Positions 1 through 64,000 of a stretch of 64,000 bases of DNA are shown piece by piece. Location of the stretch: positions 1 to 64,000 of the forward strand of contig MKJV01000087.1 in assembly GCA_001942185.1 (NCBI GenBank), written 5' to 3'. The DNA is from Pseudonocardia sp. CNS-004 (GTDB lineage: Bacteria; Actinomycetota; Actinomycetes; Mycobacteriales; Pseudonocardiaceae). A program made the position numbers and the translations under genes. The notes beneath the pieces were generated by a model. That model worked only from the letters and a program-made list of their open reading frames with translations. It did not search any database and was not told where the DNA came from. Numbering within the stretch: position 1 is the stretch's first letter; every line of letters begins with the position of its first letter.

Positions 1-160
1 CAACCTCCCCGCAGGCCAGATCCCCCTGGTCATGCTCGACATGTGGGAACACGCCTTCTACCTGCAGTACCGCAACGTCAAGCCCGACTACGTCAAGGCA
101 TGGTGGAACGTCGTCAACTGGGCCGACGCGGCCGCCCGCTTCGCGAAGGCCCGCGCCTGA
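1..160 (+). CDS. sodA: Superoxide dismutase (Fe/Mn), C-terminal end
   Basis: Only the last 52 codons are in the window, read from base 2 to a TGA at 158-160. The peptide contains [19 protein letters not shown] followed by a WWNVVNW stretch. This is the conserved C-terminal signature of Fe/Mn superoxide dismutases, in which the Asp and His of DMWEHA are two of the metal ligands. The enzyme converts superoxide to hydrogen peroxide and oxygen in the cytoplasm. The metal (Mn or Fe) cannot be decided from this fragment. The family call is very secure; the gene is partial only because the window starts here. Confidence 0.95.
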
Positions 161-278
161 CCCACCGGCGCGCCCCACGGAAGGGGCAACGTGGTTGACC
201 GTGCCGCTACGGCATGGTGTCTGCTCGGGTCCGCGGCAGCAGTCCAGCACCCCCTCCCGCCGCGGAGAGGCCCACCCG

Positions 279-2167
279 ATGCCCGAGCTGATCGATCTCG
301 AGGAGTTCTTCGCCGACCCGCGGTTCGCCGTGCCGACCATCTCCCCGGACGCACCCGGATCGCTTACCTGGCACCGAACCACGGGCGGCGCAACGTGTGG
401 GTGCGGGGCGTCGACGAGGAGCACTCCGACGCGGTGTGCGTCACGAACGACACCCGGCGCGGGATCACCACGTACTACTGGACCGACGACCCGCGGATCA
501 TGCTGTACCTGCAGGACACCGACGGCAACGAGGACTGGCACCTCTTCCGCGTCGACCTCGACGACCCCGACGCGCCCGCCGTCGACCTGACCCCGATGGA
601 CCCCGGATCCCGCGTGGCCGGCGTCGAGCCGTACCGGCCCGCCCCGGGCACCGTCCTCGTCTCGATGAACCAGCGGCCGATGTTCTTCGACATCTTCCGG
701 GTCGACATCGCCACCGGCGAGACGGTGTTGCACCGCGAGCAGGACGCCCCGGGCGACGCCGTCCTGCTCGACCTGGACGGCGAACCGGCGTTCCACACCG
801 CGCTGGCCGAGGACGGCACCGTCGATCTCTCCGCGATCGACCCCGTTACCGGCGAGAAGCGGCTCCTGCGCCGGATGGGCGGCGTGGAGCATCCGATGGG
901 CGTCCAGCCCCAGCAGGTCACCGCCGGCGGGAAAGGGCTGCTCGTCGGCTCCTTCCAGGACGGCGACGACCTGCAGCTGGTGCGCATCGACCGGGATACC
1001 GGCGAGGAGACCGTCGTCGCCGCCGTCGACGGCCACGACCTCGACATCAGCGGTTCCATGCTCCCCGGGGTGCTGCCGCCGCCGGTGCACACCAGCCGGA
1101 GCACGGGCGAGGTCCTCGCCGCCCGTTTCGTCGCCGACCGCCCGCACATCGAGGTCCTCGACCCGCACTTCGCCGAGGTCTACGCGCACCTGCAGAAGCT
1201 CTCCGACGGTGTGCTCGGCACGCTGTCCGTGGACGAGTCCGGGCAACGCTTCGTCGTGACCTTCATCCACGACCGCGACCCGGGCGTCACCTGGTTCTAC
1301 GACCACGCCGCCGGCGAGGCCCGGATGCTGTTCCGCGCCTTCCCGGACCTCGACCCGGACACGATGGCCCCGATGACGCCGGTGGCCCTCACCGCCCGCG
1401 ACGGGCTGCCACTGCACGCGTTCCTGACACTCCCGGTCGGGGTCGAGCCACGGGCGCTGCCGCTGGTCCTGGTCGTGCACGGCGGGCCGTGGACGCACGA
1501 CTCCTGGGTCTTCAACCAGGAGGCGCAGTTCCTGGCCAACCGGGGCTACGCGGTGCTGCAGGTCAACTTCCGCGGTTCCCTCGGCTACGGGCGCCGGCAC
1601 GTCACCGCCGCGATCGGCGAGTTCGCCGGCGCGATGCACGATGACCTGATCGACGCCGCCGACTGGGCCGTCGCCCAGGCTACGCCGACCCCGCCCGCAT
1701 CGGCATCTACGGGGCTCCTACGGCGGGTACGCGGCGCTCGTCGGCGTCACCGTCACCCCCGACTACTTCGCCGCCGCGGTCGACTACGTCGCATCTCGGA
1801 CCTCGCCAACTTCATGCGCACGCTGCCCCCGTTCACCAGGCCCTACTTCGCCGCCAACTGGTTCGGCTACGTCGGCAACCCCGACGACCCGGCCCAGGAA
1901 GCCGACATGCTGGCCCGGTCGCCCATCACGATGACCGACCGCATCCGCACCCCATTGCTCGTCGCCCAGGGCGCCAACGACGTCCGCGTCGTGCAGGCCG
2001 AGTCCGACAACATCGTCGCGTCGCTGCGCGACCGCGGGATACCCGTCGAGTACCTCGTGGCCGAGGACGAGGGGCACGGCTTCAACAACCCGGAGAACCG
2101 CCGGCGGCTCTACCGCGCCATCGAACGGCACTTCGCAGAACACCTCGGTGGCCGCCGAGGCGGGTGA
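279..2167 (+). CDS. S9 family peptidase (prolyl oligopeptidase/acylaminoacyl-peptidase type), frameshifted
   Basis: A beta-propeller N-terminal half (DPRIMLYLQDTDGNEDWHLF and similar WD/TolB-like blades) is followed by an alpha/beta hydrolase domain. The hydrolase has the LVLVVHGGPW oxyanion segment, a broken G-x-S-Y-G-G-Y nucleophile elbow near 1716, Asp in AQGANDVRV near 1980 and His in DEGHGFNNPENR near 2076, so the Ser-Asp-His triad is complete after repair. The ATG at 279 follows a GGAGAGG and matches the family N-terminus (ISPDG...). The frame breaks near 355, then three more single-base losses occur near 1680, 1714 and 1790. Those three add up to one codon, so the reading frame stays open while the peptide across the active-site serine is scrambled. 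Repaired length is about 630 aa. It is probably a cytoplasmic peptidase; the substrate is unknown. Confidence 0.88.
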
Positions 2168-2672
2168 CCGGCGCGCGCCAAGTCACGTGCTTGATCGGAC
2201 CGGAGCATCTTCCGTTGATTTTCGGCTCACGCACATCATCCGAGCCGACGCTGCCCGTGGACGGGTGGCATGGGCCGACACGGGGTGCGTGGCCGGAGAA
2301 CATGTGCGTGCCGCCCTGCTGCGCACCCCCGCGACATCCGCCTCCAGTGGCGCCGCGCCACGAAGGGCGGCCTACGGATGCCTCAGACCCATCAGCCCGA
2401 CACCAGTGGTCTCCACCAGCTACGTGCTGATGGATGCCGCCACGGGCTGTTCCTCGCTCATCTGCCACATGGCAGGACGCGGCCCGCGGTTTGTCCGGAC
2501 CGGTGAATCCCGCCTGCCGCAGGGGTGAACTCACACACGTATCCGAGATCTGCCGGACACCTTCCGTTAACGTCGAACGCAACACAGCTGTGCCCCGGGT
2601 GGTGCCGAGCGTCCCGCACCCGTCCCTCGAACCCGGCTGACGCCACAGCATCTTCACCCCGGAAGGTGAGAC
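2168..2672. other. Intergenic region with no recognised gene
   Basis: About 500 bases separate the peptidase from the leader ORF and NRPS. Several short frames cross it, but none has convincing codon use, a family signature or a good ribosome binding site. Near its left end is a TTGATCGGACCGG segment that resembles the half-site of the palindromic elements at 16897 and 22363, but no partner arm follows. The right part (about 2530-2600) is less GC-rich and may hold the promoter for the downstream operon. I see no RNA gene or clear terminator. Confidence 0.4.
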
Positions 2673-2741
2673 ATGCGCCCCCGCGCTGCACGCTGCCGTC
2701 GCCATGCCCGGATCGCGCCGGAAGCGGTCGGTGCCCGGTGA
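2673..2741 (+). CDS. Possible 22-aa Arg-rich leader peptide coupled to the NRPS
   Basis: An ATG at 2673 sits just after a strong GGAAGGTGAG ribosome binding site (2661-2670). It opens a 22-codon frame, MRPRAARCRRHARI..., with seven arginines, that ends in a TGA at 2739-2741. That TGA overlaps the GTG proposed as the NRPS start (2738-2740) in a GTGA junction, the usual geometry of translational coupling. No family is recognised. It could be a regulatory leader (attenuation or coupling), or an artefact if the NRPS really starts upstream and the sequence here is faulty. The ribosome binding site and the exact overlap are what is seen; the role is inference. Confidence 0.35.
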   Translation: MRPRAARCRRHARIAPEAVGAR

Positions 2742-5700
2742 CGCTCGCGCTCACTCGCACCCCCGCGCTCTACCCCACCGCCCCGCCGCCGCCCCGCCGC
2801 ACGCTGCTCGACGTCCTCGCGGAGACCGCCGCGGCGCACCCCGACGAGGCCGCGATCGACGCCGGCGCCACGGTGCTCACCTACCGCGGGCTGGTCGAGC
2901 AGGTCGACGTCGTGCGGCGGCGCCTCGCCGGCGCCGGCATCGGGGTCGGTGACCGCGTCGCGTCCGGATCTCCTCCGGCACCGCCGAGCTGTACGTGGCG
3001 ATCCTCGCCGTCCTCTCCGCGGGTGCCGCGTACGTCCCCGTCGACGCCGACGACCCCGACGAGCGGGCCGATCTGGTGTTCGGCGAGGCCGGGGTGTGCG
3101 CGGTGCTGCGCGATGGGGTTCTGGGAGACGGCGGGAGCATGACCGCCCACGGTGTGCCGATCGGCACGCCCGGCACACCCGGCCCCGACCACGACGCGTG
3201 GATCATCTTCACGTCCGGCTCGACCGGCACCCCGAAGCGTCGCGGTCGGCCACGGCTCCGCGGCGGCGTTCGTCGACGCCGAGGCGCGGCTGTTCCTCGC
3301 CGACGAGCCGATCGGGCCGGGCGACCGCGTGCTCGCGGGGCTGTCGGTCGCGTTCGACGCCTCCTGCGAGGAGATGTGGCTCGCGTGGCGCCACGGCGCG
3401 TGCCTGGTGCCGGCACCGCGGGCGCTGGTGCGCACCGGGGTCGACCTCGGGCCGTGGCTGGAGGCGCAGCGCATCACGATCGTCTCCACCGTGCCCACGC
3501 TCGCCGCGCTGTGGCCGCCGGAGGCCCTGGAGGACGTCCGGCTGCTGATCTTCGGCGGCGAGGCGTGCCCTCCCGAGCTGGCCGAGCGGGTCGCCGTCGA
3601 GGGCCGCGAGGTGTGGAACACCTACGGCCCGACCGAGGCCACCGTGGTCGCCTGCGCCGCCCAGCTCACCGGGGAGGGGCCGGTCCGGATCGGGCTGCCG
3701 CTCGACGGGTGGGCGCTCGCCGTCGTCGACGGTGTGGGCGAACCGGTCGCGATCGGCGAGAGCGGTGAGCTCGTGATCGGCGGGGTCGGGCTCGCCCGCT
3801 ACCTCGACACCGAGAAGGACGCCGCCCGGTTCGCCCCGCTCCCGTCCCTGGGCTGGGAACGCGCCTACCGCAGCGGCGACGTCGTCCGCGCCGAGGAGGC
3901 CGGGCTGGTGTTCCTGGGGCGGGCCGACGAGCAGATCAAGCTCGGCGGGCGGCGCATCGAGCTGGGCGAGGTCGACGCCGCGCTGCTCACACTGCCCGGC
4001 GTCCGCGGCGCGGCTGCCGCCGTGCGCCGCACCCGGGCGGGCAACCAGGTCCTGGTGGGATACGTGGTTCCGGACGGCGACGGTCCGGACGGCGACGGTC
4101 CGGACGGCCGCGGCCTGGACACCGACGCCGCGGCGCTCGCGCTGCGCGAACAGCTCCCCGCGGCGCTCGTGCCGCTGCTCGCCCTCGTCGACGACCTGCC
4201 GACGCGCACGTCGGGCAAGGTCGACCGGGACGCGCTGCCGTGGCCGCTCCCGGCGGCGAGCGGGGTCGACCCCGTCGCCGCGGGTCTGCTGACCCCCACG
4301 GAAGGGTGGCTGGCCGAGGGCTGGACGGAGATCCTCGGGGTTCAGGTCACCGACCCGAAGGCCGACTTCTTCAGCCACGGCGGCGGCAGCCTCACCGCCG
4401 CACAGCTGGTGGCGCGGATCCGCACGCGGTATCCGCAGGTGTCGGTCAACGACCTCTACCTGCACCCGAAGCTCCGGTCGCTCGCGACCCGGCTGGACGA
4501 GCTGACCGTCACCAGGACCGAGCGGCGCGAGGTCACTCCGACACCGCGGCGGGCGGCGGTGGCGCAGGCGCTGCTCATGGTGCCGGTGCTCACGCTGGTC
4601 GGCCTGCGGTGGGCGAGCGTGGCGGCGGCGGTCTCGACGATGGCCGCCGCGGTGGTGCCGTGGGCTCCCACGCCGTGGATGCCTACAGCGCCGTGGTGGG
4701 CGCTCGCACTGGCCTGGGTGGTGCTGTTCAGCCCGGCCGGGCGGATCGCGATCGCCGCGGGCGGCGCCCGGCTGCTGCTGCGCGGCGTGCGGCCGGGCAG
4801 CTACCCGCGCGGTGGCTCGGTGCACGTGCGGCTGTGGGCGGCCACCCGGCTGGCCGAGCTGTCCGGCGCCACCGGCGTGTCCGCCGCGTCGTGGACCACC
4901 CGCTACGCCCGCCTGCTCGGCGCGAAGATCGGCAAGGACGTCGACCTGCACTCGGCCCCTCCCGTGACCGGTCTGCTCAAGATCGGGCGCGGCGGGGCCG
5001 TGGAGCCGGAGGTCGACCTCGCGGGCCACTGGGTCGACGGCGACGTGGTGCACATCGGCAAGATCCGGATCGGCGCGGGCGCCACCGTCGGCGCCCGCAG
5101 CACGCTGCTGCCGGGTGCCCGGATCGGCAAGGGCTCGACGATCGCCGCCGGCTCGACGGTGCGCGGGGCCGTCCCCACGGGCCAGCGGTGGGCCGGTTCG
5201 CCCGCGATGAAGACCGGCAAGAGCGATGACGTGCACTGGCCGTCGGACCGCCCGGCGCACTCACGCAGGTGGGTGCTGGCCTACGGCGTGACGTCGACGC
5301 TGCTCGGGCTGGTCCCCGCGGTGGCGGCGCTGCCGGCGCTGGTGATCATCGCTGCCGGGGTCGCCGGCGCGACCTCCCCCGCGGAGGCGACGAACCGCGC
5401 GCTCCTCGTGGTGGCGCCCGCGACACTCGCGTACCTGCTCGCGTACGCGGCGGTCGTCGCGGCCGGGGTGCGCCTGCTCGGCATCGGCATGGTGGAGGGC
5501 TTCCACCCGGTGCACAGCCGCACGGGCTGGCAGGTCTGGGCCACCGAGCGGCTCATGGGCATGGCCCGCACCGGCCTGTTCCCGCTGTACTCCAGCCAGT
5601 TCACGGCCGCGTGGCTGCGGCTGCTCGGCGCGAAGGTCGGCCGCGACGTGGAGGCGTCGACGGTGATCGCGCTGCCGCGGATGACCACCGTGGCCGACGG

Positions 5701-6646
5701 CGCCTTCCTGGCCGACGACACCATGGTCGGCACGTACGAGCTCCGTGGCGGCTGGATGCACGTCGCGCCGTCACGGGTGGGCGAGCAGGCGTTCCTCGGC
5801 AACTCCGGGATGACCGCACCGGGCCGCTCGGTGCCCGACCGCGGTCTCGTCGGCGTGCTCTCCGCCGCGCCGCGGAAGGCGAAGAAGGGCTCGTCGTGGC
5901 TCGGCCTGCCTCCGATGCCGCTGCGCAGGGAGGCGGAGCGGGGTGACCCGAGCCGCACCTTCGACCCCCCGCGCAGGCTCCGGTTCGCGCGCGGTCTGAT
6001 CGAGCTGTGCCGGGTGGTGCCGGTGATGTGCTCCGCCGCGCTCGCCGTGCTGGTCGTCGGGCAGCTCGTGGCGATCCACGCGGGCGGCGGGCTCGTCGTC
6101 GCCGCGCTGCTGGCGGGGCCGCTGCTGCTCGCCGCGGGCGTCGCGGCCGCGGGCCTGACCACCGTGGCGAAGTGGCTGCTCGTGGGCCGGTTCCGGCCGG
6201 TCGAGCACCCGCTGTGGAGCTCGTTCGTCTGGCGCAACGAGCTGGCCGACACGTTCGTCGAGGTGCTGGCCGTGCCGTGGCTCGTCGGGCCGGCGAACGG
6301 CACCCCGGTGCTCACGGCCTGGCTGGAGACGATGGGCGCGCGCATCGGGCGCGGCGTGTGGCTGGAGACGTACTGGCTGCCCGAGTCCGACCTCGTGCAC
6401 CTGGGCGACGGCGCCACCGTGAACCGGGGCTGCGTTGTACAGACCCACCTCTTCCATGATCGGATCATGAGCATGGACGAGGTGCGCATCGACGACGGCG
6501 CGACGCTCGGACCCAACGGGATCATCCTGCCCGGCGCGGGGATCGGCGCGGGGACGACCGTCGGGCCGGGTTCGCTGGTCACGCGCGGCGACACCGTTCC
6601 GGCGGCCACCCGCTGGCTGGGCAACCCGATCACGACGTGGGGCTGA
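2738..6646 (+). CDS. Pls/PosA-family single-module NRPS (A-PCP plus membrane/hexapeptide C-terminus), frameshifted
   Basis: After repair of breaks near 2965 (one base) and 3238 (two bases) this is about 1,303 aa. It opens with an adenylation domain: IIFTSGSTGTPK, FDASCEEMW, NTYGPTEATVV, YRSGDVV, GRADEQIKLGGRRIELGE and the RTSGKVDRDALP lysine motif. A carrier domain follows (FFSHGGGSLTAAQL, phosphopantetheine Ser near 4390). There is no condensation or thioesterase domain. Instead there are several transmembrane segments interleaved with three hexapeptide-repeat blocks (around 4915-5215, 5620-5900 and 6330-6640). This layout defines the family of epsilon-poly-L-lysine synthetase, which makes isopeptide-linked poly-amino acids at the membrane. 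The binding pocket keeps the alpha-amino-binding Asp of FDAS and has Glu where cationic side chains are often read, so a basic amino acid is plausible but not shown. It is coupled to the M1 peptidase downstream. Confidence 0.9.
4075..4115 (+). repeat. Short in-frame tandem repeat in the NRPS
   Basis: A 15-base unit, GACGGCGACGGTCCG, is repeated twice and then partly a third time. It encodes DGDGPDGDGPDGRG in the A-domain tail before the RTSGK motif. It looks like a flexible acidic surface loop that has expanded by slippage and does not touch the core motifs. The copy number may vary between strains. Confidence 0.7.
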
Positions 6647-7971
6647 ACCGGCAACCGCCCGTCCAGGGCGCGGCCCGCTCGCGCGACCCGTACCTGCCCG
6701 CACACGGCAACGGCGGGTACCGGGTCGAGCACTACGACCTGGACGTCGACTACAAGATCTCCGCCAACCGCCTCACCGGGCGGGCGGTGCTCACCGCGGT
6801 GGCCGAGCAGCCGCTCCGCCGGTTCAGCCTCGACCTCTCGGCGTTCCGCGTGCCGCGGGTGCTCGTCGACGGCAGGTCGGCGCGGTTCGCCCACCGTGGC
6901 GGGAAGCTGCACGTCACGCCGGCGCGGCCGGTGACGGGCCGGTTCACCGTCGACGTGCGCTACGTCGGCAACCCCGCGCCGGTGTCGAGCCGCTGGGGCG
7001 ACGTCGGCTGGGACGAGCTGACCGACGGCGTGCTCGTCGCGAGCCAGCCGATCGGCGCGCCGTCGTGGTTCCCGTGCAACGACCACCCGTCGGACAAGGC
7101 GACCTACCGCATCGCCGTGACCGCCGCGGCGCCCTACACGGTGGCCGTCACCGGGGTGCTCGCGTCGCGGCGCCGTTCGGCCGGCACGCGGACGTGGGTG
7201 TACGAGTGTGCGGAGCCGACGGCAACGTACCTGGTCAGCATGCAGATCGGGCGCTACGACGACGTCGTGCTCGCCGCCGGCCCGGTGCCGCAGGTGGCGC
7301 TGCTGCCGGCCCGGCTGCGGGGGCGCGCCGCCCGCGACCTCGGCCGCCACCCCACGATCATGACGACGCTCGCCCGCTACTTCGGGCCCTACCCGTTCGC
7401 CGCCTACCAGCTCGTCGTCACCGACGACGAGCTGGAGGTCCCGATCGAGGCCCACGGAATGTCGATCTTCGGGTCGAACCACGTCGACGGGCGGCGCACC
7501 CACGAGCGGCTCGTCGTGCACGAGCTGGCGCACCAGTGGTTCGGCAACAGCCTCACGATCGCCGACTGGAGCCACATCTGGCTCAACGAGGGCTTCGCGA
7601 CGTACGCGGAATGGCTGTGGTCGGAGGCGGTGGGGGGCCGTGCGGCGGCGGCACACGCCCGGGAGTGGCACGCGCGCATGGCGGCGCGACCCGCCGACCT
7701 CGTCCTCGCCGACCCGGGGCCGGCACGCATGTTCGACGAACGCGTCTACAAACGCGGTGCACTGGTGCTGCACGCGCTGCGCACCCGCATCGGCGACGAG
7801 CGCTTCTTCGCGCTCCTGCCGGACTGGGCGGCGCGCCACCGGCACGCGACGGTGACCACCGCGCAGTTCGTCGAGCTGGCCGCACACCACGCCGGCGAGG
7901 ACCTCTCGGCGTTCTTCACCGCGTGGCTGCACCGTCCCGCGCTGCCTGCCCTCGCCGCGAGAGGTCGCTGA
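6637..7971 (+). CDS. M1 family metallopeptidase (aminopeptidase N-like, short form)
   Basis: This intact frame of 444 aa starts at a GTG (6637) that overlaps the TGA of the NRPS by ten bases, so the two are probably translated together. The zinc site is complete: VVHELAHQWFGN (HExxH) followed by the downstream Glu in WLNEGFATYAEWLW. An IEAHGMSIFG stretch stands where M1 enzymes have the exopeptidase GxMEN motif. It lacks the long C-terminal region of PepN, as many short actinobacterial M1 enzymes do, and has no clear signal peptide. Its position suggests it acts on the NRPS product, for trimming, recycling or self-protection; degradation of epsilon-poly-lysine by Zn aminopeptidases is known in producers. 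This functional link is inference. Confidence 0.88.
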   Translation: MGLNRQPPVQGAARSRDPYLPAHGNGGYRVEHYDLDVDYKISANRLTGRAVLTAVAEQPLRRFSLDLSAFRVPRVLVDGRSARFAHRGGKLHVTPARPVTGRFTVDVRYVGNPAPVSSRWGDVGWDELTDGVLVASQPIGAPSWFPCNDHPSDKATYRIAVTAAAPYTVAVTGVLASRRRSAGTRTWVYECAEPTATYLVSMQIGRYDDVVLAAGPVPQVALLPARLRGRAARDLGRHPTIMTTLARYFGPYPFAAYQLVVTDDELEVPIEAHGMSIFGSNHVDGRRTHERLVVHELAHQWFGNSLTIADWSHIWLNEGFATYAEWLWSEAVGGRAAAAHAREWHARMAARPADLVLADPGPARMFDERVYKRGALVLHALRTRIGDERFFALLPDWAARHRHATVTTAQFVELAAHHAGEDLSAFFTAWLHRPALPALAARGR

Positions 7972-7977
7972 CCGCGG

Positions 7978-8771
7978 TCACGACGCCGCTCTGCGGATCG
8001 CGGAGCGGGTGCGCCGCACGAGCGAGTAGCCGTTCGTCAGCGCTCGGTCCACCGCGAACACCCGGTGCAGGTCGGTGCAGTCGGCGATGCGGGCGAAGTC
8101 CTTCGGCGTGGTCGAGCGCCGCACCGTGAGCCGCGGGGTGGTGAACACGTTGCGGCCCGGCCGCGACGCGGCGTTGGCCACCGCGGCGGCCTGCTCGTAG
8201 CCCGCCTCCTCCACGGCGTCGCGCACGCGACGGCTCCAGTAGCCGTACGGGTAGGCGAGGCTCGGGACCGGCTCGCCGAGCCGCTCCTCCAGGAGCAACC
8301 TGGCGAGCGACAGCTCCTCGCGCAACGACCGGCCGTCGAGCTGGTCGAGCTGGGCGTGGCTGTGGCTGTGGGCCGCCACCTCGATCCCGCTGTCGTGCAG
8401 CTCCCGCACCTGCGTCCACGCCATCGTCCGATCCAGCGGGCGGCCCGCCGAGCGGGGCCCCGCGTCACGCAGCCACCCCGTCGTGACGAAGACCGTGGCC
8501 GGGAACCCGTACTCCTGCAGGAGTGGCAGCGCCTGCTCGTGGGTGTCGGCGTAGCCGTCGTCGAAGGTCAGCACGACGGGCCGGGCCGCAACTCCGCACC
8601 GGTTCGGCTGTGGGCCCACAAGTCGGCGAACGTGAGCCCGGTGAAGCCGCTGTCGCGCAGGTGGCGCAGCTGCCGGCCGAGATCCGCCGGTCGCACGGAC
8701 AGCGACCGCGTCTCGGCGGGCGGGTCGTCGGCGACCGAGTGGTACATGAGAACGGGCACCTGCCCCGTCAT
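7978..8771 (-). CDS. Polysaccharide deacetylase family protein (NodB domain), frameshifted
   Basis: The N-terminus MTGQVPVLMYHSVADDPP, the metal and catalytic segment VVLTFDDGYADTHEQAL and the HSHSH metal-binding motif identify a carbohydrate esterase family 4 enzyme. These remove N-acetyl groups from extracellular or cell-wall polysaccharides. The frame breaks near 8595 between the YHS region and LTFDDG; repaired length is about 264 aa. The ATG at 8771 overlaps the stop of the upstream glycosyltransferase by four bases (ATGA), so the two form an operon that may build and modify one surface glycan. No signal peptide is seen. It ends tail to tail with the M1 gene. Confidence 0.88.
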
Positions 8772-9844
8772 GCCTGCTCCTCCGTCGAGCGGGACCGGGC
8801 CACCCGCGCCCGCCCCACCACGTAACCCGCGGACGTCCAGGCGAACCCCGCGACGATCGCGCCGGCCCGCAGCACGCCCCCGAGGTCGCCGACCAGCCCC
8901 TCGCTCAGCCCCTTCGTGACGCCGCGCCGCAGCGCGAGGGCAGCGTATGCGCGTTCGTCGGCCAGCCCGTCGCCGACCCCGACGCTGTCGGTGACGAGCG
9001 CCTTCGACAGCCCCTCCGCGTAACAGCGCGTGCGGTAGTAGGCGAATCGCTGCCGCGTGACCGGGACCCGGTGGTGGATCACGGCCTGCGGCGTGAAGAT
9101 GAATTTTCCGTTCGGGAACCGCTGGCCCGCCCGGATGCAGAGCTCGGTCTCCTCACCCCCGAGCGGGCGCGATCCCGCCGACGACCGGCCGATGTGGGTG
9201 GGAAACCCGCCGATGGCGTCGAACAGGTCGCGCCGGAATGCGGCGTTTCCGCCGTGCAGATTGCGGACGATTCCGGGGTTGCGCCCGGCGTGGGTGCAGC
9301 CCACGACCCAGTCGAACTCCCGCGGCCACCACCGCGGGCGCTCGGTGGCCCACGCGGGCAGCGTCAGCCCGCCCACGCCGAGCACGTCGGGGTGGGCGAA
9401 ACGGCGGGCGAGCGCCTCGAGCCACCCCGGATCGGCCACCGCGTCGTCGTCGAGGAACGCGACGACATCACCCTGCGCGAGCGCCACACCGGTGTTCTTT
9501 CCCCCGGACAGCCCGCGGACCTGCGCGTTCTCGACCACGGTCACGTCGAGTTCCGCGGAGAACCGCGCGTACAGCGCGGGATTGTGGTCGACGACGAGGA
9601 TCACCTCGCGCGGCTGCGGCACCTGAGCGCGAGCCGACGCGACCGCCGCCAGGGTGTCGTCCCACCGATCGTCTGCGAAGGCGCAGATCACGACCGACAG
9701 GCTCGGCAGCTCGTCCCGGTCGGCCTCCCCCGCCCCGGCCGGATCGCTGCCCATCGATCCTTGGTTTTTGGCATCACGAATCATCTGCATCGTCCCCCCG
9801 GACGCATCCCCATGATCAACGGTTTGTGCCGTTATCGACCGCAT
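8768..9844 (-). CDS. Family 2 glycosyltransferase
   Basis: This intact frame has LPSLSVVICAF at the nucleotide-sugar entry strand, GLSGGKNTGVALAQGDVVAFLDDDA as the DxD metal site, NLHGGNAAFRR and GGEETELCIRA. These are typical of GT-A fold family 2 enzymes that add sugars to glycolipids or polysaccharides at the cytoplasmic face of the membrane. A hydrophobic stretch near the C-terminus (AGAIVAGFAWTSAGYVV) could attach it to the membrane. The ORF starts with ATG at 9844, but the conserved domain begins about 45 residues in, so a later start is possible. It is coupled to the deacetylase and divergent from a second GT2 gene. The sugar donor and acceptor are unknown. Confidence 0.9.
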   Translation of the reverse strand: MRSITAQTVDHGDASGGTMQMIRDAKNQGSMGSDPAGAGEADRDELPSLSVVICAFADDRWDDTLAAVASARAQVPQPREVILVVDHNPALYARFSAELDVTVVENAQVRGLSGGKNTGVALAQGDVVAFLDDDAVADPGWLEALARRFAHPDVLGVGGLTLPAWATERPRWWPREFDWVVGCTHAGRNPGIVRNLHGGNAAFRRDLFDAIGGFPTHIGRSSAGSRPLGGEETELCIRAGQRFPNGKFIFTPQAVIHHRVPVTRQRFAYYRTRCYAEGLSKALVTDSVGVGDGLADERAYAALALRRGVTKGLSEGLVGDLGGVLRAGAIVAGFAWTSAGYVVGRARVARSRSTEEQA

Positions 9845-9974
9845 CGGCCGTTGCGCCCAGACCGTTACATACCGATCACAGCTACGCTACGTGCACATTT
9901 CGCCACGGGACGGGCCTTTCCGGGACACCGGCCCGGCGTCATCGCCCCTGGACGGAGCGCGGTACCGTCGTGGC
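9845..9974. promoter_or_regulatory. Divergent promoter region between two glycosyltransferase genes
   Basis: These 130 bases lie between oppositely oriented GT2 genes and are clearly less GC-rich than their surroundings (for example the stretch around CCGTTACATACCGATCACAG at about 9860-9880). They must hold the promoters of both genes. I cannot assign -35 and -10 boxes with confidence and see no strong palindrome. Confidence 0.4.
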
Positions 9975-10804
9975 GTGCCGCCGATTCCCAGCGTGTCCGT
10001 GTGCATCCCGGTCTACAACGGCGAGCAGTTCCTGGCCGAGACGATCCGCAGCGTGCTCGCCCAGACCTACCAGGACTTCGAGCTCGTTTTCCTTGACAAT
10101 GCAAGCACCGACCGCAGCGCCGAGATCGCGCGGTCGTTCTCCGACCCGCGCATCCGCTTCGAGCACAACGACACCCTCCTGCCGCAGGGCGACAACTGGA
10201 ACCGCGTCGTCGAGCTCGCCCGCGCCCCGCTGGTGAAGGTCGTCTGCGCCGACGACCTGCTGCACCCGCGCTGCCTGGAGCTGCAGGTCCCGCCGCTGGA
10301 GGCCGACCCCGGCATCGCCGTCGTCGCCGCGCGCCGCCACATGATCGACGAGCGGGGCAAGGTGATCGCGCCCCGGCGCGGGCTGCGTGCCTGATCGGCG
10401 TCCACACCGGCGTCGAGGTGGCCCGGCGCGTCGTGCGCAACGGCGCCAACCCGATCGGCGAGTCCAACAACGTGCTCTTCCGTCGCGCCGACTTCTTCAC
10501 CGTCGGTGGCTGGCGGGCCGACCGGTCCCACGTCATGGACCTCGACATGTGGCTGCGGCTGCTGCAGGTCGGCGACTTCCTCGGGCTCCCCCAGACGCTC
10601 GCCGCCTTCCGCATCGCCACCGAATCGATCACCTCCCACAGCGACGAGCGGCTCTACGAGCAGCAGCGTGCGCTCATCGAGGAGCTCGGCGAGTCGGGCT
10701 ACTTCCAGGTGCGTGGGGTCGACCTCACCGTCGGCCGCCTGAGCGCACCGGCAGGCCGGGCGCGCAGGCGCGCGCTCTACACGCTGACGAAGCTCACCGG
10801 CTGA
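9975..10804 (+). CDS. Family 2 glycosyltransferase, frameshifted
   Basis: It starts at GTG 9975 (VPPIPSVSVCIPVYNGEQFLAE), which leaves the usual short lead before the first strand; an upstream ATG at 9891 is in frame but adds an unrelated tail. It has the GT2 hallmarks SVCIPVYNGE, FLDNASTD and CADDLLHPRCLE, where the DD pair is the metal-binding site. The frame breaks near 10392, where one G is missing before the tgcctgatc segment. The chain continues as CLIGVHTGVEVARRVVRNG to a TGA at 10804, giving about 276 aa. A late VMDLDMWLRLL matches the catalytic-base region. The last bases overlap the stop of the convergent LysR gene. It probably acts with the divergent GT2 and deacetylase on a surface glycan. 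Confidence 0.88.
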
Positions 10805-11737
10805 CCCGTCCGCCGATCCCCGCGAGGGGTGTCGGCAGCGCGGCGCAGGCGAGTAGCAACGCCTCGAGGCCCGCGGCGATCGCGGGCTGCTCGGGCGAGC
10901 CCGCGCGGACCGCGACGATCACCCGGCGGATCGGCACCGGCGAGCCGCCGATGGGGATGCGCCGCGTGTCGTGCCGCGCGGCAGCTCGGCCAGCCGCGGG
11001 ACGAGCGCGACGCCGAAGCCGCGGGCGACGAGCGCGGCGCCGGTGTCCCACTCGTCGGCGTAGTGGGCGATGTCGGGCGCGAACCCGGCGCCTGCACAGG
11101 CGAGGGTGACGAGCTGGTGGTAGGCCCGCCCGGGGTTGCTGCAGATCCACGGATCGGCGGCGAGGTCCGCCAGCGCGACGTCGTCGTGGCCGACGAGCGG
11201 GTGCTCGGGGCCCACGAGCACGTCGAGCGGTTCGTCGTAGAGGACCCGCTGGTCGATCGCCGCGTCGGACACGGGCGGGATGTCCGGCGTCGCGACGACC
11301 ACGGCGATGTCCGCGTCGTCGGCGGCGAGCAGGTCGAATGATCGGGCCGGTTCGGTCTCGCGCAACTGCAGGCGCAGCGCGGGGTGGGCGCGGCGGAGCC
11401 GGTCGAGCGCCTCGGGCACGACGGCCGACGCCGCGGTCGAGAAGCCGCAGAAGCGCAGCCTCCCACCCACGTCGCCGCCACGGTGCGCGGCCAGGTCGGC
11501 CTGCGCACGCTCCCACTGGGTGGCGAGGGTCCGCCCGTGGGCGAGGAGGGTGTGGGCGGCCTCGGTGAGCCGCACCCCGCGCCCCACCGGCTCGAGCAGG
11601 GCGACGTCGAGCTCGCGGGCCAGCGCCTGGAGCTGGTGCGATGCGGCGGACGGGGTCAGCCGGCACACCTCAGCGGCGGCGGTCACCGTGCCGTGCCGCT
11701 CGACCGCCCCGAGCACCTTCAGCCGCCGGTCAATCAT
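10794..11737 (-). CDS. LysR family transcriptional regulator, frameshifted near the C-terminus
   Basis: The first 60 residues (MIDRRLKVLGAVERHGTVTAAAEVCRLTPSAASHQL) are a winged helix-turn-helix of the LysR type. A periplasmic-binding-like effector domain follows (DDADIAVVVATPD, LDVLVGPEHPLVG). The frame breaks near 10980 after VALVPRLAELPRG; the chain then ends RRIPIGGSPVPIRRVIVAVRAG, about 314 aa in all. It is transcribed away from the flavin oxidase and Rieske genes and most likely controls them, as LysR proteins usually regulate the divergent neighbour. A perfect inverted repeat lies right at its start codon. The effector is probably the N-methylated substrate of that pathway, but this is inference. 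Confidence 0.88.
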
Positions 11738-11751
11738 GTACGAACCGTACA
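11737..11751. promoter_or_regulatory. Palindromic operator between lysR and the oxidase operon
   Basis: TGTACG-AAC-CGTACA is a perfect inverted repeat with six-base arms and a three-base spacer. It touches the lysR start codon (11735-11737) and lies about 95 bases upstream of the flavin oxidase. Its place in the divergent promoter suggests an operator for the LysR protein, including autoregulation. Confidence 0.55.
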
Positions 11752-11846
11752 AGATCATTGGTTTGATTCTTCGATGGACGCGAACAATCCCGGCGCTCAC
11801 ACTTCCCGGCAACACCACGACCACCCGGCACGAGCAGGAGCAGTGG

Positions 11847-13037
11847 ATGACCGCTCACCGCGCGATCGTCGTCGGCCTCGGCGGGCTGGGCTCCGCGGCC
11901 CTGCACCGGATCGCCGCCGAGCTCGGGCCCGGGCCGGGGGTGCTGGGGATCGAGCAGTTCGCGCTCGGCCACCGCCGCGGCGCGTCCCAGGACCACTCCC
12001 GGATCATCCGGCTCGCCCAGCACCAGGCCCACTACGCCGCGCTGGCCGCCCCGGCCTACGCGGCGTGGCACGAGGTCGAGGCCGAGTCGGGCCAGCAGCT
12101 GCTCACCCGCACCGGCGGGCTGGTCGTCGAGGACAGGGTGGCGCGGCGCGGCATCGACTCCGGCACCCGCAACATCGAGGGCTACTGCGAGGTGTTCGAC
12201 CGCTTCGGGGTGGCCTACGAACTGCTCGACGCCGACGCCCTCGTCGAGAGGTGGCCGCAGTTCCGCGTCGACGGCGGCGAGCAGGCGCTCTACCAGGCCG
12301 AGTCGGGGATCGTCGACGCCGCCAAGGCGAACGCCGTGCACATCGCGCTGGCCCGCGCACACGGCGCCGAGATCATGACCGACACGCCGGTCCGCGCGGT
12401 GCGCCCCGACGGGGACGGCGTCGCCGTGGTCACCGACCGCGGCACGCTGCGGGCCGACCGCGTCGTCGTCACCGCCGACGCCTGGACCAACCGGGTGCTC
12501 GGCGAGACGGGCCCGACGCTGCCCCTGACCGTGCTGCAGGAACAGGTCACCTACTACTCCACCCCGCACCTCGCGGAGTTCGCGCCGTCCCGGTTCCCGG
12601 TGTTCATGTGGCACGGCCGCCACAACTTCTACGGCTTCCCCGTGCACGGCGAGGTCGCCACGAAGCTCGGCCAGCACATGGGCGGGCACGAGACCACCGC
12701 CGAGGACCGCACGTTCGAGCCGGACCCGGTGCGGCGCGCGCGGTACGCGGACTTCGTCGCCCGCCACGTCCCCCGCTTCGGCGGGCCAGAGCTGTACACG
12801 AAGACCTGCCTCTACACCGTGCCCCCGGACCAGGACTTCATCATCGACACCCTGCCCGAGCACCCCCAGGTCGTCGTCGCGAACGGCGCCGGGCACGCCT
12901 TCAAGTTCGCCGCGCTCATCGGGCAGCTGCTCGCCGACCTCGTCGTCGGCCGCGCGCCCTCCCACCCGATCGACGCCTTCTCGATCACCCGCCCGGCCCT
13001 GACCGACCCGGCGTTCCCGCGCAGCTTCCACGTCTGA
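11847..13037 (+). CDS. N-methyl amino acid oxidase (MTOX / monomeric sarcosine oxidase family)
   Basis: This intact 396-aa flavoprotein begins MTAHRAIVVGLGGLGSAALHR, which carries the GxGxxGS dinucleotide-binding motif. ASQDHSRIIRLAQ is the conserved region of the DAO/MTOX family, and NGAGHAFKFAALIGQLLADL near the C-terminus matches the segment that holds the covalent FAD cysteine in related enzymes, although here the Cys is not evident. Such enzymes oxidise N-methyl groups (sarcosine, N-methyltryptophan) to formaldehyde and the free amine with oxygen. It is followed after about 40 bases by a Rieske oxygenase, a common pairing for stepwise demethylation of quaternary amines such as glycine betaine or stachydrine. 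Which compound is used here is not decided by the sequence. Confidence 0.85.
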   Translation: MTAHRAIVVGLGGLGSAALHRIAAELGPGPGVLGIEQFALGHRRGASQDHSRIIRLAQHQAHYAALAAPAYAAWHEVEAESGQQLLTRTGGLVVEDRVARRGIDSGTRNIEGYCEVFDRFGVAYELLDADALVERWPQFRVDGGEQALYQAESGIVDAAKANAVHIALARAHGAEIMTDTPVRAVRPDGDGVAVVTDRGTLRADRVVVTADAWTNRVLGETGPTLPLTVLQEQVTYYSTPHLAEFAPSRFPVFMWHGRHNFYGFPVHGEVATKLGQHMGGHETTAEDRTFEPDPVRRARYADFVARHVPRFGGPELYTKTCLYTVPPDQDFIIDTLPEHPQVVVANGAGHAFKFAALIGQLLADLVVGRAPSHPIDAFSITRPALTDPAFPRSFHV

Positions 13038-13078
13038 GCCACCCACGTCCGGCCCGCCGCGAAGGGAGAGCACCCGCG

Positions 13079-14392
13079 ATGACAGCCGACACCACCGGCG
13101 CCCACCTCGACCCCCATGCGGTGCTGCCGGCCCGTCCCGTCGACCCGGCGCGGTTCACCGAGGAGTCCACCTACCGCCACACCCGGCTGCCGGTGGAGCT
13201 GGCCTCGACGCTGCTCCCCGACGCCTACTGCTCGCCGGAGTTCTTCGCGCTCGAGCGGGAGCGGGTGTTCGCGACGAGCTGGGTCGCGGTCGGGTTCGTG
13301 AGCGACGTCGACCGTCCCGGCGCCTGCATCGTCGTCGACGTCGCAGGCCGGTCGGTCATCGTCACCCGCAACCGGCACGGGCGGCTGCGGGCCTTCCACA
13401 ACGTCTGCCGGCACCGGGCCACGAAGCTGCTCGACGCGGACGCCCGAGAGGTCGGCCACCGCGGGCGCATCCGCTGCCCGTACCACAGCTGGACCTACGA
13501 CACCGACGGCACGTGCCTGGGCACCCCGCTGTTCGAGGGCTCCGACGTGCCCGCCGGGCAGGAGCCCGTCTTCGACACCTCGGTCGCCGCAGGCTTCGAC
13601 CGCGCCGACTACGGGCTGCTCCAGGTCGCCGTCGACACCTGGGGCTTCCTGCTGTTCGTCAACCTCGCCGCCGAACCCGCGCCGCTCGGGCACCAGCTCG
13701 GCGACCTGGCCACCCGCTTCGCCGCCTACCGGCTCGACACGTGGACCCCGCAGCGGCGCCGCACCTACGAGGTCGCCGCGAACCACAAGCTCATCGGCGA
13801 GAACTTCATGGAGTACTACCACCTGCCGTGGGTGCACCGCGAGCTCAACCAGGTGTCCCGGTTCTCCGACCACTACCGCTGGCAGGGGCCGGGCTTGTAC
13901 ACCGGGATGTGCACCACGCCGGTGTCGCGCAACACCGAGGCGGGCGGCTGGGACGGGCTGGCGCCGCTCGGCTCGCTCTCCGGGCCCGACGCCGACAGCG
14001 GCCGGTTCGTGTGGCTGTTCCCCGCCACCGCGCTGGTCGTCCTGCCCAACCACGCCTTCGTGCTGCTCAACCGGCCCGTCGCGCCGAACCGCACGGTGGA
14101 GACCGCCGTGCTGCTGACCCATCCCGAGTCGCTGGACGACCCCGCCGCCGAGGAGGGCCTCGACCGGCTCGCGGCGTTCTGGGACCTGGTCAACCGGCAG
14201 GACCTGGAGATCGTGGAGCGGGTTCAGGAGGGCATCGAGAACCCCGCCTACCGCGGCGGGCGGATGTGTTTCCGGTTCGAGGAGCCGCTGCACCGCTTCC
14301 AGAACATGGTCATCGACCGGGTGGTCGGCATCGACCGGGTGCCCGCGGGCGACGACGACACGATGACCCGCATGTTCCCCGATCCGGAGTGA
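13079..14392 (+). CDS. Aromatic-ring-hydroxylating/quaternary-amine Rieske oxygenase, alpha subunit
   Basis: The frame is intact, 437 aa, with the start at ATG 13079 after a GAAGGGAGAG ribosome binding site. The N-terminal Rieske [2Fe-2S] domain shows CRHRATKLL and CPYHSW (Cys-His pairs at about 13410-13490). The C-terminal domain shows NFMEYYHLPWVHREL, which supplies the mononuclear iron ligands and bridging acid. This form, without a beta subunit, resembles choline, carnitine and glycine-betaine monooxygenases rather than arene dioxygenases. A reductase partner is not encoded nearby. With the upstream MTOX-like oxidase it suggests oxidative demethylation of a trimethyl- or dimethylammonium compound, releasing formaldehyde. 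The exact substrate is unknown. Confidence 0.88.
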   Translation: MTADTTGAHLDPHAVLPARPVDPARFTEESTYRHTRLPVELASTLLPDAYCSPEFFALERERVFATSWVAVGFVSDVDRPGACIVVDVAGRSVIVTRNRHGRLRAFHNVCRHRATKLLDADAREVGHRGRIRCPYHSWTYDTDGTCLGTPLFEGSDVPAGQEPVFDTSVAAGFDRADYGLLQVAVDTWGFLLFVNLAAEPAPLGHQLGDLATRFAAYRLDTWTPQRRRTYEVAANHKLIGENFMEYYHLPWVHRELNQVSRFSDHYRWQGPGLYTGMCTTPVSRNTEAGGWDGLAPLGSLSGPDADSGRFVWLFPATALVVLPNHAFVLLNRPVAPNRTVETAVLLTHPESLDDPAAEEGLDRLAAFWDLVNRQDLEIVERVQEGIENPAYRGGRMCFRFEEPLHRFQNMVIDRVVGIDRVPAGDDDTMTRMFPDPE

Positions 14393-14685
14393 CCGACGCC
14401 TACCAGCGGCGGGCAGCGCTCACGGGGGTCGAGGCGGTAGGATCCCTGGGAGATCCGATACCGGTGTACGCCTCTCGTTCGGCGGCAGCCGGCCCGGTGG
14501 GGTGGGTGCCGCGGCCGTAGACCGGTGGTCGATCAGCGGCACACCCTCCCGCCGCGTGCGGGTGGGCCGCGCGGACCGCGGCCTCGGCCTCCGCGGATCC
14601 GTGCGTCCGCGCGCCCACTCGGTCGCAGAACTTCACGCGGCACCGCTGCCACGGCGGCGTGCCGGAACCCCTCGAGGAGTAGTCA
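14393..14685. other. Intergenic region before the SNF2 helicase
   Basis: This 293-base gap shows no recognised gene or RNA. It is less regular in codon-like structure than its neighbours, and probably holds the helicase promoter and 5' leader. A GAGGAGTAGTC ribosome binding site sits at its end (about 14673-14683). Confidence 0.4.
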
Positions 14686-16825
14686 GTGGCTCGACGAGGC
14701 CAGCCCCGCACCAGGCTCGCCGTGCGGCACCGCACGACCGTCGGCACGGCAGGCGCCGCGACGACGTCGTCCAGGACGTCAACTCGGTGCTCGCCCGTGC
14801 CGTCCGGGAGGTCGAGGCCGCGCTGCGCAGTGGCCGGGCCACTCCGGCCACGCGCACGAAGTTCCAGGCCGCCGCGCTGCTGCTGCGCGACGAGCGCGCC
14901 CGCGTCCGCGCCGACGCGGACGGCACCGAGGCCCACCGGGCCGAGCAGCTCAAGCGCCTCGACGGCATCGCGACGATCCTCGCGAAGAGCGCCGTGCGCG
15001 ACTCCGAACTGCTGGCGCTCCTCGCCGAGGACGCCGTCGTGTCCGACGCGGCCCGCTCGCTCAAGCGGGACATGCTGCGCACCGCGGGCATCGAGACGGC
15101 CGCCGACGAGCCGCCGCCCGCGGAGCCCGCGCCCGCCAACCGGGTGGTTCCCCGGTCGGTCGTGTCGCGGCACCTGGCCAACCCCTTCCTCGCCCCCGAC
15201 GCCTCCGCCGCCCGGCCGAACGCGCCCCGCCCCACCCGGCTGGCCACATGGGAGCTGATCGGCCCGCTGCTCCGGTCGTTCGAGCGGGCCGGCAGCGGGG
15301 CCCCCGCGTGCATGGACCTGCCCGGGCCCGCATCGCGGTACACGCCGCCGGGCCTGGAGCTGATGCCGCACCAGGCCGGGCTGGTCGGTGCCGCCGCGGC
15401 CGGACACCGCACCTTCCTGCTCGCCGACGAGCCGGGCCTCGGCAAGACGGCGCAGGCGTTGCTCGCCGCCGAGGCGGCACACGCCTACCCGCTGCTCGTC
15501 GTCGTGCCGAACGTCGTCAAGACCAACTGGGCGCGCGAGGCCGGGATCTGGACCCCCCACCGCTCGGCCACCGTGATCCACGGCAACGGCGACTCGATCG
15601 ACGGGTTCGCCGACATCGTCATCGTCAACTACGAGGTCCTCGACCGGCACGTGGGCTGGCTCGGCGACTTCGGCCTGCGCGGCATGGTCGTCGACGAGGC
15701 CCACTTCATCAAGAACAAGGCCTCCCAGCGTTCCCGGCACGTCCTGGAGCTCTCCGACCGGATCCGGTCGTTCACCGCGCGCCCGCTGCTGATGGCCCTC
15801 ACCGGCACCCCGCTGATCAACGACATCGAGGACTTCCGGGCGATCTGGCAGTTCCTCGGCTGGATCGACGACAAGAAGCCGCTCGCCGAGCTGATGGGCG
15901 CGCTCGACGGCACCGGCTGTCCCCCGCCGACACCGGGTTCTACGCCGCGGCCCGCCAGACCGTCATCGACATGGGCATCGTCCGGCGCCGCAAGGTCGAC
16001 GTGGCCGCCGACATCCCCGCACGTCGCATCGCCGACATCCCCGTCGAGCTGGACGGGGCGGCGGGCCGCTCGATCCGGGCCGCGGAGCGCGACCTCGCCC
16101 GCAGGATGGTCGCCCGCTACGAGGAGGCGCTGGCCGCCCGCAGCTCGGGCACCCTCGTCGAGGGGATCGACCACCACCTCGTGCGCCAGGTCGCGAAGTG
16201 GGAGCAGAAGGACGCCAACGCCTCCACGGCCGGCGAGAACGTCTTCAGCATGATGCGCCGCATCGGGCAGGCGAAGGCGGGGCTCGCCGCCGACTACGCC
16301 GCCCAGCTCGCACGCAGCGCGGGCAAGGTGGTCTTCTTCGCCAAGCACGTCGACGTCATGGACGCCGCCGAGGAGACGTTCGCCCAGCAGGGGGTCCGTT
16401 TCTCCTCGATCCGCGGCGACCAGACGCCCACGGTGAGGCAACGCAACATCGACGCCTTCACCCATGACCCCGAGGTGGCCGTCGCGGTCTGCTCGCTGAC
16501 CGCGGCAGGCGTCGGCCTCAACCTCCAGGTCGCCTCCGACCTCGTCCTCGCCGAGCTGTCCTGGACCGCGGCGGAGCAGACCCAGGCCATCGACCGCAGC
16601 CACCGCATCGGCCAGACCCAGCCCGTCACGGCGTGGCGCATCATCGCCGCCCAGACGATCGACGCCCGCATCGCCGAGCTGATCGACGGCAAGGCGGGCC
16701 TCGCCGCCCAGGCCCTCGACGGCTCGGACGAGGAGGTCGGGTCGTCGGCCGACGTGCAGCTGGAGGCGCTCGTGGCCCTGCTCACCGACGCACTGTCCGG
16801 GGCAACCCAGCCTCTGGGCTCCTAG
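14686..16825 (+). CDS. SNF2-family DEAD/DEAH-box helicase, frameshifted
   Basis: The repaired protein is about 713 aa. A helical N-terminal region (QDVNSVLARAVREVEAALR...) precedes the SNF2 ATPase. Walker A is ADEPGLGKTAQAL, the DEAH box is VVDEAHFIKN and motif III is ALTGTPL. The second RecA lobe carries VAVCSLTAAGVGLNLQ and the SNF2 signature QAIDRSHRIGQTQPV. The GTG at 14686 has a GGAGTAG site eight bases upstream; the frame then breaks near 14750 and again near 15920, where one C is missing before TGTCCCC. Such stand-alone bacterial SNF2 proteins remodel protein-DNA complexes, as RapA does, or act in defence islands. No methylase or nuclease partner is present here, so a general DNA or transcription role is more likely. 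Confidence 0.87.
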
Positions 16826-16834
16826 GCAGGTCCG

Positions 16835-17060
16835 AGTCGAACCGGATGATCGGTCCGACGTGCACGGCATCGCCTCCACCGGGCGCCCACCGCCATCTCG
16901 GACCGATCATGATCGCGTGATCGGTCCGAGCGGGGCCACAGCGCCCTTGCGGCGGCGGGGAACGTGATCTCGCAACGATCACGACACCCGGGCACGACGA
17001 CAGGTCGGTCGTCCCGCCACCACTCCCAGCGATCTCGAGCCACCGGCCGTGCCATCACCC
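16835..17060. repeat. REP-like palindromic intergenic element, copy A
   Basis: The core is an inverted repeat with perfect 13-base arms, CTCGGACCGATCA (16897-16909) and TGATCGGTCCGAG (16918-16930), around an eight-base loop. Further half-sites occur nearby (GATCGGTCCGACG at 16850; GACGACAG...GTCGTCCCGCCACC around 16996-17021). On the opposite strand it aligns with copy B at 22310-22425 through GATCGTTGCGAGATC, the palindrome, GAGATGGC and TGGGCGCCCGG. It lies between the SNF2 gene and a broken STAND/WD40 gene and has no coding content. Confidence 0.7.
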
Positions 17061-17105
17061 CGACCCTGATCGCCTACGGCCACCGGCCGATCTCGACATG
17101 CTCGG

Positions 17106-18054
17106 CTAGGAACAGGGCGGATCGGCGTTCGCGCCGGGCGGCAGGATCGACTTCTCCCCTGCGGTGAGTTCCCGTCCGACCGCGGTGCACAGCGCATCCC
17201 GCCAGCCCTGCGCGGTGACGGGCACGTCGACGGTCCGCTCACCGTCGAGGTCGTCGAGGCGGAGGGTGCGACGGTCGTCACCGAGACCCACGATGTGCAT
17301 GGAGCCGGTCGCGTCGTTGATGTTCACCGACCCGGCCTCCGCCCCGCGCCGAGGTCGACGAATGCCAGCCGGATGTCGGCCAGGGTGCTCTCGTCGTCCC
17401 GCTGCGTGGCCACGAGGTGCCCGTCCGCGGCGAACCCGACCAGCCCGGTGACGGTGGGGGCGGGGATCGGCGGCCGGACCGGCCGGGTGGAGGGGATGTC
17501 CCACAGCTGGACGGTGCGGTCCCCGCCGAGGACGACGAGCCGGTCACCGGTGGCGTCGAACATGATCGGGACGGCGCCCCGGGCCAGCGCCCCGATCAGG
17601 CGTCGGTGGGGACGGTGGTCACGAGCCGGGCGGCCGGTACGTCCCAGATCTGCACGTCGTCGGCGCCGAGCACCGCAACCTGGCCCGAATGGCCGGGACG
17701 CGCCTGCATGTAGGGGTTGCTGCGGTGGAAATCCACCTCCGCGGGCGTGGCACCGAGGTCGGCGAGGGTCGGTACCAGCGCTTGTTGCGCGGTGGTCAGC
17801 TGCGCCAGCGGTACCGCCTGGCGGACGAGCCGGCCGTTGCGGTCGGGTCGGGCCAGCGCGGTGAACAGGCGCCGCACCGTCTCGATCGCGTCCGGTTCCG
17901 GCGACGCGTCGATCGCCCGCTCCGCGTGCCGGGCCACTGCTCCGGCGACGCCACCGGCGGCCTCGTAGCCGCTCAGCGTCAGCATGCCGCCGTCGCGCCG
18001 CTCCCAGAGGTCGGTCAGCAACGACTCGACCAGCGGAAGTTGGGACCACGGCAC
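17106..18054 (-). pseudogene. 5'-truncated STAND/WD40-repeat protein remnant
   Basis: The readable protein begins MPWSQLPLVESLLTDLWERRDGGMLTLSGYEAAGGVAGAVARHAE. This matches the end of the P-loop NTPase region of nSTAND-type proteins, which normally lies hundreds of residues into the chain. The Walker motifs and any N-terminal effector domain are absent. WD-like blades follow (VQIWDVPAARL, VQLWDIPSTRP) and the chain ends LPPGANADPPCS at a TAG (17106). Frame breaks near 17590 and 17345 split it further. The missing 5' half cannot be explained by single-base errors, so I call it a true remnant. STAND/WD40 proteins act as signalling or defence switches; this copy is unlikely to function. Confidence 0.7.
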
Positions 18055-18207
18055 CCGCGAGCACGGCTTCGCGAGCCCTCGCGACCACGACCTACCCCCC
18101 GCGTGCCGGGACCCGGCAACCGATCAGTGGAGATCATCGCCGAGGACCGTCTCCCCCGTCCAGCCGGTGGCCGGCGGTCAGCGCATGGCAGCGCCACCCC
18201 GTAGGCG
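18055..18207. other. Junction between STAND remnant and transporter gene
   Basis: This 153-base stretch marks where the STAND gene loses its 5' half. It contains GGGACCCGGCAAC (about 18108-18120), which is also found next to repeat copy B at about 22302-22314. A repeat-mediated deletion or insertion may therefore have caused the truncation. No gene is seen. Confidence 0.35.
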
Positions 18208-19573
18208 CTACCCCAGCAGCGTCGGGACGAACAGGGCGGCGGTGTAGTAGGCCATGAACTGCACACCGGCGTGCATGCCCAGCAGTTTGTTCATCAGCCC
18301 GCCGAAGATGCCGACGGTGACCGCGACGAGCAGGCCGAGCAGCCCCCCTTCGTACACCGAGATCACGAGGATGAGGCCGGCGAACGTCCCGATGACGGCC
18401 TCCTGACTGAGCCGGCGGACCACCCAGGCCGCAGCAGCGTGCGCGTAGTTCATGGCGAACGGGTACGCGACCACGACGCCGAGGAGCACGGCGAGCATCC
18501 CGTAGCCGAGGAACTCCCATGGCGACAGCAGGTTGTGCAGGTTGTGCGAGGCACCCGAGGCGGAGTCGATCGTGAACACCGGCGGTGCGTTGAACAGCGG
18601 CGCGGCCGGACCGGCGGCGACCGGGCTGAGAGGCAGCCCGATCGCGACGAGCGGGATGAGCGTCTCGGCGATGTAGGTCGACTCCGTGACGCCGTTCTTG
18701 ACCGCCATCATCGAGGTCAGGCGGTGGTAGGCGTGCTTGACGCGGGCGCCACCGCCTCACCGAGCAGCACCGTCATCGCCACCGGGCTGAGCACGAACGT
18801 CAGGCTGGACACGACGGCGCTCGCTCCGGTGGCGGTCGTCTGCGACCGGTCGAGGACCCGGAGCGGGTTCGGGAACCAGCCCTTCCAGCTCTTGATCTCG
18901 GGCGCGAGGAAGAACGTGCGGCGCGGGTGCCTGCGCATCGAGTCCATGGCGAACGGCGACGAGATGCGGAACAGGTCGGCGACCAGCGGTCCGATCGCAA
19001 TGCCGAGGAAGAAGCTGATGCTCAGCGCCGAGCCGTGCAGCGGCGTCACGAACGCCTGGAGCGCGGCGATGACCAGCACCATGGGCACCAGTCCTGCGAC
19101 CGCGGCCCACCTGCCCCGCGAGAAGTAGGCGATGAGCGCAGCGGCCACCGGGAACACGTACGGCGCCGCGGCGGTGACCTGCTCCGCGAACGGGGCGATC
19201 AGGCGGCCGCGCCGACGGAGACGGGAACCGCGATGAACGCCGCGACGGCGGCCCCCGAGATCGCCTTGTGCAACGCGATGTGCGGCACCCCGAGCCTGCG
19301 CAGCAGGTCCGCCTCACGCAGCAGCGGGACCGCCATGGTGTCGCCGGGGATGCCGAGCAGCGCGGTGGGGACCATGTGGGTCATGTGCTTGGCGACGGCC
19401 CCCGCCAGGAAGAAGGCCAGTACGCCTGCCGGCGGGACCCCGATCAGCACGACCAGCAGCGTGAGCGGGGCCAAGGTCGCCGTCTCGTCGGTACCGGACA
19501 CGAGGCCGATCGCCGAGAACACGACGGCGCCGAGAAGGCCCATCCCGAGCGCGAGGAGAACCGTCGACATCAT
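18208..19573 (-). CDS. Tripartite tricarboxylate transporter permease, TctA family, frameshifted
   Basis: Three pieces join into a roughly 455-aa polytopic membrane protein. The first (MMSTVLLALGMGLLGAVV..., with TALLGIPGDTMAVPLLREAD) runs to about 19200. The second (YVFPVAAALIAYFSRG... LDRSQTTATG) runs to about 18745. The third (NGVTESTYIAE... PLFNAPPVFT... LLSPWEFLGYG) runs to the TAG at 18208. The TctA-type GIPG motif and about ten helices fit a secondary permease that works with a periplasmic binding protein. Its ATG overlaps the stop of the upstream TctB-like gene (ATGA). No TctC binding protein is encoded nearby. The substrate is probably a carboxylate, unknown in detail. The divergent GAF-PucR protein is its likely regulator. 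Confidence 0.8.
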
Positions 19574-20022
19574 CGCTGGACCGCCTCGGGGTTCGGCGCC
19601 TGGGCCACGGGAACGGGCTCGTGCCCGGCGCGCCGTTCGGTGAACAGGTCCTCGATGCCCAGGTCCCGCAGCTCCCGCCGAGCCGCCTCGGGAAGGTCGT
19701 CGACACTCCCCAGCTCGCCGGACTCCGCGATCAGCTCGGCGATCGCGTCGTCCCGCGCGGCGGCGTCGCTCGACTCCTCGACGAGGTCACGCTTGGGTGC
19801 GAAGAGCCGGGCGCAGATCGCCCCGGCCAGCAGGCACGCGGCGAGTCCGACCAGCAACGCGTAGGCCTTCGCCAGCTGCGGTGTGGCGACCTGCCCGAAC
19901 AGCAGGGCCGCGAGCAGGTAGGAGGGCAGTCCGAGAGCGCAGCCGATGACCACCGACCAGCGGAGATGGGCGATGTCGACGACGTCGCCCCAGACCTCGA
20001 CCAGGTCGGGCCGGCGGCTCAT
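19570..20022 (-). CDS. Small membrane protein, TctB-like partner of the permease
   Basis: The protein is 150 aa from the ATG at 20022 (MSRRPDLVEVWGDVVDIAHLRW); a longer frame to 20130 exists but adds a low-complexity tail. It has two clear hydrophobic helices (VVIGCALGLPSYLLAALLF and YALLVGLAACLLAGAICARLF). A charged cytoplasmic tail rich in Asp, Glu and Ala follows. TctB subunits are small membrane proteins placed directly upstream of TctA, as here, with a four-base overlap. It has only two helices rather than the usual four, so the assignment rests on position and size. It probably stabilises the permease. Confidence 0.6.
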   Translation of the reverse strand: MSRRPDLVEVWGDVVDIAHLRWSVVIGCALGLPSYLLAALLFGQVATPQLAKAYALLVGLAACLLAGAICARLFAPKRDLVEESSDAAARDDAIAELIAESGELGSVDDLPEAARRELRDLGIEDLFTERRAGHEPVPVAQAPNPEAVQR

Positions 20023-20206
20023 GTCGCCGCCGCTCGGAGACGGAGGACGCGGTTGGTGCGCGGCATTGGGCTCGCTCCCACCTCTCTGTGGTGTTCCGAA
20101 TGTCGGCACGCTAGCCGTCGGAACATCCATCGAGGATGGGCGAACGGTCTATGATCCGCGGGCGCTATGTAGCCTGATGGTCCATGCCGGGTCGGGAGGT
20201 GAGCTC

Positions 20207-22092
20207 GTGGGCGCGACCGTCCCGGTCGACACCGTCATCGCCCTGCTCGAGACGGCAGCGGCCGAACGGGATGGCGACGACGCCGAGCTCCGGGAGCTCC
20301 TGGCCGGCCTGGACCTCCCGGCGGACGCGGCGGCGCGGATCGGCGACGGCATCCGCCAGCTGCACGTCGGCGCGGAACGGTTGCGGCGCCGCGGGCAGGA
20401 GCTGTCCGCCCTCTTCTCCAGCGCACGGGAGCTGGCGCAGCTCCGGGACGTCGACAAGCTGCTGGAGCGGCTCGTCGAGCGCGCCCACGACCTCGTCGGC
20501 ACCGACGTGACCTACCTGTCGGAGTTCGACATGCGCACCCGGGAACTGCGGGTGCGCACGACGCTGGGCACCGTGGCCCCGACGTTCCTCGGGCTGCGCG
20601 TCCCGCCCGGCATGGGGCTGGCGAGCCTGGTGGTGGAACGGCGGCAGCCCTGCTGGACGTCCAGCTACTCCGGTATGACGCAGGCGCCGCACGACGCCCA
20701 GATCGACGCGACCGTGGCCGCGGAGGGCCTGGTCTCCCTGCTCGGCGTCCCCCTCCTCGCCGGCGACGAGGTGATCGGCGTGCTGTTCGCCGCGAACCGC
20801 GTCGAGCACTCGTTCTCGCCGGAGGAGATCTCGCTGCTGTCGGCGTTCGCCGACCACGCCGCGATCGTCCTGCAGACCGCCCGCCTGCTCGCCCGCACGC
20901 AGGAGGCCGCCGAGGAGACCCGCCGCGCGTACGGGCAGCTGGCCCGGCACGTCGAGGCCATGGAACGGGCCAGCGGCGTCCACTCCGACCTGACCGCGCT
21001 CGTCCTGCGGGGCGGGGACACCACCGCGGTCGCCGCCGCGCTCGGGAAGGCCCTGCGGTGCCGGGTGACGATCCTCGACGCGACCTCGACGGCGACGACG
21101 GGAACCGGCGCGACGAGATCCGCCGGGCCGTGGACGAGAGCAGGCGCAGCGGCCGGTGCGTGACGCTAGGGCCCGGCCACGACGTGGTCGTCGCCGTCGT
21201 CGCCGGCCAGACGTTCCTCGGAGCGCTCGTCCTCGAGCCGGGCTCCGTCGAGTTCGGCCCCGTCGAGCTCCGCACCGCCGAACGTGCCGCCCAGATCACC
21301 GCGCTGCTCAGCCTCAAACAGGACGCGCTCGTGGAGGCCGAGCAGCGCGTCCGCGGCGATCTGCTCGCCGACCTGCTCTCGGGCGACCCGGGGCGACGGG
21401 CCGGCGTGGCGCAGCGCGCGCAGGCGCGCGGCATCCGCACCGCCGAGCTCCGCACGCTCGTGGTCCTGCCGCTCCCGGCCGAGCACCGCAGGCTCGCGGC
21501 GCGCGCGGCCGGCCGCGCGGCGGGCGGCGGCCTGATCGGCGAGCACGCCGACTGGGTCGTCGCACTCACCACCGATCCCGACCCGGCGTCCGCAGCCCGC
21601 CTGGTCCACACGGCGGTGCGCCGGGCGATCGACCGTCCGACGCTGGCCGTGGCCGCGGCCCTCGACGACGTGCCCCGGGACGTGCACGCTCAGCTCACGG
21701 CCGCCACCGCCTGCGCGCGCGTGCTACCGGCGCTCGGGATCACGGACTCGGCCGCGACCACCGACGAGTACCTGCCCTACACCGCGCTCTTCGGCCCGGG
21801 CGAGACCCGCGTGACCACCTTCACCGACAACCTGCTCGGCCCGCTCCTCGAGTGGGACGCCACCCGCGGCGGAAGCCTCCTGACCACGCTCGCCGCCTAC
21901 CTGGACAACCGCCTGAGCCCGGTTGCCGCCGGGCGTGCGCTGCACCTGCACAAGAACACCGTGCTCCAGCGGCTGGAGCGCATCACCGAACTGCTCGGCG
22001 ACGACTGGCAGGAGCCCGACCGGCTCTTCCGGATCAACGTCGCCGTCCGGGTGGCGCGGCTCTCCGGCACCGCGCACGGCACCGCGGACTAG
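20207..22092 (+). CDS. GAF domain-containing PucR/CdaR-type transcriptional regulator, frameshifted
   Basis: The repaired length is about 628 aa. The GTG at 20207 has a GGGAGGTGAG site seven bases upstream. An N-terminal helical part leads to a GAF sensor domain (LFSSARELAQLRDVDKLLERLVERAHDLVGTDVTYL ... LLGVPLLAGDEVIGVLFAANR). After the break near 21100 comes a PucR-like middle. It ends in a C-terminal HTH: LLTTLAAYLDNRLSPVAAGRALHLHKNTVLQRLERITELLG, the PucR HTH_30 signature. Such proteins activate catabolic or transport genes in response to small molecules. It faces the TctAB-like operon across a short gap and is most likely its regulator. The ligand is unknown. Confidence 0.87.
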
Positions 22093-22460
22093 AGCCCGGC
22101 GAGTGTCGTGATCGCCGGAAATGGTGCCGGGACGACAGGACTGTCGTCCCGCCACCGCTGTCGACGATCGACGCGCACATGATCGGCGCGAGTGGTGCCA
22201 GAGCGACACATCCGGCGCTCTCGGACCACTTCCGGTGATCGCACCCCCGGCTGGCCGGCGGCACCCGGGTGGAGACCGGGAAGCGGTGCTGGCCTGGCCG
22301 GCGGACCCGGCAACGACTGATCGTTGCGAGATCGTGCCGCCGCTCGGGCGCGGCGGCGCTTGTCGGACCGATCACGCGGCCTTGATCGGTCCGAGATGGC
22401 ATTGGGCGCCCGGCCGAGGACGATCCCGCGCCGATCGGATCAATCACGGCGTTCCGCGAC
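22093..22460. repeat. REP-like palindromic intergenic element, copy B
   Basis: This is the second copy of the element at 16835-17060, in inverted orientation for its core. TCGGACCGATCA (22363-22374) and TGATCGGTCCGA (22383-22394) are perfect 12-base arms around an eight-base loop. They are flanked by GATCGTTGCGAGATCGTG on the left and GAGATGGCATTGGGCGCCCGG on the right, both shared with copy A. The terminator-like hairpin at 22129 is part of the same block. Together these fill the gene-free stretch between the PucR-type gene and the DDN-family gene. No coding frame here is credible. Confidence 0.7.
22129..22150 (+). terminator. Perfect hairpin after the PucR-type gene
   Basis: GGGACGACAG and CTGTCGTCCC form a perfect ten-base-pair stem with a two-base GA loop, 37 bases after the stop at 22092. 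There is no U-run after it, but actinobacterial terminators often lack one. The same GTCGTCCCGCCACC sequence is present near 17008-17021, so it also belongs to the repeat family and may act as a terminator by chance or by selection. Confidence 0.5.
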
Positions 22461-22568
22461 GCGTCGGTCCGACAGCTGATGTCGAGACCGCGGTGGTGGC
22501 TCCGTCCCAGAGCCGGATGCGGCCGCCGTGGCCGCACCGGAGACCCGCCGACCGGAAGGACAGCCGCC

Positions 22569-23042
22569 ATGGCCACCGCCGACGACCTCGACCGCGCCAC
22601 CGACTCGCAGTGGGACTGGGTCGCCGAACACACCCGCACGTACCTCGCGTCGGGCGGCACCGAAGGCCACGAGAACAACGGCGTGCGCACCCTCGTGCTC
22701 GCCACGACCGGCCGCCGGACCGGCACGCCCCGCCGCACCTGCCTGATCTACGGAACGTCGGGCGACGAGTACGTCGTCGTCGCCTCCAAGGGCGGCGCCG
22801 ACGAGGACCCGTCGTGGTTCGCGAACCTCGTGGCGGAGCCCGGCGTCGGAGTGCAGGTCGGCACGCGCAGGTTCACGGCACGCGCCCGCGTGGCGTCCGC
22901 GGCCGAGCGCGCGCAGCTCTGGCCCCGGATGGTGGGAATCTTCCCGCTCTACGCCGAGTACGCGCAGAAGACCGGACGCGAGATCCCGGTCGTCCTGCTC
23001 ACCCCGCTGGACCGACCGCGAGCCTCGTCCGAGGCCATCTAG
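22569..23042 (+). CDS. DDN/nitroreductase family deazaflavin-dependent oxidoreductase
   Basis: This intact 157-aa protein starts at ATG 22569 after GGAAGGACAG. The pattern NNGVRTLVLATTGRRTGTPRRTCLIYGTSGDEYVVVASKGGADEDPSWFANLVAEPGV is the signature of the actinobacterial DDN family: a split beta-barrel that binds coenzyme F420 (or in some members only quinones or other ligands), with WFANL and the TGRRTG loop near the cofactor. Mycobacterial Ddn reduces menaquinone and nitroimidazoles with F420H2. The gene stands alone between a repeat block and the HMG-CoA reductase promoter. The substrate is unknown. Confidence 0.88.
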   Translation: MATADDLDRATDSQWDWVAEHTRTYLASGGTEGHENNGVRTLVLATTGRRTGTPRRTCLIYGTSGDEYVVVASKGGADEDPSWFANLVAEPGVGVQVGTRRFTARARVASAAERAQLWPRMVGIFPLYAEYAQKTGREIPVVLLTPLDRPRASSEAI

Positions 23043-23054
23043 GCCAATAGCCCA

Positions 23055-23074
23055 CACGGACACCCGAGTCCGTG
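23055..23074 (+). terminator. Inverted repeat between the DDN gene and HMG-CoA reductase
   Basis: CACGGAC and GTCCGTG are perfect seven-base arms around a six-base loop, 13 bases after the DDN stop and about 85 bases before the reductase start. It could terminate the upstream gene, or be an operator for the mevalonate-degradation genes. There is no U-tract to decide. Confidence 0.45.
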
Positions 23075-23157
23075 GTCGATTGATACATGCCCACTTCCCG
23101 GGTCTGCTCACTAGCGTCCCCATGCGGATCAGATGCCACGCCGAAGTGGGAGAGGCG

Positions 23158-24434
23158 ATGTCGCGCACCAGTCGTATCCAAGGGCTCCGGGACCTGTCCG
23201 TCGAGGCCCGCCGCAAGACCGTCGCGGAGGCGGCCGGGCTCGACGCGGACGGTCTCGCCGCCTTCGCGCCCGAGCGGGGGATCGGGGCCGGGCTGGCCGA
23301 CCACATGATCGAGAACGTGGTCGGGGTCATCGGCGTGCCGCTGGGGGTGGCGACCAACTTCGTCGTCAACGGCCGCGAGGTGCTGGTGCCGATGGCCACC
23401 GAGGAGGCCTCGGTGGTCGCGGCGGCGTCGAACTCGGCGAAGGTCGCCCGGATCCACGGGGCTTCGCCACCTCGTCGACCGACCCGATCATGCAGGCTCA
23501 GGTGCAGATCATCGGGGTGCGCGACCCCGAGGCCGGACGGCTGCGGCTGCTCGAGGCCCGCCAGGAGCTCATCGAGCTCGCCAACGCCCAGGACCCGAAG
23601 CTGGTGGAGTTCGGCGGCGGGGTGCGCGACATCGCCGTGCGCGTCGTCGAGGCGCGCGCGGGCACCTACGTGGTGGCCCACCTGCAGGTCGACGTCCGGG
23701 ACGCGATGGGGGCGAACGCGGTCAACACCATGGCCGAGGCCGTCGCCGACCGCGCCGGGCAGATCGCCGGCGGGCGGACGCTGCTGCGGATCCTGACCAA
23801 CAAGGCCGACCTGCGGCTGTCGCGGGCCAGGGCGGTCTTCGACGCCGACGCGCTCGGCGGGGACGCCGTCGTCGACGACATCGTGCACGCAGCGGCGCTG
23901 GCCGAGGCCGACCCGTACCGGGCGGCCACGCACAACAAGGGGATCATGAACGGGATCACCGCGGTCGTGCTCGCCACCGGCAACGACACCCGCGCCGTCG
24001 AGGCGGGCGCGCACTCCCACGCGATCTCCCCCTCGGGGCGCTACACCTCGATGTCGCGGTTCGAGAAGGACGCCGACGGCAACGTGGTCGGCACCCTGGA
24101 ACTGCCGATGCCGGTCGGCCTCGTCGGCGGCGCCACCAAGGTGCACCCGGCGGCACAGGCCGCCGTCGGGCTGCTGGACGTGCGCACGGCGGCCGAGCTC
24201 GCCGAGATCATCGTCGCGGTCGGGCTCGCGCAGAACTTCGGTGCGGTGCGCGCGCTGGCCACCGAGGGCATCCAGCGCGGGCACATGTCGCTGCACGCCC
24301 GCAACATCGCCTCCACCGTCGGCGCCACCGCCGAGGAGGTGCCCGCCGTCGTCGCCCGGCTCATCGCCGACAAGGCGGTCCGCGCCGACCACGCCGAACG
24401 CGTGCTCGCCGAGCTCCGCGCCGAGAACGCGTGA
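23158..24434 (+). CDS. mvaA: Hydroxymethylglutaryl-CoA reductase, degradative (class II), frameshifted
   Basis: The repaired protein is about 425 aa, the size of class II HMG-CoA reductases such as that of Pseudomonas mevalonii. The catalytic set is complete: Glu in VPMATEEASVVAAASN, Lys in THNKGIMNG, Asp in TGNDTRAVEAGAHSH and His in RGHMSLHARN. One G is missing near 23460 (HGG-FATSS). The ATG at 23158 follows GGGAGAGGCG. Class II enzymes work with NAD and CoA to oxidise mevalonate to HMG-CoA. The next gene is HMG-CoA lyase, coupled by a GTGA overlap, so the pair converts mevalonate to acetyl-CoA and acetoacetate. A biosynthetic role is less likely, because no other mevalonate-pathway gene is nearby. 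Confidence 0.92.
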
Positions 24435-25358
24435 ACCACTACGGGGTGGAACCGCTGCCCGGCCTGCCCAGCAGCGTCACCATCTGCGAGGTCGGGCCGC
24501 GCGACGGGCTGCAGAACGAGGACGGGATCGTCCCGACCGAGGTCAAGGTCGAGTTCGTCGAGCGCCTGGTGGACGCGGGCCACACCGTCGTCGAGACCAC
24601 CAGCATGGTGCACCCGGAGTGGGTACCGCAGCTCGCCGACGCCGAGGAGGTGCTGCGGCGGCTCGACCGGGCGCCGGGCGTGCGCTACCCCGTGCTCGTG
24701 CCGAACCGGCGCGGGCTCGAACGGGCCGTCGACCTCGGCGTCACCGACATCGCGGTCTTCGGCTCGGCCACCGAGAGCTTCGCCAAGGCCAACCTCAACC
24801 GCTCGGTGGCGACTCGCTGGAGATGTTCGCCCCCGTCGTCGCCCGCGCCCGCGAGTCCGGCATGCGCGTGCGGGGTTACCTGTCGATGTGCTGGGGCGAC
24901 CCGTGGGAGGGCCACGTCCCCATCCCCCAGGTCGTCTCCGTCGCGTCCCGGCTCATCGGGCTGGGCTGCACCGAGCTGAGCCTCGGCGACACCATCGGTG
25001 TCGCCACCCCGGGCCGCGTGGGCGCCCTCCTCGACGCGCTCCTGGCCGCCGGCGTCCCGATCGACCGCATCGCCGTGCACTTCCACGACACCTACGGCCA
25101 GGCCCTCTCCAACACCCTCGTCGCACTGCAGCACGGGGTCACCACCATCGACTCCTCCGCGGGCGGGCTCGGCGGCTGCCCGTACGCGGGGTCCGCCACC
25201 GGGAACCTGGCCACCGAGGACCTGCTCTGGCAGCTCGGCGGTCTCGGCATCCGCACCGGCGTCGACCTGGCCAAGCTCGCCGAGACCAGCGCCTGGCTGG
25301 CGGGCGAGCTCGGCGCCCGAGCCCGTCGCGCACCGCGCAGGCCCTGGCCCGGGGCTGA
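24431..25358 (+). CDS. mvaB: Hydroxymethylglutaryl-CoA lyase, frameshifted
   Basis: The start is GTG 24431, overlapping the reductase stop. The N-terminus ICEVGPRDGLQNE is the HMG-CoA lyase form of the DRE-TIM aldolase motif, with the metal-binding Asp and catalytic Arg. It later has ELSLGDTIGVATP, AVHFHDTYGQAL (metal-binding His pair) and GGLGGCPYAGSATGN (catalytic Cys loop). Breaks near 24810 (one C lost, RSVADSLEMF) and near 25315 are simple losses; the restored C-terminus ends RPSPSRTAQALARG, giving about 309 aa. It cleaves HMG-CoA to acetyl-CoA and acetoacetate. A role in leucine degradation is possible in principle, but pairing with class II HMG-CoA reductase points to mevalonate catabolism. 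Confidence 0.93.
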
Positions 25359-27302
<1,944 letters not shown>

Positions 27303-27305
27303 CCC

Positions 27306-28267
27306 GTGGCCGGCACCCCGTTCGGGTACCGCGAGCCGGACGCCGAGGACACCGTCGACCACCTTCCCGCCGACGCCACGGTCGACCTGGCGGCGGCCGG
27401 CGGGACGCGGGCGTCGACGACGTGCTGGAGTCGCTGAACACGGAGCTGGTCGGCCTGTCGCCGGTGAAGACCCGCATCGAGGAGATCGCCTCCCTGCTGC
27501 TGGTCGACCGGATGCGGGAGCGGTACGGGATCACCGCGCGGCGCCCGACCCTGCACATGTGCTTCACCGGCAACCCCGGCACCGGCAAGACCACGGTGGC
27601 GCTGCGGATGGCCGACCTGCTGCACCGGCTCGGCTACCTGCGCCGCGGCCACCTGGTCAGCGTCACCCGCGACGACCTCGTCGGCGAGTACGTCGGGCAC
27701 ACCGCGCCGAAGACGAAGGACGTCATCAAACGGGCGATGGGCGGCGTGCTGTTCATCGACGAGGCCTACTACCTCTACAAGGTGGAGAACGACCGGGACT
27801 ACGGCTCCGAGTCGATCGAGATCCTGCTGCAGGTGATGGAGGCGAACCGCGACGACCTCGTCGTCGTCCTGGCCGGCTACGCCGACAAGATGGACGTCTT
27901 CTTCGCGGCGAACCCGGGCATGCAGAGCCGCATCGCCCACCACATCACGTTCCCGGACTACACGGTCGCCGAGCTCGAGGAGATCGCGGTCCTGATGACC
28001 GGCGAGCTGGCCTACCGGCTCTCCGACGAGGCCCGCCAGGTCCTGCGCCGCTACCTGGAGCGGCGGGTCGGACAACCGTGGTTCGCCAACGCGCGCAGCG
28101 TCCGCAACGCGATGGAGCGGGCCCGGTTGCGCCAGGCGCGTAGGCTCGTCGGCCAGGACGATCCGCGGGTCGGCCTGGAGGCCCTGACCACCATCGAGGC
28201 GTCGGACCTGCTGGCGAGCCGCGTGTTCTCCGACGACGCCGACACGAAGACGGTGCGCTCGGCATGA
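27306..28267 (+). CDS. cbbX: Red-type RuBisCO activase CbbX (AAA+), frameshifted
   Basis: The start is taken as GTG 27306, four bases after cbbS. One G is lost from a GGGG run near 27407, after which the chain reads [22 protein letters not shown]. Walker A ([18 protein letters not shown]), the pore-loop region [13 protein letters not shown], Walker B ([12 protein letters not shown]) and the sensor/arginine-finger region [11 protein letters not shown] are all present; repaired length is about 320 aa. CbbX hexamers use ATP to pull on the RuBisCO large-subunit C-terminus and release inhibitory sugar phosphates. Its presence supports a red-type holoenzyme. A sub-break in the first 35 residues means the N-terminus is less certain. 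Confidence 0.94.
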
Positions 28268-28289
28268 CGGGGACGGACCGGACCACCGG

Positions 28290-29172
28290 ATGACCACCAA
28301 CGCGAGGCTGCGCGCGCTGGTCGAGCTGGCCGAGGCCGGCTCGGTCCGCGGTGCTGCCGAGCGTCTGGTCGTCACCGAGTCGTCCGTGTCCTCGGCCGTC
28401 AGCGCGCTGAGCGCCGAGGTGGGCACCCCGCTCGTCACCCGCCACGGCCGCGGCGTCCGCCTGACCCCGCGGGGAACGCTACGCCGAGTACGCGCGCCGC
28501 ATACTCGGCATGCACACCGAGGCCACCCTCGCCGCGCTCGCGGAGGCCGACCCGGAGCACGGGGCGGTCCGGATCGCCGCGGTCACCACCGCGGGCGAGT
28601 TCCTGATCCCGGACCTGCTCGCCTCGTTCCGCGCGAAGCACCCCGGCGTCGTGCTGCGGGTGGAGGTCGCGCCGCGGGGACGCGTGTGGCCCATGCTGGT
28701 GCGCCACGAGGTGGACCTCGCCATCGCCGGACGGCCACCGGAGGAGCAGTTCCCCGCACGGGTGCGGGCCGTCGCCCCGAACCAGCTGGTCGTGGTCGGC
28801 CCGCCCGACGAACGTGCCGGCTTCGACCCGGCGCGGGCCACCTGGCTGCTGCGCGAGCCGGAGTCGGGGATGCGCGCCACGTGCGCGGCGCTACTGGAGC
28901 GCCTGGACGTCACCCCGCAGCAGATGACGCTCGGTTCCAACGGCGCCGTCATCGCCGCGGCCGCGGCCGGGCTCGGGGTCACGCTGGTGTCGCGGCTGGC
29001 GGTCCGCCGCGAGCTGGACGCCGGCACGCTCGTCGAGCTGGAGCTGCCCGGCGTCCCGCTCGACCGCCCGTGGCACGTCGTCAGCCAGCCGGACCCGACG
29101 CCGTCCACCCGGCTGCTGGTCGAACACCTGCTCGCGGTGCCGGAGCTCGGCTGGCGAGAACCCCGCCGCTGA
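28290..29172 (+). CDS. cbbR: LysR family regulator of the cbb operon (CbbR-like), frameshifted
   Basis: The N-terminal HTH reads RLRALVELAEAGSVRGAAERLVVTESSVSSAVSALSAEVG; the effector domain follows ([44 protein letters not shown]). The break near 28480 falls at the end of the HTH, where either two bases are lost or one gained. Repaired length is about 294 aa. It sits between cbbX and prk, 22 bases after cbbX and on the same strand. Most cbbR genes are divergent from cbbL, so the position is unusual. The assignment as CbbR rests on this position and on the LysR fold. It probably binds the palindrome at 25360. Confidence 0.82.
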
Positions 29173-29186
29173 GCTCCCCCCGCCGG

Positions 29187-29203
29187 CCCCCCGCGCGGGG
29201 GAT
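29187..29203 (+). terminator. GC-rich hairpin between cbbR and prk
   Basis: CCCCC-GCGC-GGGGG forms a short strong stem just after cbbR. It may be an intrinsic terminator or a pause or processing site that lowers prk expression relative to cbbLSX. There is no U-tract, so this is tentative. Confidence 0.3.
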
Positions 29204-29271
29204 GTCCCCTCCCGCCGCGGCGGCAGCCTCAGGGACGACGCCGCACCGCCGACCGACGACGGAGGCACGAC

Positions 29272-30141
29272 ATGTCACGCACCCACCCCATCGTCTCGGT
29301 CACCGGCTCGTCCGGTGCCGGCACCACCTCGGTGATGCGCACGTTCCAGCAGATCTTCCGACGGGAGGGGGTGAACGCCGCGTACGTCGAGGGCGACAGC
29401 TTCCACCGCTACGACCGCGCCGGGATGAAGGCGGCGATGGCCGAGGCGCACACCCGCGGCGACCACACCTTCAGCCACTTCGGCCCCGAGTCGAACCTGT
29501 TCGACCAGCTGGAGGAGCTCTTCCGCACCTACGGGGAGACCGGAACCGGGAAGGTCCGCCGGTACCTCCACGACGACGTCGAGGCCGCGCCGTACGGCCA
29601 GGAGCCCGGCACGTTCACCCCGTGGGAGAGCCTCCCCGACGACACCGACCTGCTGTTCTACGAGGGCCTGCACGGGGCCGTCGTCACCGACGACGTCGAC
29701 ATCGCCGGGCACGCGGACCTGCGGATCGGCGTGGTCCCGGTGCTCAACCTCGAGTGGATCCAGAAGCTGCACCGGGACAAGGTGACGCGCGGCTACTCGG
29801 CCGAGGCGGTGACCGAGACGATCCTGCGCCGGATGCCGGACTACGTGAACTACATGTGCCCGCAGTTCTCCCACACCGACGTGAACTTCCAGCGGGTGCC
29901 CGTCGTCGACACCTCGAACCCGTTCATCGCCCGCACGATCCCGGCGGCCGACGAGTCGATGCTGATCATCCGGTTCCGCGACCCGCACGGCATCGACTTC
30001 CCCTACCTGCTGGCGATGCTGCACGACTCGTTCATGTCGCGCCCGAACACGATCGTGTGCCCCGGCGGGAAGATGGACCTCGCCATGCAGCTGATCTTCA
30101 CACCGATGATCCTGCGCCTGACGTCCGCCTCACGGGCCTGA
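29272..30141 (+). CDS. prkB: Phosphoribulokinase (bacterial class I)
   Basis: This intact 289-aa protein starts at ATG 29272. The P-loop is VTGSSGAGTTSVM; further motifs are YVEGDSFHRYDR (catalytic Asp and ribulose-phosphate binding), LLFYEGLHGAVV (Walker B-like) and HRDKVTRGYSAEAVTETILRRM. It phosphorylates ribulose-5-phosphate to the RuBisCO substrate. Length and motifs match the octameric, NADH-activated bacterial class rather than the plant or cyanobacterial class, which has regulatory cysteines. With cbbLSX it supplies the two enzymes unique to the Calvin cycle. Other cycle enzymes (fructose bisphosphatase, transketolase) are not in the window. Confidence 0.96.
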   Translation: MSRTHPIVSVTGSSGAGTTSVMRTFQQIFRREGVNAAYVEGDSFHRYDRAGMKAAMAEAHTRGDHTFSHFGPESNLFDQLEELFRTYGETGTGKVRRYLHDDVEAAPYGQEPGTFTPWESLPDDTDLLFYEGLHGAVVTDDVDIAGHADLRIGVVPVLNLEWIQKLHRDKVTRGYSAEAVTETILRRMPDYVNYMCPQFSHTDVNFQRVPVVDTSNPFIARTIPAADESMLIIRFRDPHGIDFPYLLAMLHDSFMSRPNTIVCPGGKMDLAMQLIFTPMILRLTSASRA

Positions 30142-31053
30142 GCGCTGGTCGCAGCGTTCCTCGTGCCCGGCGTGGGAACGCTGCTCCACCTGCAGCGTGC
30201 TGTGGGCCAGCCCGAACCGCTCCCGCAGCACGTGGGCCGCGCGGTCGAGGACCGAACCGTCGCCGCACGGCCCGTGGCCGCCCTCGTCCACCACGACGTG
30301 GGCGGACACGGTGGGCTTGCGGTCGTTGATCGCCCAGACGTGCAGGTCGTGCACGTCGTGGACGCCGGGTACGCCGCGGAGCGCGTCCTGCACCTCGTCC
30401 ACGTCGATGTGCTTCGGCGCTCCCTCCAGCAGGACGTGCCCGACCTCGCGCAGCAGCCCGATCGTGCGCGGCACGATCAGGGCGGCGATGAACAGCGACG
30501 CCACCGTGTCGGCGTAGGGCCAGCCCGTGGTGAGCAGCACCACCGCGGCCACCAGCACCCCCACCGATCCGAGCGCGTCACCCAGGACGTGCAGCGCCGC
30601 GCCCCGCATGTTCATGTTCTGCCGGTCGCCGCCCGCGAGCACCAGCAACGAGACGATGTTGCCCGCGAGCCCGAGCGCACCGATGACCAGAAGCGGCATG
30701 CCGGGGATCTCGGCCGGCTCGAACAGCCGGTTGACGCCCTCGTACGCGACCCACCCGACCACGGCGATCAGCGCGATGCCGTTCAGGCCCGCGACCAGCA
30801 CCTCCACCCGGCCCAGACCGTAGGTCCGGCGGGTGCTCGCCGGCCGCGCGGCCAGCACGGAGGCCACCAGCGCCGCCGCCAGCGCACCCGCGTCGGTGAG
30901 CAGGTGGCCCAGGTCGGCGAGCAGCGCCAGCGACCCGGTGAGCGCGGCGCCGACCGCGCCCAGCACGGCCGCCCCGAGCGTGACGGCCAGCGCGATGCCC
31001 AGCCGCCTCCGGTCGCCCTCGGGCGAATGCCCGTGGCCGTGGCCGTGGCCCAT
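30130..31053 (-). CDS. Cation diffusion facilitator (CzcD/ZnT-like metal exporter)
   Basis: The protein is 307 aa from the ATG at 31053 (MGHGHGHGHSPEGDRRR), which has GGAGGG six bases upstream. Upstream in-frame ATGs at 31077 and 31098 are less likely, because the latter lies inside a palindrome. Six helices are seen; helix 2 has LLADLGHLLTDAGAL and helix 5 has GAALHVLGDALGS, the His/Asp pairs of the Zn transport site. The C-terminal cytoplasmic domain has VHDVHDLHVWAINDRKPTVSAHVVVD. The His-rich N-terminus is typical of zinc members. It exports Zn2+ or similar ions in exchange for protons. Its end overlaps the end of prk by 12 bases, tail to tail. Confidence 0.92.
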   Translation of the reverse strand: MGHGHGHGHSPEGDRRRLGIALAVTLGAAVLGAVGAALTGSLALLADLGHLLTDAGALAAALVASVLAARPASTRRTYGLGRVEVLVAGLNGIALIAVVGWVAYEGVNRLFEPAEIPGMPLLVIGALGLAGNIVSLLVLAGGDRQNMNMRGAALHVLGDALGSVGVLVAAVVLLTTGWPYADTVASLFIAALIVPRTIGLLREVGHVLLEGAPKHIDVDEVQDALRGVPGVHDVHDLHVWAINDRKPTVSAHVVVDEGGHGPCGDGSVLDRAAHVLRERFGLAHSTLQVEQRSHAGHEERCDQRSGP

Positions 31054-31090
31054 CGAAGCCCTCCGATCGCGTCCTACCCGATCCATAGAA

Positions 31091-31110
31091 ACATGCATAC
31101 TTCTGCATGT
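31091..31110. promoter_or_regulatory. Palindromic operator upstream of the metal exporter
   Basis: ACATGCA-TACTTC-TGCATGT is a perfect inverted repeat with seven-base arms and a six-base spacer. It lies about 40 bases upstream of the chosen start of the CDF gene. It resembles the dyads bound by ArsR/SmtB-type metal sensors. No regulator gene adjoins it, so the sensor would be encoded elsewhere. Confidence 0.55.
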
Positions 31111-31271
31111 CTAGCTCGATCGCTGGCGTCGGCAGTGTGTGTGACCGGACGAACCCGCCGAAATGGCACCCAGCGCTGTTCGATCTTCACGCAACCACGC
31201 TCAGTGCGATCTCGATCCCCGTGCCGTGCGGACGGGAGTCCGAACACGGCGGCATCTGCGCCCCTCTCGCG

Positions 31272-32039
31272 CTAGGAGCGCGGCCGGTCGGCGGAGACGG
31301 GGTTGGTCAAGGCACCGACTCCCTCGATCTCCACCGTGACCTCGTCGCCGGGGACCATGGGCCCGACACCGGCCGGGCTGCCGGTGAGCACGACGTCCCC
31401 CGGCCGCAGCGTGATCCAGCGGGTGATGTGGGCCAGCACCCGCGGCACCGAGAAGATCATCTGGTCGGTGTCGGAGGACTGGACGGTGCGCGGACCCAGC
31501 CGGGTGACGAGCGCCCGCCCACCGGCCGCCACGTCGGTCTCGATCCAGGGCCCCAGCGGGCAGAACGTGTCCGCGCTCTTCGCGCGCGTCCACTGCCCGT
31601 CGGCGCGCCAGTCGTGGGCCGTGACGTCGTTGGCGCAGGTCAGGCCGAGGACGTGGGACATCGCGTTCTCCGGGGTGAGGTCGCGGGCCACCGCGCCGAT
31701 CACCACCGCCAGCTCGCCCTCGTATTCCAGGCGATCCACGTCGGCCGGGTGCCACACGGGCTCACCGGGGCCGACCACGGCGTTCGGCGCCTTGAGGAAC
31801 AGCGCGGGCTGCTCCGGCCACGGGCGCCCCTTCTCCGCGACCTGGCACGGGTAGTTGCTGCCCACGCAGACGATCGTGCGCGGCTCGCACGGCGCGAGCA
31901 GCCGCACCTCGTCGAGCCGGGCCGCGACCTCCCCCGGCGACGTGCGCTCCCGCAGGGCGCGCACGAAGTCGCCGCTGTCGCCGGGCTCGACGCACCCGAG
32001 GCCGGCCCGGCCCTCCAGCTCGTACCGGACGATCCGCAT
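31272..32039 (-). CDS. Fumarylacetoacetate hydrolase (FAH) family protein
   Basis: This intact 255-aa protein has the FAH core: IVCVGSNYPCQVAEKGRPWPEQPALFLKAPNAVVGPG, then LEYEGELAVVIG with the metal-binding Glu pair, ANDVTAHDW, KSADTFCPLGPWI and VLTGSPAGVGPMVPGDEV. Family members cleave or tautomerise acylpyruvates and oxaloacetate using Mg. It follows the FAD/Fe-S dehydrogenase by only seven bases and forms the last gene of the aminotransferase operon. A role in processing the keto acid product of that dehydrogenase is plausible. A specific activity cannot be assigned. Confidence 0.88.
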   Translation of the reverse strand: MRIVRYELEGRAGLGCVEPGDSGDFVRALRERTSPGEVAARLDEVRLLAPCEPRTIVCVGSNYPCQVAEKGRPWPEQPALFLKAPNAVVGPGEPVWHPADVDRLEYEGELAVVIGAVARDLTPENAMSHVLGLTCANDVTAHDWRADGQWTRAKSADTFCPLGPWIETDVAAGGRALVTRLGPRTVQSSDTDQMIFSVPRVLAHITRWITLRPGDVVLTGSPAGVGPMVPGDEVTVEIEGVGALTNPVSADRPRS

Positions 32040-32046
32040 CGCCGGC

Positions 32047-34963
32047 TCAGCCCTTCTCGGACCGGCCGGTCAGGGCCGCCGCCACCAGTTCGAGCGGGTG
32101 CCACGCGGTCCGGCCGACGCCGTGGAAGATCTGCTGGCGGCAGGACACGCCGGTCGCGGCGACGAGGGTGTCCTCCGGCTCGGACTCGATGGCCGGGAAC
32201 AGCCGGTCGCGGCCGACTGCGAGGGACGTGTCGTAGTGCTCGGCCTCGAACCCGAAGGACCCCGCCATGCCGCAGCAGCCCGAGTCGATCTCGGAGACCT
32301 CGAGGCCGGGGATGCGGCGCAGCAGCGCCATCGTCGCCGCCGTGCCGACCTCGGCCTTCTGGTGGCAGTGGCCGTGGAACACGACGCGGCGCCCGGAGAG
32401 CCAGGACTCCTGCGGAAGCACCAGACGCCCCTCGTCGATCGCCTCGACCAGCAGCTCCTCGACCTGGCGGACCCGCTGCCCGACCTCCTCGACCTCGGGG
32501 AGGTCCGGCAGCAGCGCCCTGGTCTCGTCGCGGAGGGTGAACACGCACGACGGCTCGCAGCCGACGATCGGCGAACCCGGCTCGGTGTCGCGGGCCAGCG
32601 ACGTGACCAGGCCCGCCGCCTTGCGCTTCGCGTCCTCCAGCAGGCCCTTGGACAGGCTGGAGCGGCCGCAGCACCCGCCGCCGGCGAGCTCCACGTTCCA
32701 CCCCGCCTGCTCCAGCAGCTCGATCGCCGCTTTGCCGATGTGCGGCTCGGTGTAGCTGGTGAACGAGTCGGCCAGCCAGTTCACGGTGCCGACCGGGCTC
32801 GCCTGCGCCGGCCGAGCGCCGCGGCGGCGGTTCCAGCGCAGCAGGTTGTCGCGCGCGAACTCCGGCAACGGGCGCGCCGCCGCGATCCCGACCGTACGTT
32901 CGGCGAGCGCCCGGACGGCCCGGAAGCGGCCGGGCAGGTTCGACACCGGCGCCGTGGCCGAGCCGAGCCGGTTCAGCGACCGGATCGCGCCGAAGATCCG
33001 GGAGCGCAACGGCGTGCCGTGCCGGGCGTGCTGCTGGTGCAGCGCCTCGGCCTTCAGCGACGCCATGTCGACGCTCATCGGGCACTCGCTCTTGCACGCC
33101 TTGCACATCAGGCAGAGGTCGAGGATCTCGTGCAACCGCTCGTCGGCGAGCGCCGCCTGCGGGTCCGGCTCCGACAGCGCCTTGACCAGCGCGTTCGCCC
33201 GGCCGCGCGTGGAGTGCTCCTCCTGCAAGGTCACCTGGTAGGACGGGCACATCACCCCGCCGGTGGTCTTGCGGCAGAGCCCGATGTTCATGCAGCGGTC
33301 GGCGGCGTCGCGCATCCCGCCGCCCACCACCTCGAACGACAGCATCGTGCGCAGCGGCGGGGCGGGCACCAGCGCGTCGCGGTCGCGGAGGTTGTCGGTC
33401 ATCGGCGGCGCGTCGACGATCTTGCCGGGGTTCATCGTGTTCCCCGGGTCGAACAGCCCTTCACCCGGCGCATCGCCTCGTACAGCTCGTCGCCGAAGAT
33501 CTCACGGTTGAACTGCGAGCGCGCCAGCCCGTCGCCGTGCTCGCTGGAGTTGACCCCGCCGTACTCCCGGACCAAGTTCTTGATCTTCTCCGCCACCACG
33601 CGCATGGTCTCCACCTGCGCGGGGTCGCTCAGGTCGACGAACGGGCGGATGTGCAGGCAGCCCACCGAGCAGTGGCCGTAGAACCCGGCCTCGAGCCGGT
33701 GCTCGTCGAGGACCTCCTTGAACCGCTGCGTGTACTCGGCGAGGTGCTCCGGCGCCACCGCGGTGTCCTCGATGAACGCCAGCGGGCGGCGGGTGCCCTC
33801 GCCTGCCGCCATGAGCAGTCCGAGGCTCGACTTGCGCACCTTGAGCAGCGCGGTCTGCTCGGCGGCCGTCACGGCCTTCAGCGTGTGGTAGCCGTGCCCG
33901 TTGCGTTCCCAGAGGTCGGCGACGACATCGAGCCGCCCGGCGAGCTCCGCCTCGTCGTCGCCGGAGAAGGACACGAACAGCAGCGCAGCCGGGTCGCCGA
34001 CGAGGTGGTTGCCCAGGTCGGCGTACTCGATCTTCTGCCGGGACAGGTCCAGGATCGTCTTGTCCATCAGCTCGACCTGGTGGGGTCGCAGCTCAGCGCG
34101 TCCACCGTCGCCGAGATCGCCGCGTGGGTGCTCTCGAAGTGCCCCACGGCGTAGACGGTCTTCTTCGGCTTCGGGACCAGGTCGACCACCGCCCGGGTGG
34201 CGATGACGAGCGTGCCCTCGGCCCCGACGACGAACTTCGCCAGGTCGAACGGGTTCGCCTCGCCGTAGCCCGCGAGCCGGTCGAGCCGGTAGCCGCAGGC
34301 CCGGCGCCAGAACAGGGGCATGCCCTCCGCGATGGCCTTCTCGTGGGCGGTGACGAGCTCCGGCAGCTCGCGGTAGATCCGCCCCTCCAGCGTGTCGGCC
34401 TGCGCCCGCCGCACGCGCTCCGCCTCGTCGACCGGCTCGAACCGGGTGGTGGAGCCGTCGGAGAGCACGACGTCGAGCGCCCGGATGTGGTCGATCGTCA
34501 TCCCGAACGTCAGCGAGCCGCTGCCTGCCGAGTTGTTGCCGAGCATGCCGCCGATCGTCGCCCGGTTGCTGGTGGACGTGTCGGGGCCGAACATCAGCCC
34601 GTGGGCGGCCGCCGCCTCGTTGAGCTGGTCCTGCACCACGCCGACCTCGACGACCGCGGTCCGGGCGACCGGGTCGATCTCGATGATCCGGTTCATGTGC
34701 CGGGAGAGGTCCAGCACCAGGCCGGGGCCGACGGTCTGCCCCGCCAGGCTGGTGCCCGCACCCCGCGGCACCACCGGCACGCCGAACTCCGCCGCGGTGC
34801 GCACCGTCGCGGCCACGTCCTCGTGGTCGCGCGGGAAGACCACGCCCCGCGGGGTGATCGAGTACATGCTCGCGTCCCGGGAGAACAGGTGGCGGGTGTA
34901 GTCGTCGAAGGCGACCTCGCCTGCCACCCGGGAACGCAGGACGGCTTCCAGCTCGGCAGTCAT
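32047..34963 (-). CDS. Fused FAD-binding/4Fe-4S 2-hydroxyacid dehydrogenase (YdiJ/D-lactate dehydrogenase-like), frameshifted
   Basis: Reading from the ATG at 34963, an FAD-binding PCMH domain (VVPRGAGTSLAGQTVGPGLVLDLSRHMNRI, TIGGMLGNNSAGSGSL) is followed by an FAD-oxidase C-terminal domain (HCSVGCLHIRPFVDL, NSSEHGDGLARSQFNREIFG). A ferredoxin-like domain (CMNIGLCRKTTGGVMCPSY, CLMCKACKSECPMSV) and two CCG-type cysteine-rich domains (GGGCCGRSSLSKG, DSGCCGMAGSFG) complete it. Breaks near 34085 (one C lost) and 33460 (RRVKGLFDPGN-TMNPGKI) divide what must be one chain of about 972 aa. Such enzymes oxidise D-lactate, D-2-hydroxyglutarate or glycolate and pass electrons to the quinone pool or a carrier. 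Next to a serine-glyoxylate-type aminotransferase, glycolate is a candidate substrate, but this is inference. Confidence 0.87.
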
Positions 34964-35001
34964 GGGACGGGTCCTCTCGCGGCGATGCGGCGGATACGGG
35001 G

Positions 35002-36167
35002 TCAGTCGGTCTGCAGCCGCTCCAGTGCGGCACCCAGCCCGCGCTGGTCCACCGGGACCCCGGCCAGCGCGAGACCCATCTGGACCCCGGCGAGGGTGCC
35101 GGCGAGGGTCAGGTCGTTGAAGGCGCCGAGGTGCCCGATGCGGAAGATCTTCCCGGCCAGCTTGCCCAGGCCGGCACCCAGCGACATGTCGAAGCGGTCG
35201 AGGATCACCGCACGCACCTTGTCGGCGTCGACGCCCTCCGGCATGACGACCGCGGTCAACGAGCCGGAGTACTCCCGCTCGTCCTGGCACAGCACCTCGA
35301 GGCCCCAGCCCCGGACGGCGGCGCGCGTGGCCTCGCCGTGACGGGTGTGCCGGGCGAAGACGTTCGGCAGGCCCTCCTCGTCGAGCAGGCGCAAGGCCTC
35401 CTTCAGGCCGAACATGAGGTTGGTGTTCGGGGTGTAGGGGAAGAAGCCGCGCTCGTTGGCCTCGAGCATCGGGCACCAGTCCCAGAACGTCCGCGGCAGC
35501 CGCGAGGTCTTCGACGCCTCGAGCGCCTTGTCGCTGATGGCGTTGAAGCTCATGCCCGGGGGCAGCATCAGGCCCTTCTGCGAGCCCGCCACGGTGACGT
35601 CCACACCCCACTCGTCGTGCCGGTAGTCGATCGACCCGAGCGACGAGATCGTGTCGACGTGGAGGAGCGCCGGGTGCCCCGCCGCGTCGATCGCCGCCCT
35701 GATCTCCGGGATCCGGCTGGTCACGCCGGTGGAGGTCTCGTTGTGCACCACGCACACCGCCTTGATCCGGTGTGCCCGGTCCGCCGCCAGCCGCTCGGTG
35801 ACGGTCTCGGGGTTCACGCCGTGCCGCCAGTCGCCGGGCACGAAGTCGACCTCGAGACCGAGACCGCGGGCCATCTGCTGCCAGAGGGTCGCGAAGTGGC
35901 CGGTCTCGAAGCACAGCACCGCGTCGCCCGGGTCGAGCGTGTTGACCAGCGCCGCCTCCCACGCCCCCGTCCCGGTGGCCGGGTACACGACCACGGGGTT
36001 CGTCGTGCCGAACACGGGCTTGATGTCCCGGAGCAGCCCTTGTGCCAGCGCCTGGAACTCCGGGCCGCGGTGGTCGATCGTGGGCGCGACATCGCCCGGA
36101 GCACCGGGTCCGGCACGTTGGTCGGGCCCGGGATCTGCAGGAAGTGGCGCCCCGCCGCGTACGTCAT
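35002..36167 (-). CDS. Class V aminotransferase, serine-glyoxylate transaminase type, frameshifted
   Basis: The start is ATG 36167 after GGAGGACAC; MTYAAGRHFLQIPGPTNVPDPVLRAMSRPTIDHRGPEF is the standard N-terminus of SgaA/AGXT-type enzymes. One G is missing near 36088. The PLP lysine is in VTVAGSQKGLMLPPGM, the cofactor Asp region in HVDTISSLGS, and the C-terminal substrate Arg in IFRIGHLGAFN. Repaired length is about 388 aa. These enzymes convert glyoxylate to glycine with serine or alanine as amino donor. It leads an operon with the FAD/Fe-S dehydrogenase and FAH-family gene, and is divergent from a MatC-like carrier across a GntR operator. Confidence 0.9.
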
Positions 36168-36223
36168 GTGTCCTCCAACTCGACTCCGAGCAACTCCCTC
36201 GAGGAGGCCTTGGCCGCACCCCT

Positions 36224-36236
36224 CGATACGGTATAC
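36224..36236. promoter_or_regulatory. GntR-type operator between the aminotransferase operon and the carrier gene
   Basis: CGATAC-G-GTATAC is an AT-rich near-palindrome in the 158-base divergent region. The core ATACGGTATA is identical to that of the site at 38604, in front of gntR. GntR/FadR-type regulators bind short dyads of this kind. This position would let one protein control both the aminotransferase operon and the carrier. Confidence 0.65.
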
Positions 36237-36325
36237 GGTCTACGGTAGCGGCGTCCAGAGATGCTCGACACCCCGGCCGCACAGCACCCCCTGCCTGCGT
36301 CATCGCCGACCACAGAGGATTCGTG

Positions 36326-37690
36326 ATGTCCATTCAGCTCGTCACCGTCGTGGCGCTCGTGCTGGTGTTCCTGACAGCGACGATCCTGCCGGTCCACATG
36401 GGAGCACTGGCGTTCGTCGCCGCATTCGTGGTCGGCACCGTGTTCGTCGGCGAGAGCACCGACGACATCGTCGCCGGCTTCCCCGGCGACCTGTTCATCA
36501 TCCTGGTCGGCGTCACGCTGCTCTTCGCGATCGCGAAGGGCAACGGCACGGTCGACCGGCTCGTCCAGCTGGCCGTGCGCGCGGTGGGCGGGCGGATCGC
36601 CCTGATCCCCTGGGTGATGTTCCTGGTCACCGGCGTCCTGACGGCGGTGGGCGCCGTCGTGCCCGCCGCGGTGGCGATCATCGCTCCCATCGGCATGGGC
36701 TTCGCGAACCGCTACCGGATCAGCCCCATGCTGATGGGCCTGCTCATCATCAACGGAGCGAGCGCGGGCGGCTTCTCGCCGATGAGCATCTTCGGCAGCA
36801 TCGTCAACGGCGTCGTCGACCGCAACGCCCTGCCCAGCAGCCCCGGACTGCTCTTCCTGTCCTCCTTCCTGTTCAACGTCGCGCTGAGCGTCGTCGTGTT
36901 CTTCCTGTTCGGTGGCCGCGAGCTCATCCGCCGCTCCGGCGAGGTCGTGGCCACAGCCACCGCCGCGGCCGAGAGCGTCCCGGTCGGCGCCACGTCCCTG
37001 GTCGGCGGCCCGCTGCCGGGCCCGTCGACCACCGCAGGTGGTTCCGGCTCCTCGGCAGGCCTCTCCGACGACGACCCGACCGCTCCGCAGCCGCTGACCC
37101 GGGACAACGTGTTCACCCTGCTCGGGCTGGCCGCGCTCGCCGTCGGCGCGCTCGGGTTCGGCCTCGACGTCGGCTTCACGGCGTTGACCGTCGCCGCCGT
37201 GCTGTCGCTGATCTCGCCGGTCTCCGCGAAGGCCGCCGTCGGTCAGGTCGCGTGGCCGACCGTACTGCTGATCTGCGGGATCGTGACGTTCGTTTCGCTC
37301 ATGGAACGGGTCGGCACGATCGACTGGCTCGGCCACCTGGTCACCCAGATCGGCTCGCCACTGCTCGCCGCGATCATCATCTGCCTGATCGGCGCCATCG
37401 TGTCGGCGTTCGCGTCGACCACCGGCATCCTCGGCGCCCTCATCCCGCTCGCGGTGCCGTTCCTGCTGGCCGGTGAGGTCGGAGCGATCGGCCTGATCAT
37501 CGCCCTGTCCATCTCGTCCTCGGTGGTCGACTCCTCGCCGTTCTCCACCAGCGGCGCGCTGGTCGTCGCGAACTCGCCGGAAGCCCAGAACGACAAGGTC
37601 TTCCGCGGGCTGATGGTCTGGGGCTTCTCGATGTGCGCCGTGGCGCCGATCGCGACCTGGCTCCTGTTCGTGGTGCCCGGCTGGGGCTGA
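36326..37690 (+). CDS. MatC-like dicarboxylate carrier (SLC13/ion-transporter superfamily)
   Basis: This intact 454-aa membrane protein starts at ATG 36326. The N-terminal part (VALVLVFLTATILPVHMGALAFVAAFVVGTVF ... FIILVGVTLLFAIAKGNGTVDRLVQLAVR) matches the MatC N-terminal domain of malonate and dicarboxylate carriers. About 11 helices flank a long Ser/Gly/Pro-rich cytoplasmic loop near residues 205-255. The signature-like SSSVVDSSPFSTSGALVVAN near the C-terminus is typical of the ion-transporter superfamily. It probably imports a small organic acid for the divergent aminotransferase/dehydrogenase operon. No second subunit is seen. The substrate is unknown; malonate, glycolate or tartronate are options. 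Confidence 0.82.
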   Translation: MSIQLVTVVALVLVFLTATILPVHMGALAFVAAFVVGTVFVGESTDDIVAGFPGDLFIILVGVTLLFAIAKGNGTVDRLVQLAVRAVGGRIALIPWVMFLVTGVLTAVGAVVPAAVAIIAPIGMGFANRYRISPMLMGLLIINGASAGGFSPMSIFGSIVNGVVDRNALPSSPGLLFLSSFLFNVALSVVVFFLFGGRELIRRSGEVVATATAAAESVPVGATSLVGGPLPGPSTTAGGSGSSAGLSDDDPTAPQPLTRDNVFTLLGLAALAVGALGFGLDVGFTALTVAAVLSLISPVSAKAAVGQVAWPTVLLICGIVTFVSLMERVGTIDWLGHLVTQIGSPLLAAIIICLIGAIVSAFASTTGILGALIPLAVPFLLAGEVGAIGLIIALSISSSVVDSSPFSTSGALVVANSPEAQNDKVFRGLMVWGFSMCAVAPIATWLLFVVPGWG

Positions 37691-37817
37691 CCGCGCCCGC
37701 CTCTGCTGCCTGGAGCCGGAGCGAAGGCCCTTCCCTCGCTCACGAACACTGGTGCCCACACACCAACTGCAGTTCGTGTGCGAGCACCACATCCGTGTGT
37801 GACCGCCCGGAGGCCGG

Positions 37818-38588
37818 TCAGCCCCGCGTCGCCTCCGACCGGGCCATCGTCCGCTCGCGCCTGCGGACCAGCCAGGCCTCGGACGCCTGCGTCCCCCCGT
37901 CGAGCCGGTCGACGACGTCGATGAGGAAGAAGCTGTGGCCGTGATCGGCCAACGCGCGCTGCGCCGCGTCCGGGTCACCGGCCTCGATGATCTCCAGCAG
38001 CTCGCGGTGCCGTTCGACGTTCTCCATGAGGCTTTCGCGATCGCGCAGGGCGGTGCGGTTGAGGGCCATGCACAGCTGCATCTGCAGAGACAGGGCGCGA
38101 TAGGCCTCGGTGAGCCTGCCGTGCCCGGCCAGCGCGACGAGCGAGAGGTGGAAATCGAACTTGCGCTGCGTGAACAACCCCTCGTCGCCCGAGCGCCCCG
38201 CCTCCTCGAACGCACGCAGCGCGGCTCGACACGGCTCCAGGTCGGCCGCCGAACGGACCGGGACCGCGAGCCCCATCGCGAGCGCCTCGAGGTCCTCCCG
38301 CAGCGTGACGATCTCGTACACGTCGTGCCTGGTCAGCGGTCGGACGATGAGGCCGCGTGGCGGGCGCGCGACGACGAGGCCCTCATGCATCAGGGACTGC
38401 AGGGCCTCCCGGAGCGGCGGCCGCGACACCCCGAGCTGCTCGGTGAGCCGGGACTCGACGAGCCGCTCCCCGAGCGCGAGATCACCTGCAAGGATCATCC
38501 GGCGCAGCTCGTCTGCCGCCAGCTCGGCCATGGTCGGGGGCGCGACGATCCGCCCCTTGGATCCGGTCTCCGTCGCAGTCACGGCCAC
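37818..38588 (-). CDS. GntR family (FadR/FCD) transcriptional regulator
   Basis: This intact 256-aa protein starts at GTG 38588. The winged HTH reads LAADELRRMILAGDLALGERLVESRLTEQLGVSRPPLREALQSLMHEGLV. The all-helical FCD ligand-binding domain follows, with Asp/His metal or ligand positions (FDFHLSLVALAGH ... ENVERHRELLEII ... ADHGHSFFL). FCD regulators sense organic acids and usually repress catabolic operons. It is convergent with the carrier gene. The same operator core lies in its own promoter and in the aminotransferase/carrier promoter, so it most likely controls itself and both units. Confidence 0.9.
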   Translation of the reverse strand: MAVTATETGSKGRIVAPPTMAELAADELRRMILAGDLALGERLVESRLTEQLGVSRPPLREALQSLMHEGLVVARPPRGLIVRPLTRHDVYEIVTLREDLEALAMGLAVPVRSAADLEPCRAALRAFEEAGRSGDEGLFTQRKFDFHLSLVALAGHGRLTEAYRALSLQMQLCMALNRTALRDRESLMENVERHRELLEIIEAGDPDAAQRALADHGHSFFLIDVVDRLDGGTQASEAWLVRRRERTMARSEATRG

Positions 38589-38603
38589 CCCCTCACAGCG
38601 TCA

Positions 38604-38616
38604 GTATACGGTATAT
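38604..38616. promoter_or_regulatory. GntR-type operator in the gntR promoter
   Basis: GTATAC-G-GTATAT is a near-perfect dyad 15 bases upstream of the gntR start codon, and shares ATACGGTATA with the site at 36224. The match implies autoregulation and joint control of the aminotransferase and carrier genes. Confidence 0.7.
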
Positions 38617-38661
38617 ATACGCCGTTCCGGACACCGCGAAGGACTGCGAAGACTCGCCGAT

Positions 38662-38711
38662 CAAGGGCAGATGGCGGTCGGTCGATCGTCGATCGCAACC
38701 ATTTGCCCTTG
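38662..38711. other. Long stem-loop in the gntR upstream region
   Basis: CAAGGGCAGATGG (38662-38674) and CCATTTGCCCTTG (38699-38711) pair along 13 bases, with a single G-U wobble on the plus strand. The 24-base loop itself contains GTCGATC and GATCGTCGATC repeats that can fold. It lies in the 260-base gap between gntR and the next gene, pointing either way. It could be a terminator of transcription, a structured RNA or a mobile-element relic. No promoter or U-tract settles this. Confidence 0.45.
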
Positions 38712-38851
38712 GTCACAGACGTCAGGCCGGCAAGGAGAGGCGAGGGGGCGGCCAGCCGGTGGCCCACCGGCTCGTCGATCACACACGCTACTGTCCGTTT
38801 CGCACGTTTCAGCAGCGTTCGTGCACGGTGACGGAGGAGGAACGAGCTCGG

Positions 38852-39444
38852 ATGGGTCTACTCGACAAGCTCAGGGAGAGGCTTGCGGGTCCCGCAGGTC
38901 AGGGGTCTCGGGGTCACGGCGCTCCGGCGCCGCAGGCGCGGCCGCCGCAGGATCCGGACCAGGCCGCCATCGAGAGGTACCGCTACATGCTGCGCACCGC
39001 GCCGCCGGAGACGGTGGAGCAGGCGCACGCCGAGGCGTTCGCGAAGCTGACGCCGGAGCAGCGCCAGAAGGTGCTCGCCGACCTGGGATCCGAGGTGCCG
39101 GAGTCCGAGCGGGCCAGGTCGACCGATCCGCAGGAGATGGCGCGGATGGCGACCCGGGCGGAGATGCGCCAGCCCGGCACCATGGAACGGACGCTGGGCG
39201 GCGGCGCCGGTGCCGCGGCATGGGCGGCGGCATGGGGATGGGCGGCATGATCGCCGGCACCCTGCTGGCGAGCGTCGCGGGCGCGTTCATCGGCAGCGCG
39301 ATCGCCGACGCGTTCTTCGCCGACGACACCGGGTTCGAGGAGGAGGCACAGGCCGCGGAGGAGCCCGCGCCCGAGCCGGCCGACGAGGGCGGCTTCGAGG
39401 ACCCGGGCGCGTTCGACGACGGCGGGGACTTCGGCGAGTTCTGA
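38852..39444 (+). CDS. Uncharacterised acidic protein with Gly/Met-rich membrane segment, frameshifted
   Basis: It starts at ATG 38852 behind GGAGGAGGAACG. An alpha-helical N-terminal part (MGLLDKLRERLAGPAG... RYMLRTAPPETVEQAHAEAFAKLTPEQRQKVLADL) leads, across a break near 39218, to a Gly/Met run (GMGGGMGMGGM). One hydrophobic helix (IAGTLLASVAGAFIGSAIADAFF) and a strongly acidic C-terminal tail follow. Repaired length is about 197 aa. I do not recognise a functional family, though proteins of this shape are common in actinomycetes. The gene stands alone. A GTG at 38828 in the same frame is an alternative start. Confidence 0.7.
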
Positions 39445-39588
39445 TCCCGTCCCACCTCGGGCGGTATCGGTTGTCGCGGTCACGCCCCGCGGGGGCCGCA
39501 CGACGACCGGCGACCGCAGGTGGCCGCCCGGCGCTCGCACCCGAAGGGGGCCGACCGGCGCTCCGCGATCCGCCCGAGGATCGGGCCC

Positions 39589-40832
39589 GTGCAGCCCACC
39601 GAGCCTCCCGTGCGGTCCCGGGCCCGCCACCGTCGCGCCGCGCCTGCGGTGGAGACGGGACACGGCCACGGGCACGGCCACTCCCCTGCCACCCCCGCCG
39701 AGCGCCGGGTGCGCGTGCTCATCGCCGCGCTGCTCGTACCGTGCGCGGTGGCGACGGTGGCCGGCCTGCTGCTGCTCGCGCCGACCGGGCCCGGTCCGGC
39801 GGCGGACGCTTCCCCCAGGATCGACGGGCACATCACCGCGGCCGAGGAGACCGCTGCGCCAACGACCCGGTGGCCGAGGGCTGCCTCACCCTGACCGTCG
39901 ACGTGTCGGAGGGGCCGCTCGCCGGCACGAGCATCACGACCCAGGTGTCGGTCGTGCGCGGGGCGGCGCCGTTCGGTGCCGGGGACGACGTCATCCTCAC
40001 CACCGGCGGCCTCGACCCGACGAACCCCGCGGAGTACGAGGTCGTCGACTTCCAGCGCGACACCCCGCTGCTCGCGCTGGGCCTGCTCTTCGCCGCGGCG
40101 GTGCTCGCGCTGGGCGCCCGGCGGGGGCTCGCCGCGCTGCTCGCGCTGGGCCTCACCGCCGCCACTCTGGTCGGCTTCGTCCTGCCCGCGATCCTCGCCG
40201 GGGAGGACCCGCTCGCCGTCGCCGTCGTGGCCTGCTCGGCGATCATGTTCGGCGCGCTCTACCTGACCCACGGCTTCTCCGCCCGCACGTCGACGGCGGT
40301 TCTCGGCACGCTCGTGAGCCTGCTGCTGATCGGGGTGCTCGGCGCGGCGTTCACCCACCTCACCCGCCTCAGCGGCGCCGACGAGGACACCGCGAACCTC
40401 GGTGCGGTCCTCGGCGCCGACGTCGACGGGCGCGGCCTGCTCATGGCCGGCCTGCTGATCGGCGCGCTCGGGGCGCTCGACGACGTCACCGTGACCCAGA
40501 CGACCGCGGTGTGGGAGCTGCGCGCAGCGGATCCCACGCTGCGCGGCGGTGCCCTGTTCCGCTCGGCCATGCGGATCGGCCGCGACCACGTCGCGTCGGC
40601 GGTGAACACGCTGGTACTCGCCTACGCCGGCACCACCCTGCCGCTGCTCCTGCTCTTCTCCGCGGCCCAGCGCGGCCTCACCGACGTCCTGACCACGCAG
40701 GTCATCGCCACCGAGGTCGTGCGCACGCTCGTCGGCAGCGTCGGGCTGGTGGCCGCCGTCCCGGTCACCACGGCCGTCGCGGTCGTCGTCGCGAGCAGCG
40801 GCCGGGCACCGGCCGTGGCGCACGGGCGCTGA
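39589..40832 (+). CDS. YibE/F family membrane protein, frameshifted
   Basis: From GTG 39589 the chain begins MQPTEPPVRSRARHRRAAP and then has a His-rich ETGHGHGHGHSPA stretch and a first helix. After a break near 39857 comes an extracytoplasmic domain (GCLTLTVDVSEGPLAGTSITTQVSV, DDVILTTGGLDP). Then seven or so helices carry LYLTHGFSARTSTAVLGTL, GALGALDDVTVTQTTAVWEL and RDHVASAVNTLVLAYAGTTLP, which are hallmarks of the YibE/F family. Repaired length is about 414 aa. The biochemical role of the family is not established; a transport or efflux role has been suggested. The His cluster hints at metal binding and suits the copper-related genes downstream. Confidence 0.83.
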
Positions 40833-40937
40833 GCGAGAAGGCCACGCGACGACCGCTCGACGCATCCGGTCGGTCACACGTCGTCGGGATCTCCCCGATT
40901 CGTCACCCGTACGGTCCGGTTTCTCTACGCTGCCCCC

Positions 40938-41489
40938 GTGGCCGGGCCGACGCTTCCGCACGGCCGCCGCGCCCGGACGGTCGCGGCGGCGGGCGCCGCC
41001 GCGGTCTCCACCGGCTGCGGCCACCTCCTCGCCACCGGCGCCCCACCCCCACTGGCGGGCCTGCTGCTGGCGGTGGTCCTCACCGCCGCGGGCGCGTGGT
41101 GGCTCACCCGCGACGAGCTGGGCTGGGAACGGTTGGCGGCGGCCCAGCTCGCCGCGCAGCTCGGCGGCCACGCACTGTTCGTCGCCACCGCCACCGACCC
41201 GGCCACCCACACCGGCCACACGGGCATCGGCCCGGAGCTGGTCCTGCTCGCGCACGTGGTCGCCGCCGCCGGCGCGGGAGCGTGGCTGCGCCACGGGGAA
41301 CGTCGCGCCGTCGCGGCCGCCACCCGGGCGGTCGCCGCGATGCTGCACGTCCTGTCCTGGCTGTGGCTCGCCGGCGGGCCGGTGCGCGACGTCACCGCGC
41401 CGCCACGGCCGGACGGCTCCGCGTTCGCCGTCCTGACGTCCTGCCTGCGGCACTCGATCGTCCACCGGGGACCTCCGGCACTTCGCTGA
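40938..41489 (+). CDS. Hypothetical membrane protein upstream of the copper/PepSY genes
   Basis: This intact 183-aa frame from GTG 40938 has four hydrophobic segments (VAAAGAAAVSTGCGHLLATG; LAGLLLAVVLTAAGAWWL; LVLLAHVVAAAGAGAW; AVAAMLHVLSWLWLAGG) and scattered His residues (HTGHTGIGPELVLLAH). No enzyme motif is seen. Similar small four-helix proteins accompany copper-chaperone and PepSY genes in actinomycetes, so a role in copper or redox homeostasis is inferred from position only. Confidence 0.65.
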   Translation: MAGPTLPHGRRARTVAAAGAAAVSTGCGHLLATGAPPPLAGLLLAVVLTAAGAWWLTRDELGWERLAAAQLAAQLGGHALFVATATDPATHTGHTGIGPELVLLAHVVAAAGAGAWLRHGERRAVAAATRAVAAMLHVLSWLWLAGGPVRDVTAPPRPDGSAFAVLTSCLRHSIVHRGPPALR

Positions 41490-41548
41490 CCCCTGCTCAC
41501 CGGCCCCGCTCGCCGGGCACCCCGCCACGCACGTACGCGCCGCCGTGC

Positions 41549-41568
41549 GCACGTGCCGTGCCGTGCCG
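41549..41568 (+). repeat. Short GTGCC tandem repeat
   Basis: Four consecutive GTGCC units lie in the gap between the four-helix membrane protein and the PepSY gene. It is a simple repeat, perhaps prone to slippage, and no function is apparent. Confidence 0.6.
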
Positions 41569-41614
41569 TGCCCCGCCGGGCCGATCCTCAGCGACCCGAA
41601 ACCGGAGACCCCGC

Positions 41615-43086
41615 ATGTCCACGCTCTCGAAACCCGGCGGCCCACCCGCCGGCCCGGCGGTCCGGCGACCGTCGGGCTGGCGCGGCGTCGTGCTGCGCCT
41701 GCACTTCTACGCCGGCCTGCTCGTCGGGCCGTTCATCCTGGTGGCGGTCACCACCGGGGTGCTCTACGTCCTCACCCCGCAGCTGGAGGACTGGCTGTAC
41801 GCCGACCAGCTCCGGGTGCCCCCGACCGCCCAGCAGCTCTCCCTCGCCGACCAGGTGCGTGCCGCGGAGGCGCGGGCCCCGGCGGCGAGCTCGTCGCCGT
41901 CCGGCCTGCGCCCGAGCCCGGCGCCACGACGCGGGTGCTGTTCGACGACGACCTCGGCGCGTCCGAGAACCGCGCGGTGTTCGTCGACCCCGGCACCGGC
42001 GAGGTGAAGGGCTCGCTGGTCGTCTACGGGACGAGCGGCGTCCTGCCGTTGCGGACCACGATCGACCAACTGCACCGCAACCTGCTGCTCGGTGAGCCGG
42101 GACGGCTCTACAGCGAGCTGGCCGCGTCGTGGCTGTGGGTGGTCGCGCTGGGCGGGCTGGCGCTGTGGGTGGCGCGCTGGCGGGCCCGGCGCGCCCCCGC
42201 CCGTGACCTGGTCCGCCCGGAGCCCGGTGCGACCGGCAGGCGCCGCGCCGTCGGGCGGCACGGAGCGCTCGGGGTCTGGCTCCTGCTCGGGGCGCTGTTC
42301 CTCTCCGCGACCGGGATGACCTGGTCGACCTACGCGGGCGAGAACGTCAGCTCGCTGCGTTCCGCGCTCGGGTGGAGCAACCCGGCCCTGGAGACCGCGC
42401 TGCCCGGCACGCACGCCGAGCACGGCGGAGACGCGGAGCACGCCGGGCACGGGGCCGGAGCGCCCACCGGGTCCGGCGACGTCGATCCCGGGCACTTCGA
42501 CGCGGCGCTCGCCACGGCACGGGCCGCGGGCATCGACGCAGGCAGGCTCGAGATCGCCCGTCCCACCGAGCCGGGTGCGGCGTGGACGGTCACCGAGATC
42601 GGTCGCGGCTGGCCGACGCAGGTGGACTCCGCCGCCGTCGACCCCGCGACGGGCACCCTGGTCGACGAGGTCCGCTTCGCCGACTACCCGCTGGTGGCGA
42701 AGCTCGCGCGCTGGGGCATCGACGCCCACATGGGTGTGCTCTTCGGATGGGTCAACCAGCTCGTGCTGGTGGCGTTCGGCGCCGGGTTGATCACGCTGAT
42801 CGTGCTCGGGTACCGGATGTGGTGGCGCCGCAGGCCCACCCGCGACCCCGGTGCGTGGCGCGGTGGCACGCCGGTGCCGCGTGGCCGGCTGCGGCGGGCG
42901 TCCCTGCCCACGGCGCTCGTCGCGCTCGTGCTGGCGCTCGCGATCGGCTGGTTCGCGCCGCTGTTCGGGATCAGCCTGCTCGTGTTCCTCGCGATCGACG
43001 CCCTGCTCGGGTGGCGCGCCCGCCGCGCCACGCCGCAACCGCAGGCGGAGCCCGCCGCGGAACCGGACGACCTGCTCGTGAGCTGA
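41615..43086 (+). CDS. PepSY-associated TM helix domain protein, frameshifted
   Basis: The chain begins MSTLSKPGGPPAGPAV and has the PepSY_TM signature WRGVVLRLHFYAGLLVGPFILVAVTTGVLYVLTPQLEDWLY. After a break near 41885 it continues (TIDQLHRNLLLGEPGRLYSELAASWLWVVALGGLALW), with further helices and a closing IDAHMGVLFGWVNQLVLVAFGAGL. Repaired length is about 490 aa. The loop THAEHGGDAEHAGHG is His-rich, as in related proteins of metal-uptake loci. PepSY_TM proteins often act as ferric-siderophore or metal reductases in membranes. The next genes, PCu(A)C and DyP, suggest a copper or iron redox role here. Confidence 0.87.
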
Positions 43087-43143
43087 GCGGGCCGACCGGC
43101 CCGCACGCCACACATCACCCCTCCCACGATCCGAGGAACCCCC

Positions 43144-43713
43144 ATGTCTTCGTCCGCACACCCGCGCCGCGGGCTGCTCCTGCTCACCTCCGTGTGCATC
43201 GCCGGGCTCGCGCTCACCGGATGCGCCGGCTCCTCCACCACCCCCGCCGCCGCGGCACCCCCGGCACCCGCGTCGGCGCCGGCCCCGGCGGGCGTCACCA
43301 TCACCGACCCGTGGGTCAAGACGGCCGAGTCGGGGATGACCGCCGTGTTCGGCACGTTCACCACATCCGGGTCCGCCCCCGTGACCATCCGGTCCGCCGT
43401 GACGTCGGCGTCACCGCGCACCGAGCTGCACGAGGTCGTCACGGGGGCCGACGGCGCGATGGTCATGCGCCCCAGGGCCGACGGGTTCGCTCTCGAGCCC
43501 GGCACACCGCACGTGCTCGCCCCGGGCGGCGACCACATCATGATCATGGATCTGACGGCGCCGATCCGGCCCGGCGACCAGGTCGAGGTCACCCTCTCCC
43601 TCTCCGACGGCTCGACGACGCGGTTCACGGCGCTGGCCAAGGAGACCAGCGGCGGCGAGGAGAACTACGACGACGGCGCCGGGGAGATGCACATGTCCGA
43701 GGGGGGCGCATGA
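43144..43713 (+). CDS. Copper chaperone PCu(A)C, lipoprotein
   Basis: This intact 189-aa protein has a lipoprotein signal: basic residues, LLLLTSVCIAGLALTGC with the lipobox Cys at about residue 27, then an Ala/Pro linker. The PCu(A)C domain shows the copper ligands HEVVTGADGAMVMRP and GGDHIMIMDL, the H(M)X10MX21HXM motif. It binds Cu(I) outside the membrane and hands it to cytochrome oxidase or other cuproenzymes. It lies 57 bases after the PepSY gene and overlaps the DyP gene by four bases, so it belongs to a copper/redox operon. A His/Met tail (GEMHMSEGGA) may add binding sites. Confidence 0.92.
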   Translation: MSSSAHPRRGLLLLTSVCIAGLALTGCAGSSTTPAAAAPPAPASAPAPAGVTITDPWVKTAESGMTAVFGTFTTSGSAPVTIRSAVTSASPRTELHEVVTGADGAMVMRPRADGFALEPGTPHVLAPGGDHIMIMDLTAPIRPGDQVEVTLSLSDGSTTRFTALAKETSGGEENYDDGAGEMHMSEGGA

Positions 43714-44909
43714 GACCGTCCCGCCGGTCCCTGCTGCTGGGAGGCGCCGCCGCGGCGGCGGGCGGCACCGCGGCGGTACTCGCGTCCCGGGGCGCAGGCA
43801 CCGAGGTCGCCCGGGCCCGGCCCCACTCGCGGGCGCGAGAGCGTGCCGTTCCACGGCGTCCACCAGCCGGGCATCGACACCCTGCCGGCCCAGGCGCACG
43901 CCGTCCTCGTCGCGCTGGACCTGCGCCCGGGCAGCGGGCCCGCCGACGTCGCGCGCCTGCTGCGGTTGCTCAGCGACGACGCCGCACGGCTGATGGAGGG
44001 GCGCATCCCGCTCGCGGCCGAGGACCCCGAGCTGGCGCACTGCCGTCCCGGCTCACCGTGACGTTCGGCTTCGGGCCCGGGCTGTTCGACGCGATCGGGC
44101 GGGCCGCCGACTGCCCCGCGGTCGTCCGGGAGCTGCCGGAGTTCCCGACCGACCGGCTCGAGCCGCGGTGGTCGGGCGGCGACCTGCTCCTGCAGGTCTG
44201 CTCCGACGACCAGCTGCCGCTGTCGTACGCGCTGCGCCGCCTCGTCCGCGACGCCCGCAGCATTGCGACGGTGCGCTGGACCCAGCGCGGGTTCAACGCC
44301 GCCCGGGGCTCCGAGCCACCGGGGACGACGCCGCGCAACCTGTTCGGCCAGCGCGACGGCACGGCCAACCCGGCGGCGGGCTCCGCGGAGCTCGCCGACG
44401 CCGTCTGGGTGCGCGACGGCCCACCGTGGCTCGTCGGCGGCAGCATGCTGGTGCTGCGCCGGATCCGGATGGACATCGACACCTGGGACGACTTCGGCCG
44501 CGACGGCAAGGAGATGGCCGTCGCCCGCAGGCTCGACACCGGCGCACCGGTGACCGGCGGCACCGAGTTCGACGAGATCGACACCCGGAAGGTCGACGAG
44601 CGCGGCTTCCCGGTCGTCGCGGCGAGCGCCCACGCCGTCCTCGCCGCCGACCGCAGCCCCGCCGAACGGATGCTGCGGCGCGGATACAGCTACGACGACG
44701 GCCCGACCGCGGAGGGGACACCCGACTCGGGGCTGCTGTTCACGGCCTACCAGGCGGACGCGGCCACCGCGTTCGTCCCGGTGCAGGCCCGCCTCGCCCA
44801 GTCCGACGTCATGAACCTGTGGATCACCCACATCGGCTCGGCAGCCTTCGTGATCCCGCCGGGCTGCACGGAAGGCAGCTACGTAGGGGAGCCGCTCCTG
44901 AGCGGCTGA
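43710..44909 (+). CDS. Dyp-type haem peroxidase, Tat-exported, frameshifted
   Basis: It starts in the ATGA overlap at 43710. MRPSRRSLLLGGAAAAAGG is a twin-arginine signal. After breaks near 43845 and 44045 the mature chain has VPFHGVHQPGIDT, the GQRDGTANP motif (GXXDG with the catalytic Asp), and RRGYSYDDGPTAEGTPDSGLLFTAYQAD near the haem pocket. The length of about 400 aa and this pattern match the EfeB/DyP class that removes electrons from dyes or haem outside the cell. EfeU and EfeO are absent, so it is not an efe operon; its partners here are PCu(A)C and PepSY. It ends 31 bases inside the convergent ABC ATPase gene. Confidence 0.9.
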   Translation: MRPSRRSLLLGGAAAAAGGTAAVLASRGAGTEVARARPHSRARERAVPRRPPAGHRHPAGPGARRPRRAGPAPGQRARRRRAPAAVAQRRRRTADGGAHPARGRGPRAGALPSRLTVTFGFGPGLFDAIGRAADCPAVVRELPEFPTDRLEPRWSGGDLLLQVCSDDQLPLSYALRRLVRDARSIATVRWTQRGFNAARGSEPPGTTPRNLFGQRDGTANPAAGSAELADAVWVRDGPPWLVGGSMLVLRRIRMDIDTWDDFGRDGKEMAVARRLDTGAPVTGGTEFDEIDTRKVDERGFPVVAASAHAVLAADRSPAERMLRRGYSYDDGPTAEGTPDSGLLFTAYQADAATAFVPVQARLAQSDVMNLWITHIGSAAFVIPPGCTEGSYVGEPLLSG

Positions 44910-46336
44910 GGCCCCCGCCGTACGCCGCCGTCCTCCAGCCGCAGGACGCGGTCGGCCCTCCGGGCCACCAGCTCCGCGTCGTGGCTGATCAGCAGGACCG
45001 TCGTTCCGTTCGCGCGGCGTAGGTCGTCCATCGCGTTGAGGAGCTCGGTCTGGTGGGTCTCGTCGAGGGCGGAGGTGACCTCGTCGCAGATCAGGACGGC
45101 CGGGCGGGCGGCGAGCACCCGGGCGACGGCGGCGCGTTGCAGCTGTCCGCCCGACAGCGTGCCCGGCAGGCGGGCGGCGACGGCGGCGTCCACCCCCAGC
45201 CGTTCGAGCAGTTCCGCGGCCCGGGCCGACGCCCCGCCGGCCGGCTCGCCCCGCAGCAGCACGGCGGGGCGAGCGACCTGTTCGAGGACGGGCCGGTGCG
45301 TCCGGAACGTCGCGCGCGGGTCCTGGTGCACGTACTGCACGGCGCCGCGCTGGGCGGTGCTGCGCCGGCCGATACGGGCCGGCAGCACATCGCCGTCGAC
45401 GCGCACGGTGCCGTGGACGTCGCCGTGCAGGAGCCCGGCGACGAACCGGCCGAACGTCGTCTTCCCCGCCCCGGACGGCCCGACGATGGCGAGCAGCTCG
45501 CCCGCCGCCGCGTCGACGTCGATGCCGCGCAGGACCGGCCGGCCCGCCACGTCGGCGACGGCGGCCCCGCGGACCTCCAGGCGGGCGCGGCCCGGTGGGC
45601 CGGACGGCCGGACGGCGGCCTGCGCCTCGGCGGCGCCGAGGATCTCCGCCACGGTGCCGCGGCGGACGGCCCGCCCGCCCTCGAGCACCAGCGCCCGCCC
45701 GCCGAGCGCCCGGGCGACGACGTGGTCGTGGGTGAGCAGCACGATCGCGGTGCCCCATGCGCGCAGCCCCGCCAGCCGGTCGGCGAGCTCGGCCGAGGTG
45801 TCTGGGTCGAGGCCGGTCGTCGGCTCGTCGAGGACGAGGACCGCGGGGCCCGTCACGAGGGTCTGCGCGAGCGCGGCGCGCTGCTGCTGGCCGCCGGAGA
45901 GCTGGTGGGGGAAGCGGCGCAGCAGGCCGGGGTCGAACCGGGCCGCGGCGCACGCCTCGGCGACGGCTGTGGCCCGGGAGCGGCCGTCGCGGTGCGCGAG
46001 CGCGGCCAGCTCACCCAGCACCCGCCCCACCCGGCGGACCGGGTCGAGCACGGCGCCGGGGTGCTGCGGCAGGTGCCCGACCCGCCCCGCGCGGGCGCGA
46101 CGCCGGGCCGGCTCGGGCGCGCTCACGAGATCGGCGCCCGAGACGAGGACCCGGCCCCCGAGCCGCACCCCGGGGGCGGCCTCCCCCAGCAGCGCGAGTC
46201 CCAGCGTGCTCTTGCCCGCTCCCGAGTCGCCGAGCACGGCGAGCACCTCCCCCGGCCCGACGGCCAGGTCGATCCCGTGCAGCAGCCGCCGCTCTCCCGC
46301 GTCGGCGTGCAGCGCCGCGACCTCCAGCAGCGTCAT
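44879..46336 (-). CDS. ABC transporter ATPase, fused double cassette (DppDF/NikDE type)
   Basis: This intact 485-aa protein contains two complete ABC domains. The first has Walker A GDSGAGKSTLGLALL, signature LSGGQQQRAALAQ and Walker B VLVLDEPTTGLD. The second has GPSGAGKTTFGRFV, LSGGQLQRAAVARV and VLICDEVTSALD. In most dipeptide/nickel importers these are separate subunits; here they are fused, as in many actinobacteria. The start is ATG 46336, overlapping the permease stop by four bases. It powers the importer made of the next three genes. Confidence 0.93.
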   Translation of the reverse strand: MTLLEVAALHADAGERRLLHGIDLAVGPGEVLAVLGDSGAGKSTLGLALLGEAAPGVRLGGRVLVSGADLVSAPEPARRRARAGRVGHLPQHPGAVLDPVRRVGRVLGELAALAHRDGRSRATAVAEACAAARFDPGLLRRFPHQLSGGQQQRAALAQTLVTGPAVLVLDEPTTGLDPDTSAELADRLAGLRAWGTAIVLLTHDHVVARALGGRALVLEGGRAVRRGTVAEILGAAEAQAAVRPSGPPGRARLEVRGAAVADVAGRPVLRGIDVDAAAGELLAIVGPSGAGKTTFGRFVAGLLHGDVHGTVRVDGDVLPARIGRRSTAQRGAVQYVHQDPRATFRTHRPVLEQVARPAVLLRGEPAGGASARAAELLERLGVDAAVAARLPGTLSGGQLQRAAVARVLAARPAVLICDEVTSALDETHQTELLNAMDDLRRANGTTVLLISHDAELVARRADRVLRLEDGGVRRGPQPLRSGSPT

Positions 46337-47193
46337 CCGCGACGCTCCAGCAGCTCGTCGACCAGCAGGTTCGTGCCGGCGCAGAGCGCGACGAGCAGGC
46401 CCGCGGGCAGCAGGACGGCGCCGGGGCGCAGGAACAGCGCCGTCATGTTCTGGTCGACGACGACCGCCCAGTCGACGATCGACGGGGCGAGCCCGACGCC
46501 GAGGAAGTTCGCGGCGGACAGCAGCCCGACGATGCCGGTGACCCGGGTCGTCGCGTCCACGAGCACCGGGGGAAGTACGCGCCGGCCCGTCTCCACCAGC
46601 CGCACCCGCCACCACGGCTCGCCGATCATGGTCATGGTCTCCAGCGCGGCCTGGCACGCGGGCACCGTCGCGGCGGCCCGCACCAGCCGCACCACGTGGG
46701 GCAGCTGGACGAGCGCCACGGCGACCACGAGCCACCCGATGCCGGTGCGCCCGGTGGCGGCCAGCACCATCAGCAGCAGCAGCGACGGCATGGCGAGCAC
46801 GACGTCGAGCAGCCCGACCGCGAGGCTCCCGGCGTGCCGTCCCCCGGCGGTGACGAGGAGCCCGGCCGGGACCGCGACGGCGTAGGCGAGCACGAGCGCC
46901 GCGAGGGTCAGGAGCACGACGGTGGTGCCGCCGTGCAGGAGGAGGGCGAGCAGGTCCCGGCCGAGGACGTCGGTGCCCAGCACGTGCCCGGCCCCGGCCG
47001 GCTGCAGCGGCGTCCCGCCCGGCGCGGTGTTCAGCCCGAGCAGCGCGGCCACCAGCGGGCCTGCGACGGCCGCGACCGCCGGGACGAGCAGCAGCACCCA
47101 GCCGACCGTCAGGAGGACGCGGCGCGTCCCCCGGCCGCGCCGCCGCGCCCGGCCGGGCATCGGCAGCACCCGCACCGCCCCGAGGGCCGTCAC
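46333..47193 (-). CDS. ABC importer permease, DppC/NikC type
   Basis: This intact 286-aa membrane protein has PLQPAGAGHVLGTDVLGRDLLALLLHGG, the standard DppC motif. About six helices and an EAA-like loop (ALETMTMIGEPWWRVRLVE) follow. It overlaps the next permease by four bases. Together they form the channel of a peptide/nickel-class importer. Confidence 0.92.
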   Translation of the reverse strand: MTALGAVRVLPMPGRARRRGRGTRRVLLTVGWVLLLVPAVAAVAGPLVAALLGLNTAPGGTPLQPAGAGHVLGTDVLGRDLLALLLHGGTTVVLLTLAALVLAYAVAVPAGLLVTAGGRHAGSLAVGLLDVVLAMPSLLLLMVLAATGRTGIGWLVVAVALVQLPHVVRLVRAAATVPACQAALETMTMIGEPWWRVRLVETGRRVLPPVLVDATTRVTGIVGLLSAANFLGVGLAPSIVDWAVVVDQNMTALFLRPGAVLLPAGLLVALCAGTNLLVDELLERRG

Positions 47194-48133
47194 AGCCGCA
47201 CCGCCTGCGGGACGAGGCGGGCGGATGCGAGGTCGGCCGCCAGGTTGATCCCGATCGTCGTCACGGCGAAGAGCAGCGCGTAGGCCTGGACGACCGGGAG
47301 GTCGCGGGTCTGCACGGCCGCGACGAACCCGGACCCGATCCCGGGCAGCGCGAAGAGCGCCTCCACCACGAGCACTCCGCCGAGCAGCCCGTCGACGGTC
47401 CGGGCGAGCTGCTGCACCGACGGCACCACGGCGCCGGGCAGCACGTGTTTCAGCAGCACGTCGCGCTCCCCCAGCCCGAGCCGGCGCAGGTGCACGGCGT
47501 GCTCGGCGGCGTCGGCCTCCACGACACCGATGCGGATCTGCCGGGCCAGCCTGCCGAGCTGGTTGGAGACGAGGACCGCGACGGGCAGCACCAGCATCGG
47601 CACCGTCAGCCCCGAGAAGCCCACGGTGCCGGCCGCGGTGGCGGGCAGCCAGCCCAGCTGCAGCGCGAACAGCGCGACGAGCAGCAGCCCCAGCGCGAAG
47701 TCCGGCACGGCCTGCGCGACCGTCGTCGCGGCCGTGATCAGCCGGTCGGCCGGCGAGCCGGGACGGCGGCCGCCGTAGAGGCCCAGCCCGACGGCGGCCG
47801 GGACGAGCACGAGGAGCGCCACCACGGCGAGCAGGACGGTGAGCCCGAGCCGGGCGCGAGGTCCCGCAGCACGGGCCGCCCGGTCGCGAGCGAGGTTCCG
47901 AGATCGCCGTGCAGCAGCCCGCCCGCCCAGTCGGCGAACCGCTCCACCGGCGGCCGGTCGAGCCCCAACTGCTCGCGCAGGACGGCGATCTGGTCCGGGG
48001 TGGCGAGCGGCCCGAGCACGACCTCGGCCGTGTCGCCGGGCAGGAACGTGGTGAGCGCGAACACCGCGACCGAGACGGCGGCGAGCTGCAGCACCGCCAG
48101 CCCCACGCGTGCGACGGCCGGCCCGGCGGTCAT
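47190..48133 (-). CDS. ABC importer permease, DppB/NikB type, frameshifted
   Basis: It begins at ATG 48133 (MTAGPAVARVGLAVLQLAAVSVAVFALTTFLPGDTAEVVLG), the DppB start, with RPPVERFADWAGGLLHGDLGTSL close behind. A break near 47858 separates this from the rest (IRIGVVEADAAEHAVHLRRLGLGERDVLLKHVLPGAVVP, the EAA-like loop). Repaired length is about 314 aa. It pairs with the DppC-type protein. Confidence 0.9.
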
Positions 48134-49645
48134 CCCAGCGTGGCCCGGCTGAAGTTCGCCCAGTCGAAGGTGTTGGGGCGGAACCCCGACAGCCCGCGCA
48201 CGTCGGCGTGCGCCCCCACGACCCAGTCGCTGACGCCCCAGATCGGCGCGGCCACGTCGTCGTGCACCAGGGTCATCGCCCGCCCGATCGCGTCGGTGCG
48301 GGCGCCCTCGTCGGGGTCGGCGAGCGCACCGGCGTAGAGGCGGTCGATCTCGGGGTTGGTGTACTTGCTGAAGCTCGCGTCGACCACCGTCGAGAGCTGC
48401 GTGGTGGCGATCCAGTTCGGGATCGGCAGCGTGCCGGTGCGGCTGAAGTGGAACGTCGCCGATTTGCGCACGTCGGAGAAGTAGGTCTCCGGCGGCACGT
48501 TCCGGACCTGCACGGTCAGCCCGATCTCCGCCAGCTGCGCGACGACGAGCTGGGTTGCCGCCTGCCACGACGGGTCGGTGACCCCGGTCGCCAGCTCGAC
48601 GGTGTGCACACCCGACCCCGCCACCAGCGCGCGGGCCCGGTCCAGCTCGCGTTGCCGCTGCGGGACCGATGCGGGGTAGTACTGCAGGCCGGTGCCGAAC
48701 ATGTCGTTGCCCGCGCTGCCGTGCCCGAGCAGGCCACCCGCGCCAGCGCGTCGCGGTCGAGCCCGAGCACCAGCGCCTGGCGCAGCCGCGGGTCGGAGAA
48801 CGGCGGTCGGTCGTGCTTGACGTACAGGAACTGGAACGCCGCACCGGGCGCGCTGAGCACCTGTGCGCGGGAGTCGGTCTGCAGCTGCTGCGCACTGGTG
48901 GCACGCAGGTCGTGGGCGTACTCGATCTGCCCCGACAGCAACGCCCCGAGCCGCGCGCTCTCGTCGTTGATCGGCAGGAACTCCAGCTCCGCGAGCGACG
49001 GGGCGCCGTCCCAGTAGGCATCGTTGCGCCGGTAGAGCGCGGGCCCGCCGGGGGTGAACGACACGAACCGGAACGGCCCGGACCCGACCGGCGCGGTGAA
49101 GTCGGTGGTGCCCTCGGGCACGATCTCGCTGCCGTAGGAGCCAGTGCCACCGGGAACAGGTGGTTCGGCGCGCCCAGCACGATCTCCAGCTCCAGGTCGG
49201 AGACCGCGCGGCTGGCCGTGAAGTCGACACCGGAGAACAGGGCCGCCGCGCTGGCGGTCGTCGCGGGATCGGCGACCCGGCGGTAGGTGTAGAGCACGTC
49301 CGCGGCGCGGACCGGACGCCCGTCGTGGAAGCTCGCCTGCTTCAGCCGGATCCGCCAGCGAGTGCCGGTCGCGTCGGACTCCCACGACTGCGCCAGCCGC
49401 GGCGTGACCGACATGTCCTGTTCCCAGCGGCCCAGCGTGTCGAAGCACGCCTTGGCCCGCGCCTGGTCCATGAACTGCGGGAGCCGGTGCGGGTCCAGCG
49501 TCTCCTGCGACCCGCCCGCGACGAACGCCGCCCGCAGCCGCCCACCCGCGTCGCCCGTACCGCTCCCGCCGGTACAGGCGCCGAGCGCCGCGAGGGCACC
49601 GGCACCGGCCAGGCCGGCCAGGACACGACGGCGGGAGACGGGCAC
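48130..49645 (-). CDS. ABC transporter substrate-binding protein, family 5 (peptide/nickel), frameshifted
   Basis: It starts at GTG 49645 after a GGAGGT site. MPVSRRRVLAGLAGAGALAALGAC combines a twin-arginine motif with a lipobox. The mature part has LDPHRLPQFMDQARAKACFDTLGRWE, FHDGRPVRAADVLYTYRRV and YWDGAPSLAELEFLPI, all hallmarks of SBP_bac_5. Breaks near 49145 and 48722 are single losses; repaired length is about 505 aa. The protein would be a lipoprotein that captures peptides, nickel/cobalt chelates or similar ligands. Next to cobalamin genes cobF and cobN, a cobalt-related ligand is possible but unproven. Confidence 0.9.
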
Positions 49646-49694
49646 TGCGGCACCTCCAGGACGACGCGGGAGCGGCCGAGATCGTATAGCCTCA

Positions 49695-49708
49695 CGATTG
49701 AACAATCG
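49695..49708. promoter_or_regulatory. Palindrome upstream of the ABC importer operon
   Basis: CGATTG-AA-CAATCG is a perfect inverted repeat with six-base arms, about 50 bases upstream of the binding-protein start. The surrounding 60 bases are AT-rich and include TATAGCC. It probably is an operator in the importer promoter. The regulator is not encoded nearby. Confidence 0.5.
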
Positions 49709-49751
49709 CTCATGTGTTGTGGCCGTCACCCGCACGGAGCAGCGCCCGCCG

Positions 49752-50503
49752 TCAGCGCCTGCGCAGCAGGTAGACGTCCATGATCCAGCCGGCCTCGGCG
49801 CGGGCCGCCGACCGCCGCGCCACGATCTCGGCGGTGACCTCCCGCAGGTCGCCGGCCACCAGGATCTGGCGGGGCGTGCCGAGGTAAGCGCCCCAGTAGA
49901 TGTCCAGGTCGGTGTCGGGCAGGTCGGCGAAAGCGGTGCGGCCGTCCAGCATCACCACGACGTCCGGCACGTCCGCGGGCATGCCGCGCTCGGCCAGTCT
50001 CCGTCCGGTGGTGACGAGGACCGGCTCGCCGACCCGGTTGAGGATGAGGCCGTGGGCCGCGGCGAGCGCCTGCACGCTGCTGATCCCGGGCACCGACACG
50101 ATCTCCAGGGGCGGGTCGGCCGGGCCCTCCCGCAGCAGGCGCAGCGTGCCGTCGTAGAGGGCGGGGTCGCCCCACACGAGGAACGCCCCGACGCCGCCGG
50201 GCGGCAGCTCGGCGGAGATCATCGCGGCGTAGGCGGCCGCGCGGGCGCCCTGCCAGGCCGCGACCTCGGCCTTGTAGTCGGCCGGGTCCCGATCGCGCGG
50301 TACCTCCGGCGCGACCACGACGCGGTGGCCAGGCCGGGCGTGCCGCTGAAGCAGCGTGGCGCGCAGCGCGGCCAGGTCCGGCACCCCTTTGTCGATCTCG
50401 AAGAACACGTCGCCCGCCCGATCGCCGCCGCGGCCTGCAGCGTGAGGTGCTCGGGATCGCCCGCCCCGATGCCGATCACCAGGACGGTCCGTGTGTCAGC
50501 CAC
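49752..50503 (-). CDS. cobF: Precorrin-6A synthase (deacetylating), frameshifted
   Basis: From GTG 50503 the chain reads ADTRTVLVIGIGAGDPEHLTLQAAAAI and then, after one lost base near 50415, GDVFFEIDKGVPDLAALRATLLQRH. SAM-dependent tetrapyrrole methylase motifs follow: FLVWGDPALYDGTLRLL and VSVPGISSVQALAAAHGLILN. CobF methylates C1 of precorrin-5 and removes the acetyl group, an aerobic-pathway step. Repaired length is about 250 aa. Its start overlaps the end of cobN by eight bases, so the two are co-transcribed. Confidence 0.93.
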
Positions 50504-53500
50504 CTTCCAGGTCGCCCTCGGTTTCGAGGTAGGCTGGCGCAGGGCGTCGAGCGTGGCCTGCCCGGGGTGCTCCCACAGGTTGCGGTCGGCGGCCTCCAGC
50601 AGCCGCTCGACCATCCCGTGCAACGCCCACGGGTTCGACCCGTCGAGGAACTTGCGGTTCACCGGGTCCAGCACGTACTCGCCCGCGAGCTTCTCGTACT
50701 GCCAGTCGGCGACGACGCCGGTGGTGGCGTCCCAGCCGAACAGGTAGTCGACGGTGGCGGCCATCTCGAACGCGCCCTTGTAGCCGTGCCGGCGCATGGC
50801 CTCCATCCAGCGCGGGTTCACCACGCGGGCCCGGAAGACCCGCGCGGTCTCCTCGTGCAGCGTGCGGGTGCGCACGGCCTCGGGCCGCGTGGAGTCGCCG
50901 ACGTAGGCGGCGGGCGCCTTGCCCGTCAGCGCGCGGACCGTGGCCACCATGCCGCCGTGGTACTGGTAGTAGTCGTCGGAGTCGGCGATGTCGTGCTCGC
51001 GGGTGTCGGTGTTCTTGGCCGCCACCGCGATCCGCCGGTACGCGGCCTCCATCGCGCCGCGCGCGGGCACCCCGTCCACGCCGCGGCCGTACGCGTAGCC
51101 GCCCCAGGTGCTGTAGACCTCGGCGAGGTCGGCGTCGTCGCGCCAGTTGCGCGACTCCACCAGCTGCAGCAGGCCCGCCCCGTACGTACCCGGCTTCGAA
51201 CCGAAGATCCGCATCGGCCGGTCCTCGCCCGCGGCGTGCGCGCGCACGAAGTTCTGCTCGGCGGGCTCGTCGAGGCGGGCGACGAGCTGCACCGCGTCGT
51301 CGAGCAGGGCCAGTACGTGCGGGAACGCGTCGCGGAAGAAGCCGGAGATGCGCACGGTGACGTCGATGCGGGGCCGGCCCAGCTCGGCGAGGTCGATCAC
51401 CTCGAGGGTCGTGACGCGGCGGCTCGCCTCGTCCCACACCGGCCGGACGCCGAGCAGCGCCAGCACCTCGGCCACGTCGTCGCCGGACGTGCGCATGGCA
51501 CTGGTGCCCCACACCGACAGCCCGACGCTGCGCGGGTGCTCGCCGTGCTCCTCGACGTAGCGGGCCACCAGCGACTCGGCCATCGCCTGCCCGGTCTCCC
51601 ACGCCAGCCGCGACGGCACCGCCTTCGGGTCGACGGAGTAGAAGTTGCGGCCCGTGGGCAGCACGTTGACCAGCCCGCGCAGCGGCGAACCGGACGGGCC
51701 CGCCGGGATGAACCCGCCGTCGAGGGCGTGCAGGATGCGCTGGATCTCCTGGTCGGTGGCGTCCAGGCGCGGGACGATCTCCGACGCGGCGAACCGCAGG
51801 ACATCGGTGACGACGGCGGAATCGACGACTGGCGACTCGACGCCGCGCGCTGCGACGACCCGCTCGGCCGCACCCGGGGCCCAGCCGGCGGCCTCCATGT
51901 CGGCGACGAGGGCGTGAGCGAGCGCCTCGACCTCGTCGACGCGGGCCTTCGGGGCGTCCTCCGCCAGTCCGAGCGCCTCGCGCAGGCCAGGCAGGTTCTG
52001 CTCGCCGCCCCACATCTGGCGGGCGCGCAGCATGGCGAGCACCAGGTCGACGCGCACGTCAGCGGCCGGGGCGGCGCCGAGCACGTGCAGGCCGTCGCGG
52101 ATCTGGACGTCCTTGATCTCGCACAGCCAGCCGTCGACGTGCAGGATCATGTCGTCGAAGGCGTCCTCGTCGGGACGGTCGGCGAGCCCCAGGTCGTGGT
52201 CCATCTTCGCGGCCTGCATCAGCGTCCAGATCTGCTGGCGGATCGCCGGCAGCTTGGCCGGGTCGAGCGCGGCGATGCTGGCGTGCTCGTCGAGGAGCTG
52301 CTCGAGCCGGGCGATGTCGCCGTAGGTCTCGGCGCGGGCCATCGGGGGATGAGGTGGTCCACCAGCGTGGCGTGCGCGCGCCGCTTGGCCTGGGTGCCTC
52401 GCCGGGGTCGTTCACCAGGAACGGGTACACCAGCGGCAGGTCGCCCAGCGCCGCGTCGGTGCCGCAGGAGGCGCTCATCCCCATCGTCTTGCCGGGCAGC
52501 CACTCCAGGTTGCCGTGCTTGCCCAGGTGCACGATCGCGTCGGCGCCGAACCCGCCGTCCTCCCGCGCCGCGGCGAGGTAGCGGTAGGCGCCCAGGTAGT
52601 GGTGCGACGGGGGAAGGTCCGGGTCGTGGTAGATCGCCACCGGGTTCTCCCCGAACCCGCGCGGCGGCTGCACCATCAGCAGCACGTTCCCCGCGGCCAG
52701 TGCGGCCACGACGATGTGCCCGTCGTCGACGTAGAGCTCGCCCGGCGCCGCCCCCCAGTGCTCCTCGACGCTCGCGCGCAGGTCGGCGGGCAGCCCGGCG
52801 TACCAGGCGCGGTAGCGCTCCGCGGAGATCCGGATCGGGTTGCCCGACAGCTGCTCCTCGGTGAGCCAGTCCGGGTCCTGCCCGCCCGCGGCGATCAGGG
52901 CGTGCATCAGGCGTCGCCGTCGCCCGCCGCGACCCCGGGCAGCTCGCCGACGTCGTACCCGGCCGCGGCCATGGTCTGCAGCAGCGCCACCGCGCTGGCC
53001 GGGGTGTCCAGGCCGACGGCGTTGCCGATGCGGGCGTGCTTGGTGGGGTACGCCGAGAGCATCAGCACGATGCGCTTGTCGGCGTTCGGGATGTGGCGCA
53101 GCCGGGCGTGGCGCACCGCGATCCCGGCCACGCGGGCGGCCCGCTCCGGGTCGGGAACGTAGACCGTCAGCCCGTCGGCGTCGAACTCCTTGAACGAGAA
53201 CGGCACCGTGATCAGCCGGCCGTCGAACTCGGGGACGGCCACCTGCGTGGCGACGTCGAGCGGGGACAGCCCGTCGTCGTTCTCGGCCCAGCTGTCGCGG
53301 CTGCTGGTCAGGCAGAGCCCCTGCAGGATCGGCACGTCGAGCGCGGCGAGCTCGGCGACGTCCCACTCCTCGTCGTCGCCGCCCGCCGAGGCGCTCGCGG
53401 GCTTCGTGCCCCCGGCGGCCAGCACCGTGACGACCATGGCGTCGGCGGCGGCCAGCGTGCGCAGCAGCGCGGGCTCGGCCTGCCGCAGCGACGCGCAGTA

Positions 53501-54082
53501 CACCGGCAGCGGGCGCGCGCCGGCGTCCTCGAGCGCGGAGCACAACGCCTCGACGTAGGTGGTGTTGCCGGCGAGCTGCTGCGCGCGGTAGTAGAGGACG
53601 GCGACGACGGGCCCGTCCACCGGCCGCGCGTCGCGCTCCAGGACCCCCCAGGCAGGCAGCTCGATCGGCGGGTCGAACCCGTGTCCGGTGAGCAGCAGCG
53701 TGTCGGAGAGGAACGCGTGCAGCTGCGCGAGGTTGGCCGGGCCGCCCTGCGCGAGGTAGGTGTGCGCCTGCGCGGCCACACCCGCCGGCACCGTCGACCG
53801 CTCCATCATCTCCGCGTCGGGGGCCTGCTCACCGCCGAGCGCCACCACCGGCAGCCCCGACGCACGCATCTCGGCCAGCCCGTCGGGCCACGTGCGGCTG
53901 CCACCGAGGATCCGCACCACCACGACATCGGCGCCCGCCAGCAGCGCCGGGAGATCGTCGACGGGAGTGCGGGACGGGTTGGCGAGCCGGAAGGCGGCAC
54001 CCGATGCGCGCGCCGACAGCAGGTCGGTGTCCGAGGTGGACAACAGCACGACGGTAGGAGTGCCCGGGACGTGGGGGCCCAT
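50496..54082 (-). CDS. cobN: Cobaltochelatase subunit CobN, frameshifted
   Basis: This large chain of about 1,196 aa starts at ATG 54082 (MGPHVPGTPTVVLLSTSDTDLLSARAS). It has the characteristic segments VAVLYYRAQQLAGNTTYVEAL, LSAYPTKHARIGNAVGLDTP, HLGKHGNLEWLPGKTMGMS and IFGSKPGTYGAGLLQLVESRNWR, and a C-terminal NRKFLDGSNPWALHGMVERLLEAADR. Breaks near 52912, 52400, 52345 and 50535 each cost one G or C. CobN is the large subunit of the aerobic, ATP-dependent cobaltochelatase that inserts cobalt into hydrogenobyrinate diamide; cobS and cobT are not in the window (actinobacteria often use ChlD/ChlI-like proteins instead). A cobalamin riboswitch lies upstream. Confidence 0.96.
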
Positions 54083-54130
54083 GAAGTGCCTTCCTCCCGA
54101 TCCTCGTCGGGGGCCGAAGGGTCGCGGCGG

Positions 54131-54305
54131 GCGGGGCAGTGTCCTGGCTCCCGGATCGTCGCGCGCCCCGGCCTTCCGGGCGCCGTCGAAGTGTGCCCGT
54201 GGCCGTCGGCGGGGTCTGCTCCCCGGTGACAGTGGCGGGACCGCGCCGGACTCGCACCGGCTTCCTGGCCCCGCTCGCCGTATTCGGTTGTGGTTCGCGC
54301 CAACT
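54131..54305 (-). ncRNA. Cobalamin riboswitch controlling cobN-cobF
   Basis: On the minus strand the conserved B12 box is clear: GCCGGTGCGAGTCCGGCGC followed by GGTCCCGCCACTG (plus-strand coordinates 54230-54265). The 3' end has GCCAGGACACTGC (54136-54148), the usual closing motif. The upstream arm with GAACCACAACCG completes the fold; outer limits are approximate. It sits in the 5' leader of cobN, about 50 bases before the start codon, and would shut the cobN-cobF unit when adenosylcobalamin is plentiful. The divergent cobG operon is not under this RNA, as the RNA is read only from the minus strand. Confidence 0.92.
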
Positions 54306-54438
54306 CTCGGTGGTACCGCCGCACCCGTCAAGCGCGGGTGACGGTCCCCTCGCCGAAGGCCGGGCAGCGGTCCCACCGACCAGTGGGCTACCTCGTACTT
54401 CGGGGCGAGGGCTGGGGCGGTGTGCTTAGAGTGTCGCG
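54306..54438. promoter_or_regulatory. Divergent promoter region of cobN and cobG
   Basis: These bases lie between the 5' end of the riboswitch and the cobG start, and should hold both promoters. GTGCTTAGAGTGTCGCG just before the cobG GTG may contain its -10 region. No second B12 box is present on the plus strand. Confidence 0.4.
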
Positions 54439-55457
54439 GTGCCCATCCGCCCCGACGCATGCCCCGGCGTGTTCGCGCTGCACGACGCCGCCGACGGCGC
54501 GCTCGCCCGGGTGCGGCTGCCCGGAGGTGCGGTCGACGCCGCGGCGCTGCGGGTTCTGGCCGGCTGCGCGGAGGATCTCGGTGACGGCGCGCTGCACCTG
54601 ACCTCGCGCGGCAACGTGCAGCTGCGCGGCTGCGCCGCGACGACCCGCGGCTGGCGCGGCGGCTCACGGCCGCGGGGTTGCTGCCCTCACCCGCGCACGA
54701 GCGGGCGCGCAACGTCCTCGCCTCCCCGCTGTCCGGCATCACCGGCGGCCTCGCCGACGTCCGTGACCTCGCGCCGGCCCTGGACCGCGGGCTGTGCGCG
54801 CGTCCGGAGCTGGCCGCGCTGCCCGGCCGGTTCCTGTTCGCCATCGACGACGGCCGCGACGACGTGGCGGGCGAGAAGCCGGACCTGTGCTGGCAGGCGA
54901 CCTCCCCCGAGGAGGGGGTCCTGCGGATCGCGGGCAGCCCGGTGGCACGGGTGGCGATCGGCGACGCGGTCGGGGCGCTCCTGGATGCCGCCACCGAACT
55001 GCTGGCCGGGGCGCAGGAGAGCTCCGTTCCCGAACGCGCGGCGGAGGCCACGGGCGGCCCACGGGTCGGGCGCGTGAGCGGTGCGCTCGTCTGTGCCCCG
55101 GTCCTCGGGGAGATGTCGGTGGCGCAGGTGTGCACGCTCGCGGACAGCGCCGCCCGGGTGCTGGTCACGCCGTGGCGGACGGTCGTGGTGCCCGGTGCGG
55201 ACGCCGCGGTGGAGGCACGGCTGGTCGCGGCCGGGTTCGTGACCGACCCCGCTCGCCGGTGCCGCTGGTGAGCGCGTGCGCGGGCGGCCGGGGTGTGCCA
55301 AGGCGCTCGCCGACGTGCGCGCCGACGCCGTGCGGGCCTCGCGGCAGGCCGGTTCCGCGAGCGCGTGCACCTGTCGGGCTGCGCGCGGCGCTGCGGGTCC
55401 CCGCACGGGCCGCACCGCGCGCTCGTCGCGGACGCCGACGGGAGGTACTCGGGATGA
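54439..55457 (+). CDS. cobG: Precorrin-3B synthase CobG, frameshifted
   Basis: From GTG 54439, [30 protein letters not shown] and [14 protein letters not shown] match the ferredoxin-like half of nitrite/sulfite reductases, to which CobG belongs. After breaks near 54645, 55260, 55290 and 55365 (each one base), the chain regains the LVSACAG and [17 protein letters not shown] parts. It ends in [19 protein letters not shown], the 4Fe-4S/sirohaem-type cysteine motif. Repaired length is about 340 aa. CobG hydroxylates precorrin-3A with oxygen to precorrin-3B, so the pathway here is the aerobic one. The stop overlaps the cobH ATG. Confidence 0.92.
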
Positions 55458-56092
55458 CGGCCCGGGAGTACGTCCGCGACGGTGCCGAGATCTACCGGCG
55501 TTCGTTCGCCACGATCCGCGCCGAGGCCGACCTGGACCGGCTGCCGCCCGACCTGGCGACCGTCGCGGTGCGGATGATCCACGCGTCCGGCCAGGTCGAC
55601 CTCGTCGACGACATCGCCCACTCCCCCGCCGTGGTCACCGCGGCGCGGTCTGCGCTGCAGGCCGGCGCGCCGATCCTGTGCGACGCCGCGATGGTCGCCT
55701 CGGGTGTCACGGCGGCCCGGCTACCGGCCGGCAACGAGGTCGTCTGCACGCTGCGCGACCCGCGGGTGCCCCCGCTCGCGGCGCAGCTGGGCACGACCCG
55801 CAGCGCGGCGGCCCTCGAGCTGTGGCGCGAACGGCTCGGCGGCGCGGTCGTCGCGATCGGGAACGCGCCGACGGCCCTGTTCCACCTGCTCGACATGATC
55901 GACGCCGGGGCGCCGCGCCCGGCCGCGGTGCTGGGGATCCCGGTGGGCTTCATCGGCGCCGCCGAGTCGAAGGACGAGCTGGCCGCCCGCACCGACCTGG
56001 AGTTCCTCGTGGTGCGCGGCAGGCGCGGCGGGTCGGCGATCACCGCGGCGGCGGTGAACGCGCTGGCCCGCGAGGAGGAGATCCTGCCGTGA
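55454..56092 (+). CDS. cobH: Precorrin-8X methylmutase
   Basis: This intact 212-aa protein starts in an ATGA overlap with cobG. It has [19 protein letters not shown], with the catalytic His, [18 protein letters not shown] and [19 protein letters not shown]. CobH moves a methyl group from C11 to C12 in precorrin-8X to give hydrogenobyrinate. It overlaps the next gene in a GTGA junction. Confidence 0.96.
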
Positions 56093-57581
56093 CCGGAACG
56101 CTGTACGGGGTCGGGGTGGGGCCCGGCGACCCCGAGCTGATGACGCTGAAGGCGGTCCGGCTGATCGCCGCCGCCGACGTGATCGCCTACCACGCGGCCC
56201 GCCACGGCCGGTCGGTCGCGCGCGGGATCGCCGCGGCGCACCTGCACGCAGGCCAGGTGGAGGAGGTGCTGGTCTACCCCGTCACCACGGAGGCCACCGA
56301 CCATCCCGGCGGATACCAGGCGCCATCGACGAGTTCTACGCCGACGCCGCCCGACGCCTCGCCGCGCACCTGGACGCCGGGCGCGACGTGGTGCTGCTCG
56401 CCGAGGGCGACCCGCTCTTCTACGGCTCCTACATGCACATGCACAAGCGGCTCGCGCCGCGCTACCGCACCGAGGTCGTCCCCGGCGTCACGTCGGTGAG
56501 CGCGGCCTCGGCGGCGCTGCGCCAGCCGCTGGTGGAGCGCGACGAGGTGCTCACCGTGCTGCCCGGCACGCTGCCGCGCGAGGAGCTGGCGCGGCGGCTG
56601 GCCGACACCGACTCCGCCGCGGTGCTGAAACTGGGCCGCACGTTCGAGACCGTGCGCGATGCGGTCACCGACGCCGGTCGCCGCGCGTTCTACGTGGAGC
56701 GGGCCACGACGGACGCCCAGCGCACCGCGGACCTCGCCGACGTCGACCCGGCGTCGGTGCCCTACTTCTCGATCGCGCTGGTGCCGGGCGCGGTGGCCGC
56801 AGCACCGCCCACCGAGGCGGTCGGGACCGGCGGCGGCACCGGCGAGGTGGTGGTCGTCGGCACCGGGCCCGCGGGCCGGGACTGGATGACGCCGCAGGTC
56901 ACGGCGGTGCTCGCGGCCGCCGACGACCTCGTCGGCTACGGCCCCTACCTCGACCGCGTGCCGCCCAACCCGCGCCAGAACAGGTACCCGAGCGACAACC
57001 GCGCCGAGGCCGACCGGGCGGCGCACGCGCTGGACCTCGCCGCGTCCGGCAGGCGGGTGGCCGTGGTGTCCGCGGGCGATCCGGGCGTCTTCGCGATGGC
57101 CGCCGCGGTGCTCGAGGTGGCGGCGCAGGAGAAGTACACGCAGGTGGCGGTGCGGGTGCTGCCGGGCGTCACGGCGTCGAGCGCGGTGGCCGCCGCGGTC
57201 GGCGCGCCGCTGGGCCACGACCACGCCGTGATCTCGCTGTCGGACCGGCTCAAGCCGTGGGACGTCGTCGTGGCCCGCCTGGTGGCCGCCGCCCGCGCCG
57301 ACCTGGCGATCGCGATCTACAACCCGCGCTCGAAGGCCCGGCCGTGGCAGGTGGGGGCCGCGCGCGACGTCCTGCTGGAGCACCGCGCCCCGGACACCCC
57401 GGTCGTCGTCGGGCGGGACGTCGGCGGGCCGGGCGAACGCGTCACCGTCACGACGCTGGCCGAGCTGGACCCCGAGCAGGTCGACATGCGCACGCTGCTG
57501 ATCATCGGCGCGTCCACGACGAAGGTGGTCACGCGCGGTGCGACGACGACGGTGTTCACCCCACGCCACCACCCGGGCTGA
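56089..57581 (+). CDS. cobIJ: Bifunctional precorrin-2 C20- / precorrin-3B C17-methyltransferase (CobIJ), frameshifted
   Basis: The CobI half begins [26 protein letters not shown] and has [20 protein letters not shown] and [19 protein letters not shown]. The CobJ half starts near 56845 with [20 protein letters not shown] and has [21 protein letters not shown] and [23 protein letters not shown] single G is missing near 56322 ([11 protein letters not shown]). The fused length of about 497 aa is usual in actinobacteria. The two SAM-dependent activities are adjacent steps around the CobG reaction, consistent with gene order cobG-cobH-cobIJ. Confidence 0.95.
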
Positions 57582-57594
57582 GCCACCTCCGAAC

Positions 57595-57645
57595 TGCAAT
57601 CTGACGGTTGCACTATGGCGGGTGATGTGCAATCGTCTAGTTGCA
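57595..57645. promoter_or_regulatory. Twin ArsR-type operators before the SRPBCC-arsR operon
   Basis: Two copies of TGCAA-N8-TTGCA lie at 57595-57612 and 57628-57645. Both are 18 bases, and their starts are 33 bases apart, about three helical turns. They stand 20 bases before the SRPBCC start and just after cobIJ. The spacing and arms suit an ArsR-family dimer, most likely the product of the second gene of the operon. Confidence 0.75.
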
Positions 57646-57665
57646 CAACACCGGGAGGGAACGCC

Positions 57666-58160
57666 ATGAACGACACCACGTACACCGAGGCGGAGCTGGC
57701 CGAGCTCGACAGCATCGCCCGCCAGATCGACATCGACGCGCCGGCCGATCGAGTGTGGGAACTCATCGCACGGCCCGGCTGGTACGTCAACGACGGCACC
57801 GTCGAGGACGAGCCCGACCTGCGGTACGAGGGCGACGTCGCGGTCGTGACGCAACCGGGAGTCGGGGAGTTCCGGTTCCGGACCGTGCAGCTGGACAAGC
57901 CGCGCTACGCCGCATTCCGTTGGCTGGGCACACCGTTCCGCCCCGTCACCGAGGGGACGCTCGTCGAGTTCTGGATCGATGAGCGTGCCAGCGGCGGGGT
58001 GACGCTGCGCGTCCTCGAGAGCGGGTTCTCCACCCTCTCCGACGACGCGGCGACCTGGCTGCAGGAACGCGAGGGCAACGACCGCGGCTGGACGGCGGAG
58101 CTGGCTGCCGGGAAGGCGTTCGTCGAGTCCGGGGCGGCGCACGCAGACACGGGGTCATGA
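57666..58160 (+). CDS. SRPBCC (START/AHSA1-like) domain protein
   Basis: This intact 164-aa protein starts at ATG 57666 after GGGAGGGAACG. IARQIDIDAPADRVWELIARPGWYVNDG and YAAFRWLGTPFRPVTEGTLVEFWID match the ligand-binding SRPBCC fold of the AHSA1 group. A TLRVLESGFSTL strand and a long C-terminal helix close the hydrophobic pocket. It is encoded with an ArsR regulator, a very common pair in actinomycetes, but its ligand and reaction are unknown. Confidence 0.88.
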   Translation: MNDTTYTEAELAELDSIARQIDIDAPADRVWELIARPGWYVNDGTVEDEPDLRYEGDVAVVTQPGVGEFRFRTVQLDKPRYAAFRWLGTPFRPVTEGTLVEFWIDERASGGVTLRVLESGFSTLSDDAATWLQEREGNDRGWTAELAAGKAFVESGAAHADTGS

Positions 58161-58229
58161 GCGAGCTTGCGAGCGAATCAATGTCACAGCGCCTGCGCGA
58201 AGCGCCGGCCGAGCGCAGCGAGCCGAGCG
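58157..58229 (+). repeat. Short GAGCGA-rich junction repeat
   Basis: Repeated GAGCGAGC, GCGAGCGA and GAGCGCAGCGAGCC units fill the gap between the SRPBCC stop and the arsR start. One frame through it is open (MSELASESMSQRLREAP...), which can mislead start calling. It looks like a short repeat of non-coding origin. Confidence 0.45.
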
Positions 58230-58571
58230 ATGAGCGCGCCGGACCTCCCGACCATGTGCGCCGCGCTGAGCGACCCGACCCGCTGGGAGATCCTCACGCG
58301 GCTCGGGCAGGGCGCGATGTCGGCCTCCGCACTGGCCCGGGTCCTCCCGGTGAGCAGGCAGGCCATCGGCAAGCACCTCGAGGTGCTGCGTGAGGTCGGG
58401 CTCGTCGAACCAGAGCAGCGCGGGCGCGAGGTCGTCTTCCTCGTCGTCGGCGCCCGGCTGAGCTCGCTCGCCCGGGAGCTGGACCGGATCGGCCGGTCCT
58501 GGGAGAGCCGCCTGCTGTCGATCAAGCAACTGGCCGAGCAGCCCGACCAGGACCCGCCGCCTCGGCCCTGA
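58230..58571 (+). CDS. ArsR family transcriptional regulator
   Basis: This intact 113-aa protein starts at ATG 58230 (MSAPDLPTMCAALSDPTRWEILTRLGQG). The winged HTH is SASALARVLPVSRQAIGKHLEVLREVGLVEPEQRGREVVF. No metal-binding Cys pair is present in the recognition helix, so it belongs to the metal-independent ArsR group that accompanies SRPBCC genes. An upstream in-frame start through the repeat is less likely. It probably represses its own operon at the twin operators. Confidence 0.9.
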   Translation: MSAPDLPTMCAALSDPTRWEILTRLGQGAMSASALARVLPVSRQAIGKHLEVLREVGLVEPEQRGREVVFLVVGARLSSLARELDRIGRSWESRLLSIKQLAEQPDQDPPPRP

Positions 58572-58696
58572 TCGCCACACCTACCTCCCTCAACCGCGTC
58601 TCCGCGTCGAAGCCGCATGCGCTTCGCCGCGCGACTCCGCATGCCGCAAATCCCTTCCACGACAAGAGAAGACGACGAGATCGGCAGGTACCAGAC

Positions 58697-60148
58697 ATGT
58701 CCATCCAGGCCGTCGAGACGAACATCGGCACCCGTCCCGCGGAGGAACAACGGATCACCACACCGAGCGAGCGCGCTCCGGCGACGCGGGCCGGACGGGG
58801 GTTCGTGCTCGCCCTGGTCTGCGCCGCCGTGGCGATCGTGGGCATCGACGGGGCCATCGTGAACGTGGCGCTGGCCTCGATCCAGCACGACCTCGGTGTC
58901 GATTACGGCACGCTGCAGTGGGTGGTGGTGGCCTACGGCCTGCTACTGGGCGGGTTCCTCCTGCTCGGCGGGCGGATGGCCGACCAGCTGGGACGGCGAC
59001 GCGTCTTCCTGACCGGCATCGCCATCTTCACGGGTGCCTCGCTCCTGGCCGGGATCGCACAGCACGCCGGTCTGTTGATCGTGGCGCGTGGGGTCCAGGG
59101 AGTCGGTGCGGCGCTCATCGTGCCGGCAGCGTTGTCGCTGCTCGCCGTCACGTTCGCGGAAGGACCCGACCGCGACCGCGCCGTGGGCCTCTTCGGAGCC
59201 GTCGACGGAGTGGCCGCGTCAGCCGGCGTCGTCGTGGGCGGGCTGCTGGCCGCCGGTCTGGGCTGGCGCTGGGCGTTCCTCATCCACGTGCCGGTCGGGA
59301 TGGCGCTGCTCGTGGCCGCACTCGTGTTCCTGTCCGCGGATCGGGCCGATGAGCGTGCGCCGCGCCTCGACGTCGCCGGAGCCATCACGGTGACGGGTGG
59401 CCTGCTGGTGTTCGTCTACGCATTGCACCACGCTGCGGGCCACGGCTGGTTCACCTGGTCCACCCTGGCCCTGTTCACTGCGGCCGCTGCGCTGCTGGCC
59501 GTGTTCCTCCGGATCGAGGCACGTGCCGCCGCCCCGCTCGTGCCCTCCGCCATGCTGCGGAACCGCACACGGCTGATCGCGAACCTGACCGCGTTCCTCG
59601 CGTTCTCCGCGCTGCTGTCGTTCATCTTCATCGGCTCGCTGTTGATGCAGCACGTGCTGGGCTACTCGCCGGCGATCGCGGGCGTGGCGTGGCTGGCCAC
59701 GACGCCACCATCTTCGTGGCGGCCATGGCGGGCACGCGGCTCGTCGCCCGGGTCGGGGGGCGCAGGCTGCTGATCACCGGTCTGTCGCTGGTCGCCCTCG
59801 GGGCGTTCTGGCTGTCGCGAGTCCCCGCTGACGCCGGTTACGTCACGGACCTGCTGCCCGCCTTCCTGTTCGCCGGGGTCGGCTTCGGGTGCTGTGGGCC
59901 CGCTCTGCAGCTCGGCGCTGTCCGGGGTATCGCGATCGGATGCGGGGCTGGCGTCCGGCCTCGTGGAGACGTCGCGCGAGATCGGCGGCGCGGCCGGCGT
60001 CGCCGCGGTGTCGACGGTGCTCCTCACGGGCTCCGACCTCGACAACTTCTACGCCGCCTTCACGGTCGCGCGCCTCGCCGTCCTCGGCGTGGTCGTCGCG
60101 ACCGCCGGATTCGCACGGGCCGCCGTGCGGGAAGGAGAGACGTCATGA
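58697..60148 (+). CDS. MFS transporter, DHA2 (EmrB/QacA) type, frameshifted
   Basis: From ATG 58697 a hydrophilic head of about 35 residues leads into helix 1 (VLALVCAAVAIVGIDGAIVNVAL), the DHA2-type start. The loop motif GGRMADQLGRRRVFLTG and the antiporter motif C region (GAVDGVAASAGVVVGGLLAAGLGWRWAFLI) are clear. Breaks near 59700 and 59925 divide the last third; the chain ends FTVARLAVLGVVVATAGFARAAVREGETS. After repair it has about 484 aa and 12-14 helices. It probably exports a small toxic or drug-like molecule. It is coupled to the DUF899 gene by ATGA and lies downstream of arsR. Confidence 0.9.
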
Positions 60149-61005
60149 ACGGGGAGTCCTGCTGCGGTGGTTCGGAACACGCCGGCTCGAGCGGCACCTC
60201 AGCCGGGGCGGCGGGCGCACTGCCCGTGCCGGCGGTCGTCGACCGGGCCGTCTTCCAGGCGGAGCTCGACAGGCTGCGGCTCCGCGAGAAGGCACACACC
60301 CGGGAGGGCGACGCGATCGCCGCGGCCCGCCGTCGCCTGCCGATGGTCGAGGTCGACGCCGACCTCGAACTGCTCGGCCCCCACGGGACGACCACCCTGC
60401 TCGACGCGTTCGAGGGCCGCCGTCAGCTCATCGCCTACTACTTCATGTGGTGGCCCGGCCGGCCCGCGCCCGAGCAGTGCGAAGGCTGCACGTTGTTCCT
60501 CGGCCAGGTCGCCGACCTGTCCCTCCTGCACTCCCGGGACATCACCTACGCCGTCTTCAGCCAGGGCCGCAACACCGCGTTCGGCCCCGCCGACCCACAG
60601 GTGTCCTACGACGAGAGCCTCCGCTACCGCGACTTCATGGGCTGGGACATGCCCTGGTACTCGGCGCAGCCCTCCCTCGACGCGCTACTCGTCGGTCGCG
60701 AGATGGGCTTGTTCCACCTCGTGTGCTACCTGCGGGACGGCGACCGCGTCTTCGAGACCTACTGGACGAAACGCCGCGGCGTGGAGGCCATGGACCACAG
60801 CTACTCGCTCATGGACCTCACCGCCCACGGACGCCAGGAAGCGTGGGAGGACTCACCCACCGGCCGGCCACAGCACTGCTCCATGAGGACCGACGGCGGC
60901 CCGCCCACGTGGCCGCCGGCATCGCAGGAGGGGGGCGGACGTCCCATCGCCCAGTGGGCACGTGTGGAAGCGGGTCATTCCGACGACCTCAGCGCCGGGC
61001 GGTGA
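60145..61005 (+). CDS. DUF899 (thioredoxin-like) family protein
   Basis: This intact 286-aa protein has the pattern LRLREKAHTREGDAIAAARRRLPMVEVDADLELLGPHG, then LIAYYFMWWPGRPAPEQCEGCTLFLGQVADL and a late YSLMDLTAHGRQEAWEDSPTGRPQ, which define the DUF899 family. The Cys pair in EQCEGCTLF suggests a thioredoxin-like redox fold; the N-terminus has an additional CCGGSEH. Function is unknown. It is translationally coupled to the MFS transporter, and may modify or reduce the compound that is exported. Confidence 0.9.
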   Translation: MNGESCCGGSEHAGSSGTSAGAAGALPVPAVVDRAVFQAELDRLRLREKAHTREGDAIAAARRRLPMVEVDADLELLGPHGTTTLLDAFEGRRQLIAYYFMWWPGRPAPEQCEGCTLFLGQVADLSLLHSRDITYAVFSQGRNTAFGPADPQVSYDESLRYRDFMGWDMPWYSAQPSLDALLVGREMGLFHLVCYLRDGDRVFETYWTKRRGVEAMDHSYSLMDLTAHGRQEAWEDSPTGRPQHCSMRTDGGPPTWPPASQEGGGRPIAQWARVEAGHSDDLSAGR

Positions 61006-61016
61006 TCATCCAGCCG

Positions 61017-61736
61017 CTACTCACCGCGGAGCCGGTCCAGCGCCGCGCCGACCGTGGGGACCACGGTCACCCCTGGCGGCAGTGCCGGGCGCTGCACCAT
61101 CACCACCGGGACGCCCAGTTCCCGCGCCGCCGCCAGTTTGAGGGCCGGGCCGCCGCTGTTCTTGGTCACCAGCACGTCGATGCGGTGCTCGCGCAGCAGG
61201 GCGCGCTCGCCGTCGAGGGTGAACGGGCCGCGGTCGAGCAGCACCTGCATCCGTGCGGGAACGGGCGGCTCCGGCGGGTCCACCGAGCGCACCAGGAACC
61301 AGCGGTCCACGGGCGCGAAGACGGCGAGACCGGACCGGCCGGTGGTGAGGAAGATCCGATCGCCCAGCGCCGCGGCGAGGTCCGCGGCTGCGGGCAGGTC
61401 GGGCACCGTCTCCCAGCAGTCGCCCGGGACGGGGGTCCACGCCGGGCGCTGCAACCGCAGCAGCGGCACGCCGGTCACGGCACAGGCCGCCGCGGCGTGC
61501 GCCGTCATCGTCGAGGCGAACGGGTGCGTCGCGTCGACCACGGCGTCGGTGCCGTGCCCGCGCAGCCACGCCGCCAACCCGTCGACGCCACCGAAGCCAC
61601 CGACGCGGACCTCGCCGGGCAGCGGCAGCGGGGAACGCACCCGCCCGGCCAGCGACACCGTGACCTCGTGGTCGGCCACCAGCTCCCCGGCGAGCAGCCG
61701 CCCCTCTGTGGTGCCGCCGAGCACGAGCACCCTCAT
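61017..61736 (-). CDS. cobK: Precorrin-6A reductase
   Basis: This intact 239-aa protein begins MRVLVLGGTTEGRLLAGELV, the NADPH-binding start, and has VVDATHPFASTMTAHAAAAC, with the His/Thr of the active site, and DVLVTKNSGGPALKLAAARELGVPVVMVQRP. It reduces precorrin-6A to dihydro-precorrin-6B with NADPH. It overlaps cobM by four bases. Confidence 0.95.
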   Translation of the reverse strand: MRVLVLGGTTEGRLLAGELVADHEVTVSLAGRVRSPLPLPGEVRVGGFGGVDGLAAWLRGHGTDAVVDATHPFASTMTAHAAAACAVTGVPLLRLQRPAWTPVPGDCWETVPDLPAAADLAAALGDRIFLTTGRSGLAVFAPVDRWFLVRSVDPPEPPVPARMQVLLDRGPFTLDGERALLREHRIDVLVTKNSGGPALKLAAARELGVPVVMVQRPALPPGVTVVPTVGAALDRLRGE

Positions 61737-62473
61737 CGGCGGCGGGTGTCGGAGTAGAGGTGGCTGTCCGGGAAGTGTTCTGCGGCGAGCGCGGGCCCGA
61801 CGACCACGACGGCGGCCTGCCGGATCCCGGCCGCCCGCACCTGGTCCGGCATCGACGACAGCGGCCCGCGCAGGACGACCTGGTGGTCGCGGCTCGCGTG
61901 CGCGACGACCGCGGCCGGGCAGTCGGGTCCGTGTACCCCGGAGACGGCGGCCACGAGCTCGTCGATGCGGTGCACCGACAGGTGCAGCACGAGCGTGCCG
62001 CCCGCGCGGGTCAGCTCGGCGAGACCCTCGCCGTCGGGCATGGGGGTGGCCTGCGCGGAGATCCGGGTGAGCGTGACGGTCTGGGCGACCGTCGGCACCG
62101 TCAGCTCCCGGCGCAGGACGGCCGCGGCGGCGGCGTAGGCCGGCACGCCGGGGCACAGGTCGTACGGCACGCCCGCGGCGTCGAGCCGGCGCATCTGCTC
62201 CGCCAGCGCGGAGAACACCGACAGGTCGCCCGAGGCGAGCCGGGCCACGTCGAGCCCCGCGGCATGCGCGGCGACCATCTCGTCGACGATCGCAGTCAGG
62301 GTGAGGTCGGCGGTGTCGATCCGGCGGGCGCCGGGTGGGCACAGCTCCAGCATCTCCGGCGGCACGTACGTGCCGGCGTACAGGCAGACCTGCGACGCCG
62401 CGATCAGGTCGCGGGCCCGCAGCGTGAGCAGGTCCACCGCCCCCGGCCCGGCCCCGATGAAGTGCACGGTCAT
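61733..62473 (-). CDS. cobM: Precorrin-4 C11-methyltransferase
   Basis: This intact 246-aa protein begins MTVHFIGAGPGAVDLLTLRARDLI, the tetrapyrrole methylase motif, with VCLYAGTYVPPEMLELCPPGAR, VARLASGDLSVFSALAEQMRRL and LCPGVPAYAAAAAVLRREL typical of CobM/CbiF. It uses SAM to methylate C11 of precorrin-4. It overlaps cobL (ATGA) on one side and cobK on the other. Confidence 0.95.
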   Translation of the reverse strand: MTVHFIGAGPGAVDLLTLRARDLIAASQVCLYAGTYVPPEMLELCPPGARRIDTADLTLTAIVDEMVAAHAAGLDVARLASGDLSVFSALAEQMRRLDAAGVPYDLCPGVPAYAAAAAVLRRELTVPTVAQTVTLTRISAQATPMPDGEGLAELTRAGGTLVLHLSVHRIDELVAAVSGVHGPDCPAAVVAHASRDHQVVLRGPLSSMPDQVRAAGIRQAAVVVVGPALAAEHFPDSHLYSDTRRR

Positions 62474-63690
62474 GACGGCTTCTCCACGCTCCAGATCGTG
62501 ACGGGCATGGCGGGGCGCCATCCGGTGAACCCGCCCAGCGGTGCGGCCCGCGCCACCGAGAGCCGGGTGAGCTCGCCGCCGAGGCGCGAGCGGGCAGTGG
62601 CGAGCGCCCCTTCCGACTCGACGGTGACGGCGTTGGCCACCAGCCTGCCGCCCGGGCGCAGCGCCTCCCAGCACCGCGTCAGCACACCCTCGACGGTGAG
62701 CCCGCCCCCGATGAACACGGCATCGGGCTCCGGAAGGTCGGCCAGCGCGCCGGGGGCCCGCCCCGTCACCACCCGAACGCCCGGTACGCCCAGCGCGTCG
62801 GCGTTGGTGCGGATCCGGTCCGCCCGTGCGGGCTCGGCCTCCACCGCGACGGCCCGGCAGGCGGGGTGCGCGCGCATCCACTCCAGGGCGATCGACCCGT
62901 TTCCGGCGCCGACGTCCCACAGCAGCTCACCGCGGCGCGGGCCCAGCAGCGCCAGCGTCACGGCCCGGACCTCACGCTTGGTCAGCTGGCCGTCGTGGTC
63001 GTAGGCGTCGTCGGGCAGACCGGGGGTGAGCGCGCGAGGACGCGCGTCCGGGCCCGCGACGCAGTGCACCGCGAGGATGTTGAGCGCGTCGCCGGGCGCG
63101 TGCGCCCAGTGCCGGGCAGTGCCCGTCACTCTGCGCTCGGCCGACCCGCCGAGCTGCTCGAACACGGTCAACGGGCTGTCACCCCACCCGTCGGCCGCCA
63201 GCATCGCGGCCACCCGCCCCGGCGTGCCGGCACCCTCGCTCAGCACCAGCACCCGCGCACCCGGCGCGAGCGCGCGGCGCAGCGCCGCGAGCGACCGCCC
63301 GACGGCGCTCACCACCTCGACGCCGTCGACGGCCCAGCCCAGCCGGGCGCACGCCAGCGACACCGACGACGGGTGGGTCAGCACGTCGACCGCGTCCGGA
63401 CCGAGCACCCTCAGAAGCGTCGTGCCCAGACCGTGGAACATCGGGTCGCCGCTGGCCAGCGCGCACACCCTGCGTCCGCGCAGCCCGGCGAACAGCTCCG
63501 GCAGCGCGGGCACCATGGGCGAGGGCCATGCCCGCGTCTCGGCGTCGGTGTGGCCCGCGACGAGCGCGAGCTGGCGGCGCCCGCCCAGCACGACCTCGGC
63601 GGCGCGCACCGCGGCCCGCCCCGGCGCGGCCAGCCCGGCCCAACCGTCGGCGCCGATGCCGACCACCACGACCTTCGCGCTGCCGGTCAA
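62470..63690 (-). CDS. cobL: Precorrin-6Y C5,15-methyltransferase (decarboxylating), CbiE-CbiT fusion
   Basis: This intact chain of about 406 aa is best started at TTG 63690, overlapping the stop of the PPOX gene in TTGA. The N-terminal CbiE half has VVVVGIGADGWAGLAAPGRAAV, VCALASGDPMFHGLGTTLL and THPSSVSLACARLGW. The CbiT half from about residue 220 has LTKREVRAVTLALLGPRRGELLWDVGAGNGSIALEWMRAHP, a Rossmann-type SAM site, and AVFIGGGLTVEGVLTRCWEALRPGGRLVANAV. It methylates C5 and C15 and decarboxylates the C12 acetate. It heads the cobL-cobM-cobK unit after the PPOX gene. Confidence 0.94.
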   Translation of the reverse strand: MTGSAKVVVVGIGADGWAGLAAPGRAAVRAAEVVLGGRRQLALVAGHTDAETRAWPSPMVPALPELFAGLRGRRVCALASGDPMFHGLGTTLLRVLGPDAVDVLTHPSSVSLACARLGWAVDGVEVVSAVGRSLAALRRALAPGARVLVLSEGAGTPGRVAAMLAADGWGDSPLTVFEQLGGSAERRVTGTARHWAHAPGDALNILAVHCVAGPDARPRALTPGLPDDAYDHDGQLTKREVRAVTLALLGPRRGELLWDVGAGNGSIALEWMRAHPACRAVAVEAEPARADRIRTNADALGVPGVRVVTGRAPGALADLPEPDAVFIGGGLTVEGVLTRCWEALRPGGRLVANAVTVESEGALATARSRLGGELTRLSVARAAPLGGFTGWRPAMPVTIWSVEKPS

Positions 63691-64000
63691 CGGACGCTTC
63701 CCAGTATCCGATCGACCGCGATCTCCAGCACGACCCGCTCGGGGTGCGGCCGCGGGGTGCGGTAGCGCTGCGCGTAGCGGCGTTCGGCCTCGGCCACCGA
63801 CGCCCGGTCCGACCGGACGATCCCGCGGCCCTGCAAGGTCGACCACCGGGTGCCGTCGATCCCGGTGACCGCGACCCGCGCACCGCCCTCCCCCGCCGCG
63901 AGCACGTTGCGGATCTTCTGCGAGCCGCGCCGGGCGATCACGCGCGCCAACCCGCCCGCCAGGTCGACGGTGACCCCGACGGCCACGGTGTGCGGGGTGC
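63687..64000 (-). CDS. PPOX-class (pyridoxamine 5'-phosphate oxidase fold) F420/flavin-dependent protein, partial
   Basis: The gene runs off the right edge; about 100 residues are visible to the TGA at 63687. TVAVGVTVDLAGGLARVIARRGSQKIRNVL and VAVTGIDGTRWSTLQGRGIVRSDRASVAEAERRYAQRY match the split-barrel PPOX family of actinobacteria, many of which bind F420 (RNVL and the GxG loop). It is coupled to cobL by TTGA, so it is transcribed with the cobalamin genes, although F420-binding members have no known role in cobalamin synthesis. Confidence 0.82.
   Translation of the reverse strand, partial: TPHTVAVGVTVDLAGGLARVIARRGSQKIRNVLAAGEGGARVAVTGIDGTRWSTLQGRGIVRSDRASVAEAERRYAQRYRTPRPHPERVVLEIAVDRILGSVR

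Follow-up and report, generated by a model that had tools for sequence, protein, structure and literature searches.

The locus at positions 2738-7971 of the window (the whole 64,000-nucleotide stretch of Pseudonocardia sp. CNS-004 DNA that was analyzed) is best explained as a pls-pldII operon for epsilon-poly-L-lysine, in which an M1 zinc peptidase would hydrolyze the same polymer that the synthetase makes and two frame breaks in the synthetase gene are likely assembly errors; a probability of roughly 0.88 was assigned to this reading. Epsilon-poly-L-lysine is an antimicrobial polymer and a food preservative, and this reading would extend its biosynthesis operon, with a clear substrate prediction, to a genus of actinobacteria related to Amycolatopsis and Prauserella. 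In the proposed mechanism, the adenylation domain would activate L-lysine using ATP and load it onto the carrier domain, and the membrane-embedded terminal domain would then link lysines via the epsilon-amino group into a chain a few tens of units long, with neither a condensation nor a thioesterase domain taking part. The M1 peptidase coupled to the synthetase would hydrolyze the resulting polymer, either protecting the producer or setting chain length. The features of the locus are as follows.

2738..2970, forward strand: N-terminal synthetase piece, which opens the adenylation domain and begins with GTG (translation; alignment with relatives from VTLALTRTPALYP onward)
2959..3237, forward strand: second adenylation-domain piece, in another frame, ending in an SGSTGTPK motif (AMP-binding, 2.6e-12; a frame break on each side)
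3236..4261, forward strand: remaining adenylation domain, holding all ten code residues, DAESIGTVVK (comparison with 7WEW)
4307..4495, forward strand: thiolation (carrier) domain, with the serine that takes the phosphopantetheine encoded at 4388 (PP-binding, residues 358-420 of the piece 3236-6646)
4559..6631, forward strand: terminal domain with three hydrophobic groups and hexapeptide repeats (TIGR02353, residues 442-1132 of the piece 3236-6646)
6644..6646, forward strand: synthetase stop codon, within the opening stretch of the M1 frame (reading frames)
6637..7971, forward strand: M1 metallopeptidase, PldII-type by tree placement, without a recognizable export signal; HELAH at residues 295-299 plus E318 as zinc site (PF01433, 9.2e-31; PF17900, 1e-9; motifs; leader scan; tree)

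The Pls/PosA-family synthetase encoded at 2738-6646 comprises an adenylation domain, a carrier domain and a membrane domain with hexapeptide repeats, and its long piece (3236-6646, 1,136 amino acids) holds most of the first and the whole of the other two. This piece matched the NCBIfam model TIGR02353, "Pls/PosA family non-ribosomal peptide synthetase", over its full length (model positions 1-695 of 695) with 733.9 bits against a cut-off of 423.1 (E 1.8e-220). Pfam matches to AMP-binding, AMP-binding_C (22.3 bits, slightly below the cut-off of 24.5), PP-binding, Hexapep and Hexapep_2 were obtained for the same piece, and condensation and thioesterase models were absent from the Pfam list at E 0.01, bearing out the layout read from the sequence in the first-pass annotation. 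The carrier serine (GGGSL) and the adenylation core motifs that were sought are present. In the hydropathy profile, hydrophobic segments cluster in three places, near 4550-4765, 5270-5503 and 5993-6187, a pattern that fits three helix pairs in the terminal domain; a weaker hydrophobic segment lies at 4130-4189, inside the adenylation domain. A start at GTG 2666 was also considered, as the frame is open and similar in near kin, yet conservation among more distant relatives starts at about GTG 2738, which was retained as the probable start.

As sequenced, the synthetase gene is interrupted near 2.96 and 3.24 kb, less than 300 nt apart. The breaks compensate each other, since the pieces at 2738 to about 2970 and at 3236-6646 share one frame and only the piece between them (about 2959-3237) is shifted. 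Should the breaks be true mutations, the locus would be a decayed, non-functional copy, maybe a recent pseudogene, and the presence of two breaks inside 300 nt of the present assembly speaks for this. The remainder of the gene, however, runs for 1,136 codons without a stop or shift, and close relatives carry intact copies (up to 91% identical) that read through both break sites. The dN/dS ratio against three relatives (L010, L009 and L011; some 1,120 codons) was about 0.19, a value that argues against decay and that would miss a recent loss of function. Additionally, the upstream S9 peptidase gene (191-2167) likewise shifts frame near 345 in comparison with three relatives, and the source assembly has a completeness of 83%, both of which fit sequence error. 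On these grounds, the breaks are probably assembly errors and a decayed copy is unlikely. The substrate code is unaffected in either case because all pocket residues lie in the unbroken third piece.

The best solved relative of the synthetase is 7WEW, the adenylation domain of the Streptomyces albulus epsilon-poly-L-lysine synthase, with 72% identity over the aligned stretch and an E-value (1.1e-144) far beyond chance. The ten-residue code, DAESIGTVVK, is identical to that of 7WEW at 10/10 positions in the same alignment columns; it includes the pocket Asp and Glu that had been pointed out earlier in the FDASCEEMW segment (at 3353), and it is not a code for a neutral amino acid. The presumed register of the ten residues follows GrsA numbering and the PosA residues given in PMC10522769. 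According to a proposal in the same source, code position 2 sets chain length, with Phe for diaminopropionate or diaminobutyrate, Met for ornithine and Ala for lysine (PMC10522769). The Ala found at this position therefore points to L-lysine as the activated amino acid; the code predicts that amino acid, and linkage and chain length are outside its reach. Together, the full match to Pls and the position-2 proposal lead to epsilon-poly-L-lysine as the predicted product. The first-pass annotation had suggested a cationic isopeptide polymer; the present prediction is narrower, and the polymer that it names is a known one.

The same code is widespread among relatives, with exact DAESIGTVVK in 107/126 rows, counting 7WEW and the CNS-004 synthetase. 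It was read in 27 of 29 relatives found by similarity (L009-L037; one, L031, is off by one position and another, L022, has a broken frame and is unreadable). Among 80 named loci it was read in 77 (of the rest, two deviate at a single position and one could not be read), a figure that is partly fixed by construction because the loci were retrieved by patterns containing ASCEEMW, which biases two code positions. In the more distant family members that were fetched (L131 and L133-L144), the code begins with DF in 12/13 and with DG in L140.

In a quick maximum-likelihood tree of the synthetase (121 rows, with 7WEW filling 29% of the columns), a branch with an SH-aLRT of 100 separates all 108 DAE rows, including 7WEW and CNS-004, from the 12 DFE rows and L140. 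The DFE rows group weakly (64), and the program flagged long branches beyond the DAE group. The tree thus places the CNS-004 synthetase in the Pls clade, inside the polymer-making enzymes and apart from the DFE-type synthetases. Its nearest rows, L010 (91% identity) and L009, are from its own genus, and Prauserella and Amycolatopsis are among the nearest named genera.

These results also bear on whether the product could be another cationic polymer, namely poly-ornithine, poly-diaminobutyrate, poly-diaminopropionate or poly-beta-lysine. All are made by the same family, in which small pocket changes separate the known products (PMC10522769), and the CNS-004 genome carries a second, diaminopropionate-type synthetase on another contig (C10). 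The Ala at code position 2 within a complete match to Pls, in a comparison of codes that did not extend to the enzyme for poly-beta-lysine, argues against these products, as do the placement within the Pls clade and the linkage to a PldII-type M1 gene; a same-strand M1 match was absent from the DNA examined around the 13 distant members, one of which (L134) came without downstream sequence. Another polymer is consequently regarded as quite improbable, and epsilon-poly-L-lysine is retained as the predicted product.

The M1 reading frame runs from GTG 6637 to its stop at 7971 and overlaps the end of the synthetase gene by 10 nt, so the earlier observation that it begins inside the synthetase stop region holds. 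An identical offset of -10 was found in six relatives (L009, L010, L012, L013, L014 and L022). Among the 94 other pls-linked M1 genes, 31 have a chosen start that precedes the last base of the synthetase stop by exactly 4 nt and 76 may overlap it, under a start-choice rule that is itself biased toward overlap. Given the overlap, the two genes are probably coupled. The zinc residues H295, E296, H299 and E318 are invariant in 95/95 pls-linked M1 rows. An apparent loss of the exopeptidase Glu (GAMEN) was traced to a gapped reading and rejected, as aligning IEAHGM keeps E271 in 95/95 rows, with the register against GAMEN set by eye.

Under an adjacency rule of -120 to 400 nt from the synthetase, 25/29 relatives and 67/80 named loci carry an M1 gene immediately downstream. 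Among the 13 named loci without an adjacent M1, two stop at the synthetase, two have their M1 at distances of about 0.7 and 2.2 kb, and in nine the M1 was not found in the 2.3-4.6 kb of downstream sequence examined. It was likewise not found in the four remaining relatives (L034-L037), within just 0.6-1.3 kb downstream, or, for the one of these four from genome G017, across 6.8 kb (L129). In whole-genome searches of 80 relatives, a close pls was detected in 30 genomes (the code was read in 28; G015 was unreadable and G078 unread), and a close M1, at 50% identity or more, was present in 27 of these 30, adjacent in 27/27, and in 0/50 genomes without a close pls (Fisher p 2.6e-18, uncorrected for kinship and with the identity limit chosen after the table had been viewed). 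Three genomes (G013, G017 and G045) carry a close pls and lack this M1. Distant free-standing M1 genes, at 45% identity or less, occur in some of the 50 genomes.

The M1 tree gathers the pls-linked enzymes into one clade, set apart from the 28 free-standing homologs (support 99), and groups the CNS-004 enzyme with the PldII-type enzymes beside pls. The catalytic motifs of the CNS-004 enzyme are those of generic M1 enzymes. That it is an ordinary housekeeping aminopeptidase and a neighbor by chance, as its best solved relative (6A8Z, a two-domain "zinc metalloprotease") might suggest, is very improbable given that 27/27 of the M1 genes at 50% identity or more among the 80 relatives adjoin pls, that the pls-linked enzymes, including those from named loci, form their own clade, and that PldII function has been published for S. 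albulus (PMC9223678).

When the flanks of six relatives (L118-L122 and L125; frames of at least 120 amino acids, more than 45% identity, E 1e-20, roughly 6-9 kb per side) were compared with the window, nothing but the synthetase and M1 genes was common at this place, with L120 additionally having genes that match 11.0-14.4 kb. The upstream S9 peptidase and the downstream deacetylase and glycosyltransferase frames (named by eye) are unlinked in these six relatives, and a wider cluster was therefore rejected.

A single feature of the locus may surprise a specialist: its peptidase is leaderless and probably cytosolic. A recognizable export signal is missing in 88/95 pls-linked M1 enzymes, including that of CNS-004, whereas 7/95, all from Streptomyces (L038, L040, L041, L044, L045, L050 and L069), have a twin-arginine-like leader, in which a hydrophobic stretch comes after two arginines (hydropathy 1.36-1.93). 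The leader classes rest on a 15-residue hydropathy mean, with the upstream reading extended as far as the first stop, or to 90 nt inside the synthetase gene, rather than on a signal-peptide predictor, and the twin-arginine call was made by eye. The 95 rows include two in which the M1 is not directly adjacent (L116 and L117), and the 88 include L089, whose scanned reading of 14 residues is too short for a score. The hydropathy maximum of the CNS-004 N-terminus is -0.54, and those of the other leaderless rows are at most 1.08. A hydrophobic N-terminal stretch (1.61-2.80) was found in 28/28 free-standing M1 homologs examined, out of 38 rows, in a scan that took the whole upstream open frame and so favors high hydropathy. 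The locus of one leader-bearing enzyme (L038) is 93% identical to 7WEW.

The pls-linked M1 clade (99) splits into the seven leader-bearing rows (99) and 87 leaderless rows (97), which fits a single loss of the leader. Three Streptomyces rows (L061, L094 and L104) group with the leaderless set in both the synthetase and M1 trees; the split therefore tracks gene lineage and not host genus. By clade and linkage, the CNS-004 enzyme would be a PldII in other than the exported form, and since it is probably cytosolic, its role may be protection or turnover within the cell. Tentatively, this may extend to many other actinobacteria, beyond those of the S. albulus type: the export signal would have been lost once, and the pls pair would act as an intracellular make-and-break system and not as a secreted antibiotic with an outside degrader, a possibility that is still doubtful. 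If true, the intracellular function would be quality control of unexported polymer or turnover of cell-associated polymer, helping to explain the polymer-free cultures of carriers such as Corynebacterium variabile. The exported and leaderless peptidases offer a clean comparison that could reveal the purpose of the peptidase, and perhaps of the polymer, in natural hosts. A limited literature search, with the original PldII paper outside it, returned no published description of a leaderless PldII.

Published work on C. variabile bears on the present locus in both directions. Its Pls shares 51% identity with Streptomyces Pls and yields epsilon-poly-L-lysine when S. coelicolor expresses it, and no polymer is described as detectable in C. 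variabile itself or in C. glutamicum expressing the gene (PMC8117764). This silence of a characterized homolog in its own host, together with a synthetase that is broken twice as sequenced, counts against the pls-pldII reading. The product had been thought possibly undescribed for this lineage; this may apply at most to the exact genus, and then as chemistry only, given that a predicted cluster for the polymer has already been published for Amycolatopsis (PMC11004387). No report of epsilon-poly-L-lysine in Pseudonocardia was found in passages from PMC8944477 or PMC9973853.

Among known systems, PosA, the delta-poly-L-ornithine synthetase of Acinetobacter baumannii, has the family and the pocket Asp and Glu in common with the CNS-004 synthetase (PMC10522769) and differs in having Met, not Ala, at code position 2 and a single-gene operon. 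The C. variabile operon resembles the locus in placing a Pls homolog with a peptidase (PMC8117764), albeit in another lineage and as likened by description, its sequence being outside the alignment. The pls-pldII pair of S. albulus is a published coupled arrangement (PMC9223678; PMC8117764), and the first-pass annotation had been correct both on the synthetase family and on the partner, an M1 enzyme coupled to the synthetase. S. albulus PldII, itself outside the alignment, is reported outside the membrane (PMC9223678), whereas the CNS-004 enzyme has no leader; the two systems are alike in domain layout, in the ten code residues (as compared with 7WEW) and in the adjacent, coupled M1 gene.

The genome of strain CNS-004 holds two further loci of the Pls/PosA family outside the window, on its contigs C10 (locus L131) and C86 (locus L132), and the pls gene within the window has an S9 peptidase-like gene (named by eye) as its upstream neighbour.

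Features in the strain's own genome
Contig C10, 1568-2650: SbnA-type 2,3-diaminopropionate gene, flanking the synthetase
Contig C10, 2964-7271: second Pls/PosA synthetase, 1,436 aa, TIGR02353 757 bits
Contig C10, 10832-11917: SbnB-type 2,3-diaminopropionate gene, flanking the synthetase
Contig C86, 4973-10129, minus strand: locus L132, where a frame of 853 aa encodes a TIGR02353 terminal domain
Window, 191-2167: S9 peptidase-like gene

Compared with three relatives, the S9 peptidase-like gene changes frame near 345; a garbled stretch at ~1.7 kb, seen in translation only, suggests more frame changes. On C86, the 853-aa frame lacks an adenylation domain and a separate adenylation frame adjoins it, the locus being either a split family member or a broken one.

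Examination of the stretches of flanking DNA covered found no M1 gene adjoining the DAE-coded synthetases of L034-L037, L145 (same genus), L092 and L097, or those of several Kitasatospora and Streptomyces loci; several DAE-coded synthetases without this neighbour sit in side clades of the synthetase tree. The L145 contig carries two synthetase-like matches close together. Additionally, Mycobacterium avium and M. intracellulare plasmids (NZ_CP059000.1, NZ_AP012556.1, NZ_CP076859.1, NZ_CP023152.1, NZ_CP076857.1) carry a Pls/PosA gene with 65% identity over 40% of the query.

The C10 synthetase has a substrate code starting DFE, and further NRPS pieces also flank it (locus span 1568-11917). Together with the SbnA- and SbnB-type genes, it resembles a poly-diaminopropionate cluster. 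Joint production of epsilon-poly-L-lysine and a poly-diaminopropionate-type polymer is known from Streptomyces (PMC8117764).
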